A stretch of DNA of 64,000 bases from Pseudomonadota bacterium (GCA_963204835.1 CAUJHJ010000057.1:62001-126000); one strand, 5' to 3'. Positions 1 to 64,000 are shown, counted from the stretch's first letter. Program-made: numbers and translations. Notes: a model not told the origin generated them from the letters alone.

Positions 1-352
1 TCCAGACGACATCGATGCGCTGCTCGCGAATCAGGCGCAGGGCCGCCGGCACGGCGCTGAACTTCCACGTCACCCAGCGATCCGGCATCGCAAGCGCGCG
101 CGGATAGCGCCCGAAGACGCTCAGGTGTCGCGCGGCATCGAGCGCGAGCGAACGGTGAACCGCGATCGCGCCGGTGTCGCGGTCGGCCCCGCTGCTCACC
201 TGCTCGTGGGCTCCCGGGGTCGCGGTCAGCACGATGGGCGTCCAGCCGAACTTCGGCAGGTGCTGCGCAAAGCGCAGCGTTCGTTGCACGGCGCTGCTGC
301 CCCGCATCGGCGGAAACTGGAACGCGATCAGCAGGGCGGTGCGACGCGCCAC
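1..352 (-). CDS. Glycosyltransferase, GT4-like N-terminal part (runs off window)
   Basis: Only the first 117 codons are inside the window; the gene continues to the left. The N-terminus reads LLIAFQFPPMRGSSAVQRTL and then FGWTPIVLT. This is the usual opening of GT4/GT-B sugar transferases, a first Rossmann strand followed by a glycine/serine loop. No signal peptide is visible, so it should act at the cytoplasmic face of the membrane in polysaccharide assembly. I take GTG at 352 as start. It lies six bases downstream of the preceding decarboxylase stop codon on the same strand, so the two are probably co-transcribed. The acceptor and sugar cannot be told from this fragment. Confidence 0.7.
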   Translation of the reverse strand, partial: MARRTALLIAFQFPPMRGSSAVQRTLRFAQHLPKFGWTPIVLTATPGAHEQVSSGADRDTGAIAVHRSLALDAARHLSVFGRYPRALAMPDRWVTWKFSAVPAALRLIREQRIDVVW

Positions 353-357
353 CGGCG

Positions 358-1593
358 TCAGACGAGCAGTTCGACGGCGGGGGGGTGGCTCAGGAATGCG
401 CGCGGGCTCGAGCTCAGGCCGTAGGCGCCACTTTGCAACACCACGACGAGATCGCCTTCCGACGCGCGCGCAAGGTTCATGCGATCGGCGAGCAGGTCGA
501 GCGGCGTGCACAGCGGCCCCACGACCGATGCGGTTTCCCGCGCCTCGCCCTGGATGCGATTGCCGATCACCACGGGGTAGTTCTTGCGGATGACTTGGCC
601 GAAATTGCCCGACGCCGCGAGGTGATGGTGCAGCCCGCCGTCACAGACGAGGAATACCTGGCCGCGGGAAATCTTCCGGTCGATGACCCGGCACACATAG
701 GCGCCCGACTCGCCCACCAGGTAACGCCCGAGCTCGAGCACGAGCTGCGCACCCGGCATGGCCTGCGCCGCCTGCGGCACGAGCTCGCGCAGGTTGGCGG
801 CGATCGGCGCGAGGTCAAGCGGGCGTTCCTCAGGGAAGTACGGGATGCCGAAGCCGCCACCGATGTTGAGGGTGCGCACGGGGCCAGGCGCGTGTCGTGC
901 AAGCCGCGCTGCGAGCGCAACGGATTTCTGCTGTGCCTCGACGATGGCATCCGCGCGCAGGTTCTGCGAGCCGCTGAAGATGTGAAAGCCCTGGAACTCG
1001 AGCGGCGAGGTGCCAATGGACTCCAGTGCCTCCGGCACCCGCTCGGCATCGATGCCGAATTGCTTCGGCCCGCCGCCCATCTTCATGCCGGACGTCTTCA
1101 GCTCGAAATCGGGATTGACGCGCACGGCGACCCTGGGCCGCACGCCGGTGCGCGCGCCGATCGCGGCGAGGACGCGGATTTCCCGCTCCGATTCGATGTT
1201 GACGGTGATGCCCGCCGCCGCGGCGCGCGCCAGTTCGGCGTCGGTCTTGCCCGGGCCCGCGAAACTGACCAGGCTGGAACTCGCCCCCGCATCGAGCGCG
1301 ACCTGCATCTCGCCGACAGAGGCGACGTCGAGTCCGTCGACGAGGCCCAGCATGTGCCGCACCACCGCCGGCATCGGATTCGCCTTCATGGCGTAATGGA
1401 TGTGCACTTCGCGCGGCAGGGCGGCGCGGAGCTGCTCGACCTTGCGCGTCATCACGCCCCGGTCGTACACATAGAACGGCGTCTGGCCGGCCTGGGCCGC
1501 GAGCCCGGTGATCGTGCGGCCGCCGATCAGCAGGCAGTCGTCGGCGGTGCCGAACCAGGGATGCGGTGCGTGCGGTGGTATATCGAGGCTCAC
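358..1593 (-). CDS. PLP-dependent decarboxylase, exosortase A system-associated type
   Basis: A 411-residue fold-type III PLP decarboxylase of the ornithine/diaminopimelate (LysA-like) class. Seen in the sequence: the lysine region HYAMKANPMP near residue 65 (PLP Schiff base), a glycine-rich phosphate-binding stretch NIGGGFGIPY, and a late VCDGGLHHH segment. Its pairing with the AMP-dependent ligase just upstream, and its overall sequence, match the decarboxylases that accompany exosortase A/PEP-CTERM exopolysaccharide loci. The GTG start at 1593 overlaps the upstream TGA as GTGA, so translation is coupled; an open frame runs further upstream into the ligase but the coupled start fits better. 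The substrate is not known from sequence. A role in making an amine-bearing polysaccharide substituent is inference. Confidence 0.88.
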   Translation of the reverse strand: MSLDIPPHAPHPWFGTADDCLLIGGRTITGLAAQAGQTPFYVYDRGVMTRKVEQLRAALPREVHIHYAMKANPMPAVVRHMLGLVDGLDVASVGEMQVALDAGASSSLVSFAGPGKTDAELARAAAAGITVNIESEREIRVLAAIGARTGVRPRVAVRVNPDFELKTSGMKMGGGPKQFGIDAERVPEALESIGTSPLEFQGFHIFSGSQNLRADAIVEAQQKSVALAARLARHAPGPVRTLNIGGGFGIPYFPEERPLDLAPIAANLRELVPQAAQAMPGAQLVLELGRYLVGESGAYVCRVIDRKISRGQVFLVCDGGLHHHLAASGNFGQVIRKNYPVVIGNRIQGEARETASVVGPLCTPLDLLADRMNLARASEGDLVVVLQSGAYGLSSSPRAFLSHPPAVELLV

Positions 1594-3182
1594 GGTGCAC
1601 CTTCCGAGAACAGGCCCTTCAGCTCGGACGCCAGGCTGGCGCGATCGTACTTGCCGTTCGGATTGCGGGGCAGGCCCTCGCGCCACACAATCCGCGCCGG
1701 CACCATGAAGGCGGGCAACTCCTTGCGGATCGCATCGAGCAGCGGGCCGTCAGCCGGTGCGCGGCCATCGGCGGGCGCCGCGACGAGCACCGCGGCCTGG
1801 CCGAGCGTCGGGTGCGGCACACCGATGGCCGCGGCGTCGGCCACGAGCCCGGAGGCAAACGCCACTTCCTCGATCTCCGTCGGGCTGACACGATAGCCGG
1901 AGGTCTTGATCATCTCGTCGCGCCGCCCGACGAAATACAGGTAGCCATCCTTGTCCATGCGGACCGTGTCGCCCGACCAGACTGCGAGTTCCGTCAGCAC
2001 GAGCCCCTTGTCCTGGCCAGGGCTCGGCTTGAATCGCTCCGCCGTCTTCACGGGATCGTTCCAGTAGCCGAGCGAAACGAGCGAGCCGCGGTGCACGAGC
2101 TCGCCCGGCTCCTCCGGTGCGCAAGGCGCACCATCGGGGCGCACGACCATGATTTCCGCGTTCGGAATGGCCTTGCCCATCGATCCGGGCCGGTTGTCGA
2201 TCTCCGCGGGCGGCAGGTAGGTCGAGCGGAACGCTTCCGTCAGCCCATACATCAGGAACACCTGCGTGCGGGGCAGGGCATCACGCAGCTTCTGCAGCGT
2301 GGCGCCCGGCATCGCGCCGCCGGAGTTCGTGAGGTAGCGAAGATGTGTGGTGAGGGACTCGGGCCAACGCAAGTCCGCGAGCTGGGCCCAGAGCGGCGGC
2401 ACCCCGGCAAGGCCGGTGATGCGCTCGCGCGCCAGCGCGGTGAGGATGTCGCGGGCCAGCAGGTAGTCCATCAGCGTGACGCTGGCACCTGCATGAAATG
2501 CGGTCGAGAGCTGGCTGAAGCCATAGTCGAAGCCGAAGGGCAGTACGGCGAGCAGGCGATCCTCGGCGGTATTGCCGAGGTAGCCCGCGACACTGTGGGC
2601 CCCCGTCACCATGTTCCGGTGGGACAGCACGACGCCCTTGGGCCGGCCGGTGCTTCCGGACGTGTAGAAGATCGACACCATGTCGGTGTCGATGACGCGG
2701 TGGAGCCCCGTTGCGCCCGGGTGCGCGGCGAGGTCGCGCCAGGCGTGCACCGCGAAGTGACCGCCCGATGGCGCGGATTCTCCCGCGCCGGTGAGGACGA
2801 GGTGTCTCAGATCAGTACAGGTTCGCAGTTCGTCCGCGAGCGCAGCGGCGCGCTCGCCCGACGTCACCAGTGCGCTGACGTTGCAGTCGCGCAGGATGTG
2901 CCCCACCTGCGCGGGCTTCAGCAGCGGGTTGACGGGGACGAACACGCATCCGGCGCGGGCGGCACCGAACATCGCGACCACCGTTTCGGGTACCTTGGGC
3001 AAGTACACCGCGATGCGCTCGAGCTTGCCAATGCCGAGGCCGCCGACTGCCGCATTCGCGAAGCCATCGATGGCGCGCGCGAGCGACGCGTAGTCGATGG
3101 CGTTGTTCTTGTGAACGAGGGCGTGTGCGTGGGGCGCGCGGTCCGCGGACCGCAGCGGCAGCTCGAAGAGCAACTCACTCAT
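1590..3182 (-). CDS. AMP-dependent acyl-CoA ligase, exosortase A system-associated
   Basis: A 530-residue ANL-superfamily adenylating enzyme. The P-loop-like core YTSGSTGRPKG lies near residue 175, followed by MYGLTEA and the acceptor motif GDTVRMDKDGYLYFVGRRDE. The C-terminal lysine region NPNGKYDRAS is near residue 510. It would activate a carboxylic acid as an acyl-adenylate and transfer it to CoA or a carrier protein. It is the first gene of a leftward operon with the PLP decarboxylase and a glycosyltransferase. This gene pair is known from exosortase A/EPS loci. A separate acyl carrier protein lies far downstream at 20.8 kb, so its natural acceptor is uncertain. Confidence 0.88.
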   Translation of the reverse strand: MSELLFELPLRSADRAPHAHALVHKNNAIDYASLARAIDGFANAAVGGLGIGKLERIAVYLPKVPETVVAMFGAARAGCVFVPVNPLLKPAQVGHILRDCNVSALVTSGERAAALADELRTCTDLRHLVLTGAGESAPSGGHFAVHAWRDLAAHPGATGLHRVIDTDMVSIFYTSGSTGRPKGVVLSHRNMVTGAHSVAGYLGNTAEDRLLAVLPFGFDYGFSQLSTAFHAGASVTLMDYLLARDILTALARERITGLAGVPPLWAQLADLRWPESLTTHLRYLTNSGGAMPGATLQKLRDALPRTQVFLMYGLTEAFRSTYLPPAEIDNRPGSMGKAIPNAEIMVVRPDGAPCAPEEPGELVHRGSLVSLGYWNDPVKTAERFKPSPGQDKGLVLTELAVWSGDTVRMDKDGYLYFVGRRDEMIKTSGYRVSPTEIEEVAFASGLVADAAAIGVPHPTLGQAAVLVAAPADGRAPADGPLLDAIRKELPAFMVPARIVWREGLPRNPNGKYDRASLASELKGLFSEGAP

Positions 3183-3378
3183 GCAAATGTGACTTTCGTG
3201 CCGGAATCTGCGCGGCTATTGGCGGCGGCCGGATGTTAGCATTGCGGCAGCGCGCGCATGTGCGAGGGGGCGACTTTTCGGGCGTTTGGGCCCAGGGGGC
3301 TTATGTAAATCCGTTGAACCGTCGTCGGGCAGTGCGTGGCCTCACCTCTGCCGTGGACCCAGGGAGGATCGATCGAAC

Positions 3379-5316
3379 GTGTGCGGATTCGCAGCGGTGA
3401 TTGCGACGGATGGCGAAAGGCCGGACCCCGGCCTGCTCGCCCGCATGAGTGCGCTGCTGGCGCACCGGGGGCCCGATGGGCACGGGACCTTTGCGGAGCA
3501 CGCGTTCGCGGTCGGCTTTCGCCGGCTCGCGATCCTCGACCTCGCCCCGTCGGGCCACCAGCCCATGTTCAGTCCCGACGGGCGGCATGTCATCGTCTAC
3601 AACGGCGAGATCTACAACTACCTCGAGTTGCGCGACGAGCTGGTGTCGCGGGGGCATTCATTCCGTTCGTCCGGCGACACGGAAGTGTTGCTCGCCGCGT
3701 ATCGGGAATGGGGCGCGGATTGCCTCGGCCGGCTGAACGGCATGTGGGCCTTCCTGATCTACGACCGGGAGTCGCGGCGCGTGTTCGGCGCCAGGGACCG
3801 GTTCGGAATCAAGCCGCTCTATTGCTATCGCGACGCGGGACGGCTCGTCTTCGCTTCCGAGATCAAGGCGGTCAGGGATTCCGGGGTCGCGAAGCTCTCG
3901 CCGGATCACGGGACCATTGCACGCTTCCTGCTGGAGGACCGGCTCGATGACAGCGAGCGCACGTTCTACCAGGGGGTCGAGCAGGTCCCCGCCGGCACCG
4001 CATTCGAAGTGGATGACTCGGCCCGCATGCGCAGCTGGCGCTACTGGTCGATTCCGGCAACGCCCCGCGCCTGCGCCGATCCCGCGCGCGCCTATCGCGA
4101 GCTGTTCGACGATGCGATCCGGATCCACATGCGCAGCGATGTGTCGCTGGGCGTCCAGTTGTCCGGCGGCCTCGACTCCACGTCCATCGTCTGTCGCACC
4201 GCGTGGCAGCTGGCGGGCAGCGGCAGGAGTGCCGGCGACCTGCAGGCCTTCTGCTACCTGTCGCCGGACTTCGATGAAACCGAACAGATCGAGGCCACGC
4301 TGAGGCAGACGGCCGTGCGCCAGATACCCCTCGATGCGAGGCCCGACGAACTGTGGGCATCGATCGAACGGCACCTCTGGCACCAGGACGAACCCGTGCA
4401 TTCGTTCACTTCGGTGGTCGGCTACCAGTTGATGGCGCTTGCCCGCACGCATGACGTGCGCGTGTTGCTGAACGGGCAGGGTGCGGACGAGGTGCTCGCA
4501 GGCTACCCGAACTATTTCCTCGACTACTGGACGGAACTCGTCCGAACGGGCCGCCTGCGGGTGGCCGAGCGCGAGATCGCCGCCTATGCCGCCGCGCATC
4601 GGGTCAAGCCGCGTAAAGTGCGGGCCCGCGTCCTTGCCAGGGTTGCGCGGCAGCTGCTGGCACGCCTGCCCGGTCACGCGCAGCTGGCCCGGGCGCGCAG
4701 GCGCGGTCGCATCGGCGCGGATGCGTGGGTATCGGGCGAGCTGAAGCGCCAGTGGGTGGCCGATGTGCCGGTGGAGGCGAGGGGCCTCGACGCCGTGCTG
4801 CGCAGGTCGGTCGAGACTTCGCCGCTACCGCTGTTCCTGCGCGTCGAGGATCGAAATGCCATGGCACACGGCGTCGAAGTGCGCCTGCCTTTCCTGGATC
4901 ATCGCCTGGTGAGCTTCGCCTTCGGCGCCGCTCCCGAATGGAAGCTCAAGGGGCCCTGCACGAAGCGCTTGTTGCGCGAGGCGATGAACGGGCAGATCCC
5001 TGAAGTCGTGCGCACCCAGCATCGCAAATACGGCTTCCCGACCTCGGTGGAAAGCTGGTTCAGGCGCGAGCTGCATGAACCCTTCCAGGACCTGCTCGCG
5101 AGCCGCCTCGTGCGCGAATCGGGCCTCTGGAACTGCAAGGCCGTGGCCGCCGCACTCGAGCAGCACCGGCGCGGCGAGCGCAACCACGGCGCCCGCCTGT
5201 TCGATGTGGCCCAGCTCAGCCTGTGGATGGAGGGTTCGAGGAACTGGCCGACCGCAGCGCCTCGGCAATCCGGTGCAGGAACGCCGCCGCGACACGCTCC
5301 TGCCCCAGGCCATTGA
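3379..5316 (+). CDS. Asparagine synthase (glutamine-hydrolysing) family amidotransferase
   Basis: A 645-residue AsnB-type enzyme. The GTG start at 3379 gives M-C-G-F, placing the catalytic Cys at position 2, and a good ribosome site (GGGAGGA) lies about ten bases upstream. An open frame further upstream is therefore not used. The N-terminal glutaminase domain shows HRGPDG, YNGEIYNY and SSGDTE. The synthetase half carries the ATP pyrophosphatase motif SGGLDSTS. Homologues in EPS and exosortase loci amidate unknown acids rather than aspartate. It is divergent from the ligase operon (196-bp gap), and its last 101 bases overlap the 3' end of the convergent lipoprotein gene. The exact substrate is unknown. 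Confidence 0.87.
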   Translation: MCGFAAVIATDGERPDPGLLARMSALLAHRGPDGHGTFAEHAFAVGFRRLAILDLAPSGHQPMFSPDGRHVIVYNGEIYNYLELRDELVSRGHSFRSSGDTEVLLAAYREWGADCLGRLNGMWAFLIYDRESRRVFGARDRFGIKPLYCYRDAGRLVFASEIKAVRDSGVAKLSPDHGTIARFLLEDRLDDSERTFYQGVEQVPAGTAFEVDDSARMRSWRYWSIPATPRACADPARAYRELFDDAIRIHMRSDVSLGVQLSGGLDSTSIVCRTAWQLAGSGRSAGDLQAFCYLSPDFDETEQIEATLRQTAVRQIPLDARPDELWASIERHLWHQDEPVHSFTSVVGYQLMALARTHDVRVLLNGQGADEVLAGYPNYFLDYWTELVRTGRLRVAEREIAAYAAAHRVKPRKVRARVLARVARQLLARLPGHAQLARARRRGRIGADAWVSGELKRQWVADVPVEARGLDAVLRRSVETSPLPLFLRVEDRNAMAHGVEVRLPFLDHRLVSFAFGAAPEWKLKGPCTKRLLREAMNGQIPEVVRTQHRKYGFPTSVESWFRRELHEPFQDLLASRLVRESGLWNCKAVAAALEQHRRGERNHGARLFDVAQLSLWMEGSRNWPTAAPRQSGAGTPPRHAPAPGH

Positions 5317-6100
5317 GATGCCCGCCGTCGCTGGTGTACTCGAGCGCCAGCATTTCCACGTCGTGCCCGCCGGATGAAAATGCCGCGACGCTGCCGTCGG
5401 GCCGCGTCGCCTCGAATCGGGCGACGTCCAGCAGCCCGCGACTTTCGTATCGCTCGCGGGCGAGGCGATTGAACTCATTGCGATCGACATTGGCCGCGTC
5501 GCTCGAAGTCGACAGGCCGAGCAAGCGCTTCAGCCTCGTCTTCTTTCCCGGCGGTTCCGCCATCAGCGGCATGGTCGAGTGCAGCACCTGTACGCCGGGG
5601 TGCGCGGCCTCGATCGCGCTCATGTGGCTCGCGTACCGCTCGAACAGCTTGCCCGGCGAACGCTCCCGGGAACCCTCGTCGAGGTCCACGTAACAGAACT
5701 TGAACGTCGCCACGTCGTAACGTGCCTCGCCGGGCGCGCCGAGCACGCTGGCGAAGTCGGCCATCTTCGCGTCGGGATCGAGGTTTTCGCCGACCTTGCC
5801 ATGGAACAGCCCCGGGCCCTCCGGCGCGACCCCGCCGACGGCCACCTCTTCGACCCGCAGCGGCACGCCGGCTTTCACGGACAACTCGCGCACGCCTTTC
5901 AGGATGTTGTTGCCGACCGAGTGATGGCCGAAGAACACGCGCGCCTGCGACACCACGAGCAAATCCGCCTTGACCTGGTCCATCGACACCGGCTCCTGTA
6001 CCTGCGTGGACTGCTTGCAGCCCGATAGGCTCGCCGCAAAGCAGGCTGTGGCCGCCACGAGGATGCCGGCAAATCGCCGCGCGGGTTGTCTGGTCTTCAA
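5216..6100 (-). CDS. SGNH/GDSL-like lipoprotein of the polysaccharide locus
   Basis: A 294-residue protein with a clear lipoprotein signal: two basic residues, a hydrophobic stretch, then a lipobox ending SLSGC near residue 28. The mature part begins with FFGHHSVGNN and ends with the C-terminal motif DGGHLNGLG. This arrangement resembles SGNH-fold esterases, whose catalytic Asp-His pair lies near the C-terminus. The usual GDS serine motif is not obvious, so the activity is uncertain; a Ser in GHHSVG could serve. It is expected to be membrane-anchored in the periplasm or outer membrane and to edit acyl groups on the polysaccharide. It is followed on the same strand by an acyltransferase-type neighbour upstream (6104), with almost no gap. 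Confidence 0.6.
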   Translation of the reverse strand: MKTRQPARRFAGILVAATACFAASLSGCKQSTQVQEPVSMDQVKADLLVVSQARVFFGHHSVGNNILKGVRELSVKAGVPLRVEEVAVGGVAPEGPGLFHGKVGENLDPDAKMADFASVLGAPGEARYDVATFKFCYVDLDEGSRERSPGKLFERYASHMSAIEAAHPGVQVLHSTMPLMAEPPGKKTRLKRLLGLSTSSDAANVDRNEFNRLARERYESRGLLDVARFEATRPDGSVAAFSSGGHDVEMLALEYTSDGGHLNGLGQERVAAAFLHRIAEALRSASSSNPPSTG

Positions 6101-6103
6101 GTG

Positions 6104-6652
6104 CTACTCCTTCGCCAATTGCGGCGGCTGCTTGCGCCAGCCGACGATGCGGCCCGGGTTGCCCGCCACGATCGCAAACTCCGGCACCGATTTCATCAGC
6201 ACGGTGCCGGCCGACAGTATCGAGCCGCGCCCGATCGTGGTGCCCGGCATCACGAAACAATTCGCGCCGAGCCAGACGTCGTCTTCGATCCTGACCGGCA
6301 GCATCTCGTGGCCTTGCAGGATCCAGGGCGTGTCGGGGTCCTCGTAGCGGTGGTTGACCGACCACACCTTCACGCCCGGCCCGAATCCCACGTAGTCGCC
6401 GATCGTAACCCCGCCGCCGCCGGTTATGAACACGCCCTCGTTGAAATCGCAGTGCGCGCCGATGCGGACCTTCTCGGGGCTCGTGACGCGAAACCCATAG
6501 CCGATGCGCGTCGCCTTGCCGAGCGCACCGAGATGGCGACGCAGCACCCGGGCACGCATCCAGTCGCCGATGCCGCCGGGAATATGGTTTGCGTACCAGA
6601 GGGCCAGGTCGCGCAGCTCATGGCGCCACCACCAGTAGCGAGTTCTGATCAT
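6104..6652 (-). CDS. Hexapeptide-repeat (left-handed beta-helix) acyltransferase
   Basis: A 182-residue protein with the imperfect hexapeptide repeats of the left-handed beta-helix acyltransferase family (WcaF/maltose O-acetyltransferase type). Examples are VRIGAHCDFNEGVFI, VTIGDYVGFGPGV and VWLGANCFVMPGTTIGRGS, with a histidine in VNHRYEDPD. It probably transfers an acetyl or other acyl group from acyl-CoA to a sugar hydroxyl. Length is normal for the family. The lipoprotein gene begins three bases after its stop, so the pair is likely one transcript, and a -10-like TATACT is readable on the minus strand near 6703–6698. The acceptor sugar is unknown. Confidence 0.8.
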   Translation of the reverse strand: MIRTRYWWWRHELRDLALWYANHIPGGIGDWMRARVLRRHLGALGKATRIGYGFRVTSPEKVRIGAHCDFNEGVFITGGGGVTIGDYVGFGPGVKVWSVNHRYEDPDTPWILQGHEMLPVRIEDDVWLGANCFVMPGTTIGRGSILSAGTVLMKSVPEFAIVAGNPGRIVGWRKQPPQLAKE

Positions 6653-6778
6653 CCTGTTCCGACCCGCTTGCTCGTCTGCCTTGGACCCCGGGGAGCGAGT
6701 ATAGCGGAAGGGCCCGGAGCAACGCCGGTATCGCAGTCACGATGCTAGGATCCGCACCATGTCAATCCGCAGGAAGCG

Positions 6779-7870
6779 ATGAGGCGGCCCATGGGCGAGT
6801 TCTGGCGAGGGCGGCGTGTCTTCGTGACCGGGCACACCGGCTTCAAGGGAAGCTGGCTCTGCCTGCTGCTGCACCGCCTGGGTGCCGAAGTGAAGGGGTA
6901 TTCGCTGCCTCCGCCGACGCAGCCCAGCCTCCATGATCTCGCACGGGTCGGCAATGTCGTCGCATCGACGACGGGCGATATCAGGGATCACGCCAGGCTC
7001 GCGAAGGAAATGCAGGCGTTTGCGCCCGACGTCGTGCTGCACATGGCGGCGCAGTCGGTCGTGCTGTCGGCCTACGAGGATCCGATCGAAACCTTCAGCA
7101 CCAACGTGGTCGGCACCGCGAGCGTGCTCAACGCCGTGCGGAGCGTCGGCGGCCGCTGCGCGGTGGTGAATGTCACGACCGACAAGGTGTACGAGAACCG
7201 GGGCTGGGTTTGGGGTTATCGCGAGACGGACGCACTCGGCGGGCGCGACCCATACTCGAGCAGCAAGGCGTGCGCCGAACTCGTGGCCAAGTCGTTCCGG
7301 GAGTCGTATTTCCAGGTCGCCGACGGCCAGGCAGGCCTTGCGAGCGCGCGGGCCGGAAACGTGATCGGTGGCGGGGACTGGACGCCGCATCAGCTCATCC
7401 CGGACACGGTGGCGGCGTTCGCGCGCGGCGAGCCCGTCGTGTTGAGGAATCCCGCGGCGACGCGACCGTGGCAGCATGTGCTCGATTGCCTGGCTGGCTA
7501 TCTCGCACTGGCCGAGGCGCTCCACGCGAACCCGGCGGGCATTTCCGGGGACTGGAATTTCGGCCCTGCCGAACAGGAAGTGCAGCCCGTCGCCCGTGTC
7601 GTCGAACTGCTGGCGGAGCCCTGGGGCGTGAAGCCCGCATGGGTGCGCGACACGGCGAGCTATCCGCACGAAGCGATGGAGCTCAGCGTCAGTCCGCGCA
7701 AGGCGAACCGCGAGCTGGGGTGGGGCTGTCGCCTTGCGCTCACGATGTCGCTGGCATGGACCGCCGCCTGGTATCGGGATTGGCAGGCAGGCGGGGATGC
7801 GCGCAAGCTGTGTGAAGCGCAGATCGAGCAATTCATTGCCCTTGGCAACGGACGGAGCATGCCGTCATGA
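6779..7870 (+). CDS. rfbG: CDP-glucose 4,6-dehydratase
   Basis: A 363-residue extended short-chain dehydrogenase. The NAD-binding TGHTGFKGSWL motif near residue 18 is diagnostic of CDP-glucose 4,6-dehydratases. Later come HMAAQS, the TTDKVYEN strand, and the catalytic YxxxK in DPYSSSKACAE. It would convert CDP-glucose to CDP-4-dehydro-6-deoxyglucose in the cytoplasm, using the CDP-glucose made by the cytidylyltransferase encoded at 17294. An alternative ATG lies four codons downstream (6791). Its stop overlaps the next start as ATGA, so the secreted protein behind it is translationally coupled. Confidence 0.93.
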   Translation: MRRPMGEFWRGRRVFVTGHTGFKGSWLCLLLHRLGAEVKGYSLPPPTQPSLHDLARVGNVVASTTGDIRDHARLAKEMQAFAPDVVLHMAAQSVVLSAYEDPIETFSTNVVGTASVLNAVRSVGGRCAVVNVTTDKVYENRGWVWGYRETDALGGRDPYSSSKACAELVAKSFRESYFQVADGQAGLASARAGNVIGGGDWTPHQLIPDTVAAFARGEPVVLRNPAATRPWQHVLDCLAGYLALAEALHANPAGISGDWNFGPAEQEVQPVARVVELLAEPWGVKPAWVRDTASYPHEAMELSVSPRKANRELGWGCRLALTMSLAWTAAWYRDWQAGGDARKLCEAQIEQFIALGNGRSMPS

Positions 7871-8628
7871 AACGCAGGGATTTCATCCTGGGTTCCGCTG
7901 GTGCCCTGGTGCCGCTGGTGGGGCGCGCGCAGGCGCCCTGTGCTCCGCCATTCGTCCGTGTCGAGGGTGGCACTTCGGCGTCTTCATCCTGTCGTCCCGC
8001 CATGGCCGGCAGTTACGCCACCGATTTTCCGGCCGCGGAGTATCCGTTGTCCGAGGGCGGGAAGTGGACATGCGGCAAGGCGGTGGGCCTTGACTGGAAC
8101 AATCCGCTGTCCGCGTCGGGACGTGCCTGCGCCTCGGTGCGCTCCGGCCTCTCCGGGGATCGCTATGACGACAGCATTGCCCACCTGAGCAATTCCTTCG
8201 CGAGCATCGGAGCCGACCAGTATGCGCAGGGTACGGTCTATCGCGTGCCTGGCTACTCGCCGGGCGGCTCCAAGCACGAGATCGAGCTGCTGCTTCGCTT
8301 CCAGATCACGCCCCGCGGCGCGCGCGGATACGAAGTCCTGTGGGGACACGGCGGGGATTTTGCAATTGTCCGATGGAACGGTCCGCGAGGCGACTACACG
8401 GACCTCGGCGTGAGCGGTCCCGGTCCGGGCGTGGCGGTCGACGGTGACGTGCTGCGTGCCGAAATATCCGGCGACACCATCAAGGTTTTCAAGAACGGCC
8501 AGTGGGTGGGCAGCGGCCCGCCGAACCCGACATGGCGTGATGGCCAGCCGGGCCTCGGATTCTGGCCCGTCGATTCTTCGACTCCATCCAGCTACGGCTG
8601 GAAGCGCTACGAGGCGGGCGGCCTGTAG
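7867..8628 (+). CDS. Tat-exported beta-sandwich (ConA/LamG-like) protein, unknown role
   Basis: A 253-residue protein beginning MKRRDFILGSAGALVP, a twin-arginine-type signal followed by a hydrophobic segment and an A-Q-A cleavage region. The mature part is rich in short beta-strand-like segments (ELLLRFQI, GYEVLWGHGG, FAIVRWNG, GDTIKVFKNGQW, GLGFWPVD). This pattern resembles concanavalin-A/laminin-G-like folds of carbohydrate-binding or glycanase proteins. I recognise no catalytic residues. Coupling (ATGA) to the CDP-glucose dehydratase gene places it in the polysaccharide locus. Binding or trimming of the exported polymer is inference. Its stop is nine bases from the convergent flippase stop. 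Confidence 0.55.
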   Translation: MKRRDFILGSAGALVPLVGRAQAPCAPPFVRVEGGTSASSSCRPAMAGSYATDFPAAEYPLSEGGKWTCGKAVGLDWNNPLSASGRACASVRSGLSGDRYDDSIAHLSNSFASIGADQYAQGTVYRVPGYSPGGSKHEIELLLRFQITPRGARGYEVLWGHGGDFAIVRWNGPRGDYTDLGVSGPGPGVAVDGDVLRAEISGDTIKVFKNGQWVGSGPPNPTWRDGQPGLGFWPVDSSTPSSYGWKRYEAGGL

Positions 8629-8637
8629 CGGGCACGG

Positions 8638-10101
8638 TCAGTCGCTTGCCGCCGGCGCACCGCCGGCAAACAGCGTGCGGATGAAAGCACGCGCGGTCGT
8701 GAGGTGGCGGCGGGAGATGAGGGCCAGCACGGCGACATAGGCCAGGGCGCCCGCCACGATGAGCGACAAGAGCGCGGCAATCGCTGGTCGTCCGTCGAGC
8801 ACCAGCCTCAGCCCGGCCACCGCTGCGTACATGACGCCCGCGGCGATCGCCGGCGCGGCGCATTCCGTCGCGAGGTCGCGGGCACGAATTCCAATGAAGC
8901 GGATGACCGCGGGAACCGTGAACGAATAGGCGAGCGGCACCGAGACGAGCCAGGCGGCGCACAGGCCGAGGAGGCCCCAATGGGCGCCGGTGTAGAAACC
9001 GGCGGGCAACAGGATGAAGTTGATGACGGTGTTGCGCAGGTCGAGGGCGCGGTTACCGAGGGCCAGTGAAGTCGTGTAGAGCACGGCGCAAACCATGCGT
9101 ATCGGCACGATCAGCGGCAGCAGGGCGAGCGCCGGTGCAAGCGCGGCCCACTTCGGCCCGAACAGCACCTGGACGAGCTCGGGCGCCACCGCCGAGATGC
9201 CCCACAATGCCGGAAACGCAACCGTGGAAACGAGGCCGACGGATTTCAGCAGGTTCTGCTGGACGCGAGGCCGGTCGTGCTGTTGCCGCGCGACGGCCGG
9301 CAACATGATCTGGTTGATCGTTCCCATCACCTTCGACATCGGCAGGGTCGCGAGCTGCATTGCCACGGAGTAGCGGCCGATCTCGGTCGTCGACAGGAAG
9401 GCGCTGCCGATCAGGATGTCCGACTGCACGAGCACGATGTAGCTGACCCGGTTGCCGACCAGGGTCAGGCCGTACTTGAGGTGTTCGCCGATGCCGTGCG
9501 CGGAGAAAATCGGCCGCACCCGCTGGCCGAACGCCAGCAGCGCGGTGCTGCGGGCGCAGGCGCCCGCCAGCGTTCCAATCACCAGCGCCCAGACGCCCAT
9601 GCCCTTGAGCGCAAGCAGCAGGGTCACGGCGATGTTGATGACGCCGGTCGTCATTTCGATCTTCGCGAGCGGCCGGAATGTCAGTTCGCGCGCCCACATG
9701 CCGGCCGGAACGATTGCGATGGCCCCGATGAGGATCTGCAGCGAAGCGCAGGCCACGGGCCAGGCGAGGCGCGGCTCATGGAAAAGCTGCGCCAGCAGCG
9801 GTGCCGAGGCGGCTATCAGCAGGGTGATGGCGGCCGCAAACAGCAGCGAGACCCCATAGATCCTGCGCAGGTCGTCGCGCGCGATGTCGGCCCATCGCAC
9901 GATGGCCGCCTCGAGCCCGAGTTCGGCGATGGCCGAGGCGATGGAGCAGACGACGGCCACCTTGGCCATCAACCCGTAGTCCTCGGGGGTCAACAGCCGC
10001 ACGATGACGAGCGTGCCGGCCCAGCTCACCGTCTGCGCGACGAGCTTGGCGGCGGTGGCCCACTTCAGCGCGGAAATCGCGCGGCGTTCGATGTCAGCCA
10101 T
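8638..10101 (-). CDS. Polysaccharide flippase (Wzx/MOP superfamily, WzxC-like)
   Basis: A 487-residue, very hydrophobic protein with about 12–14 predicted membrane segments. The N-terminal pattern is ALKWATAAKLVAQTVSWAGT followed by RLLTPEDYGLMA, which is typical of the lipopolysaccharide biosynthesis flippase family of the MOP superfamily. It should move undecaprenyl-linked repeat units across the inner membrane. It overlaps the FkbM-type methyltransferase gene by eight bases, showing a tight operon. Length and topology are normal. Substrate specificity cannot be read from sequence. Confidence 0.87.
   Translation of the reverse strand: MADIERRAISALKWATAAKLVAQTVSWAGTLVIVRLLTPEDYGLMAKVAVVCSIASAIAELGLEAAIVRWADIARDDLRRIYGVSLLFAAAITLLIAASAPLLAQLFHEPRLAWPVACASLQILIGAIAIVPAGMWARELTFRPLAKIEMTTGVINIAVTLLLALKGMGVWALVIGTLAGACARSTALLAFGQRVRPIFSAHGIGEHLKYGLTLVGNRVSYIVLVQSDILIGSAFLSTTEIGRYSVAMQLATLPMSKVMGTINQIMLPAVARQQHDRPRVQQNLLKSVGLVSTVAFPALWGISAVAPELVQVLFGPKWAALAPALALLPLIVPIRMVCAVLYTTSLALGNRALDLRNTVINFILLPAGFYTGAHWGLLGLCAAWLVSVPLAYSFTVPAVIRFIGIRARDLATECAAPAIAAGVMYAAVAGLRLVLDGRPAIAALLSLIVAGALAYVAVLALISRRHLTTARAFIRTLFAGGAPAASD
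8651..8667. terminator. GC hairpin at convergent gene ends (possible bidirectional terminator)
   Basis: A perfect 7-bp stem (GCCGGCG / CGCCGGC) with a three-base loop lies at the very end of the flippase gene, about 25 bases after the stop of the convergent Tat-exported protein gene. There is no T-run on either side and the hairpin is inside coding sequence. A terminating role is only a possibility. Confidence 0.25.
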
Positions 10102-10945
10102 TGCGGACCATGACGACGTCGATCTCGACCGCGCGCAGTTGCCGATCGCGGCTCACCGGGAAGAATGCCGCCAACTCGAAGCCGGCCTCCCCGTAGCGGT
10201 CGATGGCGGATCGCCACGTAGGCATGCCGACGTAGATCGGCACCACCGACAGCTCGCTTTGCAGGGCGGGAAAGGCTGCGATCTTGGGCCACGCGCCCGC
10301 CAGGACCTCGAGGTCGAAGCCCTGCGTGTCCATCTTGAGGAAGGGGCGCGTGAATCCGTACGCCTCCTGCAGGCGATCGTAGTGGTCGGCGAGCCTCTCG
10401 ACGCGCGCGTGCAGCGTCGCAACGGGCGTGTTGCGATCGACCATCTCATCCGGCGTCGAGGAGCTTGGGGCCAGGAACGAGCTGAACCACAGCTTGTTCA
10501 TTACGTTCATCGCGAACTCGCCGGCCTGTGAGCCGAGCGCAAACGGGAATGCGTGCCAGTTGCCGTCGCGCCGGCTCCAGTCCTCGAGTACCGCGAACGG
10601 GCCGGGCAGCGGCTCGAACGAGAGTATCGTGCCCTTGAATCCGGTCTTTTCCCGCAGGAAGCGGCCGAAATGCCCGTTGAAGGCGCCGACGTCGAAGACG
10701 CAATCGATGGCTTTGGCCGCAAACAGTTCACGCAGCAGTTCGGCATGGACGTACTCGTGCGCATGGCTCGACACCTGCCAGAGCGGCAGGAGTTCGACAC
10801 CCAGAGCGCGCAGCGGCGGTTCGAGCAACCGGCGCAGCGGGCCCTTGCGGTAGATTCCCTGGGTCAGCTGGCGCTCGTGGTCCGCCCTGATTTCAGGTCC
10901 TGGGCGATCGATGGGAGTTCCTTCGGCTTCCGTTCTCCGGGACAT
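10094..10945 (-). CDS. FkbM family methyltransferase
   Basis: A 283-residue class I SAM-dependent methyltransferase. Motif I is DVGAFNGHFGRFL (near residues 86–98), followed by the acidic strand ILSFEPLPG. The FkbM-typical PFLKMDTQGFDLEVLAGA lies near residues 200–217. It probably O-methylates a sugar of the surface polysaccharide. Its 3' end overlaps the flippase start. Its 5' part overlaps the preceding Cys-motif membrane protein gene by 82 bases, so a shorter start is likely; the residues before the VFDVGAF core are poorly constrained. Confidence 0.85.
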   Translation of the reverse strand: MSRRTEAEGTPIDRPGPEIRADHERQLTQGIYRKGPLRRLLEPPLRALGVELLPLWQVSSHAHEYVHAELLRELFAAKAIDCVFDVGAFNGHFGRFLREKTGFKGTILSFEPLPGPFAVLEDWSRRDGNWHAFPFALGSQAGEFAMNVMNKLWFSSFLAPSSSTPDEMVDRNTPVATLHARVERLADHYDRLQEAYGFTRPFLKMDTQGFDLEVLAGAWPKIAAFPALQSELSVVPIYVGMPTWRSAIDRYGEAGFELAAFFPVSRDRQLRAVEIDVVMVRNG

Positions 10946-12198
10946 GCTTCCGCCCTCCGTAGCCAGGCCGCGCGCCAGAACAAGGGCTCATATTGTGCGT
11001 TGAAGAGCTGCCGCTCGCCGGAGAAATGTACGCCGCGCAACAGGTAGGCCGGCGTCTTCATGTGGCGCATCTCGCCGGTGACAATGTCGATGAGCCGGGT
11101 GACCTGCGCCTCGACCGGGTACTGGACTCCGCAGTGTTTCAGCATGTCGAGCTCAAATCCCAGGCCGCGATGGATGAGCCTGTTGTCCAGCGTCGCGCGA
11201 ATGGCGGCCGACGGGCGGACCGTGGCCTGCTCGCCTGGCCTGAAGGTTTCGTCGCCGGCTGGGTCGCGCGGCGCCGTTGGCGCCGCGAAGGCGGGGAAGC
11301 CGATGCCTCCACGCAGGTGTTGCAGCTGGTTGAAGAGGTGTGTCAGCCACCCCACCGCGAATGCAGCCGGGGCGACGTTGCCCGATACGAGCGGCCGCAG
11401 GGAATCCAGCCAGCCGCTCCATCCGATCGGTGTCGACGCGTCATGAAGCTGGGTCAACTGGCAGGCGTATCGGGGAGGGCGCGTGCCGGACAGCAGCTTT
11501 GCCGTGCCTTCAGCCTGGCAGGGCTCCTGGGCCTGGGGGTCGGTATCCGGTCGATCGCGCCGTGGATCGACACGGCGCAGCCACGCCGCTTTCCAGATGG
11601 CGTGACACGCGGCCTCGCAGCCGCCGTGTGCCGCGCCGTCGCATACGGACCGGGCCAGCAGTACGGCGCCATCCATGTGCCGCATGAGGCGGGACTTGCG
11701 GTAATCGAACAGCCGGTGCATGCCCCGAAAGACGCGCGCGCGCTTGCCGCACAGGGCGAGCATCTCCGGCATGAAGGGCAGGTCCTCCAGGCAGCCCTGC
11801 TCATCGAGAGTGGCGCAGATTTCCTGCCAGCTTCGGACCTCGACCAGGTCGCCGGCGATGAGCTCGTGGCCGAGCAGGCGCCGCGCAAGCCAGCGGCGCA
11901 AGCGGCTCCTGCGTGGCACGCGGGCCGCCTCCAGGGAAGGAGGGCTGCGCGACTCATTCAGCGACAGGAACAGGTCCGGCTCGCCGGCGGCCTGTCGCCG
12001 CAGTCGCCACAGCACCACGAGGCATGACAGGGTGAGGACGCTTCCCGCCAGGGCGACAATGACCGCGACGGTGGCCAGCAGCTTCCCGGCCATGCCCGGC
12101 AGCATGCGGGGTGCCATTGCGGCGGCCGCTGCGCCCGCGATGACCGGCACCATGCAGGCAAGGGTGGTCTTGGCGCAGCTCTTGAGTGCCTCCGTCAT
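10864..12198 (-). CDS. Membrane-anchored protein of an uncharacterised Cys/His-motif family
   Basis: A 444-residue protein. Two membrane segments lie within about residues 10–66, then a basic linker, then two related cytosolic modules. Module 1 (about 118–210) reads EVRSWQEICATLD, FMPEMLALCGK, a VCDGAAHGGCEAAC cluster (C186, C194, C198, with C150) and IWKAAWLRR. Module 2 (about 335–420) repeats the plan (IRATLD, FELDMLKHCG, LLRGVHFSGE, FWRAAWLRR) but has lost the cysteines expected in the second cluster. The middle holds YACQLTQLHDAST and SGNVAP. From memory this matches a widespread conserved hypothetical family found near polysaccharide and secondary-metabolite genes. The function is unknown; metal binding by module 1 is inference. 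Confidence 0.65.
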   Translation of the reverse strand: MTEALKSCAKTTLACMVPVIAGAAAAAMAPRMLPGMAGKLLATVAVIVALAGSVLTLSCLVVLWRLRRQAAGEPDLFLSLNESRSPPSLEAARVPRRSRLRRWLARRLLGHELIAGDLVEVRSWQEICATLDEQGCLEDLPFMPEMLALCGKRARVFRGMHRLFDYRKSRLMRHMDGAVLLARSVCDGAAHGGCEAACHAIWKAAWLRRVDPRRDRPDTDPQAQEPCQAEGTAKLLSGTRPPRYACQLTQLHDASTPIGWSGWLDSLRPLVSGNVAPAAFAVGWLTHLFNQLQHLRGGIGFPAFAAPTAPRDPAGDETFRPGEQATVRPSAAIRATLDNRLIHRGLGFELDMLKHCGVQYPVEAQVTRLIDIVTGEMRHMKTPAYLLRGVHFSGERQLFNAQYEPLFWRAAWLRRAEACPGERKPKELPSIAQDLKSGRTTSAS

Positions 12199-12207
12199 GC
12201 CGCGGCG

Positions 12208-13113
12208 CTAGAACGTGTATTCGTCCGAGAGGCCAAGGCCGCGCCGCACCGCCTGGATGACGTCGCGGGCCAGGTCCTTGCGCTGCCAGGAGGTGGCCCT
12301 CAGCAGCAGCAGCGATATCCGCAGCTTTTCCCGGGATGGCAGCGAAGTGGCCAGCAGCGCCCGCGCACGCTCATAGGCCCAGGTCCAGTGCGGGAAATTC
12401 ATGCCCGCGCGCGCATCGGGTTCGACCCATTTCCTCATCTCCCTGGCTGTCTTCACGCGCGAGATCGAGCCGGGATGGAAGCGCCTCAGCAACGCCAGCT
12501 GCTCGAGCTGGAAGATCCGGCCGCGCAGCGCCAGCTCCCAGATGAAAACCGGGTCCCAGCCGATGTAGTCGGGCCCGGTGCGCATGCGCCGCAAGGATGG
12601 CGCGCGCAGGAGGCCGTAGGCGATCACATGCTGGTAGTTGGCGAGGAGGATCTGGCGGGCCCGTTCGTACGGGACCGCTGATTCGAGGTTCAGGGTTCGC
12701 TCCATCGAGCGGATGATCGCACCTGCCTCGTCGATGTTCTTCGTCGCGGGCATTACCGCCTCGACTTCCGGTCGCGACCGCAGCACTTCGACCATCGCGG
12801 CCAGCAAGCCCGGCTCGAGCACGTCGTCGGCTCCGGCCCAGCGGAAGTAGGGTGTGGCCTCCCCGAGTCCCTCGAGCACCCGGCGGTGATTCCACAGGAT
12901 GCCGCGATTGACCGGCGAGCGCAGGTAGCTGATGCGGTCATCCTGCGCGGCGTAGCGCCTGCAGATCTCTTCAGTCGCGTCGGTCGAGCCGTTGTCTGAA
13001 ATCACCAGGTCGAAGTCGCCGTACGACTGCGACAGGTGACTGTCGATGGCGGCCTGCAGGAACTTCTGGCCGTTGTAGACCGGCAGGCCAATCGTGATCA
13101 TCCGGCCGCTCAT
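12208..13113 (-). CDS. Family 2 glycosyltransferase
   Basis: A 301-residue GT-A enzyme. The N-terminus MITIGLPVYNGQKFLQAAID and ISDNGSTDATEEIC are the canonical GT2 opening. The acidic metal/nucleotide motif appears as WAGADDVLEPG near residue 97. It should use a nucleotide sugar at the cytoplasmic side to extend a lipid-linked glycan. It is ten bases from its neighbours on both sides and part of a leftward run of polysaccharide genes. The sugar and linkage are unknown. Confidence 0.85.
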   Translation of the reverse strand: MSGRMITIGLPVYNGQKFLQAAIDSHLSQSYGDFDLVISDNGSTDATEEICRRYAAQDDRISYLRSPVNRGILWNHRRVLEGLGEATPYFRWAGADDVLEPGLLAAMVEVLRSRPEVEAVMPATKNIDEAGAIIRSMERTLNLESAVPYERARQILLANYQHVIAYGLLRAPSLRRMRTGPDYIGWDPVFIWELALRGRIFQLEQLALLRRFHPGSISRVKTAREMRKWVEPDARAGMNFPHWTWAYERARALLATSLPSREKLRISLLLLRATSWQRKDLARDVIQAVRRGLGLSDEYTF

Positions 13114-13122
13114 GCTCCCACC

Positions 13123-14028
13123 TCAGTCGGTCGGGCGGCGCAGGGCCGCCAGCAACAACTTGCGCGAAAAGGGCAGGTAGGCCGGCAGGCCGCCCGGCGC
13201 CTTGAGCGACTCGAGGTGCAGGCGCCAGGATTCGCGCAGGTTTCCCTGGCGCGCGTGCGTCCAGGAGGCATTGTGGCATTCGACGCCGTAGCGGCGACGC
13301 ACGGCGCCTTCATGGCGGGTGCCGGCGAAGTCGCGGAGCAGGCGGCGCCACACTTCGGGTGCGGCGAGGCTGTGCGCCGTACTCTTCGACAGCGAGCCCG
13401 GGGTATCGCCGTAGTAGCGAAAAGTGGGCTCGTCGAGGAATCCGACCTCATGGAGCGTCGCCAGCCTGAGCGCCATGTAGGTCCATTCCAGGTGCCGCAG
13501 CTCCGTGTCGAACACCGAGAGGTCGACCTTTTGCGCGCGCAGCGTCAGCGAGCAGGCGCTCCAGCCGGCCTGCATCATGGCTTCGACGAGGTCGGGACTG
13601 CGTTCGGCCGCAGGTGGAAACACCCGCGCAGTCGACCCGCCGCTGACCCTGAGGCCATCCGTCACGAGTACATCGACCTCGGGTCGTTCGCGAAAGCAGG
13701 CGAGCTTGCGGGCGAACGTATCCGCAAGCAGTTCGTCATCGTCGTCGAGGAAACCGAGGAACTCCCCTTCGGCCACTTCGGCCCCGACCCTGCGCGCGAG
13801 GGGATGCGAGCCGGTGCGCAGGCGGATGACCCGGGTGTCGGACCTTGCACCGAGCCACTCGAGCACGGCAGGGCTGACCTGGTCGCCGTTCGCGACGACG
13901 ACGATGGAATACTCGTGGCGACCCGCCATGGCGCGCACCGAATCGCACGCACGCCGCAGCAGCTCGCCCCGCGCATCGTTGCAGCGGGAGGCGATGACCA
14001 CGGCGATCGGGTACTTTGCGTTGCCCAA
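13123..14028 (-). CDS. Family 2 glycosyltransferase
   Basis: A 301-residue GT2-type protein. It begins YPIAVVIASRCNDARGELL and has a strand IVVVANGDQVSP. The acidic run FLDDDDELLADTF near residue 93 supplies the DXD-like metal site. Compared with the preceding transferase the donor-binding loop differs, so a different sugar is likely. The gene lies between another GT2 gene and an FAD oxidoreductase gene on the same strand, with only a few bases between them. It acts in the cytoplasm on the lipid-linked intermediate (family knowledge). Confidence 0.82.
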   Translation of the reverse strand: MGNAKYPIAVVIASRCNDARGELLRRACDSVRAMAGRHEYSIVVVANGDQVSPAVLEWLGARSDTRVIRLRTGSHPLARRVGAEVAEGEFLGFLDDDDELLADTFARKLACFRERPEVDVLVTDGLRVSGGSTARVFPPAAERSPDLVEAMMQAGWSACSLTLRAQKVDLSVFDTELRHLEWTYMALRLATLHEVGFLDEPTFRYYGDTPGSLSKSTAHSLAAPEVWRRLLRDFAGTRHEGAVRRRYGVECHNASWTHARQGNLRESWRLHLESLKAPGGLPAYLPFSRKLLLAALRRPTD

Positions 14029-14032
14029 GCGG

Positions 14033-15355
14033 CTAGGACCGCGCCGGGACGGTAGCCGACAGCGCCGCCTCGGCCGCGCGCTCCCCGCTGATGAAGCTCT
14101 CGTCGGTCCACATGTAACCCCAGTCGCCGTAGCGGCCGCAGTAGTGGATGCCGATATCGTCGAGGTAACCGTGCACCGTAGCGAGCGCGGCGGCGCGCCC
14201 GAGGTCGAAAATGACGTTGGCGTAGCGGACCACCCTCGCGCCCTGGTGCAGGATCCGGTCGCCCTCGCGCAGGATGCCGCAGCGGTGCAGGTCGGCGATC
14301 ACCCGGCCGACGATCTCACCCGGGTCGGCATCCAGCGGGCGATACTTGTCGGAGAAGTACACTTCGGCCTGGATGCTGCCGCAACCCGGGGGCGCATTCG
14401 TCGCCGACAGCAGGTGCGGGAAGCTGAGGCGGGTGAAGCAGATGTCTTCGTCGTAGATGTAGGTGATCTGTCCCTCGGACAGGTCGGCGCGATCGACCCC
14501 CACGTTCACGAGCACGCAGGTGGAGCAGGCGAGGCTGCGCGCCGCGTCGACCACGTCCGCCGGCGCGCCCGCGATCATCGGCAGCAGTGCGGGCAGCGCA
14601 ATGGACGACACGAGCGCGTCGTACCCGACGGCCGCACCGTTGGCGAACTGCAAGGCGCGCGCCTTCGGGTCGATCGCTACCACCTCGTGCCGCAGGTGGA
14701 TGTCCGCGATGCGCGGCAGCGGGGCCAGGTAGGAATGGAAGCCGCCCTGTTTCGGGTAGCGGAAGTGCGTGATGTAATGGACTTCCGGCTGCCACGGCGC
14801 GAGGGCGCCACGCAACAGCTCCTGCAGGCTCGGGCGGTACATGCGCGGGCCGAGCCACTCCGTGCTCATGTTGCTGGCCGCCGTCAGGTGGTACTTGCGC
14901 GTGTACTGCATCGGAAACAGTTCCGCGAACCTGCGGCCGTAGCTTGCGACCAGCCATTCCTCGTAGTTCGCGACGGGCCGTTCCGGCGCATCGTGGACCT
15001 TGACGAAGTCGGCGATGATTTCCACGATCAGGTCGTGCGGCAGGCCGTTGAGGTGCAACTGCACGGGGTGCGTGAGCCGCAGGCCACGCCAGTAGTTGTC
15101 GAGCTTGACCTGCAGCGATTCGTACTCCTGCCCGACGTTCGAGGCGAGCATGTCCTGGATGCGCGGGTCCTTCGTGAAGGAGATGTGCGGGCCGAGATCG
15201 AAGAGGAAGCCGCTCGCTTCCCTGAACGATGCGGTGTGGCCGCCGTAGTAGTCGTTGCGGTCGTAGACCGCAGGGCGAATTCCCGCCTGGCCGAGGCGCG
15301 AGGCCGCACCGAACCCGGCCATGCCCGTGCCGATGACGACGATGTCCTTCTTCAC
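14033..15355 (-). CDS. FAD-dependent NAD(P)-binding oxidoreductase (UGM/protoporphyrinogen oxidase-like)
   Basis: A 440-residue flavoprotein with an N-terminal Rossmann dinucleotide motif VIGTGMAGFGAASRLG and an arginine loop YDRNDYYGGHT. This is the pattern of the NAD_binding_8/amine-oxidase superfamily, which includes UDP-galactopyranose mutases. The C-terminus YCGRYGDWGYMWTDESFISG is the second FAD-contact region. The GTG start at 15355 overlaps the upstream TGA as GTGA; the long upstream open frame lies inside the dehydrogenase gene and is rejected. It sits between a dehydrogenase of the CDP-sugar branch and glycosyltransferases, so oxidation or ring rearrangement of a sugar is inferred. 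Confidence 0.78.
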   Translation of the reverse strand: MKKDIVVIGTGMAGFGAASRLGQAGIRPAVYDRNDYYGGHTASFREASGFLFDLGPHISFTKDPRIQDMLASNVGQEYESLQVKLDNYWRGLRLTHPVQLHLNGLPHDLIVEIIADFVKVHDAPERPVANYEEWLVASYGRRFAELFPMQYTRKYHLTAASNMSTEWLGPRMYRPSLQELLRGALAPWQPEVHYITHFRYPKQGGFHSYLAPLPRIADIHLRHEVVAIDPKARALQFANGAAVGYDALVSSIALPALLPMIAGAPADVVDAARSLACSTCVLVNVGVDRADLSEGQITYIYDEDICFTRLSFPHLLSATNAPPGCGSIQAEVYFSDKYRPLDADPGEIVGRVIADLHRCGILREGDRILHQGARVVRYANVIFDLGRAAALATVHGYLDDIGIHYCGRYGDWGYMWTDESFISGERAAEAALSATVPARS

Positions 15356-16659
15356 GCGATGCGCCGCTTTTCGATCGGCCAGCGGCTCATCTGCTCGTGC
15401 CAAAGGGTGTCGCTCAGGCGGGTGGCCGGCATGCGGACATCGCCGAACCGGATTACCTCGTCCATCGCCACGTCCCGCAGCAGGACGCAAGCTTCCGACA
15501 GTGCGATAGGCAATGCGTTGGCCGCACGAGCCGCCGCGTGATTGTCGATGAGCCCGTAGCTGCAGTAGCCGCCGATGCCGTCGAGGCGTTCGCCGGCCTT
15601 CAATGCGCGCTTGGCCACCGTCACCACTTCGCAGGACGGGCCGCCGCGTGGGGCCACGGTTGCGTCGCGATGCAGGACAGCGCGCCCGATGGTCGACGGA
15701 AGCTGGATATGCGGCAAATGGAACGGCGTATAGAAGACGTAGAAGGGGCCGTCGCCGAGCTTGTAGTACGCAAGCTGGGTCTGCTTGAGCGGGTTGTCCT
15801 CATGCACCACCACGAAGCCGCCGGTCATCGGCATGGCGCCGACGGAATAGTCGACGATGCCGCCGGCGAGCATCGCCTCGGCGGGCAGCAGTTTCGCGAG
15901 CTCGCGGACATAACCGCAGGCCGGGCCCGTCATGCCGCGACGGGCGACGCCGAAGCCCGTGGCGTTCGCGAGAACGGTGGTTTCCATCGAAAGCTTGGTC
16001 GAGTCCGCGAACGAAGTCACCTTGCGCACGTCCTGGTCGTGCTTGAGGGCAAACTGCGCCTGCGTGTCGGGATTGCGGTAGTAGTCGACCATGCCCTTGA
16101 TGTTGCCCGCCGCCACGGGTCGCAAGCCCACGGTCTGGCAGTACCGGAAAAGAGTCATCGCGACGCCGGGCTCGTCGCCATCGGTATGGGTCAGGACTAC
16201 GCCGGCCTCGTCGGCACGGGTCTTGAGGATCGGGCCGATCAGCGAATCGAGTTCGGCATTCACGAGCACCACGGGCTTGCCATGCGCGAACGCATCGAGG
16301 GCCACGGAGGCGCCGAAATCCACGGTGCCGGTCACTTCGACGACGATGTCGATGGCCCCGCAGCGCGTGAGGACGGCGGGGTCCGCGGCCAGTACGGTGC
16401 GTCCGCGGCCGATCGCCGCTTCCGCCTGCGCGGCCGTCTCCACGGTTGCCCAGCCTTCGATGCGCGCCTCGCGCAGCGCGCGTTCCGCGTGGGAGGGGGT
16501 GCGATTGGCGATGCCGGCGAGCCGCATGCCGGGCACGGGCGTGCCGAGCTGCAGGGCAATGGCGCGGCCCGTGGCGCCCGCGCCGATCACGCCGACCCGG
16601 ATCGGGCGGCGCTCTGCTTCGCGGGCCTGAAGCTTGCTGAATACCGATTCACTCTCCAT
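15352..16659 (-). CDS. Homoserine-dehydrogenase-like NAD(P) oxidoreductase with SAF domain
   Basis: A 435-residue protein with Rossmann motif VGVIGAGATGRAIALQLG near residue 22, a central dehydrogenase-like domain (DIVVEVTGTVDFG, GNIKGMVDYYRNP) and a C-terminal SAF-type region. It belongs to the group of homoserine dehydrogenase-like proteins found in nucleotide-sugar loci, not to amino-acid biosynthesis, because the aspartokinase and ACT parts are absent. The start overlaps the RfbC-like epimerase gene by 11 bases and the stop overlaps the flavoprotein start by 4, giving a three-gene coupled unit. It is probably a step in making a modified CDP-sugar. The reaction is unknown. Confidence 0.72.
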   Translation of the reverse strand: MESESVFSKLQAREAERRPIRVGVIGAGATGRAIALQLGTPVPGMRLAGIANRTPSHAERALREARIEGWATVETAAQAEAAIGRGRTVLAADPAVLTRCGAIDIVVEVTGTVDFGASVALDAFAHGKPVVLVNAELDSLIGPILKTRADEAGVVLTHTDGDEPGVAMTLFRYCQTVGLRPVAAGNIKGMVDYYRNPDTQAQFALKHDQDVRKVTSFADSTKLSMETTVLANATGFGVARRGMTGPACGYVRELAKLLPAEAMLAGGIVDYSVGAMPMTGGFVVVHEDNPLKQTQLAYYKLGDGPFYVFYTPFHLPHIQLPSTIGRAVLHRDATVAPRGGPSCEVVTVAKRALKAGERLDGIGGYCSYGLIDNHAAARAANALPIALSEACVLLRDVAMDEVIRFGDVRMPATRLSDTLWHEQMSRWPIEKRRIA

Positions 16660-17215
16660 GGGTGTGCTCCTCGCTTCCTGCCCGGCTCGCCTCGATCAAT
16701 GGCCAGCGGCGGTCCTGTTCCGACACCAGGGTGACTGGCAGGGGCCAGTCGATGCCGAAAGCCGGGTCGTCATGCCGGACTCCGCGGGCGTGGCCAGGCG
16801 AATACATCGCCGAAGCCATGTAGTGGAATTCCGTGTCGTCTTCCATCGCCTGGCAACCGTGCGCGCAGCCCTCCGGCACCAGCAACATGTGGCCGTTGTC
16901 GGCCGTCAAGTATGCGCCCTGCCAGGACAGATAAGTCGGCGAGTCCGGGCGCAGGTCGAGGACCACGTCGAACAGCGATCCGCGGGTGCAGCGAACCAGC
17001 TTGGCTTCGAGTGCGGGCGCGCATTGAAAGTGCAAGCCGCGAACGGTGCCGCGCAACCGGCTGAGTCCCATGTTGGCCTGTCGCGGCCGGAACGCAATTC
17101 CCTGGCGGCTGAACTCTTCTTCGCACCACGCGCGCATGAATCGACCCCGCTCGTCCTGGTGGGGTGACGGTACAACGAGCCATGCATCCCGCACGGAACA
17201 TTGCGTAAAGTTCAT
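16649..17215 (-). CDS. dTDP-4-dehydrorhamnose 3,5-epimerase-like sugar epimerase
   Basis: A 188-residue cupin-fold epimerase of the RfbC family. Visible are DERGRFMRAW, the catalytic histidine in RGLHFQ, LVRCTRGSLFDVVLDLR, VPEGCAHGCQ, and the catalytic tyrosine followed by the typical YSPGHARGVRHDDPAFGIDWP ending. Length is normal. Next to RfbF and RfbG genes it probably epimerises CDP-4-dehydro-6-deoxyglucose at C3 and/or C5 rather than a dTDP sugar (inference). ATG at 17215 is taken as start; an in-frame GTG lies at 17227. It is divergent from rfbF. Confidence 0.85.
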   Translation of the reverse strand: MNFTQCSVRDAWLVVPSPHQDERGRFMRAWCEEEFSRQGIAFRPRQANMGLSRLRGTVRGLHFQCAPALEAKLVRCTRGSLFDVVLDLRPDSPTYLSWQGAYLTADNGHMLLVPEGCAHGCQAMEDDTEFHYMASAMYSPGHARGVRHDDPAFGIDWPLPVTLVSEQDRRWPLIEASRAGSEEHTHGE

Positions 17216-17293
17216 GCTTCGATTCACAAATTCGACTTATTGCGGGAGGCTGGTGCCAGTTCGCCATTATGATACGGACCGGGAGGGTCATGG

Positions 17294-18079
17294 ATGAAAG
17301 TCGTCCTTTTCTGTGGCGGGCTCGGCACGCGCCTGCGGGAGCATTCCGACACGATCCCGAAGCCGCTGGTCGGCATCGGCTATCGACCCATCCTGTGGCA
17401 CCTGATGCGCTACTACGCGCACTTCGGGCATACCGATTTCATCCTTTGCCTCGGGTATCGCGGCGACCTCATCCGCGAGTACTTCCTCAACTACAACGAG
17501 GCCATGTCCAACGACTTCACGCTGCACGCCGGCGAGCACCGGGTCGAACTGCATGGGCGCGACCTCGACAAATGGACCATCACCTTCGTCGACACAGGGC
17601 TGCACAGCAATATCGGCGAGCGACTGCTCCGCGTGCGCAGGTACCTGGACGGAGAGCCGGTGTTCCTCGCGAACTACGCGGATGGCCTGTCGGACCTGCC
17701 GCTCGACCGGCACGTCGCGCAGTTCGTGGCAGCCAAGGACCTGGTGGCGAGTTTCGCGGCCGTGCCGAGCAGCCAGAGTTTTCATGCCGTGCACGCCGAC
17801 GCGTCCGGCATGGTCACGCAGATGGGCGGGATGCCGGACGAGCCGCTGCTCATCAACGGCGGTTACTTTGTCTTCCGGTCGGAGATCTTCCGCTACATTG
17901 GGGAGGGCGAGGAGCTCGTCGAGGCGCCCTTCGCGCGCCTGATCGCGGAGCGGCGCCTCTCTGCATTCCGCTGGCGCGGTTTCTGGCAGTGCATGGATAC
18001 GTTCAAGGACAAGATCGGTTTCGACCGCATGGACGCGCGCGGGGATTGCCCGTGGATGCTCTGGCGCGAGCGGCCATGA
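17294..18079 (+). CDS. rfbF: Glucose-1-phosphate cytidylyltransferase
   Basis: A 261-residue nucleotidyltransferase. The N-terminal signature GGLGTRLREHSDTIPKPLV, with activating Arg and Lys, is followed by LCLGYRGDLIREYFLNYN, a segment characteristic of RfbF rather than of UTP or dTTP enzymes. It makes CDP-glucose from CTP and glucose-1-phosphate for RfbG. A ribosome site GGGAGGG stands just upstream. The 66–78 bp region that separates it from the divergent epimerase gene holds a TATGAT -10-like box at 17268–17273. The PIG-L gene follows after ten bases. Confidence 0.93.
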   Translation: MKVVLFCGGLGTRLREHSDTIPKPLVGIGYRPILWHLMRYYAHFGHTDFILCLGYRGDLIREYFLNYNEAMSNDFTLHAGEHRVELHGRDLDKWTITFVDTGLHSNIGERLLRVRRYLDGEPVFLANYADGLSDLPLDRHVAQFVAAKDLVASFAAVPSSQSFHAVHADASGMVTQMGGMPDEPLLINGGYFVFRSEIFRYIGEGEELVEAPFARLIAERRLSAFRWRGFWQCMDTFKDKIGFDRMDARGDCPWMLWRERP

Positions 18080-18089
18080 GGGCCATTGC

Positions 18090-18773
18090 ATGCTGGGGCT
18101 GATCGGCAGTCGGCCAGCCGGGCGGGCCGCCCGCGTCCTGTGCGTCGGTGCGCATTGCGACGACATCGAGATCGGTTGCGCGGGCACGCTGCTCGCGTTG
18201 CAGGCGGGCGGCGCGCGGCTCGAGATCAGTTGGGCCGTGGTCAGCGCGCCGGCCGTGCGGCGCGAGGAGACGCGCAAGGCCATGGCGATGCTCGTGCGTC
18301 GCGCCGCGCGCGGCCGGTTGATTTGCGGCGACTTCCCGGACGGCCGTTTCCCGGCCCACTACGGGGCCGTCAAGGATTTCGTCGAATCCCTGAAGCGCCT
18401 GCCCGCGCCTGACCTGATCTTCTGCCACGAGCGATCGGATCGCCACCAGGACCACCGCATCGTGAACGAGATGATATGGAATACCTTCCGCAACCACGCG
18501 GTGCTCGAGTTCGAAGTGCCGAAGTGGGATGGCGGGCTCGGGACGCCGAACCTCCTCGTGCCGGTCTCCGCTGCGCAGATGCGAGCCAAGGTGCGCGCGC
18601 TCTTGGCGGCATACGGCAGCCAGCGGCGGCGGGACTGGTTCAGTGCCGATACGTTCATGGCGCTCGCGAGGCTGCGCGGCATCGAATGCCGTTCGCGCAG
18701 CGGATACGCCGAGGCGTTTCACGCGAGGAAGCTGCGATTTGACGGCTTCGCTGCGGGGCCTTCGCGGGAGTGA
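18090..18773 (+). CDS. PIG-L family deacetylase
   Basis: A 227-residue LmbE/PIG-L zinc hydrolase. The metal/catalytic motif appears as GAHCDDIEIGC near residues 24–34, and the second half as ERSDRHQDHRIVN near residue 113 (His-x-x-His). Family members remove N-acetyl groups from sugars. Here it would act on a cytoplasmic nucleotide- or lipid-linked sugar. It follows rfbF closely and precedes a second asparagine-synthase gene, so a free amine made here could be the site of a later amidation. That link is inference. Confidence 0.85.
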   Translation: MLGLIGSRPAGRAARVLCVGAHCDDIEIGCAGTLLALQAGGARLEISWAVVSAPAVRREETRKAMAMLVRRAARGRLICGDFPDGRFPAHYGAVKDFVESLKRLPAPDLIFCHERSDRHQDHRIVNEMIWNTFRNHAVLEFEVPKWDGGLGTPNLLVPVSAAQMRAKVRALLAAYGSQRRRDWFSADTFMALARLRGIECRSRSGYAEAFHARKLRFDGFAAGPSRE

Positions 18774-18826
18774 CCCTGCCCGGCAACGGGTAAGATGCGC
18801 CGAACCTGACCAGGGTCCCCTGATAT

Positions 18827-20770
18827 ATGTGCGGAATCGCCGGAATCCTCAACCTGCAGGCGGGCGAGCCGGTGCGTGCGCCGGAACTCGAGGCAATGCT
18901 CGCGCCGTTGGTGAATCGCGGCCCGGACGGCCGTGGCGTGTGGCTCGAGGAGCCCGGGCTGGTCGGGCTCGGCCACGCGCGTCTCTCGATCATCGACCTC
19001 GAGGGCGGGGCGCAGCCGATCCACAATGAGGACCGTTCCGTGTGGGTCAGCTTCAACGGCGAAATCTTCAATTACGTCGAGCTGCGCGCCGAACTCGAGC
19101 AGGCGGGCCATCGTTTCTACACCCGGACCGACACCGAGGTCATCGTGCACCTGTATGAGGAGCATGGCCTCGCCTTCGTCGAACGGCTGAACGGCCAGTT
19201 TGCGATCGCGCTGTGGGACTGCCGTGCGCGGCGCCTGGTGCTCGCGCGTGACCGGGCCGGGATCCTGCCGCTCTTCCATGCGCAACAGGGCGGGCGCCTG
19301 CTGTTCGCCTCCGAAGTGAAGGCATTGCTCACGGCCATGCCGCAACGGCCCGAGCTCGATCGCGCGGCGCTCGACCAGGTCTTCACGTTCTGGTCGCCGG
19401 TCGGCAGTTCGACGCTGTTCGCGGGTGTCGAGCAGCTGCTGCCGGGGCACTTGCTGGTCGCCGAGAACGGGCGCGTATCGACGCACTGTTACTGGAACTG
19501 GCTGTTCCGTGAGCCGGGCGCGTACCTGCGCGGCTCCGCCGAGGACCTGGCGGATGAACTGCATGCGCTCCTCGCGGATGCAACCCGCATCCGCTTGCGC
19601 GCCGACGTGCCCGTAGGCGCCTACCTGTCGGGTGGGCTCGACTCGACCGCGCTGATCGCACTGATGTGCGAAGGCGGAGTCAAGCCGAACACATTCTCCC
19701 TCGCCTTTGCCGACCCGGGCCTCGACGAGAGCGAACACCAGCTCGCCGCCGCCGAGTATTTCGGCGTGAACCACCGCACGATACGCGTCGACAACGACGA
19801 CATCCGCACGGGATTCGTGGGCGCCGTGCAGCGGGCGGAGACGGCGTTCCTGCGTTGTGCGCCCATTCCTCTGATGGCGCTGTCGGGCCTGGCGCAGCGC
19901 AGCGACTGCAAGGTCGTGATGACCGGCGAGGGCGCCGACGAGGTGTTCGGCGGCTACGACCTGTTCAAGGAAGCGAAGATCCGTCGCTTCTGGGCGCGCC
20001 AGCCGGGTTCCGCCTGGCGACCGCGCCTGTTGCAGCGGCTCTATCCCTACCTCGACATCACCGCCGCGCGTGGCCAGGCCTACAGCGAGGCATTCTTCGG
20101 CGCAGGGCTCGGCGGCAGCGCGTCTCCGTTCTTCGCGCATGAGCCGCGCTGGAAGACGACTGCACAGGGGAAGGCGCTGTTCTCCGCGGAAACTCGCGAG
20201 AGGATCGCGGGCAGGGACCCTGTTGCGATGCTTGCCGCCACGATGCCGGCGGGGCTCGCGTCCTGGGATCCGTTCAACCAGGGCCAGTATGTCGAGGCGA
20301 AGACACTGCTCGCGGGCTACCTGCTGTCGACGCAGGGCGACCGGATGCTGATGGCCAACAGTGTCGAGGGGCGCTTCCCCTACCTCGACCATCGGGTCAT
20401 CGAGTTTGCCAATGCGCTCGATCCGCGCCTGAAGATGCGCGTACTGGACGAAAAGCACCTGCTCAAGAAGGCGATGGGCAAGCGCCTGCCGCCCTCGATC
20501 CTCGCCCGCAAGAAACAGCCGTACCGCAGCCCGGACAGCCGGGCATTCGAGGCGGCCGGCATCGAATTCGTCGAAGAGGCGTTGTCGGAGGCCAGCCTGC
20601 GGCGCTCCGGATACTTCGACGTGGACCGTGTCCGGCTCCTGTGGCGCAAGGTCAGCGCCGGTCGTGCGGTAAGCTATAGGGACAGCATGACATTCACGGG
20701 TATCCTCTCGACGCAGGTCTGGCACGGTCTTTTTGTGGAGGGCGTCACGCCCGCCGCGTCCCGCGCATAG
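18827..20770 (+). CDS. Asparagine synthase (glutamine-hydrolysing) family amidotransferase
   Basis: A 647-residue AsnB-type protein beginning MCGIAGIL with the Cys2 nucleophile. The glutaminase domain shows NRGPDGRG, FNGEIFNYVELR and RTDTEV. The ATP-binding motif SGGLDSTAL lies near residue 268, with a second synthetase signature GEGADEVFGGYDLF. The gene is the head of a tight rightward cassette with acyl carrier protein, AMP ligase and NadE-like genes. In that setting it more likely transfers amide nitrogen to a carrier-bound acid than makes asparagine. The first asparagine-synthase gene at 3379 is a distinct paralogue. Confidence 0.88.
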   Translation: MCGIAGILNLQAGEPVRAPELEAMLAPLVNRGPDGRGVWLEEPGLVGLGHARLSIIDLEGGAQPIHNEDRSVWVSFNGEIFNYVELRAELEQAGHRFYTRTDTEVIVHLYEEHGLAFVERLNGQFAIALWDCRARRLVLARDRAGILPLFHAQQGGRLLFASEVKALLTAMPQRPELDRAALDQVFTFWSPVGSSTLFAGVEQLLPGHLLVAENGRVSTHCYWNWLFREPGAYLRGSAEDLADELHALLADATRIRLRADVPVGAYLSGGLDSTALIALMCEGGVKPNTFSLAFADPGLDESEHQLAAAEYFGVNHRTIRVDNDDIRTGFVGAVQRAETAFLRCAPIPLMALSGLAQRSDCKVVMTGEGADEVFGGYDLFKEAKIRRFWARQPGSAWRPRLLQRLYPYLDITAARGQAYSEAFFGAGLGGSASPFFAHEPRWKTTAQGKALFSAETRERIAGRDPVAMLAATMPAGLASWDPFNQGQYVEAKTLLAGYLLSTQGDRMLMANSVEGRFPYLDHRVIEFANALDPRLKMRVLDEKHLLKKAMGKRLPPSILARKKQPYRSPDSRAFEAAGIEFVEEALSEASLRRSGYFDVDRVRLLWRKVSAGRAVSYRDSMTFTGILSTQVWHGLFVEGVTPAASRA

Positions 20771-20803
20771 TCAAATGCCCAGCCTCAAGGAGGAAAGCAG
20801 CCA

Positions 20804-21049
20804 ATGTCGGCAGCCGTTCAGGTCAGACAATACATTCTCGAGAATTTCCTGTTCAGCACCGACACCTCGCTGCTGGGGCTGGACGACTCGTTCCTTGCGC
20901 GCGGCCTGATCGATTCGACGGGCATGCTCGAAGTGCTGCTGTTCCTCGAGGAATCCTTCGGCATCAAGGTCGCGGACCACGAGATGGTTCCCGACAACCT
21001 CGATTCGGTGAACCGGATCGCGGCGTTCATCGAGCGCAAGCAGGGCTGA
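20804..21049 (+). CDS. Acyl carrier protein
   Basis: An 81-residue acidic carrier protein. The phosphopantetheine attachment serine is Ser38 in GLIDSTGML, followed by the usual helix LEVLLFLEESFGIKV. It is preceded by a purine-rich ribosome site (AAGGAGGAAAG). It sits between an AsnB-like gene and an AMP ligase gene whose start is two bases after its stop, so the acid activated by the ligase is probably loaded here. It differs from a fatty-acid AcpP (no DSLD motif) and is therefore likely dedicated to the polysaccharide locus. Confidence 0.92.
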   Translation: MSAAVQVRQYILENFLFSTDTSLLGLDDSFLARGLIDSTGMLEVLLFLEESFGIKVADHEMVPDNLDSVNRIAAFIERKQG

Positions 21050-21051
21050 AC

Positions 21052-22593
21052 GTGGCGGCTGGCGCGACCAGCCTGGTGGACCTGCTGCGCGGGTCCGCGC
21101 GGCGCTTCCCGGACCGCCCGGCACTCCGGCAACGCGGCTGCGGCATCAGTTACGCGGAGCTGTGGCGCGATGTGCGCCGCGCCGCCAATGCGCTGCGCGC
21201 GGGCGGGCTCGCGCCGAGCGGGCGCGTCGCGCTGCTGGTTGAGAACTCCCCCGAGTACGTGATTGCCTACTACGCCGTGCTGCAGGCGGGCGGCATCGTG
21301 GTGAGCCTCAATGCCTCGATGCGCGGCCCGGAGCTCGCGCGCGGCATCGCGCATTGCGGCGCGAGCGTGCTCGTGGCGATGCCCACCCACCCGGCGTTGC
21401 CCGCGCTGCTTGCGTCTTGCGGCGCACTGCGCCAGGTCGTCATGACACCGGAGGTTGCCCCGGCACGAGAGGGAACGGCAGGCGCCGTCGCCTGGAAGGA
21501 ATGGCTGGCCACGGCCGACGACACCGATGTGTCCGGGGCGCTCGATCCGCAGCTGCCGGCCTCGATCATCTACACCTCGGGCACGACAGGTGACCCGCGC
21601 GGCGTCACGCTGAGCCATCGCAACCTCGTCGCCAACACGCAGGCCATCCTCCGCTACCTCGAACTCACTGAACTCGACCGGATCGTCAATGTGCTGCCGT
21701 TCTACTATTCCTACGGCAATTCCGTGCTGCACACCCACCTTGCGGCGGGTGGCTCCCTCGTGCTGGAGAATTCGCTTACCTATCCGCACCTCGTCGTGCA
21801 GGCCATGTCGGACGAACGCGCGACCGGCTTTTCCGGCGTGCCTTCCACTTTTGCGCTGTTGCTGCAGCGGGTGAAATTCGCTGACTACGACCTCTCGACG
21901 CTGCGCTACCTGACGCAGGCGGGCGGCGCGATGGCGCCGACCCTCACCCGGCAACTGCGCGCCGCGCTGCCGCGTGCGCGCCTCTTCGTGATGTACGGGC
22001 AGACGGAGGCGACGGCGCGCATCAGTTACCTGCCGCCCGAGCGGCTCGACGACAAGCTGGGTACCGTCGGCATCGGGATCCCGGGCGTGGCCATCGAAGT
22101 GCACGACCCGGCAGGCTCCGCCGTGGCCGCGGGCGTCGAGGGTGAGGTCTGCGTACGCGGCAACAACGTGATGCTCGGCTACTGGGACAACCCCGCCGCG
22201 ACCGCAAAGGTGTTGCGCGACGGCTGGCTGTGCACCGGTGACATCGGCAGGGTCGACTCCGAGGGATATCTCTCGTTGGTCGGGCGCTCCTCCGACATGA
22301 TCAAGTCGGGTGCGCATCGGGTCAGCCCGCTAGAGATCGAGGAAGCCGTGCTCGAGCTGGCGGGCGTGGCCGAATGCGCGGCGGTCGGCGTGGCCGACCC
22401 GATCCTCGGTGAAGTCATCAGGGTGTGCATCGTTCCCGCCGAAGGTGCCAGCCTCGAACCGCGTGCGGTGCAGGCGCATTGCCGCGACCGGCTCGCCACG
22501 TACAAAGTGCCGAAAGAGGTCGTTTTCGTGGCAACCTTGCCGCGGACCGCCTCGGGCAAGATCAAACGCTTCATGCTGAAGGAAACAGGATGA
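21052..22593 (+). CDS. AMP-dependent acyl/aryl-acid ligase acting with the adjacent carrier protein
   Basis: A 513-residue ANL adenylating enzyme starting at GTG, two bases after the carrier-protein stop. Core motifs are YTSGTTGDPRGV near residue 180, MYGQTEATARISY, GWLCTGDIGRVDSEGYL and the C-terminal RTASGKIKRF with its catalytic lysine. It should form an acyl-adenylate and load Ser38 of the carrier protein. It is related to the exosortase-associated ligase at 1590 but clearly distinct. Its stop overlaps the next start as ATGA. Substrate unknown. Confidence 0.88.
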   Translation: MAAGATSLVDLLRGSARRFPDRPALRQRGCGISYAELWRDVRRAANALRAGGLAPSGRVALLVENSPEYVIAYYAVLQAGGIVVSLNASMRGPELARGIAHCGASVLVAMPTHPALPALLASCGALRQVVMTPEVAPAREGTAGAVAWKEWLATADDTDVSGALDPQLPASIIYTSGTTGDPRGVTLSHRNLVANTQAILRYLELTELDRIVNVLPFYYSYGNSVLHTHLAAGGSLVLENSLTYPHLVVQAMSDERATGFSGVPSTFALLLQRVKFADYDLSTLRYLTQAGGAMAPTLTRQLRAALPRARLFVMYGQTEATARISYLPPERLDDKLGTVGIGIPGVAIEVHDPAGSAVAAGVEGEVCVRGNNVMLGYWDNPAATAKVLRDGWLCTGDIGRVDSEGYLSLVGRSSDMIKSGAHRVSPLEIEEAVLELAGVAECAAVGVADPILGEVIRVCIVPAEGASLEPRAVQAHCRDRLATYKVPKEVVFVATLPRTASGKIKRFMLKETG

Positions 22594-23579
22594 CGACACA
22601 GCCATTGTCCGCGGAACGCGCGTTCGCCCTCGACTTCGCCGCCGAGATCGAGCGCATCGCCTCGGGCGTGCGCCGGGCGCTCAGCACCGAGCTGAACCGC
22701 CGCGGCCTCGTGGTGGCGATCTCGGGCGGCATCGACAGTTCGGTCAGCGCTGCGCTCGCGGTGCGCGCGGTGGGCGCGAAGAAAGTCCATGGGCTGCTGC
22801 TGCCCGAGCGGATCTCGTCCCCGACGAGCACTAGCCGCGGCCGGCTGCTCGCGGAGCATCTCGGCATTGAACACGAGGTCTTCGACATCGCGCCGGCGCT
22901 CGAGGCGCTCGGCTGTTACGCGCGCATCGAGGAAGTCTGCCGGGCGGTGCACCCCGGATACGGCGCGGGTTGGAAGAACAAGATCGTCCTCGAGGGCGGC
23001 CTCGAAGGCCGCTACAACCACTTCAAGCTCGTCGCACAGGACCCGGCGGGGAAGATCCATGAGGCGCGCCTGGAGTACCGCCAGTACCTGATGATCGTCG
23101 CCGCGACGAATTTCAAGCAGCGCGTCAGGAAGACCATGGAGTATTTCCACGCCGATCGCCTGAACTACGCGGTGGTCGGCACGCCGAACCGGCTCGAGTA
23201 CGACCAGGGTTTCTTCGTGAAGAACGGCGACGGTTCGGCCGACGTGAAGCCGATCGCGCACCTCTACAAGTCGCAGGTCTATGCGATGGCGCGTTTCATG
23301 AAGCTGCCCGACGAGATCTGTAACGCCACGCCGACCACGGATACCTACAGCCTCGCGCAGGGCCAGGACGAGTTCTACTTCGGCCTGCCCTATGCGCAGA
23401 TGGATCTCGCGCTGTGGGCGTACGAGCACGGCGAGGGGGCCGCCGCGCTCGGCGCGGCGCTCGGCATTTCCGAGGCGGCGGCGATGGCCGTGTACGCCGA
23501 CATAGAGGCGAAGCGTCGCGCGACCCGCTACCTCGGCGGCGCGCCGATCCTGATGGGCGATCCGCCTGGCGCCGCCTGA
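22590..23579 (+). CDS. NAD+ synthase (NadE)-like ATP-dependent amidating enzyme
   Basis: A 329-residue ATP pyrophosphatase of the NadE family: AISGGIDSSVSAAL at residues 43–56 is the PPi loop, and VVGTPNRLEYDQGFFVKNGDG is the later substrate/ATP region. It has no glutaminase (nitrilase) domain, so it would need free ammonia or a partner. It is coupled by ATGA to the AMP ligase gene and ends the AsnB/ACP/ligase cassette. This placement argues for amidation of a polysaccharide precursor, as proposed for NadE-like proteins in surface-glycan loci, though a genuine NAD synthase cannot be excluded. Confidence 0.82.
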   Translation: MTTQPLSAERAFALDFAAEIERIASGVRRALSTELNRRGLVVAISGGIDSSVSAALAVRAVGAKKVHGLLLPERISSPTSTSRGRLLAEHLGIEHEVFDIAPALEALGCYARIEEVCRAVHPGYGAGWKNKIVLEGGLEGRYNHFKLVAQDPAGKIHEARLEYRQYLMIVAATNFKQRVRKTMEYFHADRLNYAVVGTPNRLEYDQGFFVKNGDGSADVKPIAHLYKSQVYAMARFMKLPDEICNATPTTDTYSLAQGQDEFYFGLPYAQMDLALWAYEHGEGAAALGAALGISEAAAMAVYADIEAKRRATRYLGGAPILMGDPPGAA

Positions 23580-23584
23580 GTCGC

Positions 23585-24904
23585 CTAGCGCTGCTTGAAG
23601 TCCTCGGGCGTCAGCTGGTGGCGCCCGAGCAGCTTGTAGAAGTCGGTGCGGTTGCGCTTGGCGAGCCGCGCGGCCTGCGAGACGTTGCCGCCGGTGATCT
23701 GCAGGATCTGCGACAGGTAACTGCGCGTGAATTCGTCGCGCGCCTCGTCGAAGGACACCATGCGGCCCGGTGTGCCGCCGAGCGACTGTTGCGCGAGTTC
23801 CACGGGGATGATCGGCGTTTGCGACAGCGCCACATTCTGGCGCACCACGTTCGCAAGCTGGCGGACATTGCCGGGCCAGTCGGCCGTTGCGAGCAGTTCG
23901 ACGGCCTCGGGCGCGTAGATCTTGCGCACGCCCGTTTCAGCAGACAGGCGCGCGAGGAAGTGCGCGACCAGCAGCGGGATGTCTTCGCGCCGCCGCGCGA
24001 GCGGCGGCATCTCGATGTGCACCACGTTGAGGCGGTAGTAAAGGTCCTCGCGAAAGCCCCCGGCCGCCACCAGCGCCGCTAGGTCCTTGCCTGTCGTGCC
24101 GATCACGCGCACGTTCGCGGCGGGTGAGGCCGCCCCCTGCGACGGGCTGTCGGGCAGGAAGCGCAGCAGCTTCATCTGCAGGGCCATCGGCAGGTCCGCG
24201 ATTTCGTCGAGCAGCAGCGTGCTGCCGTCGGCAGAAGCCAGTGCGCCGCGCTCGCCGAAGATTTCGTTGTCGAGGGCGGCCTCGTCGGTGCCGCTGCAGC
24301 TCACGGCGACGAACGCCTTGTTCCGCCGCGGGCTCGCCTGGTGGATCGCGCGGGCGAGCAGTTCCTTGCCGGTGCCGCTCTCGCCGGTGATCAGCACCCG
24401 CGCGTCGGTGCCGGCCACCATGTGCGCCTGGGCGAGCCGTTCCTCCATCAGGGCGCTGCGCGTGACGATGTCCGCGCGCCAGTCCTCGTCCGAGCCGGCG
24501 AAGCCCGAAATGCGCAGCGCCTTCTGCACGTGGTCGAGCAGCTCCTGCTTGTCGACGGGCTTGGTCAGGAAGCCGAACGCGCCCATCTGGGTCGCCTGCA
24601 CCGCGTCCGGGATCGTGCCGTGCGCGGTCAGCAGGATGACCTTGAGCCCCGGCCAGCGGCTTTGCAATTCCTTCAGGAGGCCAATGCCGTCCATCTGGTC
24701 CATGCGCAGGTCGCTGATCACGAGGTCGGGCCGGAAGCGGCTCGCGGCGGCGACCGCGGCCACCCCGTTCTCCACGGCCTCGACGTCGTAGTTCTCGGCG
24801 CGCAGGCGGATGGTGAGCAGGCGCAGAAGCCCCGGGTCGTCGTCGACGACGAGTATGCGTGCCTTGCGTTTGCCGGTGGCGTCGGCGCGGGCGGCCTGGT
24901 TCAT
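23585..24904 (-). CDS. Response regulator, GlrR/QseF-like AAA+ enhancer-binding protein lacking GAFTGA
   Basis: A 439-residue three-domain regulator. The receiver domain (about 15–130) has phosphoacceptor D65. The AAA+ domain (about 143–370) has Walker A GESGTGKE at 174–181 and Walker B LLLDEIAD near 230–237. A Fis-type helix-turn-helix (NVSQAARLAKRNRTDFYKLL) lies at the end. The loop between EIFGERGAL and ADGSTLLLDE is shortened, and the GAFTGA motif that contacts sigma-54 is absent, so normal sigma-54 activation is doubtful. It is last in the kinase–lipoprotein–regulator operon and coupled to the lipoprotein gene by ATGA. Confidence 0.85.
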   Translation of the reverse strand: MNQAARADATGKRKARILVVDDDPGLLRLLTIRLRAENYDVEAVENGVAAVAAASRFRPDLVISDLRMDQMDGIGLLKELQSRWPGLKVILLTAHGTIPDAVQATQMGAFGFLTKPVDKQELLDHVQKALRISGFAGSDEDWRADIVTRSALMEERLAQAHMVAGTDARVLITGESGTGKELLARAIHQASPRRNKAFVAVSCSGTDEAALDNEIFGERGALASADGSTLLLDEIADLPMALQMKLLRFLPDSPSQGAASPAANVRVIGTTGKDLAALVAAGGFREDLYYRLNVVHIEMPPLARRREDIPLLVAHFLARLSAETGVRKIYAPEAVELLATADWPGNVRQLANVVRQNVALSQTPIIPVELAQQSLGGTPGRMVSFDEARDEFTRSYLSQILQITGGNVSQAARLAKRNRTDFYKLLGRHQLTPEDFKQR

Positions 24905-25536
24905 GGCGTGCGTCCTTCGGACTGGGGCTTGCGTTCGGTGATGGTGCGCTCGATGTTCGCGATGGCATCGAGCTTCTTCTGTGCGTCCTCGAGGGCCTTC
25001 CTGAGGCGCGCGTTCTCCTCGAGCTCGGCCTGCAGGCGCCGGCTCGCCGTCGAATTGCGCTCGCGGTCGGCGCGGTCGACCGCGGCCTGCAGGCGGCGGT
25101 TCTCCGCCGCGAGCAGCGCCTGGCGGTCGAGCTGCGAGAGCTCGAGGCGGGCGAGCGCGCGTTCGGCTGGCACGAGCGATTCCGGTGTCGCGGTGAGTTC
25201 ACGCAGCAGCCGCTGCGCCTCCGTCACGTCGGTGGAGGCATGGCCCGGCGTCGCGAGCACGAGCGCGTAGCGCAGCTGGCGACTGGCTGTCGCCGCTTCG
25301 TCGTACTCACGCCTGGCCGTCGCGACGATTTCCGCCTGTTCGGCCGGGCCGCTCGCGAGCAGCCGCTGCAGCGTCTCGAGGTGCCCCGACACGAGCAGCG
25401 CCTGGGTCTGCGTCCGGTCGACCGCGGGCTCGGGCGGCGTGGATCGTCCGGAGAGCCCGTCGAGTGTGCCGCAAGCCGCGAGCGTCGCCGTGGCGAGCAG
25501 GGCGCAGGTCCGCGCACAACAGGAGCTACGCCGCAT
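24901..25536 (-). CDS. QseG-like lipoprotein between kinase and regulator genes
   Basis: A 211-residue protein with a short signal ending in the lipobox TLAACGTL near residue 22. It is followed by an alanine- and arginine-rich, largely helical body that is probably a coiled coil over residues 125–195 (ENRRLQAAVDRADRER, LQAELEENARLRKALEDAQ). Position and architecture match QseG, the outer-membrane lipoprotein that modulates the QseE/GlrK kinase in enterobacteria. Sequence similarity is low, so the name is by context. It overlaps the kinase gene by 11 bases and the regulator gene by 4. Confidence 0.65.
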   Translation of the reverse strand: MRRSSCCARTCALLATATLAACGTLDGLSGRSTPPEPAVDRTQTQALLVSGHLETLQRLLASGPAEQAEIVATARREYDEAATASRQLRYALVLATPGHASTDVTEAQRLLRELTATPESLVPAERALARLELSQLDRQALLAAENRRLQAAVDRADRERNSTASRRLQAELEENARLRKALEDAQKKLDAIANIERTITERKPQSEGRTP

Positions 25537-26992
25537 GGGCCTGCTCCGGGGCGGGGAGGGCGGCGGCGCGCTGCGGCAGGCGCACGCAGAAATGCGCGCC
25601 GGGGTATTCGCCGTCCACGATCTCGATCATTCCGCCGTGTGCATTGACGAATTCGAGCACGACGGAGAGCCCGATGCCGGTGCCCTTGACGTGGCCGCCG
25701 GGGGCCACCTTGCCGGTGTAGAAGGCGTCGAAGATGCGCGCACGCTCCTCGGGCGGGATGCCGACGCCGCTGTCGGCGATGTCCAGCTGCCAGTTCTCGC
25801 CGTGGGCGCGCGCATGCAGGTGGATCGCGCCGCCCTTGGGCGAATACTTGATCGCGTTCGACAGCAGGTTCTCGAGGATCAGGCGCAGCTTGCCGCGATC
25901 GGCCGCGAGCGACAGGTCGTCGATCTTGACGTCGAGCCGCACGCGCTGCGAAAGGAGCGTCAGCTGCTGGTTCTCGAGCACCTGCTTGACCAGCGGCCGC
26001 AGGCGGAACTCGCTCACGTCGAGGCTCGCGCTCTGGCTTTGCCAGGCGCTGAAGGACAGCAGGTTCTCGATCAGGCGCTGCAGCTTGATGCCGTTCTCGC
26101 GCAGGATGGCGGTGACTTCACGCTGGCCGGCGTCGAGTTCGCCGACCGCGCCGTCCATCAGCAGCTCGGTGCCCTCGCGGATGTTGGCGAGCGGCGTCTT
26201 CAGCTCGTGCGACATGTGGCGCAGGAAGCGGTTGCGCTCCTGCGCGAGGTCGAGCAGGCGCACGCGCAGCCACTCGAGCTGGTGCCCGAGGCGCTCGAGG
26301 TCGCGCGGCCCGCCGACCGCGATCGGGTGCGTGAACGCGCCACGACCGAGTTCGCTGATCGCGCGGTCGATCTGCCGCAGCGGCCGGCCGATCGACAGCG
26401 TGAGGGCGAGGATCGCGACCAGCGAGAGCGGCACGAGCAGCGAGCTCTGCACGAGCAGACGGCGCTGGGCGCGCCGGGTCTGTTCGCGCAGTTCCGCGAG
26501 CTCGCTGTCGATCTGGGCATTGCCGGTCGCCGCGATGCGCCCGGCGGCATCCTGCATCACGTCGAGGAGCGCGAGCAGCGCGCCGAAGTCGCTGTCGGTC
26601 GGCGCGGGCGGCGAGAGGCCCGCGAGCAGCCGCTGCTGGGCCGCGGCAAGTTCGGCGAGCGCCTGCTTCGCCTCGGGGCTGCGCAGGTGGCGCGCGAGTT
26701 CCTCCCGCGTCGTCGTCAGGCGCGCCTCGCTGCGGGTGATCGATTCGGTGAGCTTGGCATCGCGCAGCACCTGGTAGACGCGCGTGCCGCGTTCGACCGC
26801 CGCGATCTCCGCGAACAGCTCCTGCGTCGAGCGGGTGGCACGCACGCTCTCGACGACGAGCTTCTCGCTGGTCGAGGCGATCTGGCGCATCTGCACGGCT
26901 GCGTTCAGCACGGCCACGAGCAGCGGCACCGCGATGAGCGCGAGGCCGAGCAGCATGAGTCCGGAGAGGGATTTGGGGCGTGCCCAACGCAT
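25526..26992 (-). CDS. Sensor histidine kinase, GlrK/QseE-like
   Basis: A 488-residue membrane kinase. One membrane segment is near residues 10–33, a helical periplasmic domain follows to about 180, a second membrane segment lies near 185–205, then HAMP. The H-box is FLRHMSHELKTPLANIREG near residue 260. The ATPase has N-box LILENLLSNAIKYSP, G1 DSGVGIPPEERARIF and G2 GTGIGLSVV. It heads an operon with a QseG-like lipoprotein and a GlrR-like regulator, the same order as in enterobacteria. Signals such as envelope stress are known for the family; here they are inferred. Confidence 0.85.
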   Translation of the reverse strand: MRWARPKSLSGLMLLGLALIAVPLLVAVLNAAVQMRQIASTSEKLVVESVRATRSTQELFAEIAAVERGTRVYQVLRDAKLTESITRSEARLTTTREELARHLRSPEAKQALAELAAAQQRLLAGLSPPAPTDSDFGALLALLDVMQDAAGRIAATGNAQIDSELAELREQTRRAQRRLLVQSSLLVPLSLVAILALTLSIGRPLRQIDRAISELGRGAFTHPIAVGGPRDLERLGHQLEWLRVRLLDLAQERNRFLRHMSHELKTPLANIREGTELLMDGAVGELDAGQREVTAILRENGIKLQRLIENLLSFSAWQSQSASLDVSEFRLRPLVKQVLENQQLTLLSQRVRLDVKIDDLSLAADRGKLRLILENLLSNAIKYSPKGGAIHLHARAHGENWQLDIADSGVGIPPEERARIFDAFYTGKVAPGGHVKGTGIGLSVVLEFVNAHGGMIEIVDGEYPGAHFCVRLPQRAAALPAPEQAHAA

Positions 26993-27014
26993 CCGGGCAT
27001 TGTAGTGGAACGCA

Positions 27015-28010
27015 TCAGCCCCAGGGTGTCTCGGCCAGGCGACGCTCCCACGCGAGGGTGGTGCGGACGATCGTGTCGAGGTCGTCGAGCGCCGGGCGCC
27101 AGCCGAGGCGGGCGCGGATTCGGTCGGCCCGTGCGATCAACTGCGGCGGGTCGCCCGCGCGCCGCGGCTCTTCCCGCACGTCGAGCGCGCGGCCCGACAC
27201 CCGCGCGACGCTCGCGAGCACCTCGCGCACGCTGAAGCCGTGCCCGTAGCCGCAATTGAGGGTTTCCGAGGGCCCGCCGGCACGCAGGTAGGCGAGGGCG
27301 TCGAGGTGCGCCCGCGCGAGGTCCTCGACGTGGATGTAGTCGCGCACGCCCGTGCCGTCCGCCGTCGCGTAGTCCGTGCCGTAGACCGACACATGGGGGC
27401 GCTTGCCGACGGCCGCCTCGCAGGCGACCTTGACGAGGAGCGTGGCCTTGCGCGTCGACTGGCCGATCCGCCCCCGCGGATCGGAGCCCGCCACGTTGAA
27501 GTACCGCAGCGACACATGGCGCAGCGCCGAGGCGGCCGAGAGGTCGCGCAGCATCCATTCGGACATCAGTTTCGAAGTGCCATAGGGATTGATCGGCGCG
27601 GTGGGTGTCGCCTCGTCGGCGTAGGCGCCCTCGGGGATGCCATAGACCGCGGCGGTCGAGGAGAACACGAACTGCCGCACGCCGCCCAGGGCGCAGGACT
27701 CGAGCAGCGAGCGGGTCGCGCAGGTATTGTTGCGGTAGTACTTGAGCGGGTCCGCGACGGATTCGGGCACGATGGTATGCGCCGCGAAATGCATCACGGT
27801 GTCGACCTCGTGCTCGGCCAGCAGCCGCGCGACGAGCGCGGTGTCGCCGACATTGCCGACGACGAGCGGCGTGTCGAGCACCGCCTCGCGAAAACCGGTC
27901 GACAGGTCGTCGAGGACGACGACTCGCTCGCCCCGCTCGCGCAGCTGCAGCACCGTGTGACTGCCGATGTAACCGGCGCCGCCGGTGACTAGAATCCCGC
28001 GATGTCCCAT
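27015..28010 (-). CDS. galE: UDP-glucose 4-epimerase
   Basis: A 331-residue extended SDR. The NAD motif VTGGAGYIGSHTV begins at residue 8, leaving no room for a later start. YGTSKLMSE contains the catalytic Tyr-x3-Lys, and the C-terminal DPRGRIG and NCGYGHGFSV are GalE-typical. It interconverts UDP-glucose and UDP-galactose and can feed the polysaccharide locus. The ATG at 28010 lies inside the beginning of the divergent srkA gene (ATG 28002), so the two coding regions overlap head-to-head by nine bases. A long upstream open frame on this strand is an artefact of high G+C. Confidence 0.92.
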   Translation of the reverse strand: MGHRGILVTGGAGYIGSHTVLQLRERGERVVVLDDLSTGFREAVLDTPLVVGNVGDTALVARLLAEHEVDTVMHFAAHTIVPESVADPLKYYRNNTCATRSLLESCALGGVRQFVFSSTAAVYGIPEGAYADEATPTAPINPYGTSKLMSEWMLRDLSAASALRHVSLRYFNVAGSDPRGRIGQSTRKATLLVKVACEAAVGKRPHVSVYGTDYATADGTGVRDYIHVEDLARAHLDALAYLRAGGPSETLNCGYGHGFSVREVLASVARVSGRALDVREEPRRAGDPPQLIARADRIRARLGWRPALDDLDTIVRTTLAWERRLAETPWG

Positions 28011-28988
28011 GCTTCCCCAACTCCGTTTGCCAACCTGACGCCGGACCTCGTGCTCGATGCCGCGAGCGCGCACGGCGTCGAGGTCGATGGACGACTCTTC
28101 GCCCTGAACAGCTACGAGAACCGCGTATACCGCATCGGCACCGCGCAGGGTGCGCCGCTGGTCGCGAAATTCTACCGGGCGCGGCGTTGGTCCGACGAGC
28201 AGATTCTCGAGGAGCACGAATTCGCGCGCGAGCTCGCCGCGCGCGACCTCGCGGTCGCCGTGCCGGTGGCGGTCGATGGCCAGACGCTCCTGCGCCACGC
28301 CGCGTTCCGCTTTGCGCTCTTTCCCTGGCTCGGCGGCCGCGGCGCGGAACTCGACACGGATGCGGATTTCGCGCTGCTCGGCCGCACGCTCGGCCGGCTG
28401 CACGGGGTGGGCGCGGTGCGGCGTTTCCGCGCGCGCGTGCGGCTCACGCCTGGGCGGCTCGGCCACGATGCGCGCGCCGCCGTGCTCGAAAGCGGCCATG
28501 TCCCCGCGGAGCTGCAAGCCCGCTATGCGGAGGTCACGGGCGAGCTCCTCGGCGCCGTCGAGCGCGAATGGGACGCGGCCGGCGACTTCGCGACCCTGCG
28601 CCTGCACGGCGATTGCCACCTCGGCAACCTGCTCTGGGGCGCGCAGGGCCCGGTATTTGTCGACCTCGACGACTGCATGACCGGCCCCGCCGTGCAGGAC
28701 CTGTGGATGTTGCTGCCCGGTGGGGTGGATGGGCGTCGCGCCTGGGACGCGCTCGCGGCCGGCTACGGGGAGTTCGCCGACTTCGATTACCGCGAACTGC
28801 GTCTCGTCGAACCGCTGCGCGCCCTGCGCATGATCCACTACGCGGCGTGGCTCGCGCAGCGCTGGGACGACCCGGCGTTTCCGCGCGCCTTCCCGTGGTT
28901 CGGCGAGCGGCGCTACTGGGAACGGCACATCCTCGACCTGCTCGAGCAGCGTGCCGCCATCGACGAGCCGCCGCTGCTGGCGGTGTGA
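28002..28988 (+). CDS. srkA: Stress response kinase A (YihE/RdoA-type)
   Basis: A 328-residue protein kinase-like/APH-fold enzyme. The N-terminal LTPDLVLDAA and FALNSYENRVYRIG (nucleotide-binding loop) match SrkA closely. The catalytic loop is LRLHGDCHLGNLLW with the Asp, then VFVDLDDCMTGP with the metal-binding Asp. In E. coli the enzyme protects against envelope stress and MazF-dependent death. Length is normal (328 in E. coli). It overlaps the galE start head-to-head, so its promoter must lie inside galE. A lipoprotein gene follows after 35 bases. Confidence 0.9.
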   Translation: MSHASPTPFANLTPDLVLDAASAHGVEVDGRLFALNSYENRVYRIGTAQGAPLVAKFYRARRWSDEQILEEHEFARELAARDLAVAVPVAVDGQTLLRHAAFRFALFPWLGGRGAELDTDADFALLGRTLGRLHGVGAVRRFRARVRLTPGRLGHDARAAVLESGHVPAELQARYAEVTGELLGAVEREWDAAGDFATLRLHGDCHLGNLLWGAQGPVFVDLDDCMTGPAVQDLWMLLPGGVDGRRAWDALAAGYGEFADFDYRELRLVEPLRALRMIHYAAWLAQRWDDPAFPRAFPWFGERRYWERHILDLLEQRAAIDEPPLLAV

Positions 28989-29023
28989 TAACGTGCGCGC
29001 AACTTGCTGGGGGCGGTTTCCGG

Positions 29024-29542
29024 ATGTCCTATAGACACTTGGGATGGGTGCTGGCGCTGGCCTGCCTCGGCGCCTGCGATCGCACTCCCGAAGCCGCCAC
29101 GCCCGCCGCACCGGCGAGCGCCAGCACACCGCGCAAGGCGGCCCTGCCGCCCGACATGGTGTCCGCCGTTTCGGGCAGCAAGGGCAATGCGGCGGTCGAC
29201 CTGAAGTTCGCGCTGGCGTCGAGGCCCGAACCCGGCCGGCCGCTCGACATCGAGCTGGCGGTGATTCCGTCGGACGCCGCCGCGACGATCCGCGTGATCG
29301 TGCAGAACGCGGACGGCCTTGCGATCACGGCCGGCCAGGAGATGAGCATCCCAAGGGGTGCCGAGCCGGGCGTGCCGCTGATGCATCGGGTGACCGTCGT
29401 ACCGGAGCGCGACGGTATTTTCTCGCTGTCGGCCGTCGCCCTCGTCGATACCGACCGGTCTTCGCTCACACGGACCTTCGCGATCCCGATCATCGTGGGC
29501 GAGGGCATCACGCCGCGCGAGCTCGCGCCCGCCGCGCATTGA
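29024..29542 (+). CDS. Hypothetical lipoprotein
   Basis: A 172-residue protein with a short signal and the lipobox ALACLGAC, cysteine at about residue 20. The linker is Ala/Pro/Thr-rich. The mature part is mostly beta (VDLKFAL, LDIELAVIPS, TIRVIVQNADG, GIFSLSAVALVD, TFAIPIIVG), suggesting an immunoglobulin-like sandwich. I do not recognise a family. It lies between srkA and a large cyclic-di-GMP enzyme gene and may be transcribed with srkA. Confidence 0.7.
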   Translation: MSYRHLGWVLALACLGACDRTPEAATPAAPASASTPRKAALPPDMVSAVSGSKGNAAVDLKFALASRPEPGRPLDIELAVIPSDAAATIRVIVQNADGLAITAGQEMSIPRGAEPGVPLMHRVTVVPERDGIFSLSAVALVDTDRSSLTRTFAIPIIVGEGITPRELAPAAH

Positions 29543-29602
29543 CCCGCCGCCCATTAATGTGAAATCGGGAGGCAGTTCACGGGCCTGCCCGCGGCGTCCC
29601 CC

Positions 29603-29641
29603 TATGATTTTTCGTATGGAAGGCAATTGACATTATGTCAA
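29603..29641 (+). promoter_or_regulatory. -10-like box and palindrome over the start codon of the GGDEF/EAL gene
   Basis: TATGAT at 29603–29608 resembles a sigma-70 -10 element; no convincing -35 is seen. At 29627–29641 the sequence TTGACAT-T-ATGTCAA is a perfect 7-bp inverted repeat around one base, and its right arm contains the ATG at 29635. It could be a repressor operator or a small hairpin controlling translation. Confidence 0.35.
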
Positions 29642-32600
29642 ATACTGGCCCCGTGCGAAGAACAAAGGAACTGGATGCGACCACCACGGTCGTGCGTACG
29701 GGGTCCGTGCCGGGCCTGGCCGTCGATGCGTTCCTGCGCGACGCGCACCCGCAACTGCGCCAGCAGGTCGAGCAACTGCGGCGCGGCGAGAGCCGCGAGA
29801 TCGACCTGCCCGCGCTGCTCGCGGCCGTCAGCGACTACTACGAACAGGTGGACGAAGAGCGCCGCGGCATCGTGCGCTCGATGCAGCTGATGTCCGATGA
29901 GGCGCGGTCGCTCACGCGCGAGATCACCGAGCAGTCGAGCGGCCACCTGCAGCTGATCCTCGACAACATCAAGGACGTCGTCATCACCGTCGACAGCGAC
30001 GGGGCGATCGAGTCGTTCAATCCGACCGGCGAGCGCGTCTTCGGCTTTTCGCAGACCGAGGTGATCGGCCGGCGCATCGACCTGCTGATGCCGGCGCTCG
30101 CCGAGCAGCACGACAGCGTGGTCGCCGGCCTGCGCCGCCTTGCCGCGAGCAGCGAGGACACGCATATCGACCTCGCCGCGAGCGAGTCGGCCGCGCGGCA
30201 CAAGGATGGCAGCACAATCCCGGTCGACATGGCCGTGAGCCGCGCGCGCATCAACCGGCGCGAGTTGTTCGTCGTCTGCGTGCGCGACGCGACCGAGAGG
30301 CGCGAATCCGAGCGTGCGCTGCGCGAGAGCGAGGGGCGTTACCGCACCCTCGTCGACCACGCGCCCGAGGTGATCGTGGTGTTCGACGCCGCGTCGATGC
30401 GCTTCATCGACGTCAACCAGAACGCCGAGCATTTCTTCAAGATGACCCGCGCGCAACTGCTCGCGGTGGGCCCCGAGCAGCTCTCGCCGCCGGTGCAGGC
30501 CGACGGCCTGCCGTCCTCGGGCTCCGCCCGCGGCAACGTCGACCGGGCGCTGGCCGGCGTGCCGCAGATCTTCGAGTGGACCCACCGTGACGCGCTCGGC
30601 AACGACATCCCCTGCGAAGTGCGCCTCGTGCGCCTGCCGGACTCGCAACGCGAGGTCATCCGCGGCAGCATCACCGACATCACGGGGCGCAAGCGCGCCG
30701 AGCGCATCGCGGCGGGCGAGCGCGCGGTGCTCGAGCACATCGCGGCGAGCGCGCCGCTCGCGGCGGCGCTCGAGTCGATCGTGGACATGGTCGAGTCGGT
30801 GTGCGAGAACCAGCTGTGCGTCATCAGCGTGCTCGCGGCCGACGGCCGCTGCTTCGAATACCTGGTCGCACCGCGCCTGCCCGCGAGGCTGCGCGTGGTG
30901 CTCGACGGCTCGCTCATCGACATCCGCAACGGCTCCTGCGCCGCGGCCGTCTACCTCGGGCGCCAGGTGCTGGTGGCGGACGTCGAGAACGACCCGTTCT
31001 GGCAGTCGCGCCGCGATGCCGCGCTCGAATGCGGCGTCCTCGCGACCGCGTCGATGCCGATCAAGGCGGGCTCCGGCAAGGTGGTCGGCGCGCTCGGCAT
31101 CTACCGGCGCGAGGCCGGGCTGCCAGCCCACGGCGAGATGCAGTTGCTCGCCGACGCCGCCCAGCTCGCGGGCATCGCAATCGAGCGGCGGGCGGCGGAT
31201 GCCGCGTTGCGCTCGAGCGAGGCGAAGTTCCGCCAGCTGTTCGAGAACGCCATGGAGGGCGTGTACCAGAGCTCGCGCGACGGGCGGCTGCTGTCGGTGA
31301 ACCCCGCGTTCGTGCGCATGCTCGGCTATTCCTCGGCCGAGGAGCTGTACGCGCTGCCGAGCGTCTCGATGTGTTACTGGTTCCCGGCCGACCGCGCCGA
31401 CTTCATCCGGCGGCTCGAGGCCGAGGGCAAGATCCGCAATGCGGAGTTCCGCCTGCGCCGGCGCGACGGCCAGCAGATCGTGGTGCTCGAGAGCGCGCAC
31501 GCCATGCGCGACGATGCGGGCCACGTCATCGGTTACGAGGGCACGGTCGCCGACATCACCGAGCGCAAGCAGGCCGAGCAGGCGGTCTTTGCCGAGAAGG
31601 AGCGGGCGCAGGTCACGCTGCAGTCGATCGGCGACGCGGTGATCTCGACCGACGCCAACGGCAACATCGATTACCTGAACCCGGTCGCGGGCCTGCTCAC
31701 CGGCTGGTCGGCGGACGAGGCGCGCGGGCGCCCGATCGGCGACGTCCTGTCGGTGGTCCATGAGGCAACGCGCGCGCCGGTCGAGAATCCCCTGCTGCTC
31801 GCGCTGCGCACCGGCGAGCAGGTGGGCCCGGGCGAGCAGAGCGTGCTGACGAGCCGCAACGGGCAGACGATCGCGATCCAGGACTCGGCCTCGCCGATCC
31901 GCGATCGCGTCGGCAAGATCATCGGCGCCGTCATCGTGTTCCACGACGTCACCAAGGAGCGGCGCCTGAAGCGTGCGCTTGCCTACCAGGCGAGCCATGA
32001 CGCGCTCACCGGCCTGATCAACCGCCGCGAGTTCGACAACCGGCTGCACGAGGCCGTGCAGAGCGCGCGCCGCGACGGGGCGCGCTATGCGCTCCTTTAC
32101 GTCGACCTCGACCAGTTCAAGATCGTCAACGACACCTGCGGCCATCCGGCCGGCGACCGCCTGATCCGCGACATCACCGGGCTGCTGCAGACGCGGGTGC
32201 GGGCGTCGGACACGATCGCGCGCCTCGGCGGCGACGAATTCGGCGTGCTGCTCGAGGGCTGTTCGCTCGAACAGGCCGGCGTGATCGCCGAGGGCGTGCG
32301 CCAGGCGGTGCGCGACTACCGCTTCATCTGGGGCTCGGCGAGCCATTCCGTGGGCGCGAGCATCGGCGTAGTCGAGATCGGTGCCGAGACCGAGAGCGCG
32401 GCCAACGCCCTTTCGGCGGCCGACATCGCCTGCTACTCCGCCAAGGACCAGGGCCGCAACCGCATCCACCTGTACGACGGCGGCGGCAGCGCCACGCGCC
32501 ATCGCGAGATGCACTGGGTGGCGCAGGTCACCCGCGCGGTCGACGAGGGCCGGCTCGAGCTGTGCTTCCAGGAGATCCGCCCGATCGGTGCCTCGCGCGT

Positions 32601-33276
32601 GTCGCAGCCGTTCTCGGAACTCACCGTGCGGCTGCGCGACGACTCGGGGGAGATCGTGCCGCCGAGCCAGTTCATACCCGCGGCCGAGCGCTACAACGTC
32701 ATGAGCATGATCGATCGCTGGGTCGTGCAGCGCACCGTCGAGCTGCTGCGCGAGCTGCGCCAGGCCGCGCCGCTGTTTGCCGTGAACCTGTCGGGCAACT
32801 CACTCAACGACCAGGGGTTCCTCGACTACGTCCTCGGCCGCATCGACGACGACGACATCGCGCGCGGCCTGTGCTTCGAGATCACCGAGACGGCGGCTGT
32901 CGCGAACCTGCAGAACGCCACGTATTTCATGCAGGAGCTGCGCGCACGCGGCTGCCGCTTCTCGCTCGACGACTTCGGCAGCGGCCTGTCATCCTTCCGT
33001 TACCTGAAGACGCTGCCGGTCGATTTCCTGAAGATCGACGGCGAGTTCATCGCCAACGTGGCGCAGGACACCGTCGACCGGAGCATGGTGGAGGCGATCA
33101 GCCAGGTGGGGCGCACGCTCGGCATCGCGACCGTGGCCGAGCGGGTCGAGAGCGCGGCCGTGCTCGCGGAGCTCGAGAAGATCGGCGTCAATTTCGCCCA
33201 GGGCTTCTTCCTCGCCAAGCCGCAGCCCATCAGCGGAATCGCCGCGGTCCTGTCGGCCCAGGTCCTGCCGGCCTAG
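29635..33276 (+). CDS. PAS/GAF-sensing GGDEF–EAL protein (cyclic-di-GMP turnover)
   Basis: A 1213-residue soluble protein with no membrane segment. Domains in order: a helical N-terminus, PAS (about 103–225), PAS (232–355), GAF (360–520), PAS (527–650), PAS (655–770), GGDEF (780–945) and EAL (960–1205). The diguanylate cyclase site GGDEF is intact at 865–869, with an inhibitory I-site RASD five residues before it. In the EAL domain the signature reads SELTVRL, but the metal-binding Glu, FEITET, DDFGSG, LKIDGEF, AERVE and QGFFLAKP are present, so phosphodiesterase activity is plausible. Both activities may be switched by the sensor domains. Given the neighbouring polysaccharide locus, control of exopolysaccharide or biofilm is a reasonable inference. 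Confidence 0.92.
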   Translation: MSNTGPVRRTKELDATTTVVRTGSVPGLAVDAFLRDAHPQLRQQVEQLRRGESREIDLPALLAAVSDYYEQVDEERRGIVRSMQLMSDEARSLTREITEQSSGHLQLILDNIKDVVITVDSDGAIESFNPTGERVFGFSQTEVIGRRIDLLMPALAEQHDSVVAGLRRLAASSEDTHIDLAASESAARHKDGSTIPVDMAVSRARINRRELFVVCVRDATERRESERALRESEGRYRTLVDHAPEVIVVFDAASMRFIDVNQNAEHFFKMTRAQLLAVGPEQLSPPVQADGLPSSGSARGNVDRALAGVPQIFEWTHRDALGNDIPCEVRLVRLPDSQREVIRGSITDITGRKRAERIAAGERAVLEHIAASAPLAAALESIVDMVESVCENQLCVISVLAADGRCFEYLVAPRLPARLRVVLDGSLIDIRNGSCAAAVYLGRQVLVADVENDPFWQSRRDAALECGVLATASMPIKAGSGKVVGALGIYRREAGLPAHGEMQLLADAAQLAGIAIERRAADAALRSSEAKFRQLFENAMEGVYQSSRDGRLLSVNPAFVRMLGYSSAEELYALPSVSMCYWFPADRADFIRRLEAEGKIRNAEFRLRRRDGQQIVVLESAHAMRDDAGHVIGYEGTVADITERKQAEQAVFAEKERAQVTLQSIGDAVISTDANGNIDYLNPVAGLLTGWSADEARGRPIGDVLSVVHEATRAPVENPLLLALRTGEQVGPGEQSVLTSRNGQTIAIQDSASPIRDRVGKIIGAVIVFHDVTKERRLKRALAYQASHDALTGLINRREFDNRLHEAVQSARRDGARYALLYVDLDQFKIVNDTCGHPAGDRLIRDITGLLQTRVRASDTIARLGGDEFGVLLEGCSLEQAGVIAEGVRQAVRDYRFIWGSASHSVGASIGVVEIGAETESAANALSAADIACYSAKDQGRNRIHLYDGGGSATRHREMHWVAQVTRAVDEGRLELCFQEIRPIGASRVSQPFSELTVRLRDDSGEIVPPSQFIPAAERYNVMSMIDRWVVQRTVELLRELRQAAPLFAVNLSGNSLNDQGFLDYVLGRIDDDDIARGLCFEITETAAVANLQNATYFMQELRARGCRFSLDDFGSGLSSFRYLKTLPVDFLKIDGEFIANVAQDTVDRSMVEAISQVGRTLGIATVAERVESAAVLAELEKIGVNFAQGFFLAKPQPISGIAAVLSAQVLPA

Positions 33277-33896
33277 GGGTTGCGCCGGCCGTGCGCCCAG
33301 GCGCGCGGCAGGTGCCAGTCGAAGCGGACCGCGAGCATGCGCAGCGCGAAGCACAGCACGGCGCCCAATAGCGCGCAGGGCAGGGAGGGCCAGCCCAAGG
33401 CCGCACCGAAGACCACGACGCCCGCCCCGAGCAGCGCCGCCACCGCGTAGAGGTCCGAACGCAGCACCGCAGGTACCTCGGCCAGCAGGATGTCGCGCAA
33501 CATGCCGCCACCGATGCCGGTCAACATGCCGAGGAGCGCCGCCATCAGCGGGTGCAGGCCGAAGTCCAGGGACTTCTCGGCGCCCGCCACCGCAAACAGC
33601 GCCAGTCCCGCGGCATCGAACATTCGCACCGGCGTGCGCAGGCGCTCGATGGTCGGGTACCAGAGGAAAGTGACGAGGCCCGCGAGCATCGCGGCCGCAA
33701 GATAGCGCCAGTCGCGCAGCGCGGCCGGCGGCACGTCGCCGATCAGCAGGTCGCGCAGCACCCCGCCGGCGGTCGCCGTCACGAGCGACAGCACCAGCAC
33801 GCCGAAGATGTCGAGCCGGCGGCGCACGCCGGCCGTGGCGCCGGCGAGGGCGAAGACGAAGGTGCCGGCGAGGTCGAGGACAAGCAGTGCCTTCAC
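33273..33896 (-). CDS. Trimeric intracellular cation channel (TRIC/YicG) family protein
   Basis: A 207-residue membrane protein with seven predicted segments and the internal repeat of the UPF0126/TRIC family: ATAGGVLRDLLIGDVPPAAL in the first half and GIGGGMLRDILLAEVPAVL in the second. The GG-x-x-RD motifs are the family hallmark. Bacterial homologues conduct K+ or act as glycine-type exporters; the ion here is unknown. The gene overlaps the GGDEF/EAL gene end by four bases (convergent) and starts four bases into the end of the small membrane protein gene. Confidence 0.88.
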   Translation of the reverse strand: MKALLVLDLAGTFVFALAGATAGVRRRLDIFGVLVLSLVTATAGGVLRDLLIGDVPPAALRDWRYLAAAMLAGLVTFLWYPTIERLRTPVRMFDAAGLALFAVAGAEKSLDFGLHPLMAALLGMLTGIGGGMLRDILLAEVPAVLRSDLYAVAALLGAGVVVFGAALGWPSLPCALLGAVLCFALRMLAVRFDWHLPRAWAHGRRNP

Positions 33897-34111
33897 GGTT
33901 CGCCGCGCCTGGCGGCGGCCGCGCGGGCCGCATCGTCCGCGCGCTTCTCGCGCCGCACGGTGAGCACGACCCCGAGCATGGCGGCCCCGACCAGCGAAAT
34001 CATCGCGACCATGATCACCACGAGGCCGCCCGCCAGCCGCCAGCCCTCATAGAGGCCGATCGCAAGCCCGATGGGGGTCGTGACGATCAGGAAGGGCTTG
34101 GCGATGCGCAT
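33893..34111 (-). CDS. Small hypothetical membrane protein
   Basis: A 72-residue protein starting MRIAKPFLIVTTPIGLAIG, with two hydrophobic segments (about 5–20 and 25–48) and a basic, Ala/Arg-rich tail. ATG 34111 is chosen because it places the first membrane helix at the N-terminus; in-frame ATGs at 34144 and 34141 would add ten or eleven residues. Its stop overlaps the TRIC gene start (ATGA), so the two are co-translated. No family is recognised. Confidence 0.6.
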   Translation of the reverse strand: MRIAKPFLIVTTPIGLAIGLYEGWRLAGGLVVIMVAMISLVGAAMLGVVLTVRREKRADDAARAAAARRGEP

Positions 34112-34157
34112 GGCGGCGGTCCGCGGCGAGGATGCGGCCATCATATAGAATCGGGCG

Positions 34158-34856
34158 ATGACGGAATCCGTATTCCCCGCCGCGCCGCGCGTCGTAGTGC
34201 CGGTCGCGCAGCGCGACGCGGTGTTTCCCGTGCGCCGCATCCATTGTGTCGGCCGCAACTATGCGGCGCATGCGCGCGAGATGGGCGCCGATGCGCGCGA
34301 ACCGCCGTTCTTCTTCCAGAAGCCGACCGACGCCATCGTGGCAAGCGGCAGCGCGATCGCCTATCCAACCGCCACGCGCAACCTGCACCACGAGGTCGAA
34401 CTCGTGCTCGCGATCGGGCTCGCGGGGTCGGCGATCGCGGTGGCCGATGCGCGCCGCCATGTATTTGGCCTCGCAGTGGGCATCGATCTCACGCGGCGCG
34501 ACCTGCAGAACGCCGCCAAGGAAGCGGGCAAACCCTGGGAGTCCGGCAAGGCCTTCGACGCTTCGGCGCCCATCGGTCCCATTCGCATGCTGCAGCCGCA
34601 GGAGTCACTGCCGCGCGCGGGGCGAATCAGCCTCAGCGTCAACGGCGAAACGCGCCAGGACGGCGACCTGTCGGACATGACCTGGCATTGCGCGGAGATC
34701 GTTGCCGAGCTTTCGTGCCTCTACCGGCTCGAAGCGGGCGACCTCATCTACACGGGGACGCCCGCCGGGGTGGGTCCCTTGCACCCCGGCGACCGTGTGG
34801 TCGGGCAGGTCGCAGGCCTCGACGCGGTGGTCGTCTCGATCGTGGCAGCGCAATAG
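34158..34856 (+). CDS. Fumarylacetoacetate hydrolase (FAH) family protein
   Basis: A 232-residue single-domain FAH-superfamily enzyme. Motifs: IHCVGRNYAAHAREMG, PFFFQKPTDAI, NLHHEVELVLAIG with the metal-binding acidic residues, GIDLTRRDLQ, and TGTPAGVGPL near the end. Family members hydrolyse fumarylpyruvate or acylpyruvates or decarboxylate oxaloacetate; the sequence does not decide which. It stands alone between a divergent small membrane protein gene and the iron-regulated bfd gene. It could serve ring-cleavage catabolism, but nothing ties it to the oxygenase island 6 kb away. Confidence 0.87.
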   Translation: MTESVFPAAPRVVVPVAQRDAVFPVRRIHCVGRNYAAHAREMGADAREPPFFFQKPTDAIVASGSAIAYPTATRNLHHEVELVLAIGLAGSAIAVADARRHVFGLAVGIDLTRRDLQNAAKEAGKPWESGKAFDASAPIGPIRMLQPQESLPRAGRISLSVNGETRQDGDLSDMTWHCAEIVAELSCLYRLEAGDLIYTGTPAGVGPLHPGDRVVGQVAGLDAVVVSIVAAQ

Positions 34857-34889
34857 TTATTGACAATCATTCGCATTTGCAACTAGGAT
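34856..34889 (+). promoter_or_regulatory. Fur box overlapping a sigma-70 promoter of bfd
   Basis: Positions 34856–34874 match the 19-bp Fur consensus GATAATGATAATCATTATC at 14 of 19 bases by my count, including the core TGACAATCATT. A TTGACA -35 (34860–34865) and a TAGGAT -10 (34884–34889), 18 bp apart, overlap it. This predicts iron repression of bfd, as in many proteobacteria. Confidence 0.7.
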
Positions 34890-34912
34890 GGCCATACAGA
34901 GGGCCATCCCGC

Positions 34913-35101
34913 ATGTTCGTCTGCATCTGCAACGCCATTTCGGACCGTCAAATCCGCGCCGCGGTGGACCATGGCGCCGCCTCCCTCGCGGAAGTGCAGT
35001 GCAAGCTGCCGGTCGCGAACTGCTGCGGGCATTGCGAGGACACCGCTCGCCAGGTCGTCGACGAACATCTCCTCGATCGCCGGCAGCGCCAGGCGGGCTG
35101 A
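34913..35101 (+). CDS. bfd: Bacterioferritin-associated ferredoxin
   Basis: A 62-residue protein starting MFVCICNAISDRQIR. The four [2Fe-2S] ligands are readable as C4, C6, C38 and C41 (CxC and CCGHC), the Bfd pattern. It reduces the ferric core of bacterioferritin so that iron can be released. The upstream Fur box and promoter predict expression under iron limitation. The bacterioferritin gene follows 83 bases later, possibly with its own promoter. Confidence 0.93.
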   Translation: MFVCICNAISDRQIRAAVDHGAASLAEVQCKLPVANCCGHCEDTARQVVDEHLLDRRQRQAG

Positions 35102-35184
35102 TTTGCGAAGCCCCTCGCTGATTTGCGGCGAGCGGTCCGAACGCCCAACATACTGCGCTCCCTCCGGATAGCAGGGGCAAGGCC

Positions 35185-35664
35185 ATGAAGGGCGACGCAA
35201 CGATCATCCGGCACCTCAATGTCGTGCTGAAGAACGAGCTGACGGCGATCAACCAGTACTTCCTGCACGCCCGCATGTTCGGCAACTGGGGGCTTGCCCG
35301 CCTCGAGCATCACGAGAAGGACGAGTCCATCGACGAGATGAAGCACGCGGACCGGCTGGTCCAGCGCATCCTCTTCCTCGAGGGCCTGCCGAACCTGCAG
35401 GACCTCGGCAAGCTGCTGCTCGGCGAGGACGTCAGGGAATGCCTCGAATGCGACCTGAAGCTCGAGGTCGCGGGGCGCGGCGACCTCAAGGCCGCGATCG
35501 CCGATTGCGAGAAGGCGGGCGACTACATATCGCGGGAGATCTTCGAGGACATCCTCGAGTCCGAGGAAGAACACATCGATCATCTCGAGACGCAGCTCGA
35601 CCTCATTGCCCGGGTCGGTTTCGAGAACTACTGCCAGTCGCAGATGGGCGAAGCTGCCCACTGA
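35185..35664 (+). CDS. bfr: Bacterioferritin
   Basis: A 159-residue four-helix ferritin. The ferroxidase ligands E18 and E51, with H54 in EMKHAD, are present, and the haem-ligand methionine is at position 52 as in E. coli Bfr. A second helix pair carries [13 protein letters not shown] with the remaining Glu and His. It stores iron in a 24-mer shell in the cytoplasm. The neighbouring bfd gene encodes its reductant. The purine-rich GGGGCAAGG upstream is a fair ribosome site. Confidence 0.95.
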
Positions 35665-35697
35665 CGCGGTGTCGGCAGCACGAGCGCCAAGCCGCGG

Positions 35698-36438
35698 TCA
35701 GGGTGATTGCGCCAGTGCGCCGATGGCGTAGGCGAGGCCGAATCCGAGCGTCGTCAGGAGGCCGGCCGTGCGGCCGTTCATCGCGAACGCCTGAGGCATC
35801 ATCGAATCCGCGATCATCGTGAGGAGCGCACCCGCCGCAAAGGCCTGCACACCGGCGACGAGTTCGCTCGGAGCCTGCCGCAGAAGCGCGAAACCCGCGA
35901 GCGACGCGAGGCCCGAAATCACCGCAACGGCGAGCCACAGGCCGAAGAGGCGGCTGGCTCGCCAGCCGGAAGCGCGCAGGCCCGTGGTCGATGCGATCGC
36001 CTCGGGCAGGTTCGACAGGAAGACGGCGGCCACCATTGCAACACTGACTCCGCCGCCCGAGACGAGGCCGAGGCCGATGACCACCGATTCCGGTATGCCG
36101 TCGAGCACGGTGCCGAGGAGGATGGCGGCGCCGCTCGAGTTGGCACCTTGGGGATGCACGCTGCCTCGCCTGTTGCCGCCGGCGCGATCGATCAACGTGT
36201 CGCCCCAGAAGAACGTGAATGCGCCGAGCAGCATGCCGACGGCGATGACCCAGTCGCCGTGGGTCGTGGCACTCGCCTTCTCGACGAGTTCGAACGACAC
36301 CGCGCTCACCAGTACGCCGGAGCCGAAAGCCATGATCGCGCCGAGCGTGCGCCGCCCGATGGGCAGCATCCAGGCGAGCCACGCACCCAGCAGCAGTGCA
36401 CAACCGCCAAAGAAGCCCCAGCCGAAGGAGGCGCCCAT
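35698..36438 (-). CDS. ZIP family divalent metal transporter
   Basis: A 246-residue membrane protein with about eight segments. The ZIP signature segments are visible: TVLDGIPESVVIGLGL and AVFLSNLPEAIASTTG carry the metal-binding acidic residues of transmembrane helices 4 and 5. The N-terminal GFFGGCALLLGAWLAW matches ZupT-like proteins. It probably imports zinc, iron or other divalent metals; the canonical HxxxE histidines are replaced by Asp/Asn variants, so selectivity is uncertain. It is convergent with bfr. A strong GC hairpin separates it from the receptor gene upstream. Confidence 0.82.
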   Translation of the reverse strand: MGASFGWGFFGGCALLLGAWLAWMLPIGRRTLGAIMAFGSGVLVSAVSFELVEKASATTHGDWVIAVGMLLGAFTFFWGDTLIDRAGGNRRGSVHPQGANSSGAAILLGTVLDGIPESVVIGLGLVSGGGVSVAMVAAVFLSNLPEAIASTTGLRASGWRASRLFGLWLAVAVISGLASLAGFALLRQAPSELVAGVQAFAAGALLTMIADSMMPQAFAMNGRTAGLLTTLGFGLAYAIGALAQSP

Positions 36439-36463
36439 GGGCGCAGTATGCGTCAGCGGGCGC

Positions 36464-36490
36464 CGGGCGGGCCGCGATCGGGCCCGCCCG
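36464..36490 (-). terminator. Strong GC hairpin after the TonB-dependent receptor gene
   Basis: A perfect 10-bp stem (CGGGCGGGCC / GGCCCGCCCG) with a 7-base loop lies ten bases beyond the receptor stop codon (minus strand) and before the ZIP gene start. There is no T-run after it, so it could be a weak intrinsic terminator or an mRNA-stabilising 3' structure. Confidence 0.5.
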
Positions 36491-36499
36491 AGTCGATGG

Positions 36500-39097
36500 T
36501 CAGAACTTGTAGTTCATCCTGAGGTACCAGAGGCCATTGTCGAGGCCGCTGGGCGTCGTCGTCGGGTACTTCGAGCCGACGATGAATGCCCATGGGTTGC
36601 GCGTCGGCTTGGAACCGAGGAGGTTCTCGGCGCCGACCGCGAGCTCGAGGCGTTCCCAGGGCGTCAGGCCCAGTTCGAGGTCGACGGTAACCTGCGATTC
36701 CGCGTGGATCGGCAGGTTGCCGTTGACATGCATCTCCGTGAAGCGCCCGTAGTAGTTGGCGCGCAGCAGGGCGCGCCACGCATCCTCGACATGCGTGAAG
36801 GCGACGTTGCCGCGCCAGTTGGGGTAGTTGTCCTCGAGCTGGGTGACGCGCACCTGGTCGAGCAACTCGTTCGGATCGTTCGGGTCGAACGAGGTGACCT
36901 TCGTCTTGTTGTAATTGACCGCGACGTTCAGGTCGTTGCTGCCGCGCGGGATGAAGCCGAGCGGCATGGACGCCACGAGGTCGATGCCCTTGGTCTCCGA
37001 CGCGAAGTCGTTCGTGAAGAAGCGGAACGAGCTGAAGCCGGCAGCCGACTGGAAGCCCTCGTCGATCAGCGCCTGCTTCTGGGCGGGCGTCAGCGTCTTG
37101 CTCGCCGAGAGGGTCATGCGGTCTTCCATCTCGATGTAGTAGGCATCGAGGGTGATGGTGATCGCGCCGTTGTCGAACACGAGGCCGGCCGCGACGCTCT
37201 TCGACGTCTCGGGCTTGAGCGGCTTGCCGCCGACGATCGCGGCCGTCGGGCTCGTCGGCGGGATCTGGCCCGACTCGACGAGATCGCCGTTGGCGTCGAA
37301 CTCGGTCGTCGTGGTCGAGAAATGCTCCTGGCCGACCGACGGCGCGTGGAAGCCCGTCGCGTAGGTCGAGCGGATCGCGAACGAGTCCGTGAAGTGGTAC
37401 ATGCCCGAGGCCTTGTACGTCGTCTCGCTGCCGACCGTGCCGGAGAAGGCTTCATGCCGGGCCGCGAGGCCGAGCGTCAGCTTCTTCGTCACGTCGGTTT
37501 CCATGTCGATGTAGCCGGAGAACTTGTGCCGGCCGAATGTGCCGGCGATCGTCGGCGAGAATCCCGGGATGGCCTCTTCGCCGATCAGGAAGCCCTGTGA
37601 GCCCAGCACGCCGGACTCGAACGAGGCCGGTTCGCCCGCGACGATCTGGAACTCCTCGTCGTGCCACTCGGCGCCGAAGGCGACATTGACCGGCGAGGCG
37701 AAGGCCGCGACCGCGAGCGGATAGGTCATGTCGACGTTGACCGCGCGCTCGAGCTGGATGCGGTCGCCGACGCGACCGAAGAACGTGGGCGACTGCGAGC
37801 CCATGCTCGGGTTCGGCACGTTGCCGGCGAAGAACGAGATCTTGCTGCGGCCGGCGCTCGCGCTCACGTCATAGGTCATGCCGGGCCCGAACTTGCCGCG
37901 GATGCCGAAGGCGCCCGCGAAGTCCGTGACGTCGCTGCCGAAGCGCGGGCTGTAGCCGCCGGGAAACACTTCGAGGAAGTTGAAGCAGTTCGGGTCCGAG
38001 AACACGCTCGACATGCGCGTGACCTGGTCCGGCGCGCCCACCGCGATCGGATTGTTGACGACGCCGGTGCCGCCGAAGTCGATGCCACCCTGGCAGTTCT
38101 GGCCGTCGTTCGGCGTCATGTCGCCGACGAGAAAGTTGCCGGCGCCGTCCGTGAACACGCCCTGGCGATCGGTCGGGTTGCGATAGAAGAAGTCGCTCTC
38201 GGTCGTGCGCTGCGAGTAGTTCCCGAAGCCGTAGAAGCGCGCGTCCTCGTTGATGTCGGCGCCGAAATTCATGAAGAGCTTGAGGTCGTCCGAGATCTTC
38301 GGGATGCCGAAGTTGGTGGCCGGGTCCGGCACCGCATCCGGATCCACGAGCGGATTGGCCCCCGCCTGCAGCGCCGCCGCATCGGGACGCTGGATCGCAC
38401 GGATCGATTCGTCCTGCTCGTGGAACTCGCCGCTGAAGCGCAGGTAGCCGGACTCGCCGAGCGGCATGCCTGCCGAACCCGCGAGCTGGTAGCGACCGCC
38501 GTCGCCGGCGTAGGTGCTGCCGTACTTGGCCTGAAGGTTCGCACCCTCCGGGTTGTCGTTCAGGATGAAGTTGATGACACCCGCGATCGCGTCCGAGCCG
38601 TACTGCGCGGCGGCGCCATCGCGCAGCACCTGCACCTGCTTCAGGGCGATGGTGGGGATGGAGGAGATATCGGGGCCCTGCGAGCCGTCGGTCTTGCCGC
38701 CCGAGAAGGTCGCGACGTTGGCGCCGCGATGGCGCCGCTTGCCGTTCACGAGCACGAGCACGTGGTCGGGCGACAGGCCGCGCAACGACACTGGGCGCAT
38801 CGAGGTCGGCGTTCCGCTCAGCGGATTGGCGTCGGCGTTGAAGGAGGGCACCGAGTTGCGCAGGACATTGATCATGTCCACGTCGCCCTGCTTGGTGAGC
38901 TTGTCGATCGGAATGACGTCGACCGGAGCGGAGACGTCGGTCGGGGAAACGACGAGGCGTCGTGTACCGGTGACCGTGACCTCCTGGAGGGATGGCGTCT
39001 GCTCCGCGCCGGCCTGCTGGGCTTGCGCCCCTTGGGCGGCGAGGGCGGACATGACCACCCAAACCGCGGATGAAATCGTCGTGGCGACCCTGGACAT
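36500..39097 (-). CDS. TonB-dependent outer-membrane receptor
   Basis: An 865-residue receptor. A signal peptide ends near AQGAQAQQ. The TonB box region VTVTGTRRLV is followed by the plug domain (IDKLTKQGDVDMINVLRNSVP, VLVLVNGKRRHRGA, IAGVINFIL). A long beta-barrel ends in the terminal phenylalanine of LRMNYKF. The start at ATG 39097 has the ribosome site GAGGGG; upstream open frame is discarded. It imports a scarce or large substrate, unknown here. Upstream lies the GTATAC-type palindrome shared with the catabolic genes to the right, so the receptor probably takes up the substrate of that island. It is divergent from a TSUP permease gene. Confidence 0.9.
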   Translation of the reverse strand: MSRVATTISSAVWVVMSALAAQGAQAQQAGAEQTPSLQEVTVTGTRRLVVSPTDVSAPVDVIPIDKLTKQGDVDMINVLRNSVPSFNADANPLSGTPTSMRPVSLRGLSPDHVLVLVNGKRRHRGANVATFSGGKTDGSQGPDISSIPTIALKQVQVLRDGAAAQYGSDAIAGVINFILNDNPEGANLQAKYGSTYAGDGGRYQLAGSAGMPLGESGYLRFSGEFHEQDESIRAIQRPDAAALQAGANPLVDPDAVPDPATNFGIPKISDDLKLFMNFGADINEDARFYGFGNYSQRTTESDFFYRNPTDRQGVFTDGAGNFLVGDMTPNDGQNCQGGIDFGGTGVVNNPIAVGAPDQVTRMSSVFSDPNCFNFLEVFPGGYSPRFGSDVTDFAGAFGIRGKFGPGMTYDVSASAGRSKISFFAGNVPNPSMGSQSPTFFGRVGDRIQLERAVNVDMTYPLAVAAFASPVNVAFGAEWHDEEFQIVAGEPASFESGVLGSQGFLIGEEAIPGFSPTIAGTFGRHKFSGYIDMETDVTKKLTLGLAARHEAFSGTVGSETTYKASGMYHFTDSFAIRSTYATGFHAPSVGQEHFSTTTTEFDANGDLVESGQIPPTSPTAAIVGGKPLKPETSKSVAAGLVFDNGAITITLDAYYIEMEDRMTLSASKTLTPAQKQALIDEGFQSAAGFSSFRFFTNDFASETKGIDLVASMPLGFIPRGSNDLNVAVNYNKTKVTSFDPNDPNELLDQVRVTQLEDNYPNWRGNVAFTHVEDAWRALLRANYYGRFTEMHVNGNLPIHAESQVTVDLELGLTPWERLELAVGAENLLGSKPTRNPWAFIVGSKYPTTTPSGLDNGLWYLRMNYKF

Positions 39098-39190
39098 TGT
39101 TATCCCCTCACTGCCGTGGCGGAGTGCTGCATCAGCCTGCGAACCATGTGACCCCCAAGTCCTGAATGGCTGTTGGTAGCTGTATTTTGT

Positions 39191-39209
39191 GTATACGGTA
39201 TACTGTATG
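39191..39209. promoter_or_regulatory. GntR-type operator (GTATAC repeats) between receptor and TSUP genes
   Basis: GTATACGGTATAC at 39191–39203 is a 13-bp palindrome around one base. A third half-site follows (GTATACTGTATG, 39198–39209). It is placed to control both divergent genes. The same motif recurs at 46979 and 47793. Confidence 0.65.
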
Positions 39210-39215
39210 TTGTAG

Positions 39216-39983
39216 ATGTCAAGTGGGGGTGGGACGGTGGTTCTGAGCCTGGACCTTGCGCACTGGCCGGCCCTGTTGCTGGGTGCCCTCGCGGTTTTCA
39301 CCGGTTCGTTGATCCAGGCGAGCACGGGTCTCGGCCTCGGCATGATCGCGGCGCCGATCCTGCTGCTGATCGATCCGCGCCTCGTGCCAGGGCCATTGCT
39401 GGTGCTTGCCCTGCTCGTGTCCTCGTTGATCGCCTGGCGGGAGCGCGAGGCCATCGATGTGCGGGGCCTGTCGTACGCGCTGGTGGGCCGGGTGCCGGGC
39501 ACCGTCGTCGCGGGGCTCGCGATTTCCCTCCTGCCGCTAGCGACCTATAGCCTGCTGTTCGGGGCGCTGGTGCTCGGCGCCGTCCTGCTGAGCGCCAGTG
39601 GCTGGCGAGTGCAACCGACGCGACCCAACCTTCTTGTGGCCGGATTCGCGTCCGGTTTCATGGGAACGCTAACGTCGATCGGGGCGCCACCGCTGGCGCT
39701 CGCCTACCAGCACGGCGCTGCGGCGTCGATCCGCGCGACGATGGCGGCCTTCTTCGTGCTCGGCTCGGCATTTTCCCTGGTCGTGCTCGCGCACTTCGGC
39801 CGCTTCAGCGCCACCGAGGGGCTCGCCGCGGCGGTCTTCGTGCCGCCGCTGCTCGCAGGCTTCTGGCTGTCGGGCCGCGTGGTGCCTCGCATCAGCAACC
39901 GGCGCGCACGCCAGGCGGTGCTCGGCCTGTCAGGCCTCTCCGCCACGCTGCTGATCGGGAAAACCCTGCTCGCGGGCGTTTAG
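39216..39983 (+). CDS. Sulfite/anion exporter TauE/SafE (TSUP) family permease
   Basis: A 255-residue membrane protein with about eight segments and the TSUP repeat pattern (FTGSLIQASTGLGLGMIAAP and later FASGFMGTLTSIGAPPLALA). Family members export sulfite, sulfoacetate or other small anions. ATG 39216 is used, but GTG 39237 has the better ribosome site (GGGGG) and keeps the first helix. The operator ends seven bases before this ATG. It is convergent with the GntR gene, overlapping by four bases. A second, unrelated TSUP gene lies at 44209 in the same island. Confidence 0.8.
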   Translation: MSSGGGTVVLSLDLAHWPALLLGALAVFTGSLIQASTGLGLGMIAAPILLLIDPRLVPGPLLVLALLVSSLIAWREREAIDVRGLSYALVGRVPGTVVAGLAISLLPLATYSLLFGALVLGAVLLSASGWRVQPTRPNLLVAGFASGFMGTLTSIGAPPLALAYQHGAAASIRATMAAFFVLGSAFSLVVLAHFGRFSATEGLAAAVFVPPLLAGFWLSGRVVPRISNRRARQAVLGLSGLSATLLIGKTLLAGV

Positions 39984-40666
39984 CCGAGATAGTCGACGTG
40001 CTTCTCGACGTGCTCGGCAAGCCCGAAGGAATGCTCGCGCACGAGTTCCTCAGCGAGGCGTGCGTCGCGCGCCTCGATCGCCTCGATGATGTGCATGTGA
40101 TCGACGATCGAGCGGCTCGCGCGATCGTGCTCGCCGATCGTCTTGGCACGGATGCCCCGCATGTGCAGCAGGGGCACGTCGGCGAGGCGTTGCAGCAGCT
40201 CATTGCCGCTGAGCGCGATGATCGCCTGGTGGAAGCGGATGTTGGTCTCCGAATACTCGTCGATGCGCGCCTGCGGTGCGCTCGGGTCCTGGAAGGTGAC
40301 GAACAGCTTGCGCAATTCGCCGATGTCCGTGTCGCTCGCAACGCGCGTCGCAAGCCGCGCCGCCATGCCCTCGAGCGCCGCCCAGACCTGGATGACCTCG
40401 ATGATTTCGCGCTTGGTCTTGCGCACCACGAAGGCGCCACGCCGCGGGATCGACATGACGAGCCCTTCCTGCTCGAGGCGGGAGAGGGCCTCGCGCACCG
40501 GCGTGCGGCTGACTCCGAGGCTTTCGGCGAGATAGCGCTCGTCGAGCTTCGGCGGTTCGTCGCCGCGATAGATGTCCATGCGGGAGATCGCGTCGCGCAG
40601 CGCGACGTAGACCTTGTCGGTCAGGCCTGGGTTGGCCTTGACCGGGCGGAGCTGGATTGACTGCAT
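39980..40666 (-). CDS. GntR/FCD family transcriptional regulator
   Basis: A 228-residue FadR-subfamily repressor. The winged helix (about residues 15–80) shows DERYLAESLGVSRTPVREAL and the wing IPRRGAFVV. The C-terminal FCD domain (about 90–220) has the acidic/histidine metal-ligand pattern (Asp in RIDEYSE, His in RFHQAI, HMHIIEAI, REHSFGL). Such regulators bind short palindromes and release them on binding a carboxylate effector. ATG 40666 is chosen because it begins the conserved region. It is divergent from the diiron oxygenase gene; the GTATAC half-site lies between them. Confidence 0.88.
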   Translation of the reverse strand: MQSIQLRPVKANPGLTDKVYVALRDAISRMDIYRGDEPPKLDERYLAESLGVSRTPVREALSRLEQEGLVMSIPRRGAFVVRKTKREIIEVIQVWAALEGMAARLATRVASDTDIGELRKLFVTFQDPSAPQARIDEYSETNIRFHQAIIALSGNELLQRLADVPLLHMRGIRAKTIGEHDRASRSIVDHMHIIEAIEARDARLAEELVREHSFGLAEHVEKHVDYLG

Positions 40667-40710
40667 GACTCGAATCCTGACACGAAAGCCCGTTGACGGC
40701 ATTTTGTCCG

Positions 40711-40720
40711 CAGTATACGC
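40711..40720. promoter_or_regulatory. GTATAC half-site in front of the oxygenase operon
   Basis: CAGTATACGC contains one copy of the island motif, within GTCC...GTATAC...GGAC flanking bases. It lies midway between the divergent GntR gene and the oxygenase gene. It is weaker than the full 13-bp sites and may be a low-affinity or differently spaced operator. Confidence 0.4.
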
Positions 40721-40746
40721 TTTGGACGACATCCGGAGGTTGCGCC

Positions 40747-41487
40747 ATGGCCAAATTGCTTGACAAGACTCAATTTCGGGCTGCTCTCAAGGAAGCGATG
40801 CAGGGGCGCGAGGCCAAGGACGCCTCGTTCAGCGTCGCCTGGTCGAGCGGCAAGCTGCAGCGCGAGCACTTCGCGCGCTGGGCCGAGAACCACTTCCATT
40901 ACGTGGGGCCGTTCGCCGATTACCTCGGCTACATCTACGCCAATGCCCCGGACCACGCCACGGAGGCGAAGGACTTCCTGCTGCAGAACATGTACGAGGA
41001 AGAGCTGGCCGACATCCGCCACACCGACCTGCTGATCCGTTTCGCGGAAGCTTGCGGCACCACGCGCGAACGCGTGCAGGACCCGCGCAACATGAATCCC
41101 GTGACCCGCGGCCTGCAGGGCTGGTGCTACGCCACGGCGATGCGCGGCAACTGGGTCGCCGCGACCGCCGCGCTGGTCGTCGGCCTCGAGTCGCAGGTGC
41201 CGGACATCTACCGCCGCCAGTATCCGCCGCTGCTCGAGAAGTACGGCTTCACGGAGGACGAGGCGGAGTTCTTCGAGCTGCATATCACCTCGGATGAAGT
41301 GCACGGCGAGCGCGGCTACGAGATCGTGCTGCGGCATGCCGACACGCCCGAGCTGCAGGAACTGTGCCTCGAGGCCGTGCGCGACGCCGCGGACATGCGC
41401 TTCTCCTACACGAAGGCCCTGTACGACTACTACGTGAAGGATTTCAAGCACGCCGACTCCGAACTCGCCGCGGTCGGCTCCGTCTAG
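40747..41487 (+). CDS. Haem-oxygenase-like diiron oxygenase (HDO; CADD/TenA-fold)
   Basis: A 246-residue all-helical protein. The six iron ligands of the HDO superfamily can be placed: E85 and H92 (E-x6-H), E148 in GLESQ, and H179, D183, H186 (H-x3-D-x2-H in HITSDEVHG). The spacing is almost that of Chlamydia CADD. Thiaminase TenA proteins share the fold but lack this ligand set, so an O2-activating diiron enzyme is the better call. ATG 40747 has the ribosome site CCGGAGG. It is followed by Rieske ferredoxin and reductase genes that could supply electrons. The substrate is unknown, and oxidation, C–C cleavage or N-oxygenation are all known in the superfamily. Confidence 0.82.
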   Translation: MAKLLDKTQFRAALKEAMQGREAKDASFSVAWSSGKLQREHFARWAENHFHYVGPFADYLGYIYANAPDHATEAKDFLLQNMYEEELADIRHTDLLIRFAEACGTTRERVQDPRNMNPVTRGLQGWCYATAMRGNWVAATAALVVGLESQVPDIYRRQYPPLLEKYGFTEDEAEFFELHITSDEVHGERGYEIVLRHADTPELQELCLEAVRDAADMRFSYTKALYDYYVKDFKHADSELAAVGSV

Positions 41488-41494
41488 CCGGGCC

Positions 41495-41854
41495 ATGACC
41501 GACTGGGTCAAGGCCACGGAGCTCGGGCCGCTGCGGGAACGCAAGAAGCTCAAGGTGACGGTCGCGGACCACGAGATCGCGCTGTTCTACATCGACGGCG
41601 GAGTCTACGCGCTGCGCGACATCTGCATCCACAAGCAGAGCCGCCTGTCGCGAGGCCTCGTGTTCAAGGGCAAGGTCATCTGCCCGGGCCACCAGTGGGC
41701 CTTCGACCTGAAGACCGGCTGGACCGACCAGTGGGCGAAGTGCCAGCCGGTCTATCCCGTCAAGGTCGAGGACGAGGCCGTCTATGTACGGCTCGACCCG
41801 CAAGTGCGTGACGCCGAACCGGCGGCGCACGAACGCTTCTGCGAGGCGGGCTGA
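41495..41854 (+). CDS. Rieske [2Fe-2S] ferredoxin
   Basis: A 119-residue protein of the NirD/dioxygenase-ferredoxin type. The Rieske ligands are C44 and H46 (CIH) and C63 and H66 (CPGH), with sixteen residues between H46 and C63. Length is typical of stand-alone Rieske ferredoxins. It starts eight bases after the oxygenase gene and three bases before the reductase GTG, so the three proteins should be made together. It probably carries electrons from the reductase to the diiron oxygenase (inference from order). Confidence 0.88.
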   Translation: MTDWVKATELGPLRERKKLKVTVADHEIALFYIDGGVYALRDICIHKQSRLSRGLVFKGKVICPGHQWAFDLKTGWTDQWAKCQPVYPVKVEDEAVYVRLDPQVRDAEPAAHERFCEAG

Positions 41855-41856
41855 CC

Positions 41857-43428
41857 GTGGCCCGCCAGATGGTGCTGATCGGGGCCGGCCAGACATCCGC
41901 ATCGGCCGCGCGCGCACTGCGCCGCCAGGGCTACGACGGGCGCATCACGATCGTGGGCGATGAGCCGCACGCGCCTTACCAGCGGCCGCCGCTGTCGAAG
42001 GAGTTCCTGCAAGGCACGGCGGATCCGCAGGAACTCTGGTCGGTGCCGCCCGCCTGGTACGCCGAGCACGATGTCACGCTCGAGCTCGGCGCGCGTGCGC
42101 TGCGCATCGACAAGTCGAACCTCGACGTCGTGCTCGAAGACGGGCGCAAGCTCGCCTCGGATGCCGTGCTCATAGCGACGGGCGGCACGCCGCGGCGCTT
42201 CCCGGACGTGAGCGGCGAGCGGATCCTCTACCTGCGCACCCTCGCGGATGCCGGGCGGTTGCGCGAGTACCTGCGGCCCGGGCGTCACCTCGTCATCGTC
42301 GGTGGCGGCTTCATCGGCTCCGAGATCGCGGCATCGGCACGCGCGGCGGGCGCCGACGTGACGCTGCTCGAGGCGATGCTCGCGCCGCTCGAGCGAGTGC
42401 TCGGCGCCGCGATCGGCGCGGTCTGCGGCGCGATCCATGTGGAGAACGGCGTGCGGCTGCGCTGTGGCGTGGCCGTCGAGTCGATCACGGAGACGGCCGC
42501 CGGCGTGGTCGTGCGCGCGCGCGACGGCGAGACCTTCGAGGGCGACGTTGTCGTGATCGGCATCGGCATTGTGCCGAACGACGCGATCGCCAAGGCAAGC
42601 GAGATCACGGTCGGCAACGGCATCCGTGTCGACGAGTTCTGCCGCACGACGGCGCCGGGCATCTACGCCGCGGGCGACGTCGCCAACCATTACCACCCGC
42701 TCTACGACAAGCGCATGCGTGTCGAGCATTTCGACAATGCCTCGCGCCAGGGCGCGGCCGCCGGCCTCAACATGATGGGCGTGCGCACGCGCTACGAGGA
42801 CCCGCACTGGTTCTGGTCGGACCAGTACGAACACAGCTTCCAGTACGCTGGCCATGCGGACTCATGGGACGAGGTCGTGGTGCGCGGCTCGCTCGACCAG
42901 CGGGACTTCGTTGCGTTCTACCTGCAGGGCGGGCGCATCGCCGGCGCCTTCGGCATGAACCGCGGCGGCGACATCATGGTCGTCAAGTCGCTGCTGGCGG
43001 CCAAGGCAACCATCGAGCCGCGCGTGCTGCGCGACGATGCCGCAGACCTCGGCGCGTTGCTCGAAGAGAAGGAGGAGCCGAACGAGGAAGCCGCGGCCAT
43101 CGAGGCCGCGGAGCGCGAGGGAAGCTTCACCCGCGCGGCGCGCAGCGGCCAGGTGCGCGAGGGCAGCGTGCGCCGCTTCGTCGTGCAGGGCACCGAAGTG
43201 GCCATTGCGCGCCTCAACGGCACGGCCTACGCCGTGCACAACCTGTGCACGCACCTGGCCTGCCACTTGTCGTCGGGCAAGGTGGAGCAGGGCGGTCTCA
43301 CTTGCCTGTGCCACGGGTCGATCTTCGACCTCGCGAGCGGCGAACCCATCAACCCGCCCGCCTCGCGCGCGGTGAAGACCTATCCGGTGCGCGAGATCGA
43401 CGGCCATATCTACGTCGCGATCGACTGA
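41857..43428 (+). CDS. FAD-dependent ferredoxin reductase fused to a C-terminal Rieske domain
   Basis: A 523-residue fusion. Residues about 1–400 form a pyridine-nucleotide/putidaredoxin-type reductase: FAD motif VLIGAGQTSASAARAL, RPPLSKEFLQG, NAD motif VIVGGGFIGSEIAAS, and APGIYAAGDVANHY. An acidic linker (EEKEEPNEEAAAIEAAE) leads to a Rieske domain with C464, H466, C483 and H486. Eukaryotic AIFM3 has the reverse order (Rieske first). The gene starts with GTG, two bases after the ferredoxin stop. The fused Rieske may shorten the path from NAD(P)H to the oxygenase. Confidence 0.87.
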   Translation: MARQMVLIGAGQTSASAARALRRQGYDGRITIVGDEPHAPYQRPPLSKEFLQGTADPQELWSVPPAWYAEHDVTLELGARALRIDKSNLDVVLEDGRKLASDAVLIATGGTPRRFPDVSGERILYLRTLADAGRLREYLRPGRHLVIVGGGFIGSEIAASARAAGADVTLLEAMLAPLERVLGAAIGAVCGAIHVENGVRLRCGVAVESITETAAGVVVRARDGETFEGDVVVIGIGIVPNDAIAKASEITVGNGIRVDEFCRTTAPGIYAAGDVANHYHPLYDKRMRVEHFDNASRQGAAAGLNMMGVRTRYEDPHWFWSDQYEHSFQYAGHADSWDEVVVRGSLDQRDFVAFYLQGGRIAGAFGMNRGGDIMVVKSLLAAKATIEPRVLRDDAADLGALLEEKEEPNEEAAAIEAAEREGSFTRAARSGQVREGSVRRFVVQGTEVAIARLNGTAYAVHNLCTHLACHLSSGKVEQGGLTCLCHGSIFDLASGEPINPPASRAVKTYPVREIDGHIYVAID

Positions 43429-43430
43429 CG

Positions 43431-44204
43431 ATGGACCTGCAGCTCGCCGGCAAGCGCGCCCTGGTGCTCGGCTCGAGTTCCGGACTCGGCCGGGCGATCG
43501 CCGCGCAGCTCGCGGCCGAGGGCGCCCGTGTGATCATCGCGGGCCGCGACGAGGCGCGGCTGCGCGCGGCAGGCGAGGCCATGCACGCGGCGGGATGGGT
43601 CCGCGGCGACCTGGCTGTGCGCGACGAGGCGCAGCGCATGGTGAACGAGGCCGCGCAGGCACTCGGCGGCCTCGATATCGCGATCATCAATACCGGGGGT
43701 GGTACGCCGGGGCCGATCGGCCGTTCGAGTCCGCAGGCGCGTGAGCGCGCATGGGAGTCGATGCTGCGCCCCGCGCTCGATGCCGCGGCGGCGTCGACGC
43801 CCTGGCTGCAACAGTCGCAAGCGGGCCGGATGCTGTTCATTACCGCGCGTTCCGTGGTCGAGGCTTCGCCCGATCTCGCCTTGTCATCGGTTTTCCGCAG
43901 CGGCGTCGCGGCGGCCGCGCGCTCGCTCGCGCTCGAGCTCGCGCCGCGGGTGCTCGTCAACGTGATCGTGCCGGGGCAGTTCGACACGCCGGCCTACCAT
44001 CGTTTCCGTGACTGGCTGGCGAAGGATCGCGGCGCGAGCGGGGACGCGGTCGCGGAGGAACATCTCGCCGGCATCCCCGTCGGCCGGCTCGGCCGGGCGG
44101 AGGAGCTCGCCGATGTCGTCACCTTCCTCGCGAGCCCGCGGGCCAGCTTCGTCACCGGCACCGTCGTGCGGGTCGACGGCGGGGCCGTGATCGGCTTCCA
44201 TTGA
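43431..44204 (+). CDS. Short-chain dehydrogenase/reductase, atypical active site
   Basis: A 257-residue SDR fold. The cofactor motif VLGSSSGLGRAIAAQL and IAGRDEARL are present, and the C-terminus ASFVTGTVVRVDGGAV is normal. Where the catalytic Ser...Tyr-x3-Lys should be, the sequence reads ITARSVVEAS then LSSVFRSGVAAAARSLA, so Tyr and Lys are replaced (Ser/Arg). Related beta-ketoacyl-reductase-like SDRs with this change are known, and their activity is unclear. It is last in the rightward oxygenase operon, two bases after the reductase gene, and convergent with the TSUP gene. Confidence 0.83.
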   Translation: MDLQLAGKRALVLGSSSGLGRAIAAQLAAEGARVIIAGRDEARLRAAGEAMHAAGWVRGDLAVRDEAQRMVNEAAQALGGLDIAIINTGGGTPGPIGRSSPQARERAWESMLRPALDAAAASTPWLQQSQAGRMLFITARSVVEASPDLALSSVFRSGVAAAARSLALELAPRVLVNVIVPGQFDTPAYHRFRDWLAKDRGASGDAVAEEHLAGIPVGRLGRAEELADVVTFLASPRASFVTGTVVRVDGGAVIGFH

Positions 44205-44208
44205 CGCG

Positions 44209-44991
44209 CTACTTGAACGCCGAATAGAACATCCGCGCGGCCACGATGAACAGGAAGCCGCCGAACACCAGGCTCAGGTGCCGGCGCGGCAGCCAGTGCG
44301 CGAGGCGCGCGCCGAGCGGTGCGGTCAGCATGGTGGCCGGCGCAATCAGGGCAAAGCCGAGCAGGTTGACGAAGCCGAGGTTGCCCGGCGGCAGGGAAGG
44401 GTGGCTCCAGCCGGCCACGATGAAGCCCACCGTCGCCGGAATGCTGATGGCGAGGCCGAACAGCGACGCGGTGCCCACCGCGCGATGGATGGGTTCGTTG
44501 AGCAGGGTCATGATCGGCACGCTCAGGGTGCCGCCGCCGATGCCCATCATGCTCGACAGCACGCCGATCGAGCCGGGCAGGAGCGGCGTTGCGATGCCGC
44601 CCGGCACCTGCTGGGCGAGTGGGTGGTTGTCGAGTGGCAGCATCATCTTCACCGCGACCAGCAACGCGACCACGGCGAACACCATCGACAGTACGTCGCC
44701 GTGCACGTGGTCGGCGACGACCACTCCGACCAGCGCGCCGAAGAACAGGTAGGGCGCCCAGCGCCTGACGAGCGGCAGGTTGACCGCGTCGCGCTTGTGG
44801 TGCGCGCGGGCGGACGAGATCGAGGTCAGCACGATCGTCGCCTGCGAGGTCGCGACGGCGACGTGCATGCGGATCGCAGGATCGATCTTGAGGATCGACA
44901 GCGCGACCTCGAGCACCGGCACGATCACGATGCCGCCGCCGACCCCGAGGAGCCCCGCGACGATGCCGCCGACGAGCCCCGTCGACAGCAT
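44209..44991 (-). CDS. Sulfite/anion exporter TauE/SafE (TSUP) family permease
   Basis: A 260-residue membrane protein with about eight segments and two GG-rich repeats: GIVAGLLGVGGGIVIVPVL near the N-terminus and SSMMGIGGGTLSVPIMTLL in the middle, the TSUP hallmark. ATG 44991 is used; TTG 45003 would add four residues. It is transcribed behind the aldehyde dehydrogenase gene. TSUP proteins export sulfite or other small oxyanions or sulfonates, so a sulfur-containing intermediate is possible, but no desulfonating enzyme is seen nearby. Confidence 0.85.
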   Translation of the reverse strand: MLSTGLVGGIVAGLLGVGGGIVIVPVLEVALSILKIDPAIRMHVAVATSQATIVLTSISSARAHHKRDAVNLPLVRRWAPYLFFGALVGVVVADHVHGDVLSMVFAVVALLVAVKMMLPLDNHPLAQQVPGGIATPLLPGSIGVLSSMMGIGGGTLSVPIMTLLNEPIHRAVGTASLFGLAISIPATVGFIVAGWSHPSLPPGNLGFVNLLGFALIAPATMLTAPLGARLAHWLPRRHLSLVFGGFLFIVAARMFYSAFK

Positions 44992-45035
44992 GGCGGCGGC
45001 CAAAGTCAGGTATTCGGTGATGATGATGGTTTCCG

Positions 45036-46484
45036 TCAGGTCGCGAGGTAGACGGACTTGGTGCGCGTGTAGAAATCCATCACGCCGTGGCCCGCCTGTT
45101 CCTTGTTGGTCTGGTTGCTCGAATGCTTGAAACCGCCGAACGGCGCGTTGAGCGCGACGCCGCCGGTGGCGCTGTTGACCTTGACGATGCCGGCGTCGAT
45201 GTCCGCGGCGAAGGCGAGCGCGCGGCCCATGTCGCGCGTGACGATCGAGGCGGCGAGCCCGTAGTCCACGGCGTTCGCCTGCGCGATCGCCTCCTCGTAG
45301 CTCGCCGCGCGCGACACGCACACGACCGGGCCGAAGATTTCCTCGCGCGACAGGCGCGAGGAGGGCGGCACGTCGACGAACACGGTCGGGGCCACGAAAT
45401 GGCCTTGCGGCGGCAACGGCGAGTCGAGGTCCTGCGCGCCGCAGGCGACGCGCAGGCCTTCGGCCTTGCCGGCTGCGATCATGTCCTCGACCTTGCGCTG
45501 CTGCGCCTCGCTCGCGAGGGGCCCCATGGTCACCTGCGGATCGAGGCCGTTGCCGAGCCGGTAGGCGCGGGCGCGCGCCACGATCTCGCGCACGACGGCG
45601 TCGTAGATGTCGCCGACCACCAGCACGCGGCTCGTCGCGGTGCAGGCCTGGCCGGTGAGCGAGAAGGCGCCCTGGGCCGCGATCTGCGCGGCGCGGGCCG
45701 GGTCGGCGTCCGCGAGCACCACGCACGGATTCTTGCCGCCCATCTCGAGTTGCAGGCGCTTGTCGGGGCCGGCGGCCTGGTGGATGCGGCGACCCGTCGG
45801 ATAGGAACCCGTGAAGGTGACGGCGCCCACTTTGGCCGATCCGACCAGCGTGTCGCCGACGTCGGCGCCATACCCTTGCACGAGCGCGATCACGCCCGGC
45901 GGCAGGCCGGCTTCGAGCAGCAGTTCGACCATTCGCTGGCCGGCGAGCGGCGTGAGCTCCGAGGGCTTGTAGATGACGCCATTGCCGGTGGCGAGCGCTG
46001 GCCCGATCTTGCGCGAGGGAATCGACACCGGGAAATTCCACGGCGTGATGGCGAGCACGATGCCCACGGGCTCGCGCACCGAATAAGTGACTCCGGCGCC
46101 GCTGTTGGCGAAGGTCTCGCCGAGCGTGCGATGCGCCTCGCTGGCGTACAGCCGGAAGTTGGCCGCCGTGCGGCGCCATTCCTGGGTGGCCGACGCGAGC
46201 ACCTTGCCTTCTTCGCGTGTCAACTCGCGGGCGAGCGCATCGAGCCGCGCGAGGATCAGGTCCGCCGTGCGCTCGAGTACCCGCTGGCGCTGCTCCGCGT
46301 CGGTCGCGGCCCAGGCGCGCCGCGCCCCGTCGACGCCCTCGATCGCGGCAAGTGCGTCGGCGGCCTTGGAGGCAGGGAAGGCGCCGATCAGGTCTGAAGG
46401 GTCGGCCGGGTTGCGGCGTTCGAAGCTGCCGCCATCGAGCGCCGCCTGCCAGCGGCCGCCGATGTAGTTGAGCGGTGCGCTCAT
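45036..46484 (-). CDS. NAD(P)-dependent aldehyde dehydrogenase (alpha-ketoglutarate-semialdehyde type)
   Basis: A 482-residue ALDH. Motifs: PWNFPVSIPSRKIGPALATG, YKPSELTP, FTGSYPTGRRI (cofactor loop), LEMGGKNP with the general-base Glu, and GQACTATSR with the catalytic Cys near residue 285. The last motif resembles 2-oxoglutarate-semialdehyde dehydrogenases. It would oxidise an aldehyde arising in the island pathway to an acid. Its start overlaps the HbpS-like gene by ATGA, and the TSUP gene follows, giving a leftward three-gene operon preceded by a full GTATAC operator. Confidence 0.9.
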   Translation of the reverse strand: MSAPLNYIGGRWQAALDGGSFERRNPADPSDLIGAFPASKAADALAAIEGVDGARRAWAATDAEQRQRVLERTADLILARLDALARELTREEGKVLASATQEWRRTAANFRLYASEAHRTLGETFANSGAGVTYSVREPVGIVLAITPWNFPVSIPSRKIGPALATGNGVIYKPSELTPLAGQRMVELLLEAGLPPGVIALVQGYGADVGDTLVGSAKVGAVTFTGSYPTGRRIHQAAGPDKRLQLEMGGKNPCVVLADADPARAAQIAAQGAFSLTGQACTATSRVLVVGDIYDAVVREIVARARAYRLGNGLDPQVTMGPLASEAQQRKVEDMIAAGKAEGLRVACGAQDLDSPLPPQGHFVAPTVFVDVPPSSRLSREEIFGPVVCVSRAASYEEAIAQANAVDYGLAASIVTRDMGRALAFAADIDAGIVKVNSATGGVALNAPFGGFKHSSNQTNKEQAGHGVMDFYTRTKSVYLAT

Positions 46485-46951
46485 GCCTTGCGCGCTGCGT
46501 CGGGAATGGTGACGGTGCCGCCGCCGGTCTTCTTCATGTGCTCGGCGAACGCGGCGATCGCCGCTTCGCAGACCGCGATGTCCTGCTCGCCATTGCCGCC
46601 GGACACGCCGATGCCGCCGACGACCTTGCCGTCAACGAAGATCGGATAGCCGCCCACGAACACCGTGATGCGCCCGCCGTGCTGGGTGAAGATGCCCCAC
46701 GCCTCCTCGCCGGGGAACGTATTGGTGAAGGTGTGCGTGACCCGCCGGTGCGCGGCCGCCGTGAACGCCTTGTTCTCGGCGATCTGCACGCTTGTCACCT
46801 TGCCCTTGTCAAGGCGGCGCAGCGCGATGGGATAGCCCGCGTCGTCGGCGATGCAGATGACGTGCATGCCGCCGAGTTCCTCGGACTTGCGCTGCGCGGC
46901 ATCGAGCAGCAGCTCGGCGTCGGTGAGGCTCAATACATTCTTGTTGATCAT
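46481..46951 (-). CDS. GlcG/HbpS family protein
   Basis: A 156-residue protein of the haem-degrading/GlcG-HbpS family. It has an N-terminal helix LTDAELLLDAAQRKSEELGG, then CIADDAGYPIALRRLD, AFTAAAHRR, a glycine-rich GGYPIFVDGKVVGGIGVSGG, and EAAIAAF. Members are common as small accessory proteins in catabolic operons and can bind haem or cobalamin-like ligands; the role is unsettled. ATG 46951 has the ribosome site GGGGGA on its strand. The operator at 46979–46991 lies 28 bases upstream, so this gene heads the HbpS–ALDH–TSUP operon. Confidence 0.85.
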   Translation of the reverse strand: MINKNVLSLTDAELLLDAAQRKSEELGGMHVICIADDAGYPIALRRLDKGKVTSVQIAENKAFTAAAHRRVTHTFTNTFPGEEAWGIFTQHGGRITVFVGGYPIFVDGKVVGGIGVSGGNGEQDIAVCEAAIAAFAEHMKKTGGGTVTIPDAARKA

Positions 46952-46978
46952 CGATCGGCGTCCCCCGCGGTCACTTGG

Positions 46979-46991
46979 GTATACTGTATAC
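46979..46991. promoter_or_regulatory. GntR-type operator, GTATACTGTATAC
   Basis: A perfect 13-bp palindrome around one base, 28 bases upstream of the HbpS-like start on the minus strand. On that strand it reads GTATACAGTATAC and overlaps possible -10 sequences (TATACA/TATACC), so a bound repressor would block initiation. Confidence 0.68.
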
Positions 46992-47029
46992 ACACACTCG
47001 GGCGGGCCTGCAAGGCGGGCTCGCGTGGC

Positions 47030-47743
47030 TCAGGTTTCGTCGACGGGTTCCCCGGCCGCGTTGATGCCCGAGCGCACCTGCTCGCCGACCTTGCGCACGT
47101 GGCGCGAGGCGAGCAGCGCCGCGAGCTCGGCATCGCCGGTGACCACGGCCTGGAGGATGGCGGCGTGTTCCTGCCAGGACTCCATGGCGCGGTCCATTTG
47201 CGCCAAGGCGAACAACCACATCGTGCGCTCGCGCAACGACTTCACGTAGTCGGCGAGGTAACGGTTCTGGCCCGCGTCGGCGAGCAGTTCGTGGAAGCGG
47301 TCGTTGATGCGCAGCAGGCGCTCCCGCGCCGCCGCCCCGGCCGCCTCGTTGCCCTCGACGTACAGTCGCTGCAGCACTTCGCGCGTAGGCCCGTCGCAGC
47401 GCCGCGCGGCATTGCGGGCATTGATGCCCTCGAGTTCCGCGCGCAGTTCGATGACTTCCTGCGCTTCGGCGTCCGACACGAGGCGCACGCGCGCGCCGCG
47501 GCGCGGATTGACCTCGATGAGGCCCTCGACCTGCAGGGCGCGCAGCGCCTCGCGAATCGGATTGCGCGACACCCTGAAGATGTCCGCAAGGTTCGATTCC
47601 GTGAGTCGCTCGCCCGGCTTGAAGCGGCCCTTGAGGATGGCCTCGCGCAAGGACTTCGTCACCGCGTAATGCAACGACTGGTGGGTCGCGCCGATGTTCG
47701 ACCAGCTGTCGTTCCAGTCGTCGAATTCGGCTTTCATCGGCAT
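47030..47743 (-). CDS. GntR/FCD family transcriptional regulator
   Basis: A 237-residue FadR-subfamily regulator, a paralogue of the one at 39980. The winged helix lies near residues 25–90 (LTESNLADIFRVSRNPIREAL, wing PRRGARVRLV). The FCD domain (about 97–225) has RINDRFHELL, SWQEHAAIL and a late histidine in SRHVRKV. ATG 47743 is chosen; an in-frame GTG lies two codons upstream. It is divergent from the permease gene, with a GTATAC half-site 8 bases upstream of its start and a full site 50 bases away, suggesting autoregulation. Confidence 0.88.
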   Translation of the reverse strand: MPMKAEFDDWNDSWSNIGATHQSLHYAVTKSLREAILKGRFKPGERLTESNLADIFRVSRNPIREALRALQVEGLIEVNPRRGARVRLVSDAEAQEVIELRAELEGINARNAARRCDGPTREVLQRLYVEGNEAAGAAARERLLRINDRFHELLADAGQNRYLADYVKSLRERTMWLFALAQMDRAMESWQEHAAILQAVVTGDAELAALLASRHVRKVGEQVRSGINAAGEPVDET

Positions 47744-47750
47744 CGGCACA

Positions 47751-47805
47751 GTATACCGACGTGGAAGGCTCGCTTGATTTCGCGTGCATTCAGTATACTG
47801 TATGC
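47751..47805. promoter_or_regulatory. GTATAC half-site and full operator between GntR and permease genes
   Basis: A half-site GTATACC is at 47751–47757 near the GntR start. The 13-bp GTATACTGTATGC is at 47793–47805, 44 bases before the permease ATG. The full site differs from the perfect palindrome by one base. It fits control of the divergent pair by one or both GntR proteins. Confidence 0.62.
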
Positions 47806-47848
47806 ACGACGGCCCTGCGGGGTACATCGAGGCCGGACAAGGGGGGCT

Positions 47849-49381
47849 ATGGGCGCGACTTCGGGTCTTACGGCGGCGCACTGGATGTATCTGGCAGGCG
47901 TACTGGTCATCGTCTTCACGATGGTCCTGCGCGCCAACGTCGTGGTGCCCTCGATCATCTCGACCTTCCTTGTCGTGTTCGCCTTCAGCGGAAGTCCGAT
48001 CGCCGCGCTCGGCAGCATCTTCAACGCGAGCTTCATCGCCGCGAAGGAATTGTTCAATATCTTCCTCGTGATCGCGCTGGTCACGGCGCTGCTCAATTCG
48101 CTGAAGGACCTGCGGTCCGACGTGCGCATGGTCGAGCCTTTCCGCCTCGTCATGAAAAACGGCCATGTTTCCTTCCTCGTGCTGGCGTTCGCGACCTACG
48201 CGGTCTCGCTGTTTTTCTGGCCGACGCCCGCCGTGCCGCTCGTGTCGGCCGTGCTGCTGCCAGCGGCGATCGCTGCGGGCCTGCCGCCGCTCGCGGGCGC
48301 CGCGGTCATGGCCATCGCAGGGCAGGGCATGGCGCTGTCCTCGGACTACATCGTGGGCGTGGCGCCGGGCATCAGCGCCAAGGCCTCGGGCGCACTGGCG
48401 TCGGTGGTGGCGGATCGTGCGCTCGCACTGTCGCTTGTCACGGGCGTGATCGCGCTGTCGCTCGTCTACCTGTCGTTGCGCAAGGGATTCACGGCGCCGG
48501 ACGAGCGGCTGCTCGCCGAGTGGCAGAAACGTGCCACCAACGGCAAGTCCGCCGAGTTCGCCGATGCCGGCACCATGCACAAGCCGGAGATCGCGCGCGG
48601 CACGAGCCGCGACCACCTGCTGCTGACCGAGGCCGATGTCGAGCGCGAGTTGCATGACCTCGAGCGTTCCCGCGTCAAGTGGTCGCGCCTGTTCGCCGTG
48701 CTGACCCCGCTCGCCTTCCTCGTGGTCGTTGCCCTGATGGTGCTGCCGATGTTCATGCCGGGCCTGCCGTCCATCAAGGGAGGAGCCGCCGCCTCGCTCG
48801 TCGGCGGCATGGCGAGCCTGCTGATGATCTGTGCCACGCTCGCGATGCACGGCCCGCACCGCATGCTCGATGCGAGTGCCGACCATGTGACCGAGGGCTT
48901 CGTGTTCGCTTTCAGGGCGATGGGATCAGTGTTGCCGATTGCCGGCTTTTTCTTCCTCGGTGCGAGCGAGACCGCTGCGGGCATCCTCGGGGTGCCGATC
49001 GAGCGCGCGCCGAGCCTGCTGTTCGAACTCGTGCACAGCGCGCAGGCCTGGATTCCCTCGAGTGAGTATCCGGTCGCCTTCGGCGTGCTGCTCGTGGGCA
49101 TGATCACGGGCGTCGATGGCTCGGGCTTCGCCGGTCTGCCGCTTACCGGCGCGCTCTCGGGTGCCCTCGCCCCGGTGTCGGGCGCCGATGCCGCGACGCT
49201 CGCGGCGATCGGCCAGATGGGTTCGGTGTGGACCGGCGGCGGTACGCTGATCCCGTGGTCGTCGCTGATCGCGATCGCCTGTTTCGCGCGCGTGCCGGTG
49301 CAGGACGCCGTGCGGGTCATGCTGGTGCCGGTCGTCACGGGGCTGGTTGCCTCGACCTTCTTCGCGGTTGCAGTATTCTGA
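47849..49381 (+). CDS. Ion-transporter-superfamily permease (organic acid/Na+ type)
   Basis: A 510-residue membrane protein with about 12–13 segments and a cytosolic, charged central loop (about 210–265). Two similar glycine-rich halves are visible: AAVMAIAGQGMALSSDYIVG in the first and ITGVDGSGFAGLPLTGALSG in the second. This is the layout of the IT superfamily (dicarboxylate, gluconate and Na+/H+ carriers). The exact family is not recognised. Its operator and position suggest uptake of the island substrate across the inner membrane. Ribosome site GGGGGG. The gamma-glutamyltransferase-like gene starts two bases after its stop. Confidence 0.75.
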   Translation: MGATSGLTAAHWMYLAGVLVIVFTMVLRANVVVPSIISTFLVVFAFSGSPIAALGSIFNASFIAAKELFNIFLVIALVTALLNSLKDLRSDVRMVEPFRLVMKNGHVSFLVLAFATYAVSLFFWPTPAVPLVSAVLLPAAIAAGLPPLAGAAVMAIAGQGMALSSDYIVGVAPGISAKASGALASVVADRALALSLVTGVIALSLVYLSLRKGFTAPDERLLAEWQKRATNGKSAEFADAGTMHKPEIARGTSRDHLLLTEADVERELHDLERSRVKWSRLFAVLTPLAFLVVVALMVLPMFMPGLPSIKGGAAASLVGGMASLLMICATLAMHGPHRMLDASADHVTEGFVFAFRAMGSVLPIAGFFFLGASETAAGILGVPIERAPSLLFELVHSAQAWIPSSEYPVAFGVLLVGMITGVDGSGFAGLPLTGALSGALAPVSGADAATLAAIGQMGSVWTGGGTLIPWSSLIAIACFARVPVQDAVRVMLVPVVTGLVASTFFAVAVF

Positions 49382-49383
49382 AC

Positions 49384-50859
49384 ATGACAGGCAGCAGCTG
49401 GCGCCTGTCCGGCGCAGTCCCGGTCATGGCCGAGCAGTGCCAGGTGCGCGGTCCGCGCGGCGCGGTGGCGGCGGCCGCGCCGGCCGCGGCGCTGGTCGGC
49501 GCCGAAGCCTTGCGTGCCGGCGGCAACGCCTACGATGCCGTGCTCGCCGCGGCGCTCGCCGAAACGGTGCTGCTCCCGCCGAAGTGCGGCCTCGCGGGCG
49601 ACCTCGTGGCGCTCGCCTGGCCGCGCGATTGCGCGGAGCCGCAGGCGCTGCTCGCCATCGGCGGGGCTCCCGCTGGACTGGCGGAGCTCGCGATTCACGG
49701 CGGTATGCAGGCGACAGGACCCGGTTCGGTCGGCGTGCCAGGTGCACCCGCGGGCTACCTCGCCCTTGCCGCTCGCGGTCGCCTGCCGCTCGCGCAACTG
49801 GCCGCGCCCGCGATCGACATGGCGCGGCGCGGATTCTGCTGGTCCCGCATTTGTTCGTCGCTGGCCGAGGAATCGGCTGAACTCGTCGCGCGCCACAATG
49901 CAGCGGGCACGCGCTACTACCCGGGCGGGTGCGTCATTGCGCCCGGCACGGTGATGGTGCTGCCGGGTCTCGCCGCGGCGCTCGAAGCCCTGGTCGCGGA
50001 TCGCGAGGGCTTTCTCGAGGGCGCCGTTGGTGAGGCGATCCTCGAGTGCGTGCGTCGCCACGGCGGCGTGCTGGCGCGCGAGGATTTCTCGCGCCCGGTG
50101 CATGCGGAATGGGCCAAGGCCACCGCCGGCCGCCTCGGCGGGCGCAAGCTCTTCGTCACGCCGGCACCGACGCACGGTGCCGCGCTGCTGCGCGCCCTCG
50201 AATCGATGACGGAGCTGACGCAGGTTCCGGTCGCCGCCGTGCATGCGCCCGTCTCCGCCGCGGTCGACTGGCAGAAGGCTTCGCTGTCGGACCCCGGCGG
50301 TACATCGATGGTGTCAGCCGTCGACGGGGAGGGCACGATGGTGTCGGTCGTGCATTCCAATTCATTCCCGCGTTTCGGCAGCGGTTTGATCGTGGAAAAA
50401 TACGACCTCATCCTCGCCAATCGCGCCGGCCGCGGGTTCAGCAGCGAGCCGGGCCACCCGAATTTTCCGCGCGCGGGCCGCCGTCCCGCGACGACTCTGC
50501 ACGCATGGTCGGTCGCGGGGCCCGGCGCAATGCGCCTGCAGGGCGCGACCCCGGGAGGAGCGAACCAGATGCCTTGGAACGCGCAGACGCTCGCGCGCCT
50601 GCTGGGTGGCGAAACGGACATCGGCCGGCTCATCGCGGCACCGCGCTGGGACGCGTCCGATGCAGCCGGCTCGCTTGTGCTCGAGGAAGGATTCGAGGCG
50701 GCGGAAATCGACCTGTTGCGGTCCTCGTCGCAGAGCTGTCAGGTCATCGGTCGCTGGGGCCTGCACTCGGCGATGCAGATCATCGCGGACGATCCTGAGC
50801 GCGGCCTGCTCGCCGCGGCGGCCGATCCTCGCACGGTGGGCGCCGCGCTGGCTTTCTGA
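49384..50859 (+). CDS. Gamma-glutamyltransferase-like Ntn hydrolase, no signal peptide
   Basis: A 491-residue protein of the gamma-glutamyltranspeptidase superfamily. The N-terminal half has GAEALRAGGNAYDAVLAAAL and PGSVGVPGAPAGYLALA. The self-cleavage/nucleophile region is DPGGTSMVSAVDGEG near residue 305, where Thr would become the new N-terminus. The strictly usual TTHxSVVD is altered to GTSMVSAVD. Unlike true periplasmic GGTs it has no signal peptide, so it should act in the cytoplasm. With the permease in one operon it may hydrolyse a gamma-glutamyl or other amide of the imported substrate (inference). Confidence 0.8.
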   Translation: MTGSSWRLSGAVPVMAEQCQVRGPRGAVAAAAPAAALVGAEALRAGGNAYDAVLAAALAETVLLPPKCGLAGDLVALAWPRDCAEPQALLAIGGAPAGLAELAIHGGMQATGPGSVGVPGAPAGYLALAARGRLPLAQLAAPAIDMARRGFCWSRICSSLAEESAELVARHNAAGTRYYPGGCVIAPGTVMVLPGLAAALEALVADREGFLEGAVGEAILECVRRHGGVLAREDFSRPVHAEWAKATAGRLGGRKLFVTPAPTHGAALLRALESMTELTQVPVAAVHAPVSAAVDWQKASLSDPGGTSMVSAVDGEGTMVSVVHSNSFPRFGSGLIVEKYDLILANRAGRGFSSEPGHPNFPRAGRRPATTLHAWSVAGPGAMRLQGATPGGANQMPWNAQTLARLLGGETDIGRLIAAPRWDASDAAGSLVLEEGFEAAEIDLLRSSSQSCQVIGRWGLHSAMQIIADDPERGLLAAAADPRTVGAALAF

Positions 50860-50868
50860 CGCCGCTCC

Positions 50869-51690
50869 TCAGAGCGTGCCCACCGTACAGTGCGACGTGA
50901 GTGCACGCAGCGTCGCGACCAGGCTCTTCGGAGTGAGGCTGCCGGTGCGCGGATTGTCGGGCAGGGGATGGGAGGCGAGCGTCACCTCGAAATCCGCCGC
51001 GGCGGACTGCACGCGCACGAACTGCATGTTGCGGTGGGCGGCCGGGTCGGCCCAGATCTCGACCCGCGTGCGCTCCGCGCCGATGCCCGCGAGGCTCAGG
51101 GTTGCCGCGACATTGGCGTTGGCGGGAAAGGCCGCCGCTGCCTCACGCGCATTGCCGGAAAAGACGAGCCGCGCGGCGTCGAGGCCGTCCACTGAAATGC
51201 CGTGCTCGACCAGCCAGGGCGCGCCGGCGAGGCTGCGCGGCGGCTTGTGCGTGACCAGCGTGACCGACTCGATCTCGCCTTCCGCGGCGGCCTTCAAGGC
51301 ATCGAGGCCAAGGATGCCGCCGGACGGCACGATGATGCGTGCACCCGTGGACCGCGCCCGCTCGACAAGCCCGGTGCGCGTCAGCAGGGCACCCGAGCTC
51401 ATGGTCACGAAAATCCGTCCTGCCTCGATCGCGGGCCACGCGATCTCGTCATACACCGCGGCCGGGGCGCATTCGACGACGACCTCGCAGGCTGCCGCGA
51501 GCCCCGCGAGGGTCGTGACCGCGGGACGCGAGCGCAGTGACGCGGCGCGCTGCCGCGTCCGCTCGCCGTCGCGCGCGGCCACCGCACGCAGCTCGAGTCC
51601 CGGCAGTCCCGCATCGAGCGCCTGAGCCGCCGCCAAGCCGATCGCGCCGAGGCCGCCGATACCGACGCGCAGGTTCGCTTTCGCTGTCAT
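50869..51690 (-). CDS. L-aspartate dehydrogenase-like NAD(P) oxidoreductase
   Basis: A 273-residue protein with the DUF108/aspartate dehydrogenase layout: Rossmann motif VGIGGLGAIGLAAAQAL, EVVVECAPAAVYDEI, SSGALLTRTGLV, VPSGGILGLDALKAA, and FPANANVAATLSLAGIG. The last two segments form the catalytic core of aspartate dehydrogenases. It could oxidatively deaminate aspartate or a related amino acid to a keto acid and ammonia. It is convergent with the GGT-like gene and closes the catabolic island. The open frame continues upstream but the conserved region begins at ATG 51690. Confidence 0.83.
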   Translation of the reverse strand: MTAKANLRVGIGGLGAIGLAAAQALDAGLPGLELRAVAARDGERTRQRAASLRSRPAVTTLAGLAAACEVVVECAPAAVYDEIAWPAIEAGRIFVTMSSGALLTRTGLVERARSTGARIIVPSGGILGLDALKAAAEGEIESVTLVTHKPPRSLAGAPWLVEHGISVDGLDAARLVFSGNAREAAAAFPANANVAATLSLAGIGAERTRVEIWADPAAHRNMQFVRVQSAAADFEVTLASHPLPDNPRTGSLTPKSLVATLRALTSHCTVGTL

Positions 51691-52012
51691 GCCCGTGATC
51701 CTAGCCGATCGGGGCCGCTCGAAGCTTGCCCCGCTGACGATGCGCAGGCTGCGAGCGGCCGGTCCGGCAACCCGCATGGATTCGGTGACGAGCGGATCCT
51801 CCGTCTTTCGAGCTTCGATGCGAGGAAGCACATGCCGATGATGTACTGCGACCGCGGTTGGACTCCATGAGCGATAATCTCGGCGGGGCTGCGCAGCGAG
51901 CGCCCTTCGCGAACTGCTCCACGCGAGTGTCCCCGGATCAACGATAGAATCCTCCCAACTGGCAGGAATGCTGTGGACACGGCGCGAGCGCACAACGAAA
52001 ACGAGAACTGGC
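51691..52012. other. Intergenic stretch of 322 bp, no gene recognised
   Basis: This lies between the divergent aspartate dehydrogenase-like gene and dusA. Both strands have open frames but none begins with a credible start or looks like a protein family. A TAGAAT -10-like box is at 51945–51950, without a clear -35. No repeat or strong hairpin is seen. It presumably holds the two divergent promoters. Confidence 0.5.
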
Positions 52013-53077
<1,065 letters not shown>

Positions 53078-53086
53078 GAAACCGGC

Positions 53087-53992
53087 ATGGGCAAGGATAT
53101 CGAGCTCGCCATTCTGTTCGCCGACGTCGTCGGCTCCACGCGCCTGTTCGAGGAGCTCGGCGACGTGCGCGCCCGCGAGGTCATCGCCACCTGCATCGAC
53201 GTGATGCGCACCGCCACCGAGCGGCACAATGGCACTGTGATCAAGACCATGGGTGACGAGGTCATGTCGACCTTCCCGTCGGCCGACGAGGCGCTGAATG
53301 CCGCGGCCCAGATGCAGCAGCAGATCTCGGTCAATGCCCAGTTGAAGGGCGACAGCCATCCGGTCGCGATCCGCATCGGCTGCCATTTCGGCCCTGTGGT
53401 GCTCGAGAACCGCGATGTCTTCGGCGCCACGGTGCACACTGCGAACCGCATGACGAGCCAGGCAAAGGCCGGCCAGATCATGACGACTGCCGCGACCGTC
53501 GAGCAGCTCGCTCCGGAATGGCGCGCCTCGGTGCGCCAGATCGACATCGCGACGCTCAAGGGCCAGGGCAACGAGGTCACGTTGTTCGAGGTGCTGTGGC
53601 AGACCGACGATGTCACCAGCATGATCCCGGCGATCGCGCTCGCGGGCAGGGAGGCGCGCCGCGCCGTGCGCTTGCGGCTGCGCACGCAGGAGCAGGAATA
53701 CGTGCTCGACGAGCGCCGGCCGCATGCCTCGCTCGGCCGCGCGGAAGACAACGACCTCGTCGTGCGCGGCAACCTCATCTCGCGCCTGCACGCGCGCATC
53801 GAGGTGAACCGCGGCAAGTTCGTGCTGATCGACCAGAGCACGAACGGCACCTTCGTGCAGAGCGCGGGCGGCGAGGAGGCCTTCGTCCGCCGCGACAGCA
53901 TGCAGATCAAGGGCGAGGGCCTGATCGGCCTCGGCCGCACGCCCGAGCCCGGCGCGCCGGGCACGATCCGCTTTTCCTGCGAAGAAGCCTAG
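53087..53992 (+). CDS. Class III adenylate/guanylate cyclase with C-terminal FHA domain
   Basis: A 301-residue soluble protein. Residues about 5–175 are a class III cyclase homology domain: LFADVVGSTRLFEELGD holds the metal-binding Asp, then TVIKTMGDEVMSTFPS and IRIGCHFGPVV. Residues about 200–290 form an FHA phosphothreonine-binding domain (ASLGRAEDND, LISRLHARIE, QSTNGTFVQ). No membrane segment is present. The nucleotide (cAMP or cGMP) cannot be decided by eye. The FHA domain implies docking to a Ser/Thr-phosphorylated partner, yet no kinase gene lies nearby. The stop overlaps the convergent pckG end by four bases. Confidence 0.9.
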   Translation: MGKDIELAILFADVVGSTRLFEELGDVRAREVIATCIDVMRTATERHNGTVIKTMGDEVMSTFPSADEALNAAAQMQQQISVNAQLKGDSHPVAIRIGCHFGPVVLENRDVFGATVHTANRMTSQAKAGQIMTTAATVEQLAPEWRASVRQIDIATLKGQGNEVTLFEVLWQTDDVTSMIPAIALAGREARRAVRLRLRTQEQEYVLDERRPHASLGRAEDNDLVVRGNLISRLHARIEVNRGKFVLIDQSTNGTFVQSAGGEEAFVRRDSMQIKGEGLIGLGRTPEPGAPGTIRFSCEEA

Positions 53993-55764
53993 GCGCCGAG
54001 CCCTTTTTCCAGCTTGCCGAGCTCCGCCAGCAGCGCGGCAGGCATCCGCGCGCCGTATTCCCCGAGGTAGCTGCGGATGTCGGCGGCTTCCTTGCGCCAC
54101 TCCGCGGCATCGACCGCCAGCAGCGCGTCGAGCGCGGCGGGCGCAAGTTCGAGGCCGGCGAGATTGAGGTCGCCCGCGCGTGGCACGAAGCCGATCGGCG
54201 TTTCAGCTGCGCCGCCGCGGCCATTGCAGCGATCGAGCATCCAGGCGAGTACGCGCAGGTTGTCGCCGAACCCGGGCCACAGGAACTTGCCGTCCGCGTC
54301 GCGCCGGAACCAGTTGACGTGGTAGACGCGCGGCGGGCGCGCGAGCCTGGCGCCGACGCCGATCCAGTGGCCGAAGTAGTCGGCGAAGTTGTAACCGCAA
54401 AAGGGCTTCATCGCCATCGGGTCGCGGCGGACCACGCCCACCTTGCCTTCGGCCGCGGCTGTCTGTTCGGACGCCATCCCGGCGCCGAGCAACACGCCGT
54501 GCGTGAAGTCGCGCGCTTCATAGACGAGCGGCGCAACGCTGCGGCGCCGCCCGCCGAACACGATCGCCGAAATCGGCACGCCCTGCGGATCTTCCGCATG
54601 CGGCGAGTAGGCGGGGTTGCGGGTCGCGGCGACGGTGAAGCGCGAATTGGGATGCGCGGCCGCACCGTTTATCGGGTCGTAGGGGCGATTCTGCCAGTCG
54701 ATGGCGGGGGCGCCCGTTTCGAGGCCTTCCCACCAGGGCTGGTTGTCGGCGGTCACCGCGACGTTCGTGAAGAGCGTGTCACGGCGGATCATTTCGTAGG
54801 CGTTGCGGTTGGTGCTCGGGTTCGTGCCCGGCACGACGCCGAAGTAGCCCGCCTCCGGGTTGATCGCCCAAAGCCGGCCGTCGGGGCCCGGATGCAGCCA
54901 GGCGATGTCGTCGCCGATGGTCGTGACTTTCCAGCCCTTCAGGGAGTCGGGCGGGATCAGCATCGCGAGGTTCGTCTTGCCGCAGGCCGACGGGAAGGCG
55001 GCGGCGATGTAGTGCTGCTCGCCGGCCGGGCTCTCGAGCCCGACGATCAGCATGTGCTCGGCGAGCCAGCCTTCCCGGCGCGCCTGCCAGCTCGCGATGC
55101 GCAGGGCATGGCACTTCTTGCCGAGCAGCGCGTTGCCGCCGTAGCCCGAGCCGAAGCTCTCGATGGCGAGCTCCTCGGGGAAATGCATGATGTAGCGTCG
55201 ATTCGGGTCGAGCTCGCCGGTGGAATGCAGGCCGCGCACGAAGGTTTCGCCACCGGCGATGCGCTCGAGCGCCGGACGGCCCATGCGCGTCATGATCGCC
55301 ATGTTGAGGACCACGTAGGCGCTGTCGGTGATCTCGACGCCGCAGCGCGCGAGCGGCGAATCGATCGGCCCCATGCAGTAGGGCACGACGTAGAGCGTGC
55401 GGCCCCGCATGCAGCCGCTGAACAGCGCGCGCATGCGCGCGTGGCCCTCCGCGGGCGCGAGCCACAGGTTGTTCGGGCCGGCGTCTTCCTGCTTCGTCGT
55501 GCAGATGAATGTGACCTTCTCGACGCGCGCCACGTCGCTCGGGTGCGAGCGATAGAGGTCGCAGCCGGGGAAGCGGGCGGGGTCGAGCGGATGCAGTTCG
55601 CCCGCGGCGACGAGCTCACTGCGCAGGTGGCGGATTTCCTCGGGTGATCCGTCGCACCAGTGAATGCGGGCGGGGCTCGTCAGGCCGGCGACGCTCGCCA
55701 CCCAGTCGGCCACGGCCGGTGAAAGTTGCGGCAGCGGTGTGAATGTCCGAGGCGCTGTTGCCAT
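53989..55764 (-). CDS. pckG: Phosphoenolpyruvate carboxykinase (GTP)
   Basis: A 591-residue GTP-type PEPCK. The P-loop/kinase-1a motif FPSACGKTNLAML holds the reactive active-site Cys. GDDIAWL is the kinase-2 metal motif, and EAGYFGVVPGTN and FCGYNFADYFGHW are family signatures. It converts oxaloacetate and GTP to PEP, the first step of gluconeogenesis, as expected for growth on acids. Length is normal (about 590–620). An extended -10 promoter (TGATATAAT) lies 29 bases upstream on its strand. Confidence 0.95.
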   Translation of the reverse strand: MATAPRTFTPLPQLSPAVADWVASVAGLTSPARIHWCDGSPEEIRHLRSELVAAGELHPLDPARFPGCDLYRSHPSDVARVEKVTFICTTKQEDAGPNNLWLAPAEGHARMRALFSGCMRGRTLYVVPYCMGPIDSPLARCGVEITDSAYVVLNMAIMTRMGRPALERIAGGETFVRGLHSTGELDPNRRYIMHFPEELAIESFGSGYGGNALLGKKCHALRIASWQARREGWLAEHMLIVGLESPAGEQHYIAAAFPSACGKTNLAMLIPPDSLKGWKVTTIGDDIAWLHPGPDGRLWAINPEAGYFGVVPGTNPSTNRNAYEMIRRDTLFTNVAVTADNQPWWEGLETGAPAIDWQNRPYDPINGAAAHPNSRFTVAATRNPAYSPHAEDPQGVPISAIVFGGRRRSVAPLVYEARDFTHGVLLGAGMASEQTAAAEGKVGVVRRDPMAMKPFCGYNFADYFGHWIGVGARLARPPRVYHVNWFRRDADGKFLWPGFGDNLRVLAWMLDRCNGRGGAAETPIGFVPRAGDLNLAGLELAPAALDALLAVDAAEWRKEAADIRSYLGEYGARMPAALLAELGKLEKGLGA

Positions 55765-55792
55765 CCCGATACCTCATGCTGGTCAGCCTTTC

Positions 55793-55801
55793 ATTATATC
55801 A
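55793..55801 (-). promoter_or_regulatory. Extended -10 promoter of pckG
   Basis: On the minus strand the bases read TGATATAAT, a perfect extended -10 (TGnTATAAT), from 55801 down to 55793. Transcription would begin about 20 bases before the pckG ATG at 55764. No canonical -35 is present. Confidence 0.6.
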
Positions 55802-55953
55802 ACCTCGTCCTGGTGGCCCGCCGATGAGCTCGTATGGTGCAATGCAACATTTCAATGTGCCGACCTGGGTGACGGGCATCGGTGAGTGAACGCGCGCGAC
55901 CCTGCGCCATTTGCGCCTCGACAGGGCGGGGCCTCGACGCTAGCGTGACCGCC

Positions 55954-57885
55954 ATGTCCGACGTCGAGGAAGTTTTCGCGGCCGGCGGCCCGCTGGCCCG
56001 CGCGTTGCCCGGCTATGCGCCGCGGCGCTCGCAGCAGCGCATGGCCGCGCGCGTGGCCGACGCCATCGAGCAGCGCCATTCATTGCTCGTGGAGGCGGGT
56101 ACCGGCACCGGCAAGACCTTTGCCTATCTCGTGCCCGCGCTGCTCTCGGGGCGCCGCGTGATCGTCTCGACCGGCACGCGCACGCTGCAGGACCAGCTCT
56201 ACGCGAAGGACCTGCCCCTCGTGGCCGCCGCGATCGGCCGGCCGGTGCGGCTCGCCCTCCTGAAGGGGCGCGCCAACTACCTGTGCCGCCAGCGCCTGAT
56301 GACCGCGACGGCGCAGCGTTCGCTCGCGGGCTTCGAGGGCGGCGAACTCGCGCGGGTCGAGCGCTGGGCCGCGGTCACCCGGGACGGCGACCTCGCCGAA
56401 TGCACGGATCTCGCCGATTCCGGTGCGATCCGCGCCGCGATCACCTCCACGCGCGAGAACTGCCTCGGCCAGCGTTGCCCCGAATGGTCGCGTTGCCACG
56501 TGGTCGCGGCACGCCGCGCGGCGAACGATGCCGACATCGTGATCGTGAACCACCACCTGCTGCTCGCCGACCTTGCACTGAAAGAGGACGGCTTCGGCGA
56601 CCTCCTCGGCACGGCCGACGCCGTGATCCTCGACGAGGCCCACCAGTTGCCCGACCTCGTCACCGAGTTTTTCGGGGTGCAGGTGTCGAGCCGGCAGGTC
56701 GATCACCTGCTCGCGGATGTCCGCGCGGAACTTGCCCGGCAGGGCGGCGATCGCAACTTCGATCCGGTCCTCGCAGCGCTCGAGGAAGCGCTCGCCAGCG
56801 CGCGGAACAGCTTCCCGTTTCGCGGCAGCGCCTCGGGTGGCGCCTTGCGGGTCGCGTGGAACGAGTCGCCGCCCGCGTTCGAAGCCGCTCTCGATGCGCT
56901 CGCCGCCGCCCTCGAGGACCTGCATGCGGCCCTGGCGGCGGTGGCCGACGAACCGGCACTCGCACAGGGCGCCGCCCGCGCGGCCCGGCTCGCCGAACTC
57001 GTCACGCGCGTGTCGCATGCGCGCGAGGACGAGGCGGCGCGCGGCGTCGAGCGCGACGCGCGCGGTTTCGCGCTGTCGATGCTGCCCTTCGACGTTGCCC
57101 CGCGCTTTCGCGGCATCATGGAGGCGCGCCCGAGCGCCTGGATTTTCACGTCGGCGACGCTGTCGGTCGGCGAGGATTTCAGCCACTTCGCCCAGCGCCT
57201 CGGCCTCGAGTCTGCCGCCACGCTGCGGATCGAGAGCCCGTTCGACTTCGAGCGGCAGGGCCTGCTCTACCTGCCGCCCGGCATGCCGGATCCCGCCTCC
57301 GCTGATTTTCCCGCCGCCGTGCTGGCCGAGGCGCTGCCGCTGATCGAGGCCGCGCGTGGCGGTGCCTTCCTCCTCTTCACGAGCCATCGCGCGCTCGCGC
57401 GCGCCGCCACCCTGATCCGGGAGCGGCCGGAAGGGCCGCTGTCCTGGCCGCTGCTCGTGCAGGGCACGGCGCCGCGCGAGCGCCTGCTGCGCGAGTTCCG
57501 CGCGCTCGGAAACGCAGTCTTGCTCGGTACGGCGAGCTTCTGGGAAGGCGTCGACGTGAAGGGCGAGGCCCTGCGGCTCGTCGTCATCGAGAAGCTGCCG
57601 TTCGCATCGCCCGAGGATCCGCTGGTGAAGGCGCGCATCGCCCACCTCGAGTCCTCGGGCGGCAATGCGTTCCGCGACTACCAGCTGCCGGAGGCCGCGC
57701 TCGCGCTCAAGCAGGGTGTCGGGCGGCTGATCAGGAGCGAAGAGGATCACGGTGTCGTCGCGATCTGCGATCCGCGGCTCGTGTCCCGCAGCTACGGCCG
57801 CGTGCTGCGCGCGAGCCTGCCGCCGTTCACCCTGACGCGTGAGCAGGATGAGTCGCGACGCTTCCTGGCGCGGCACGCACCGTGA
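55954..57885 (+). CDS. yoaA: ATP-dependent DNA helicase, YoaA/DinG family
   Basis: A 643-residue XPD-like SF2 helicase. Walker A GTGTGKTFAYLVPAL is near residue 50 and Walker B VILDEAHQLPD near 225. The iron-sulfur cysteines lie around ENCLGQRCPEWSRC plus a Cys at NYLCRQRL. Motif VI is KQGVGRLIRSEEDHG. YoaA works with the polymerase III chi subunit in repair of blocked forks. ATG 55954 is preferred; an in-frame GTG 24 codons upstream (55882) is less likely. tsaB follows with a 28-base gap. Confidence 0.9.
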   Translation: MSDVEEVFAAGGPLARALPGYAPRRSQQRMAARVADAIEQRHSLLVEAGTGTGKTFAYLVPALLSGRRVIVSTGTRTLQDQLYAKDLPLVAAAIGRPVRLALLKGRANYLCRQRLMTATAQRSLAGFEGGELARVERWAAVTRDGDLAECTDLADSGAIRAAITSTRENCLGQRCPEWSRCHVVAARRAANDADIVIVNHHLLLADLALKEDGFGDLLGTADAVILDEAHQLPDLVTEFFGVQVSSRQVDHLLADVRAELARQGGDRNFDPVLAALEEALASARNSFPFRGSASGGALRVAWNESPPAFEAALDALAAALEDLHAALAAVADEPALAQGAARAARLAELVTRVSHAREDEAARGVERDARGFALSMLPFDVAPRFRGIMEARPSAWIFTSATLSVGEDFSHFAQRLGLESAATLRIESPFDFERQGLLYLPPGMPDPASADFPAAVLAEALPLIEAARGGAFLLFTSHRALARAATLIRERPEGPLSWPLLVQGTAPRERLLREFRALGNAVLLGTASFWEGVDVKGEALRLVVIEKLPFASPEDPLVKARIAHLESSGGNAFRDYQLPEAALALKQGVGRLIRSEEDHGVVAICDPRLVSRSYGRVLRASLPPFTLTREQDESRRFLARHAP

Positions 57886-57913
57886 CGCGCGCCACCGTGG
57901 TTCGCGCCATCCG

Positions 57914-58621
57914 ATGAGGATCCTCGCGCTCGATACGGCGACCGAGGCCTGCACCGTCGCGCTCTGGCTCGACGGCGCCGTGCACGTCGATTCGGTGGAA
58001 CTCGCGCGCGGCCACGCGCAGCGCATCCTGCCGATGATCGATGGGCTGCTTGCCGCGCACGCGCTCGACCTCGGGGCGCTCGACGCCATCGCGGTCGGCC
58101 GGGGTCCGGGCGGTTTCACGGGCGTGCGCCTCGCGGTGAGCGTGGCGCAGGGGCTCGCGCTCGGGGCTGCATTGCCGGCCGTGGGGGTCTCGAACCTGGC
58201 CGCCGTCGCGCAGGCCGCCCTCGACCGCGACGTGGCGGCCACCCATGTCCTCGTCTGCAACGATGCGCGCATGAAGGAGGTCTATACGGGCCTGTACCGG
58301 CGCGGCGGCGACGGGCTCGCGGTGCTCGAAGGGATCGAGCAGGTCGCGCCGCCGGCCGCCGTTTCGTTGCCGGCGACGCACGACAGCGATCGGCGACGCG
58401 TGCTCGGGGCGGGGCGCGGCTTCGGGGCCTACCCGCAGCTTGCGGTGCGGCTGCGCGACGGGCTCGCCTCGATCGACGGGACGGCCCTGCCCGGTGCCGG
58501 CGAGATCGCGCGCCTCGCCGCGGCGGCGCTCCGGCGCGGGGAGGGCCTGTCGCCGGAGGCGTTGCAGCCCGTCTACCTGCGCGACGACGTGGCCATCCCG
58601 GCTGTCACCGTTCTGAAATAA
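57914..58621 (+). CDS. tsaB: tRNA threonylcarbamoyladenosine biosynthesis protein TsaB
   Basis: A 235-residue ASKHA-fold protein starting MRILALDTATEACTVAL, with GRGPGGFTGVRLAVSVAQGL and CNDARMKEVY, all typical of TsaB. It pairs with TsaD (and TsaE) to make t6A37 in ANN-decoding tRNAs; it has no catalytic site of its own. Length is normal. Its last codons contain a Pho box that appears to serve phoB downstream. Confidence 0.93.
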   Translation: MRILALDTATEACTVALWLDGAVHVDSVELARGHAQRILPMIDGLLAAHALDLGALDAIAVGRGPGGFTGVRLAVSVAQGLALGAALPAVGVSNLAAVAQAALDRDVAATHVLVCNDARMKEVYTGLYRRGGDGLAVLEGIEQVAPPAAVSLPATHDSDRRRVLGAGRGFGAYPQLAVRLRDGLASIDGTALPGAGEIARLAAAALRRGEGLSPEALQPVYLRDDVAIPAVTVLK

Positions 58622-58635
58622 AATGCAGCTGTAAT
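58602..58635 (+). promoter_or_regulatory. Pho box and -10 element for phoB
   Basis: CTGTCAC-CGTT-CTGAAAT (58602–58619) is a 7-4-7 direct repeat close to the Pho-box consensus (7/7 and 5/7). Ten bases later, TGTAAT at 58630–58635 is a -10 element. That spacing is the one seen in E. coli Pho promoters. Transcription would start at or next to the ATG at 58643. Confidence 0.6.
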
Positions 58636-58642
58636 GCGCCGC

Positions 58643-59338
58643 ATGTCCGACAGAGAGATCCTGGTCGTCGAGGACGAACGCCCGATCCGCGAGATGATCG
58701 CCTTCGGACTGCGCCGCGCCGGCTTCGAAGTGCGCGAAGCGGAGGACAGCCGCGCGGCGCGCGCGCTACTCGCCGACCGGCATCCCGACCTGTTGCTGCT
58801 CGACTGGATGCTGCCCGACATGAGCGGCCTCGAACTCGCAAAGCTGCTCAAGCGGGACAAGGACACGCGTGAACTGCCGATCATCCTGCTCACCGCGCGC
58901 GCCGAGGAAGCCGACAAGGTGGCCGGCCTCGAGAGCGGCGCGGACGACTACCTGACCAAGCCGTTTTCGCCGCGCGAACTGGTGGCGCGCATCAATGCCG
59001 TGTTGCGGCGCGCAGGGCCGGCGGGCGGCGAGGAGCGCGTCGAATTCGAGGGGATCGTGCTCGACCGGGCGAGTCATCGCGTGACGGTCGACGGGCGCAG
59101 CGTGGCGCTCGGCCCGACCGAGTACCGCATGCTCGAGTTCTTCCTCACGCATCCCGAGCGCGTCTATTCCCGTGAACAGCTGCTCGACAGGATCTGGGGC
59201 GGCAATGTCTACGTGGAGGAGCGCACGATCGACGTGCACATCCGGCGCCTGCGCAAGGCACTCGAGGAACACGGCCGCGACCACCTGATCCAGACCGTGC
59301 GCGGCGCGGGCTACCGGTGTTCGGCGCTGGCACATTGA
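58643..59338 (+). CDS. phoB: Phosphate regulon response regulator PhoB
   Basis: A 231-residue OmpR/PhoB-type regulator. The receiver domain has [13 protein letters not shown], the phosphoacceptor Asp in [12 protein letters not shown], and LLTARAEE and [12 protein letters not shown]. The winged helix includes [26 protein letters not shown] and [14 protein letters not shown]. An ATG three codons upstream (58634) is possible, but it lies inside the predicted -10 box, so 58643 is preferred and the mRNA may be leaderless. It precedes phoR and phoU. Confidence 0.93.
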
Positions 59339-59355
59339 CTTTCCCCGCGCTTCGC

Positions 59356-60678
59356 ATGTGGGGATTCACGGCGATGCGGCTCATCGCGACGATTGCCGTC
59401 GGGCTCGCCGCGGGCATGGTGGCCGGGCGACCCTGGGCCGGGATCGCCATTGCGCTGGCGCTCCAGGTCGCGTGGCTCCTCACGCGGCTCTACCGGCTCG
59501 ATCACTGGCTGCGCCATCGCGGCCGCATGGATCCGCCGGTGCTGCACGGCGTGTGGGACGACATCGTGACGCAGGTGGCACGCCTGCACCGGCGCAAGCG
59601 CCACCACAAGCAGCGCCTCGCGACGGTGTTGCGCGAATTGCGCGAATCCACGGATGCCCTGCCCGATGGGGTCGTCGCGCTCACGGCGCAGGGCGAGATC
59701 GCGTGGTTCAACCGTGCCGCCGCGCAACTGCTCAGGCTGCAGGGGCGGCGTGACATCGGCATCCGGATCGACAACCTGATCCGCCAGCCGCGGTTCGTGC
59801 GCTACCTGCAGGCGGGCGGCGGCACGGCGCCGCTCGTGCTGCAGGTGAGCGAGGCGCCCGAGGCCTGGCTCTCGCTGCACGTGCTGCCGTACGGGGAAGG
59901 GCAGCGCATGCTGCTCATCCGTGACGTCACGCGCGAGACGCGCCTCGAGACGATGCGCAAGGACTTCGTCGCCAATGCATCGCACGAGCTGCGCTCACCG
60001 CTCACCGTGATCTCGGGCTACCTCGAGACGCTCGCCACGGACCCCGCGACCGATCCCGCGCACGCGCCGCCGCTCGCCGAGATGCGCCGCCAGGCCGAGC
60101 GCATGGCCGCGATCATCGGTGACCTGCTCGTGCTGTCGCGCCTGGAGGCGAAGGACGGGCAGACGCCGGGCGAGCCGGTCGACGTCGCCGCGATGCTCAC
60201 GTTGCTGCGCAAGGAAGTTCTGGCGCGTCCCCGGCACCCGGCGCAGGTCGAACTCGCGATCGAGACGCAGGACCGGCTCATGGGCGACGAACTCGAGCTG
60301 CACTCGGCATTCGCCAACCTCGTCGACAATGCCGCCAAGTACACGCCCGAGGCCGGGCGAATCGCCCTGCGCTGGTGGAGCGATCGCGAGGGCGCGCATT
60401 TCTCGGTGGCCGATACGGGGCCGGGAATTCCGGCCGCCTCGATCCCGCGGCTGACCGAGCGCTTCTACCGGGTCGACCCGGGCCGCTCGCGCGCCACGGG
60501 CGGTTCCGGCCTCGGCCTCTCGATCGTCAAGCACGTGCTGCAGCGGCACGGCGCGCGGCTCGAAGTCGTGAGCGCCGAAGGGCGCGGCAGCACCTTCTCC
60601 TGTCACTTCCCGCCCGAGCGGGTCCTCGCGGCCGCAGGCCGTCCCTCAGCTATGATCGACACCCATGGAAACCACTGA
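59356..60678 (+). CDS. phoR: Phosphate regulon sensor histidine kinase PhoR
   Basis: A 440-residue kinase. Two membrane segments sit at the N-terminus (about 8–40), then a charged HRRKRHHKQR linker. A PAS domain covers about 95–195 (LPDGVVALTAQGEIAWFN). The H-box is FVANASHELRSPLTVISGYLE near residue 215; N-box NLVDNAAKYTPE, G1 DTGPGIP and G2 GGSGLGLSIVKHVLQRHGA follow. ATG 59356 is chosen, with TTG 59335 (overlapping the phoB stop) and ATG 59374 as alternatives. It overlaps phoU by 14 bases. Confidence 0.92.
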   Translation: MWGFTAMRLIATIAVGLAAGMVAGRPWAGIAIALALQVAWLLTRLYRLDHWLRHRGRMDPPVLHGVWDDIVTQVARLHRRKRHHKQRLATVLRELRESTDALPDGVVALTAQGEIAWFNRAAAQLLRLQGRRDIGIRIDNLIRQPRFVRYLQAGGGTAPLVLQVSEAPEAWLSLHVLPYGEGQRMLLIRDVTRETRLETMRKDFVANASHELRSPLTVISGYLETLATDPATDPAHAPPLAEMRRQAERMAAIIGDLLVLSRLEAKDGQTPGEPVDVAAMLTLLRKEVLARPRHPAQVELAIETQDRLMGDELELHSAFANLVDNAAKYTPEAGRIALRWWSDREGAHFSVADTGPGIPAASIPRLTERFYRVDPGRSRATGGSGLGLSIVKHVLQRHGARLEVVSAEGRGSTFSCHFPPERVLAAAGRPSAMIDTHGNH

Positions 60679-61399
60679 CCTCTCGCACCACATCTCGAGT
60701 CGCTTCAACGAAGACCTGGAAAGCGTGCGCGCGGACCTGCTCAGGATGGGCGGGCTCGTCGAGGCGCAGCTGCAGAAGAGCCTCGCCGCGCTGGCCGACG
60801 AGGACAGCGCGCTCGCGGCCGACGTCGTGCGCGACGATGCGCAGGTCAATCGCCTCGAGGTCGAGATCGACGAAGCCTGCCTGCGCATCCTCGCCACGCG
60901 CGCGCCGGCTGCCGGCGACCTGCGGCTGGTCGTGGCGATCACCAAGGCAATCACCGACCTCGAGCGCATCGGCGACGAGGCGCGCAAGATCGCGCACATC
61001 GCGTTGCGGCTCGCGTCGCTCGAGCGCCCGGCCGACCGCTATCGGGAGATCAGGCATCTCGGCCGGCTGGTCGAAGTCATGGTGCACGAGGCGCTCGATG
61101 CTTTCGCACGCATGGACAGCGACGCGGCGCTGCGCGTGCCGCAGCACGACCTGCAGGTCGACGAGGAGTACGAGTCGATCCAGCGCCAGTGCGTCACTTT
61201 CATGATGGAAGACCCGCGCCAGATCCGCCGCATGCTCGATGTCACCTGGGCGGCGCGCGCGCTCGAGCGCGTAGGCGATCATGCCAAGAACATCGCCGAG
61301 TACGTGATCTACATGGTGCACGGCCAGGACGTGCGCCACACCCGGCTCGAGGAAGTGCAGTCCCGCCTGCGCGCGCGCTCCGAGGGAGGCGCGCCGTGA
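60665..61399 (+). CDS. phoU: Phosphate signalling protein PhoU
   Basis: A 244-residue all-helical protein made of two repeated three-helix bundles. The metal-cluster motifs are DLERIGDEARKIA in the first half and ALERVGDHAKNIAEY in the second (E-x-x-x-D type). It links PstB and PhoR to repress the Pho regulon when phosphate is plentiful. The pstSCAB genes that usually precede phoU are not here; phoU directly follows phoR and overlaps it. dsbB follows with a GTGA overlap. Confidence 0.94.
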   Translation: METTDLSHHISSRFNEDLESVRADLLRMGGLVEAQLQKSLAALADEDSALAADVVRDDAQVNRLEVEIDEACLRILATRAPAAGDLRLVVAITKAITDLERIGDEARKIAHIALRLASLERPADRYREIRHLGRLVEVMVHEALDAFARMDSDAALRVPQHDLQVDEEYESIQRQCVTFMMEDPRQIRRMLDVTWAARALERVGDHAKNIAEYVIYMVHGQDVRHTRLEEVQSRLRARSEGGAP

Positions 61400-61896
61400 A
61401 GGCCGTGCAGGGCCGGGGCGCCAACCTGTTCGGCGCCGCCGCCTGCCTTGCGATGCTAGCGTTTGCGCTCTATTCCGAGAAGGTACTCGGCCTCGCGCCG
61501 TGTCCGCTCTGCATGTTCCAGCGCGTCGGGGTGCTGGCCCTCGGCATCGTGTTCCTCGCCGCGGCGCTGCACAACCCGGGCCGCATGGGCGGACGCGCCT
61601 ACGCCGTGCTGATCGTCGTGGCCGCGGGCTCGACCCTGGCGGTCGCGGCGCGCCATGTATACGTGCAAAGCCTGCCGCCGGGCACGGTGCCAGCCTGTGG
61701 TGCCTCGCTCGACTTCATGCTCGAGGTTTTTCCGCTCCTCGAAGTCGTGCGCAAGGTGATGACCGGGGGCGGGGAGTGCGCCCAGGTCGATTGGCGCTTC
61801 CTCGGCCTGTCGATGCCGGCCTGGGTGCTGGTCGCGGCCGGATTGCTCGGCGTCTACGGCGCCGCGGCCAACAGCGAGCGCAGGACGCCGAGGTAA
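61396..61896 (+). CDS. dsbB: Disulfide bond formation protein B
   Basis: A 166-residue inner-membrane protein with four segments. The redox pair C36/C39 (CPLC) lies in the first periplasmic loop and C101/C128 in the second; C17 is extra. FQRVGV after CPLCM is family-typical. It reoxidises DsbA and passes electrons to quinone. The GTG start overlaps the phoU stop as GTGA. Its end overlaps dapE by 43 bases (convergent). Confidence 0.92.
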
Positions 61897-62990
61897 ATCC
61901 GGTGCAGCGCGTCGATCTCCGCGACGCGCACGCACTCGTTGACCTTGTGGATGGTCGCATTGACGACGCCCAGTTCCACGACCTGCGCGCCCATCGGCGC
62001 GATGAAGCGGCCGTCGGACGTGCCGCCGCCCGTGGTGAGCTTCGGCCCGGCGCCCGTCTCGGCGCGGATCGCCCCGATGGCCGCGCGCGACAGTTCGGCC
62101 GGTGGCGTGAAGAAGGGCTCGCCCGACACGTACCACTCGAGCGTGTAGCGCACGCCGTGCTTGCGCAGGATGCCCTCGACGGTGTCCTGCAGCCCGGCGA
62201 GCGTCTGCACCGGTGAATAGCGCAGGTTGAAGCGGGCCTTCAGCTCGCCCGGGATCACGTTCGGCGCGCCGGTGCCTGCGTTGAAGTTCGAGACCTGGAA
62301 CGACGTCGGCTGGAAGTGTTCGTTGCCTTCATCCCAGACGCGGCTCGTGAGTTCCGCGAGCGCCGGCGCGAAACTGTGCACCGGGTTCTCGGCGAGCTGC
62401 GGGTAGGCGATGTGCCCCTGCACGCCGTGCACGGTGAGGCGGCCCGACAGCGAACCGCGGCGGCCGATCTTGATGGTGTCGCCGATTGCCCGCTCGCTCG
62501 AGGGCTCGCCGACCACGCACCAGTCGATGCGCTCGCCGCGCGCCTTGAGCGTTTCGACCACGCGCTTCGTGCCGTCGACCGAGGGTCCTTCTTCGTCGCT
62601 CGTGATGAGGAAGGCGATCGAGCCGCGGTGGCGCGGCCGTTCGCGCACGAAGGCTTCGCAGGCGGTGACCATCGCTGCGAGGCCGCTCTTCATGTCGGCC
62701 GCGCCGCGGCCATAGAGCACGCCGTCGCGCACGGCCGGCTGGAACGGGTCTGAGTGCCACTCCTCGAGCGGTCCGGTCGGCACGACGTCGGTGTGGCCGG
62801 CGAAGCAGAACACCGGGCCCTCGGTGCCGCGCCTCGCCCAGAAGTTGTCGACGACGCCGTAGCGCAGCGGCTCGACGGTGAATCCCGCGGCGGCGAGCCG
62901 CTCCATCATGACCTGCTGGCAGCCGCTATCCGCCGGTGTCACCGAGTTGCGGGCCATCAGGTCGAGTGTCAGCGCGAGGGTATCGGACAT
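61854..62990 (-). CDS. dapE: Succinyl-diaminopimelate desuccinylase
   Basis: A 378-residue M20-type dizinc hydrolase. Zinc and catalytic residues are readable in [38 protein letters not shown] (catalytic Glu), [11 protein letters not shown] and NATIHKVNE. It releases succinate from N-succinyl-LL-diaminopimelate in lysine and peptidoglycan synthesis. Length is normal. It is convergent with dsbB and divergent from the porin gene. Confidence 0.95.
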
Positions 62991-63039
62991 GGCAGTGGCT
63001 CGGCCTTATACGGGGCGCGCCCGCGCGCCGCAAGTCCCA

Positions 63040-63095
63040 CTGTCACCTGGCTGACTTGCGGACGTCACGGAACCGCCATCTGCCGGCCGTATAAC
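63040..63095 (+). promoter_or_regulatory. Possible Pho box and -10 element of the porin gene
   Basis: CTGTCAC-CTGG-CTGACTT (63040–63057) fits the 7-4-7 Pho repeat at 7/7 and 5/7. TATAAC at 63090–63095 is a good -10, but it is 32 bases beyond the repeat instead of about 10, so direct PhoB activation from this site is uncertain. Confidence 0.35.
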
Positions 63096-63126
63096 ACGCG
63101 CCGACCGAAACAATCCGGAGATTCCC

Positions 63127-64000
63127 GTGAGAACACTTGTTGCTTCCGCCGTCGGTGCGCTGCTCGCCGCGCCGGCCATCGCCCAGCAGGCGCCCGCGTC
63201 GACCGCCGTCGAGGAGTTGCGCCGCGACCTCGAGTCCCTGACCGAGCGCCTCGAGCGGGTCGAGGCGGAAAATGCCTACCTCAAGGACAATGCACGCGCC
63301 AACCGCAAGGAGATCGCCGAGGCGGAAGTCGCGCTGGCGAAGCTCCCCGATATCGAAAAGGGCGCGAAGGCGGCCGACTGGGCGGGCAAGATCAAGCTGA
63401 AGGGCGACTTCCGCTATCGCCACGAGCAGATCGACGATTCCTCGCTGGCGACCGACCGGTTGCGCCATCGCGTGCGCGTGCGCCTCGGCGTCGAAGCGAA
63501 GGTGAACGACACGGTGAAGGCCGTGGTGCAGCTCGCCACGGCCGGCGACGACCGCGACCCTCGCTCGACCAACCAGACGCTCGGCGAGGGCAGCACGCGC
63601 AAGGGTGTCGGCCTCGACCTCGCGTACGCCGAGTGGGCGCCGGTGCAGGGCTTCAACGTGCAGCTCGGCAAGATCCCGTATGCCTGGCAGCGCACCGGCA
63701 GCTACTTCTGGGACGGCGACATCACCTGGGAAGGTGGTGCGGCCAGGATCGCGAGGGGACCGTTCTTCGCAAGCGCCTTCGGCGCCTGGTTGTCCGAATC
63801 CGGCAGCGGTGCCGATGCCAATGCCTTCGGCGGCCAGGTCGGCGTCAAGACGCAGCTCGCCGGCGGCGTTGGCCTCACCGCCGCAGTCGGCTATTTCGAT
63901 GTCGGCGCCGTGCAGGACGAGATCACGGCCGGCTCGGCCACCCCGGCCTGCACCGCGAACAACGCGTTCTTCGGCGGGGCGCAGGGTAACCGCACCCAGG
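63127..64000 (+). CDS. Putative outer-membrane porin (runs off window)
   Basis: The first 291 codons are present. GTG start, signal peptide ending APAIAQQ, then a short coiled-coil (ELRRDLESLTERLERVEAENAYLK) and the beginning of a beta-barrel (KIKLKGDFRYRHEQ, RLRHRVRVRLGVEAKV, FNVQLGKIPYAWQ). This layout matches the putative porin family with an N-terminal coiled coil. A Pho-box-like repeat upstream hints at phosphate or oxyanion uptake. The C-terminus is outside the window. Confidence 0.82.
   Translation, partial: MRTLVASAVGALLAAPAIAQQAPASTAVEELRRDLESLTERLERVEAENAYLKDNARANRKEIAEAEVALAKLPDIEKGAKAADWAGKIKLKGDFRYRHEQIDDSSLATDRLRHRVRVRLGVEAKVNDTVKAVVQLATAGDDRDPRSTNQTLGEGSTRKGVGLDLAYAEWAPVQGFNVQLGKIPYAWQRTGSYFWDGDITWEGGAARIARGPFFASAFGAWLSESGSGADANAFGGQVGVKTQLAGGVGLTAAVGYFDVGAVQDEITAGSATPACTANNAFFGGAQGNRTQ

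Follow-up and report, generated by a model that had tools for sequence, protein, structure and literature searches.

A haem-oxygenase-like diiron protein encoded with a Rieske electron-transfer chain: a candidate oxygenase system of aerobic catabolism

A stretch of 64,000 nucleotides from a Pseudomonadota bacterium (here the window) encodes a protein with the predicted fold and the ligand set of the haem-oxygenase-like diiron oxidases and oxygenases (HDOs), and its gene is directly followed by genes for a Rieske ferredoxin and for an FAD reductase that carries a second Rieske domain (Table 1). The HDO gene and ferredoxin genes are linked in relatives from several phyla, and comparison of these loci indicates that the protein is probably the terminal oxygenase of a system that runs from NAD(P)H through an FAD reductase and Rieske proteins to the HDO and that opens an aerobic catabolic pathway.

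Table 1. Genes and operator-like sites of the HDO cluster, with coordinates counted from the first nucleotide of the window
Feature	Coordinates	Strand	Basis or remark
TonB-dependent receptor	36500..39097	-	Recognised from sequence, not family search; kept at the locus in proteobacterial relatives
Double GTATAC site, operator-like	39191..39203		TonB receptor/TauE gap
TauE/SafE-type permease	39216..39983	+	Pfam
GntR-FCD regulator	39980..40732 (start may be 40666)	-	Family searches; divergent from HDO operon
GTATAC site, operator-like	40713..40718		34 bases upstream of HDO start
HDO terminal oxidase/oxygenase, 246 aa	40747..41487	+	Six ligands (see text), Pfam, alignment, predicted fold
Rieske-type [2Fe-2S] ferredoxin (RieskeA), 119 aa	41495..41854	+	Pfam; nearest solved relative naphthalene dioxygenase ferredoxin
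FAD ferredoxin reductase fused C-terminally to a second Rieske domain (RieskeB, residues 426-510)	41857..43428	+	Pfam, NCBIfam, solved relatives; putidaredoxin/biphenyl dioxygenase reductase type
Short-chain dehydrogenase (SDR), fourth gene of the operon	43431..44204	+	Pfam; shared by the loci L003, L007 and L009
Second TauE/SafE-type permease	44209..45039 (start approximate)	-	Pfam
Aldehyde dehydrogenase (ALDH)	45036..46484	-	Pfam, NCBIfam
HbpS/GlcG-like (DUF336) protein	46481..46951	-	HDO-linked in almost every locus of sufficient length
Double GTATAC site, operator-like	46979..46991		Upstream of GlcG-ALDH genes
Second GntR-type regulator	47030..47743	-	Relatives' loci
Two GTATAC sites, operator-like	47751..47798		Second GntR gene/transporter gap
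Membrane transporter without Pfam family match	47849..49381	+	Judged from relatives; kept across the loci
Gamma-glutamyltransferase-family (GGT) Ntn hydrolase	49426..50859 (start may be 49384)	+	Family search, relatives' loci
L-aspartate dehydrogenase-type imine reductase/dehydrogenase	50869..51690	-	Orthologue in L004 above NCBIfam cut-off

The diiron protein and its distribution

The initial annotation had described a 246-residue enzyme with six HDO ligands, and this description is borne out. All six ligands (E85, H92, E148, H179, D183 and H186) are present, they are among 91 positions that do not vary in 29 aligned homologues from at least four phyla, and they line up with those of CADD and NePabS, the solved structures nearest to the protein by both sequence and fold. 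The protein matches the Pfam family Haem_oxygenas_2 (7e-33) and also TENA_THI-4. An AlphaFold2 model from 24 sequences has a pLDDT of 91.3, and its best match among solved structures is CADD (Z 28.6, rmsd 1.5 Å over 213 residues, 24% identity), followed by PqqC (27.5), with UndA at 25.5 and HrmI at 25.4; Foldseek agrees, and the closest matches are metal-bound CADD structures. The superposition on known HDOs that had been proposed as a check thus recovers an HDO fold, and we conclude that, by its ligands and its modelled structure, the protein is a member of the HDOs.

Relatives were sought with one genome per species, from which 24 were fetched (62-94% identity) from Pseudomonadota, Actinomycetota, one Acidobacteriota MAG and Niallia (Bacillota); six more come from Cupriavidus and Caballeronia plasmid records. 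Within the window's bacterial family the gene is present in two of 200 genomes, the remaining matches there being to a paralogue of 35-38% identity, and across the phylum it is present at 65% identity or more in four of 398 genomes. Phyla are intermixed in the HDO tree, and this, together with the sporadic occurrence, is what would be expected of an accessory function spread by horizontal transfer. Another HDO-type gene of the window's genome, with 36% identity to the first, adjoins a gene for a UbiD-type decarboxylase (L038:8179-10504, contig 50 of G000), as it does in all 19 loci examined from the window's family (L038, L048-L065); this conserved pair may represent another unexplored HDO pathway.

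Electron-carrier genes beside the HDO gene

The genes for the HDO, the Rieske ferredoxin and the reductase-Rieske fusion lie as they were annotated, with exact coordinates, frames and gaps: seven bases separate the HDO and RieskeA genes and two separate RieskeA from the reductase, with a further two between the reductase and SDR genes. RieskeA matches the Pfam Rieske family (5e-15), the reductase protein matches Pyr_redox_2 (7e-64), Reductase_C (3e-26) and Rieske (2e-18), and the CxH...CxxH motifs are intact in both Rieske domains. These are the Rieske ferredoxin and FAD reductase components of three-component ring-hydroxylating oxygenases, and in the window the HDO gene occupies the place of the ring-hydroxylating alpha subunit. 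No alpha subunit of the Ring_hydroxyl_A family (PF00848) was found in the window's genome, the assembly of which is 92% complete. The genome encodes one other Rieske oxygenase, of the VanA_C type, adjoining an MFS transporter gene (L032:1486-2667, contig 48 of G000), and this enzyme could share the window reductase.

Linkage of the HDO gene to ferredoxin genes extends well beyond the window. A Rieske gene lies within about 1.5 kb of it in 17 of 29 relatives and a plant-type ferredoxin gene in eight; 24 have either (one has both), and the remaining relatives have ferredoxins within about 5 kb. Of 49 control loci, which encode further members of this Pfam family, not one has a ferredoxin gene of the Rieske or plant type within about 1.5 kb. 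Fisher's test gives p ~1e-15, an overstated value because many of the loci and genomes, those of the controls included, are related; at the level of gene order the linkage is far above chance and the contrast with the controls is clear. The HDO-Rieske-reductase order, for which a genome search had been suggested, is conserved in many genomes, and the initial inference that the three proteins cooperate gains strong support from this comparison (24/29 versus 0/49).

We distinguish two arrangements of these loci. Form A, which includes the window, comprises the HDO, RieskeA, the reductase and the second Rieske protein, RieskeB. In each of the 17 relatives of this type, which belong to the Pseudomonadota and Actinomycetota and include the Acidobacteriota MAG, RieskeA is encoded directly after the HDO (second after it in L010). 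The position of RieskeB is more variable: it is fused to the C-terminus of the reductase in the window and in L003, L005, L006 and L007, it is separate and immediately 3' of the reductase gene in L026, and it follows the ALDH gene in other actinobacteria and in the Acidobacteriota MAG. A reductase with a second Rieske domain is an accurate account of the window, but actinobacterial relatives encode RieskeB as a ferredoxin on its own, so that the system is properly one of two Rieske proteins. A fusion of RieskeA to the reductase in mycobacteria was rejected, RieskeA being a separate frame.

Form B has two plant-type [2Fe-2S] ferredoxins on either side of a small protein, c12, and a BenC/AntC-like reductase is also encoded in six of these loci (L021, L027-L031). 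In the HDO tree, one side of a branch consists of Form B, and the loci of Form A form one group with the hybrid locus L010 (91/99). The hybrid (L010:991-2423) encodes the HDO, then a plant-type ferredoxin, then RieskeA, and it is possible that it represents an intermediate in a redox-partner swap. The c12 protein is conserved and about 100 residues long (for example L022:11179-11475, L018:1896-2213, L024:2169-2465 and L027:8400-8720). Searches of Pfam and NCBIfam with it gave no matches, and its model, although confident (pLDDT 93), has no PDB match with an E-value of 0.001 or below, and Z nowhere exceeds 3.8; our guess is that c12 could be an effector or scaffold protein.

The case for a dedicated donor of the HDO rests most strongly on the exchange of one ferredoxin type for another beside the same enzyme. 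Judged by gene content, the HDO gene has a conserved and adjacent, predicted NAD(P)H-linked iron-sulphur partner of the MboAB kind.

Regulatory sites, neighbouring genes and the proposed pathway

The hexamer GTATAC, which was first spotted by eye and counted afterwards, occurs nine times in the window against an expectation of 0.92, and none of 100 shuffles reaches nine. Seven of the nine sites are in four intergenic regions: between the TonB receptor and TauE genes, between the GntR and HDO genes, upstream of the GlcG-ALDH genes, and between the second GntR gene and the transporter gene. Nearly all GntR-bearing relatives have GTATAC within 300 bases upstream of the HDO gene (in L023 it is upstream of a transporter gene that precedes the HDO gene), and no PucR-bearing relative has it within that distance. 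GTATAC is thus a well-supported putative operator, and its sites would place the HDO, the Rieske chain, the ALDH, the GlcG-like protein, the transporter, the GGT-type hydrolase and the TonB receptor in one regulon. Scans for sigma-70 promoters and terminators gave nothing over chance.

In both forms, the neighbours conserved best alongside the HDO are the ALDH, the HbpS/GlcG-like protein, the Pfam-less transporter and GntR; the transporter has neither Pfam nor NCBIfam matches in the relatives tested. ALDH identity among relatives is mostly 43-57%, which is below the conservation of the HDO and weighs against the proposed pathway. Assignment of the substrate through the ALDH failed, as its best NCBIfam match, 2,5-dioxovalerate dehydrogenase, reaches 488 bits against a cut-off of 750 and its PDB neighbours are generic. 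Accessory genes that depend on lineage encode a GGT-family hydrolase, a creatininase-family hydrolase (L020), esterases, RidA, aspartate dehydrogenase and an ornithine-cyclodeaminase-like protein. RidA and imine dehydrogenases or reductases are mutually exclusive across the HDO loci, and this exclusion, which follows lineages, suggests that an imine is formed in the pathway. In the Niallia cluster the creatininase-family gene (L020:7409-8200) lies beside the transporter and HDO genes, which hints at an intermediate that is a lactam or an amide. A gene recognised from its sequence as bacterioferritin-like (35185-35664) lies some 5 kb upstream of the HDO cluster in the window, and L003 has a relative of this gene in the corresponding position.

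We infer electron flow, O2 chemistry and a catabolic role for the system as follows. NAD(P)H would reduce the FAD reductase, from which single electrons would pass onward through the fused Rieske domain, the separate Rieske ferredoxin, or both, to re-reduce the HDO diiron site and so permit O2 activation and turnover on a small-molecule substrate. The HDO would carry out the first oxygenation of the pathway, the product or a later intermediate would be an aldehyde taken by the ALDH, and nitrogen removal would be completed by the HbpS/GlcG-like protein, the GGT-type hydrolase and an imine-handling enzyme, namely aspartate dehydrogenase in the window and RidA or the ornithine-cyclodeaminase-like protein in relatives. 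GntR-FCD regulators acting at the GTATAC sites would control uptake (TonB receptor, transporters) and all of the cluster genes. The lineage-patterned accessory genes (RidA versus aspartate dehydrogenase or ornithine cyclodeaminase) point, tentatively, to a nitrogen-containing carboxylate as the substrate.

Alternative readings and known systems

The closeness of CADD and NePabS in sequence and fold could be taken to mean that the HDO is itself a p-aminobenzoate synthase of the self-sacrificing CADD/PabS type, or some other HDO that makes a cofactor. However, the sacrificial tyrosine and lysine of those synthases (Tyr27/25 and Lys152/159; PMC11965152, PMC13108848) are replaced by Ser29 (serine in 28 sequences and threonine in one) and by an invariant Gln158, and Tyr141 of CADD by an invariant Leu147. 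The NCBIfam CADD model TIGR04305 scores 87.4 bits against a cut-off of 200, and the neighbouring genes are catabolic rather than folate genes. With both sacrificial residues missing we rejected a CADD-type identity, and a cofactor-making role of any such kind seems exceedingly improbable. The TENA_THI-4 match and the second place of PqqC by fold would similarly fit a cofactor-free, PqqC/TenA-like oxidase or hydrolase that uses no metal, which we regard as very unlikely given that none of the six dimetal ligands varies among the 29 sequences, that the NCBIfam PqqC model TIGR02111 gives 51.2 bits against a cut-off of 240, and that cofactor-free enzymes need no ferredoxin.

Other explanations accept the diiron enzyme and differ over its partners or its pathway. 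The Rieske ferredoxin and reductase might serve another (Rieske) oxygenase elsewhere, with the adjacency of the HDO being regulatory only; RieskeA does resemble the ferredoxins of ring-hydroxylating dioxygenases, and the VanA_C-type enzyme on another contig is a candidate recipient. This is unlikely, as the adjacency of HDO and RieskeA is kept across phyla and gene orders, no ring-hydroxylating alpha subunit belongs to the conserved cluster, none of the PF00848 family was found in the 92%-complete genome, and a different ferredoxin type fills the same place in other lineages. It is about equally doubtful that the Rieske chain is correctly assigned but the pathway makes or detoxifies a metabolite. 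The known roles of HDOs, about a dozen of which have been characterised, are mostly biosynthetic (2026 review, PMC13108848), but substrate-uptake genes, GntR or PucR regulators and ALDH genes are found at the loci, the conserved set is without PKS/NRPS or ligase genes, and occurrence is sporadic in both the family and the phylum. We therefore favour the HDO as the terminal oxygenase of a catabolic system.

Other HDOs run mostly on chemical reductants or unspecified donors, a point against the proposed Rieske-fed system. The claim that a dedicated redox chain for an HDO would be new holds in part: such a partner is already known from mangotoxin biosynthesis, in which MboA works with the FAD/[2Fe-2S] reductase MboB, possibly the first dedicated HDO-redox pair, and this shows that an HDO can have a dedicated NADH-FAD-[2Fe-2S] partner (PMC13185094), but the Rieske chain does appear to be new within the literature covered. 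Like the system proposed here, MboA/MboB is an HDO with a co-encoded NADH-dependent iron-sulphur partner; MboB is a single FAD/[2Fe-2S] reductase without a Rieske protein in a biosynthetic setting, whereas the window has a Rieske ferredoxin and a reductase-Rieske fusion in a catabolic-looking cluster. It is the BenC-like reductase of Form B that resembles the MboB arrangement. CADD and NePabS share the fold and six ligands of the window HDO, which differs from them in its neighbourhood and its redox chain as well as in the sacrificial residues. UndA, BesC, HrmI and PolF share the fold (Z 20-25) and diiron ligand set, and the 2026 review, according to which the HDOs studied need no protein effector, mentions no Rieske partner for these or other HDOs (PMC13108848).

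Biphenyl and naphthalene dioxygenases, which are three-component Rieske systems, have the same types of Rieske ferredoxin and FAD reductase as the window, although their terminal component is a Rieske/mononuclear-iron alpha subunit rather than a diiron HDO. A Rieske ferredoxin, T4moC, does serve a diiron oxygenase in systems of the toluene 4-monooxygenase (T4MO) type, and T4moC is a weak sequence match to RieskeA; that hydroxylase is ferritin-like and has an effector protein, and the HDO fold is unrelated to it. We found no published account of this HDO cluster in the full-text literature, in which coverage of subscription papers was incomplete and bioRxiv excluded. An HDO with a dedicated partner is known in principle; what appears new within the literature covered is that the chain is of the Rieske type, that the setting is catabolic and that the partner has been swapped. 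On balance we lean towards this being the first HDO to receive its electrons from a Rieske ferredoxin chain and the first to open a catabolic pathway, isofunctional over at least four phyla with its partner swapped between the Rieske and plant types.

Re-reduction between turnovers is a practical bottleneck for HDOs, and this family offers two kinds of physiological chain for one enzyme. It has tens of near-orthologues, some of them in cultured strains (Novosphingobium, Mycolicibacterium and Cupriavidus metallidurans CH34), and the locus gives a clear genetic route to the substrate. If the proposed function is correct, it would carry HDOs beyond natural-product synthesis into the catabolism of carbon and nitrogen and would make this HDO a natural counterpart of the Rieske and ferritin-like multicomponent oxygenases.
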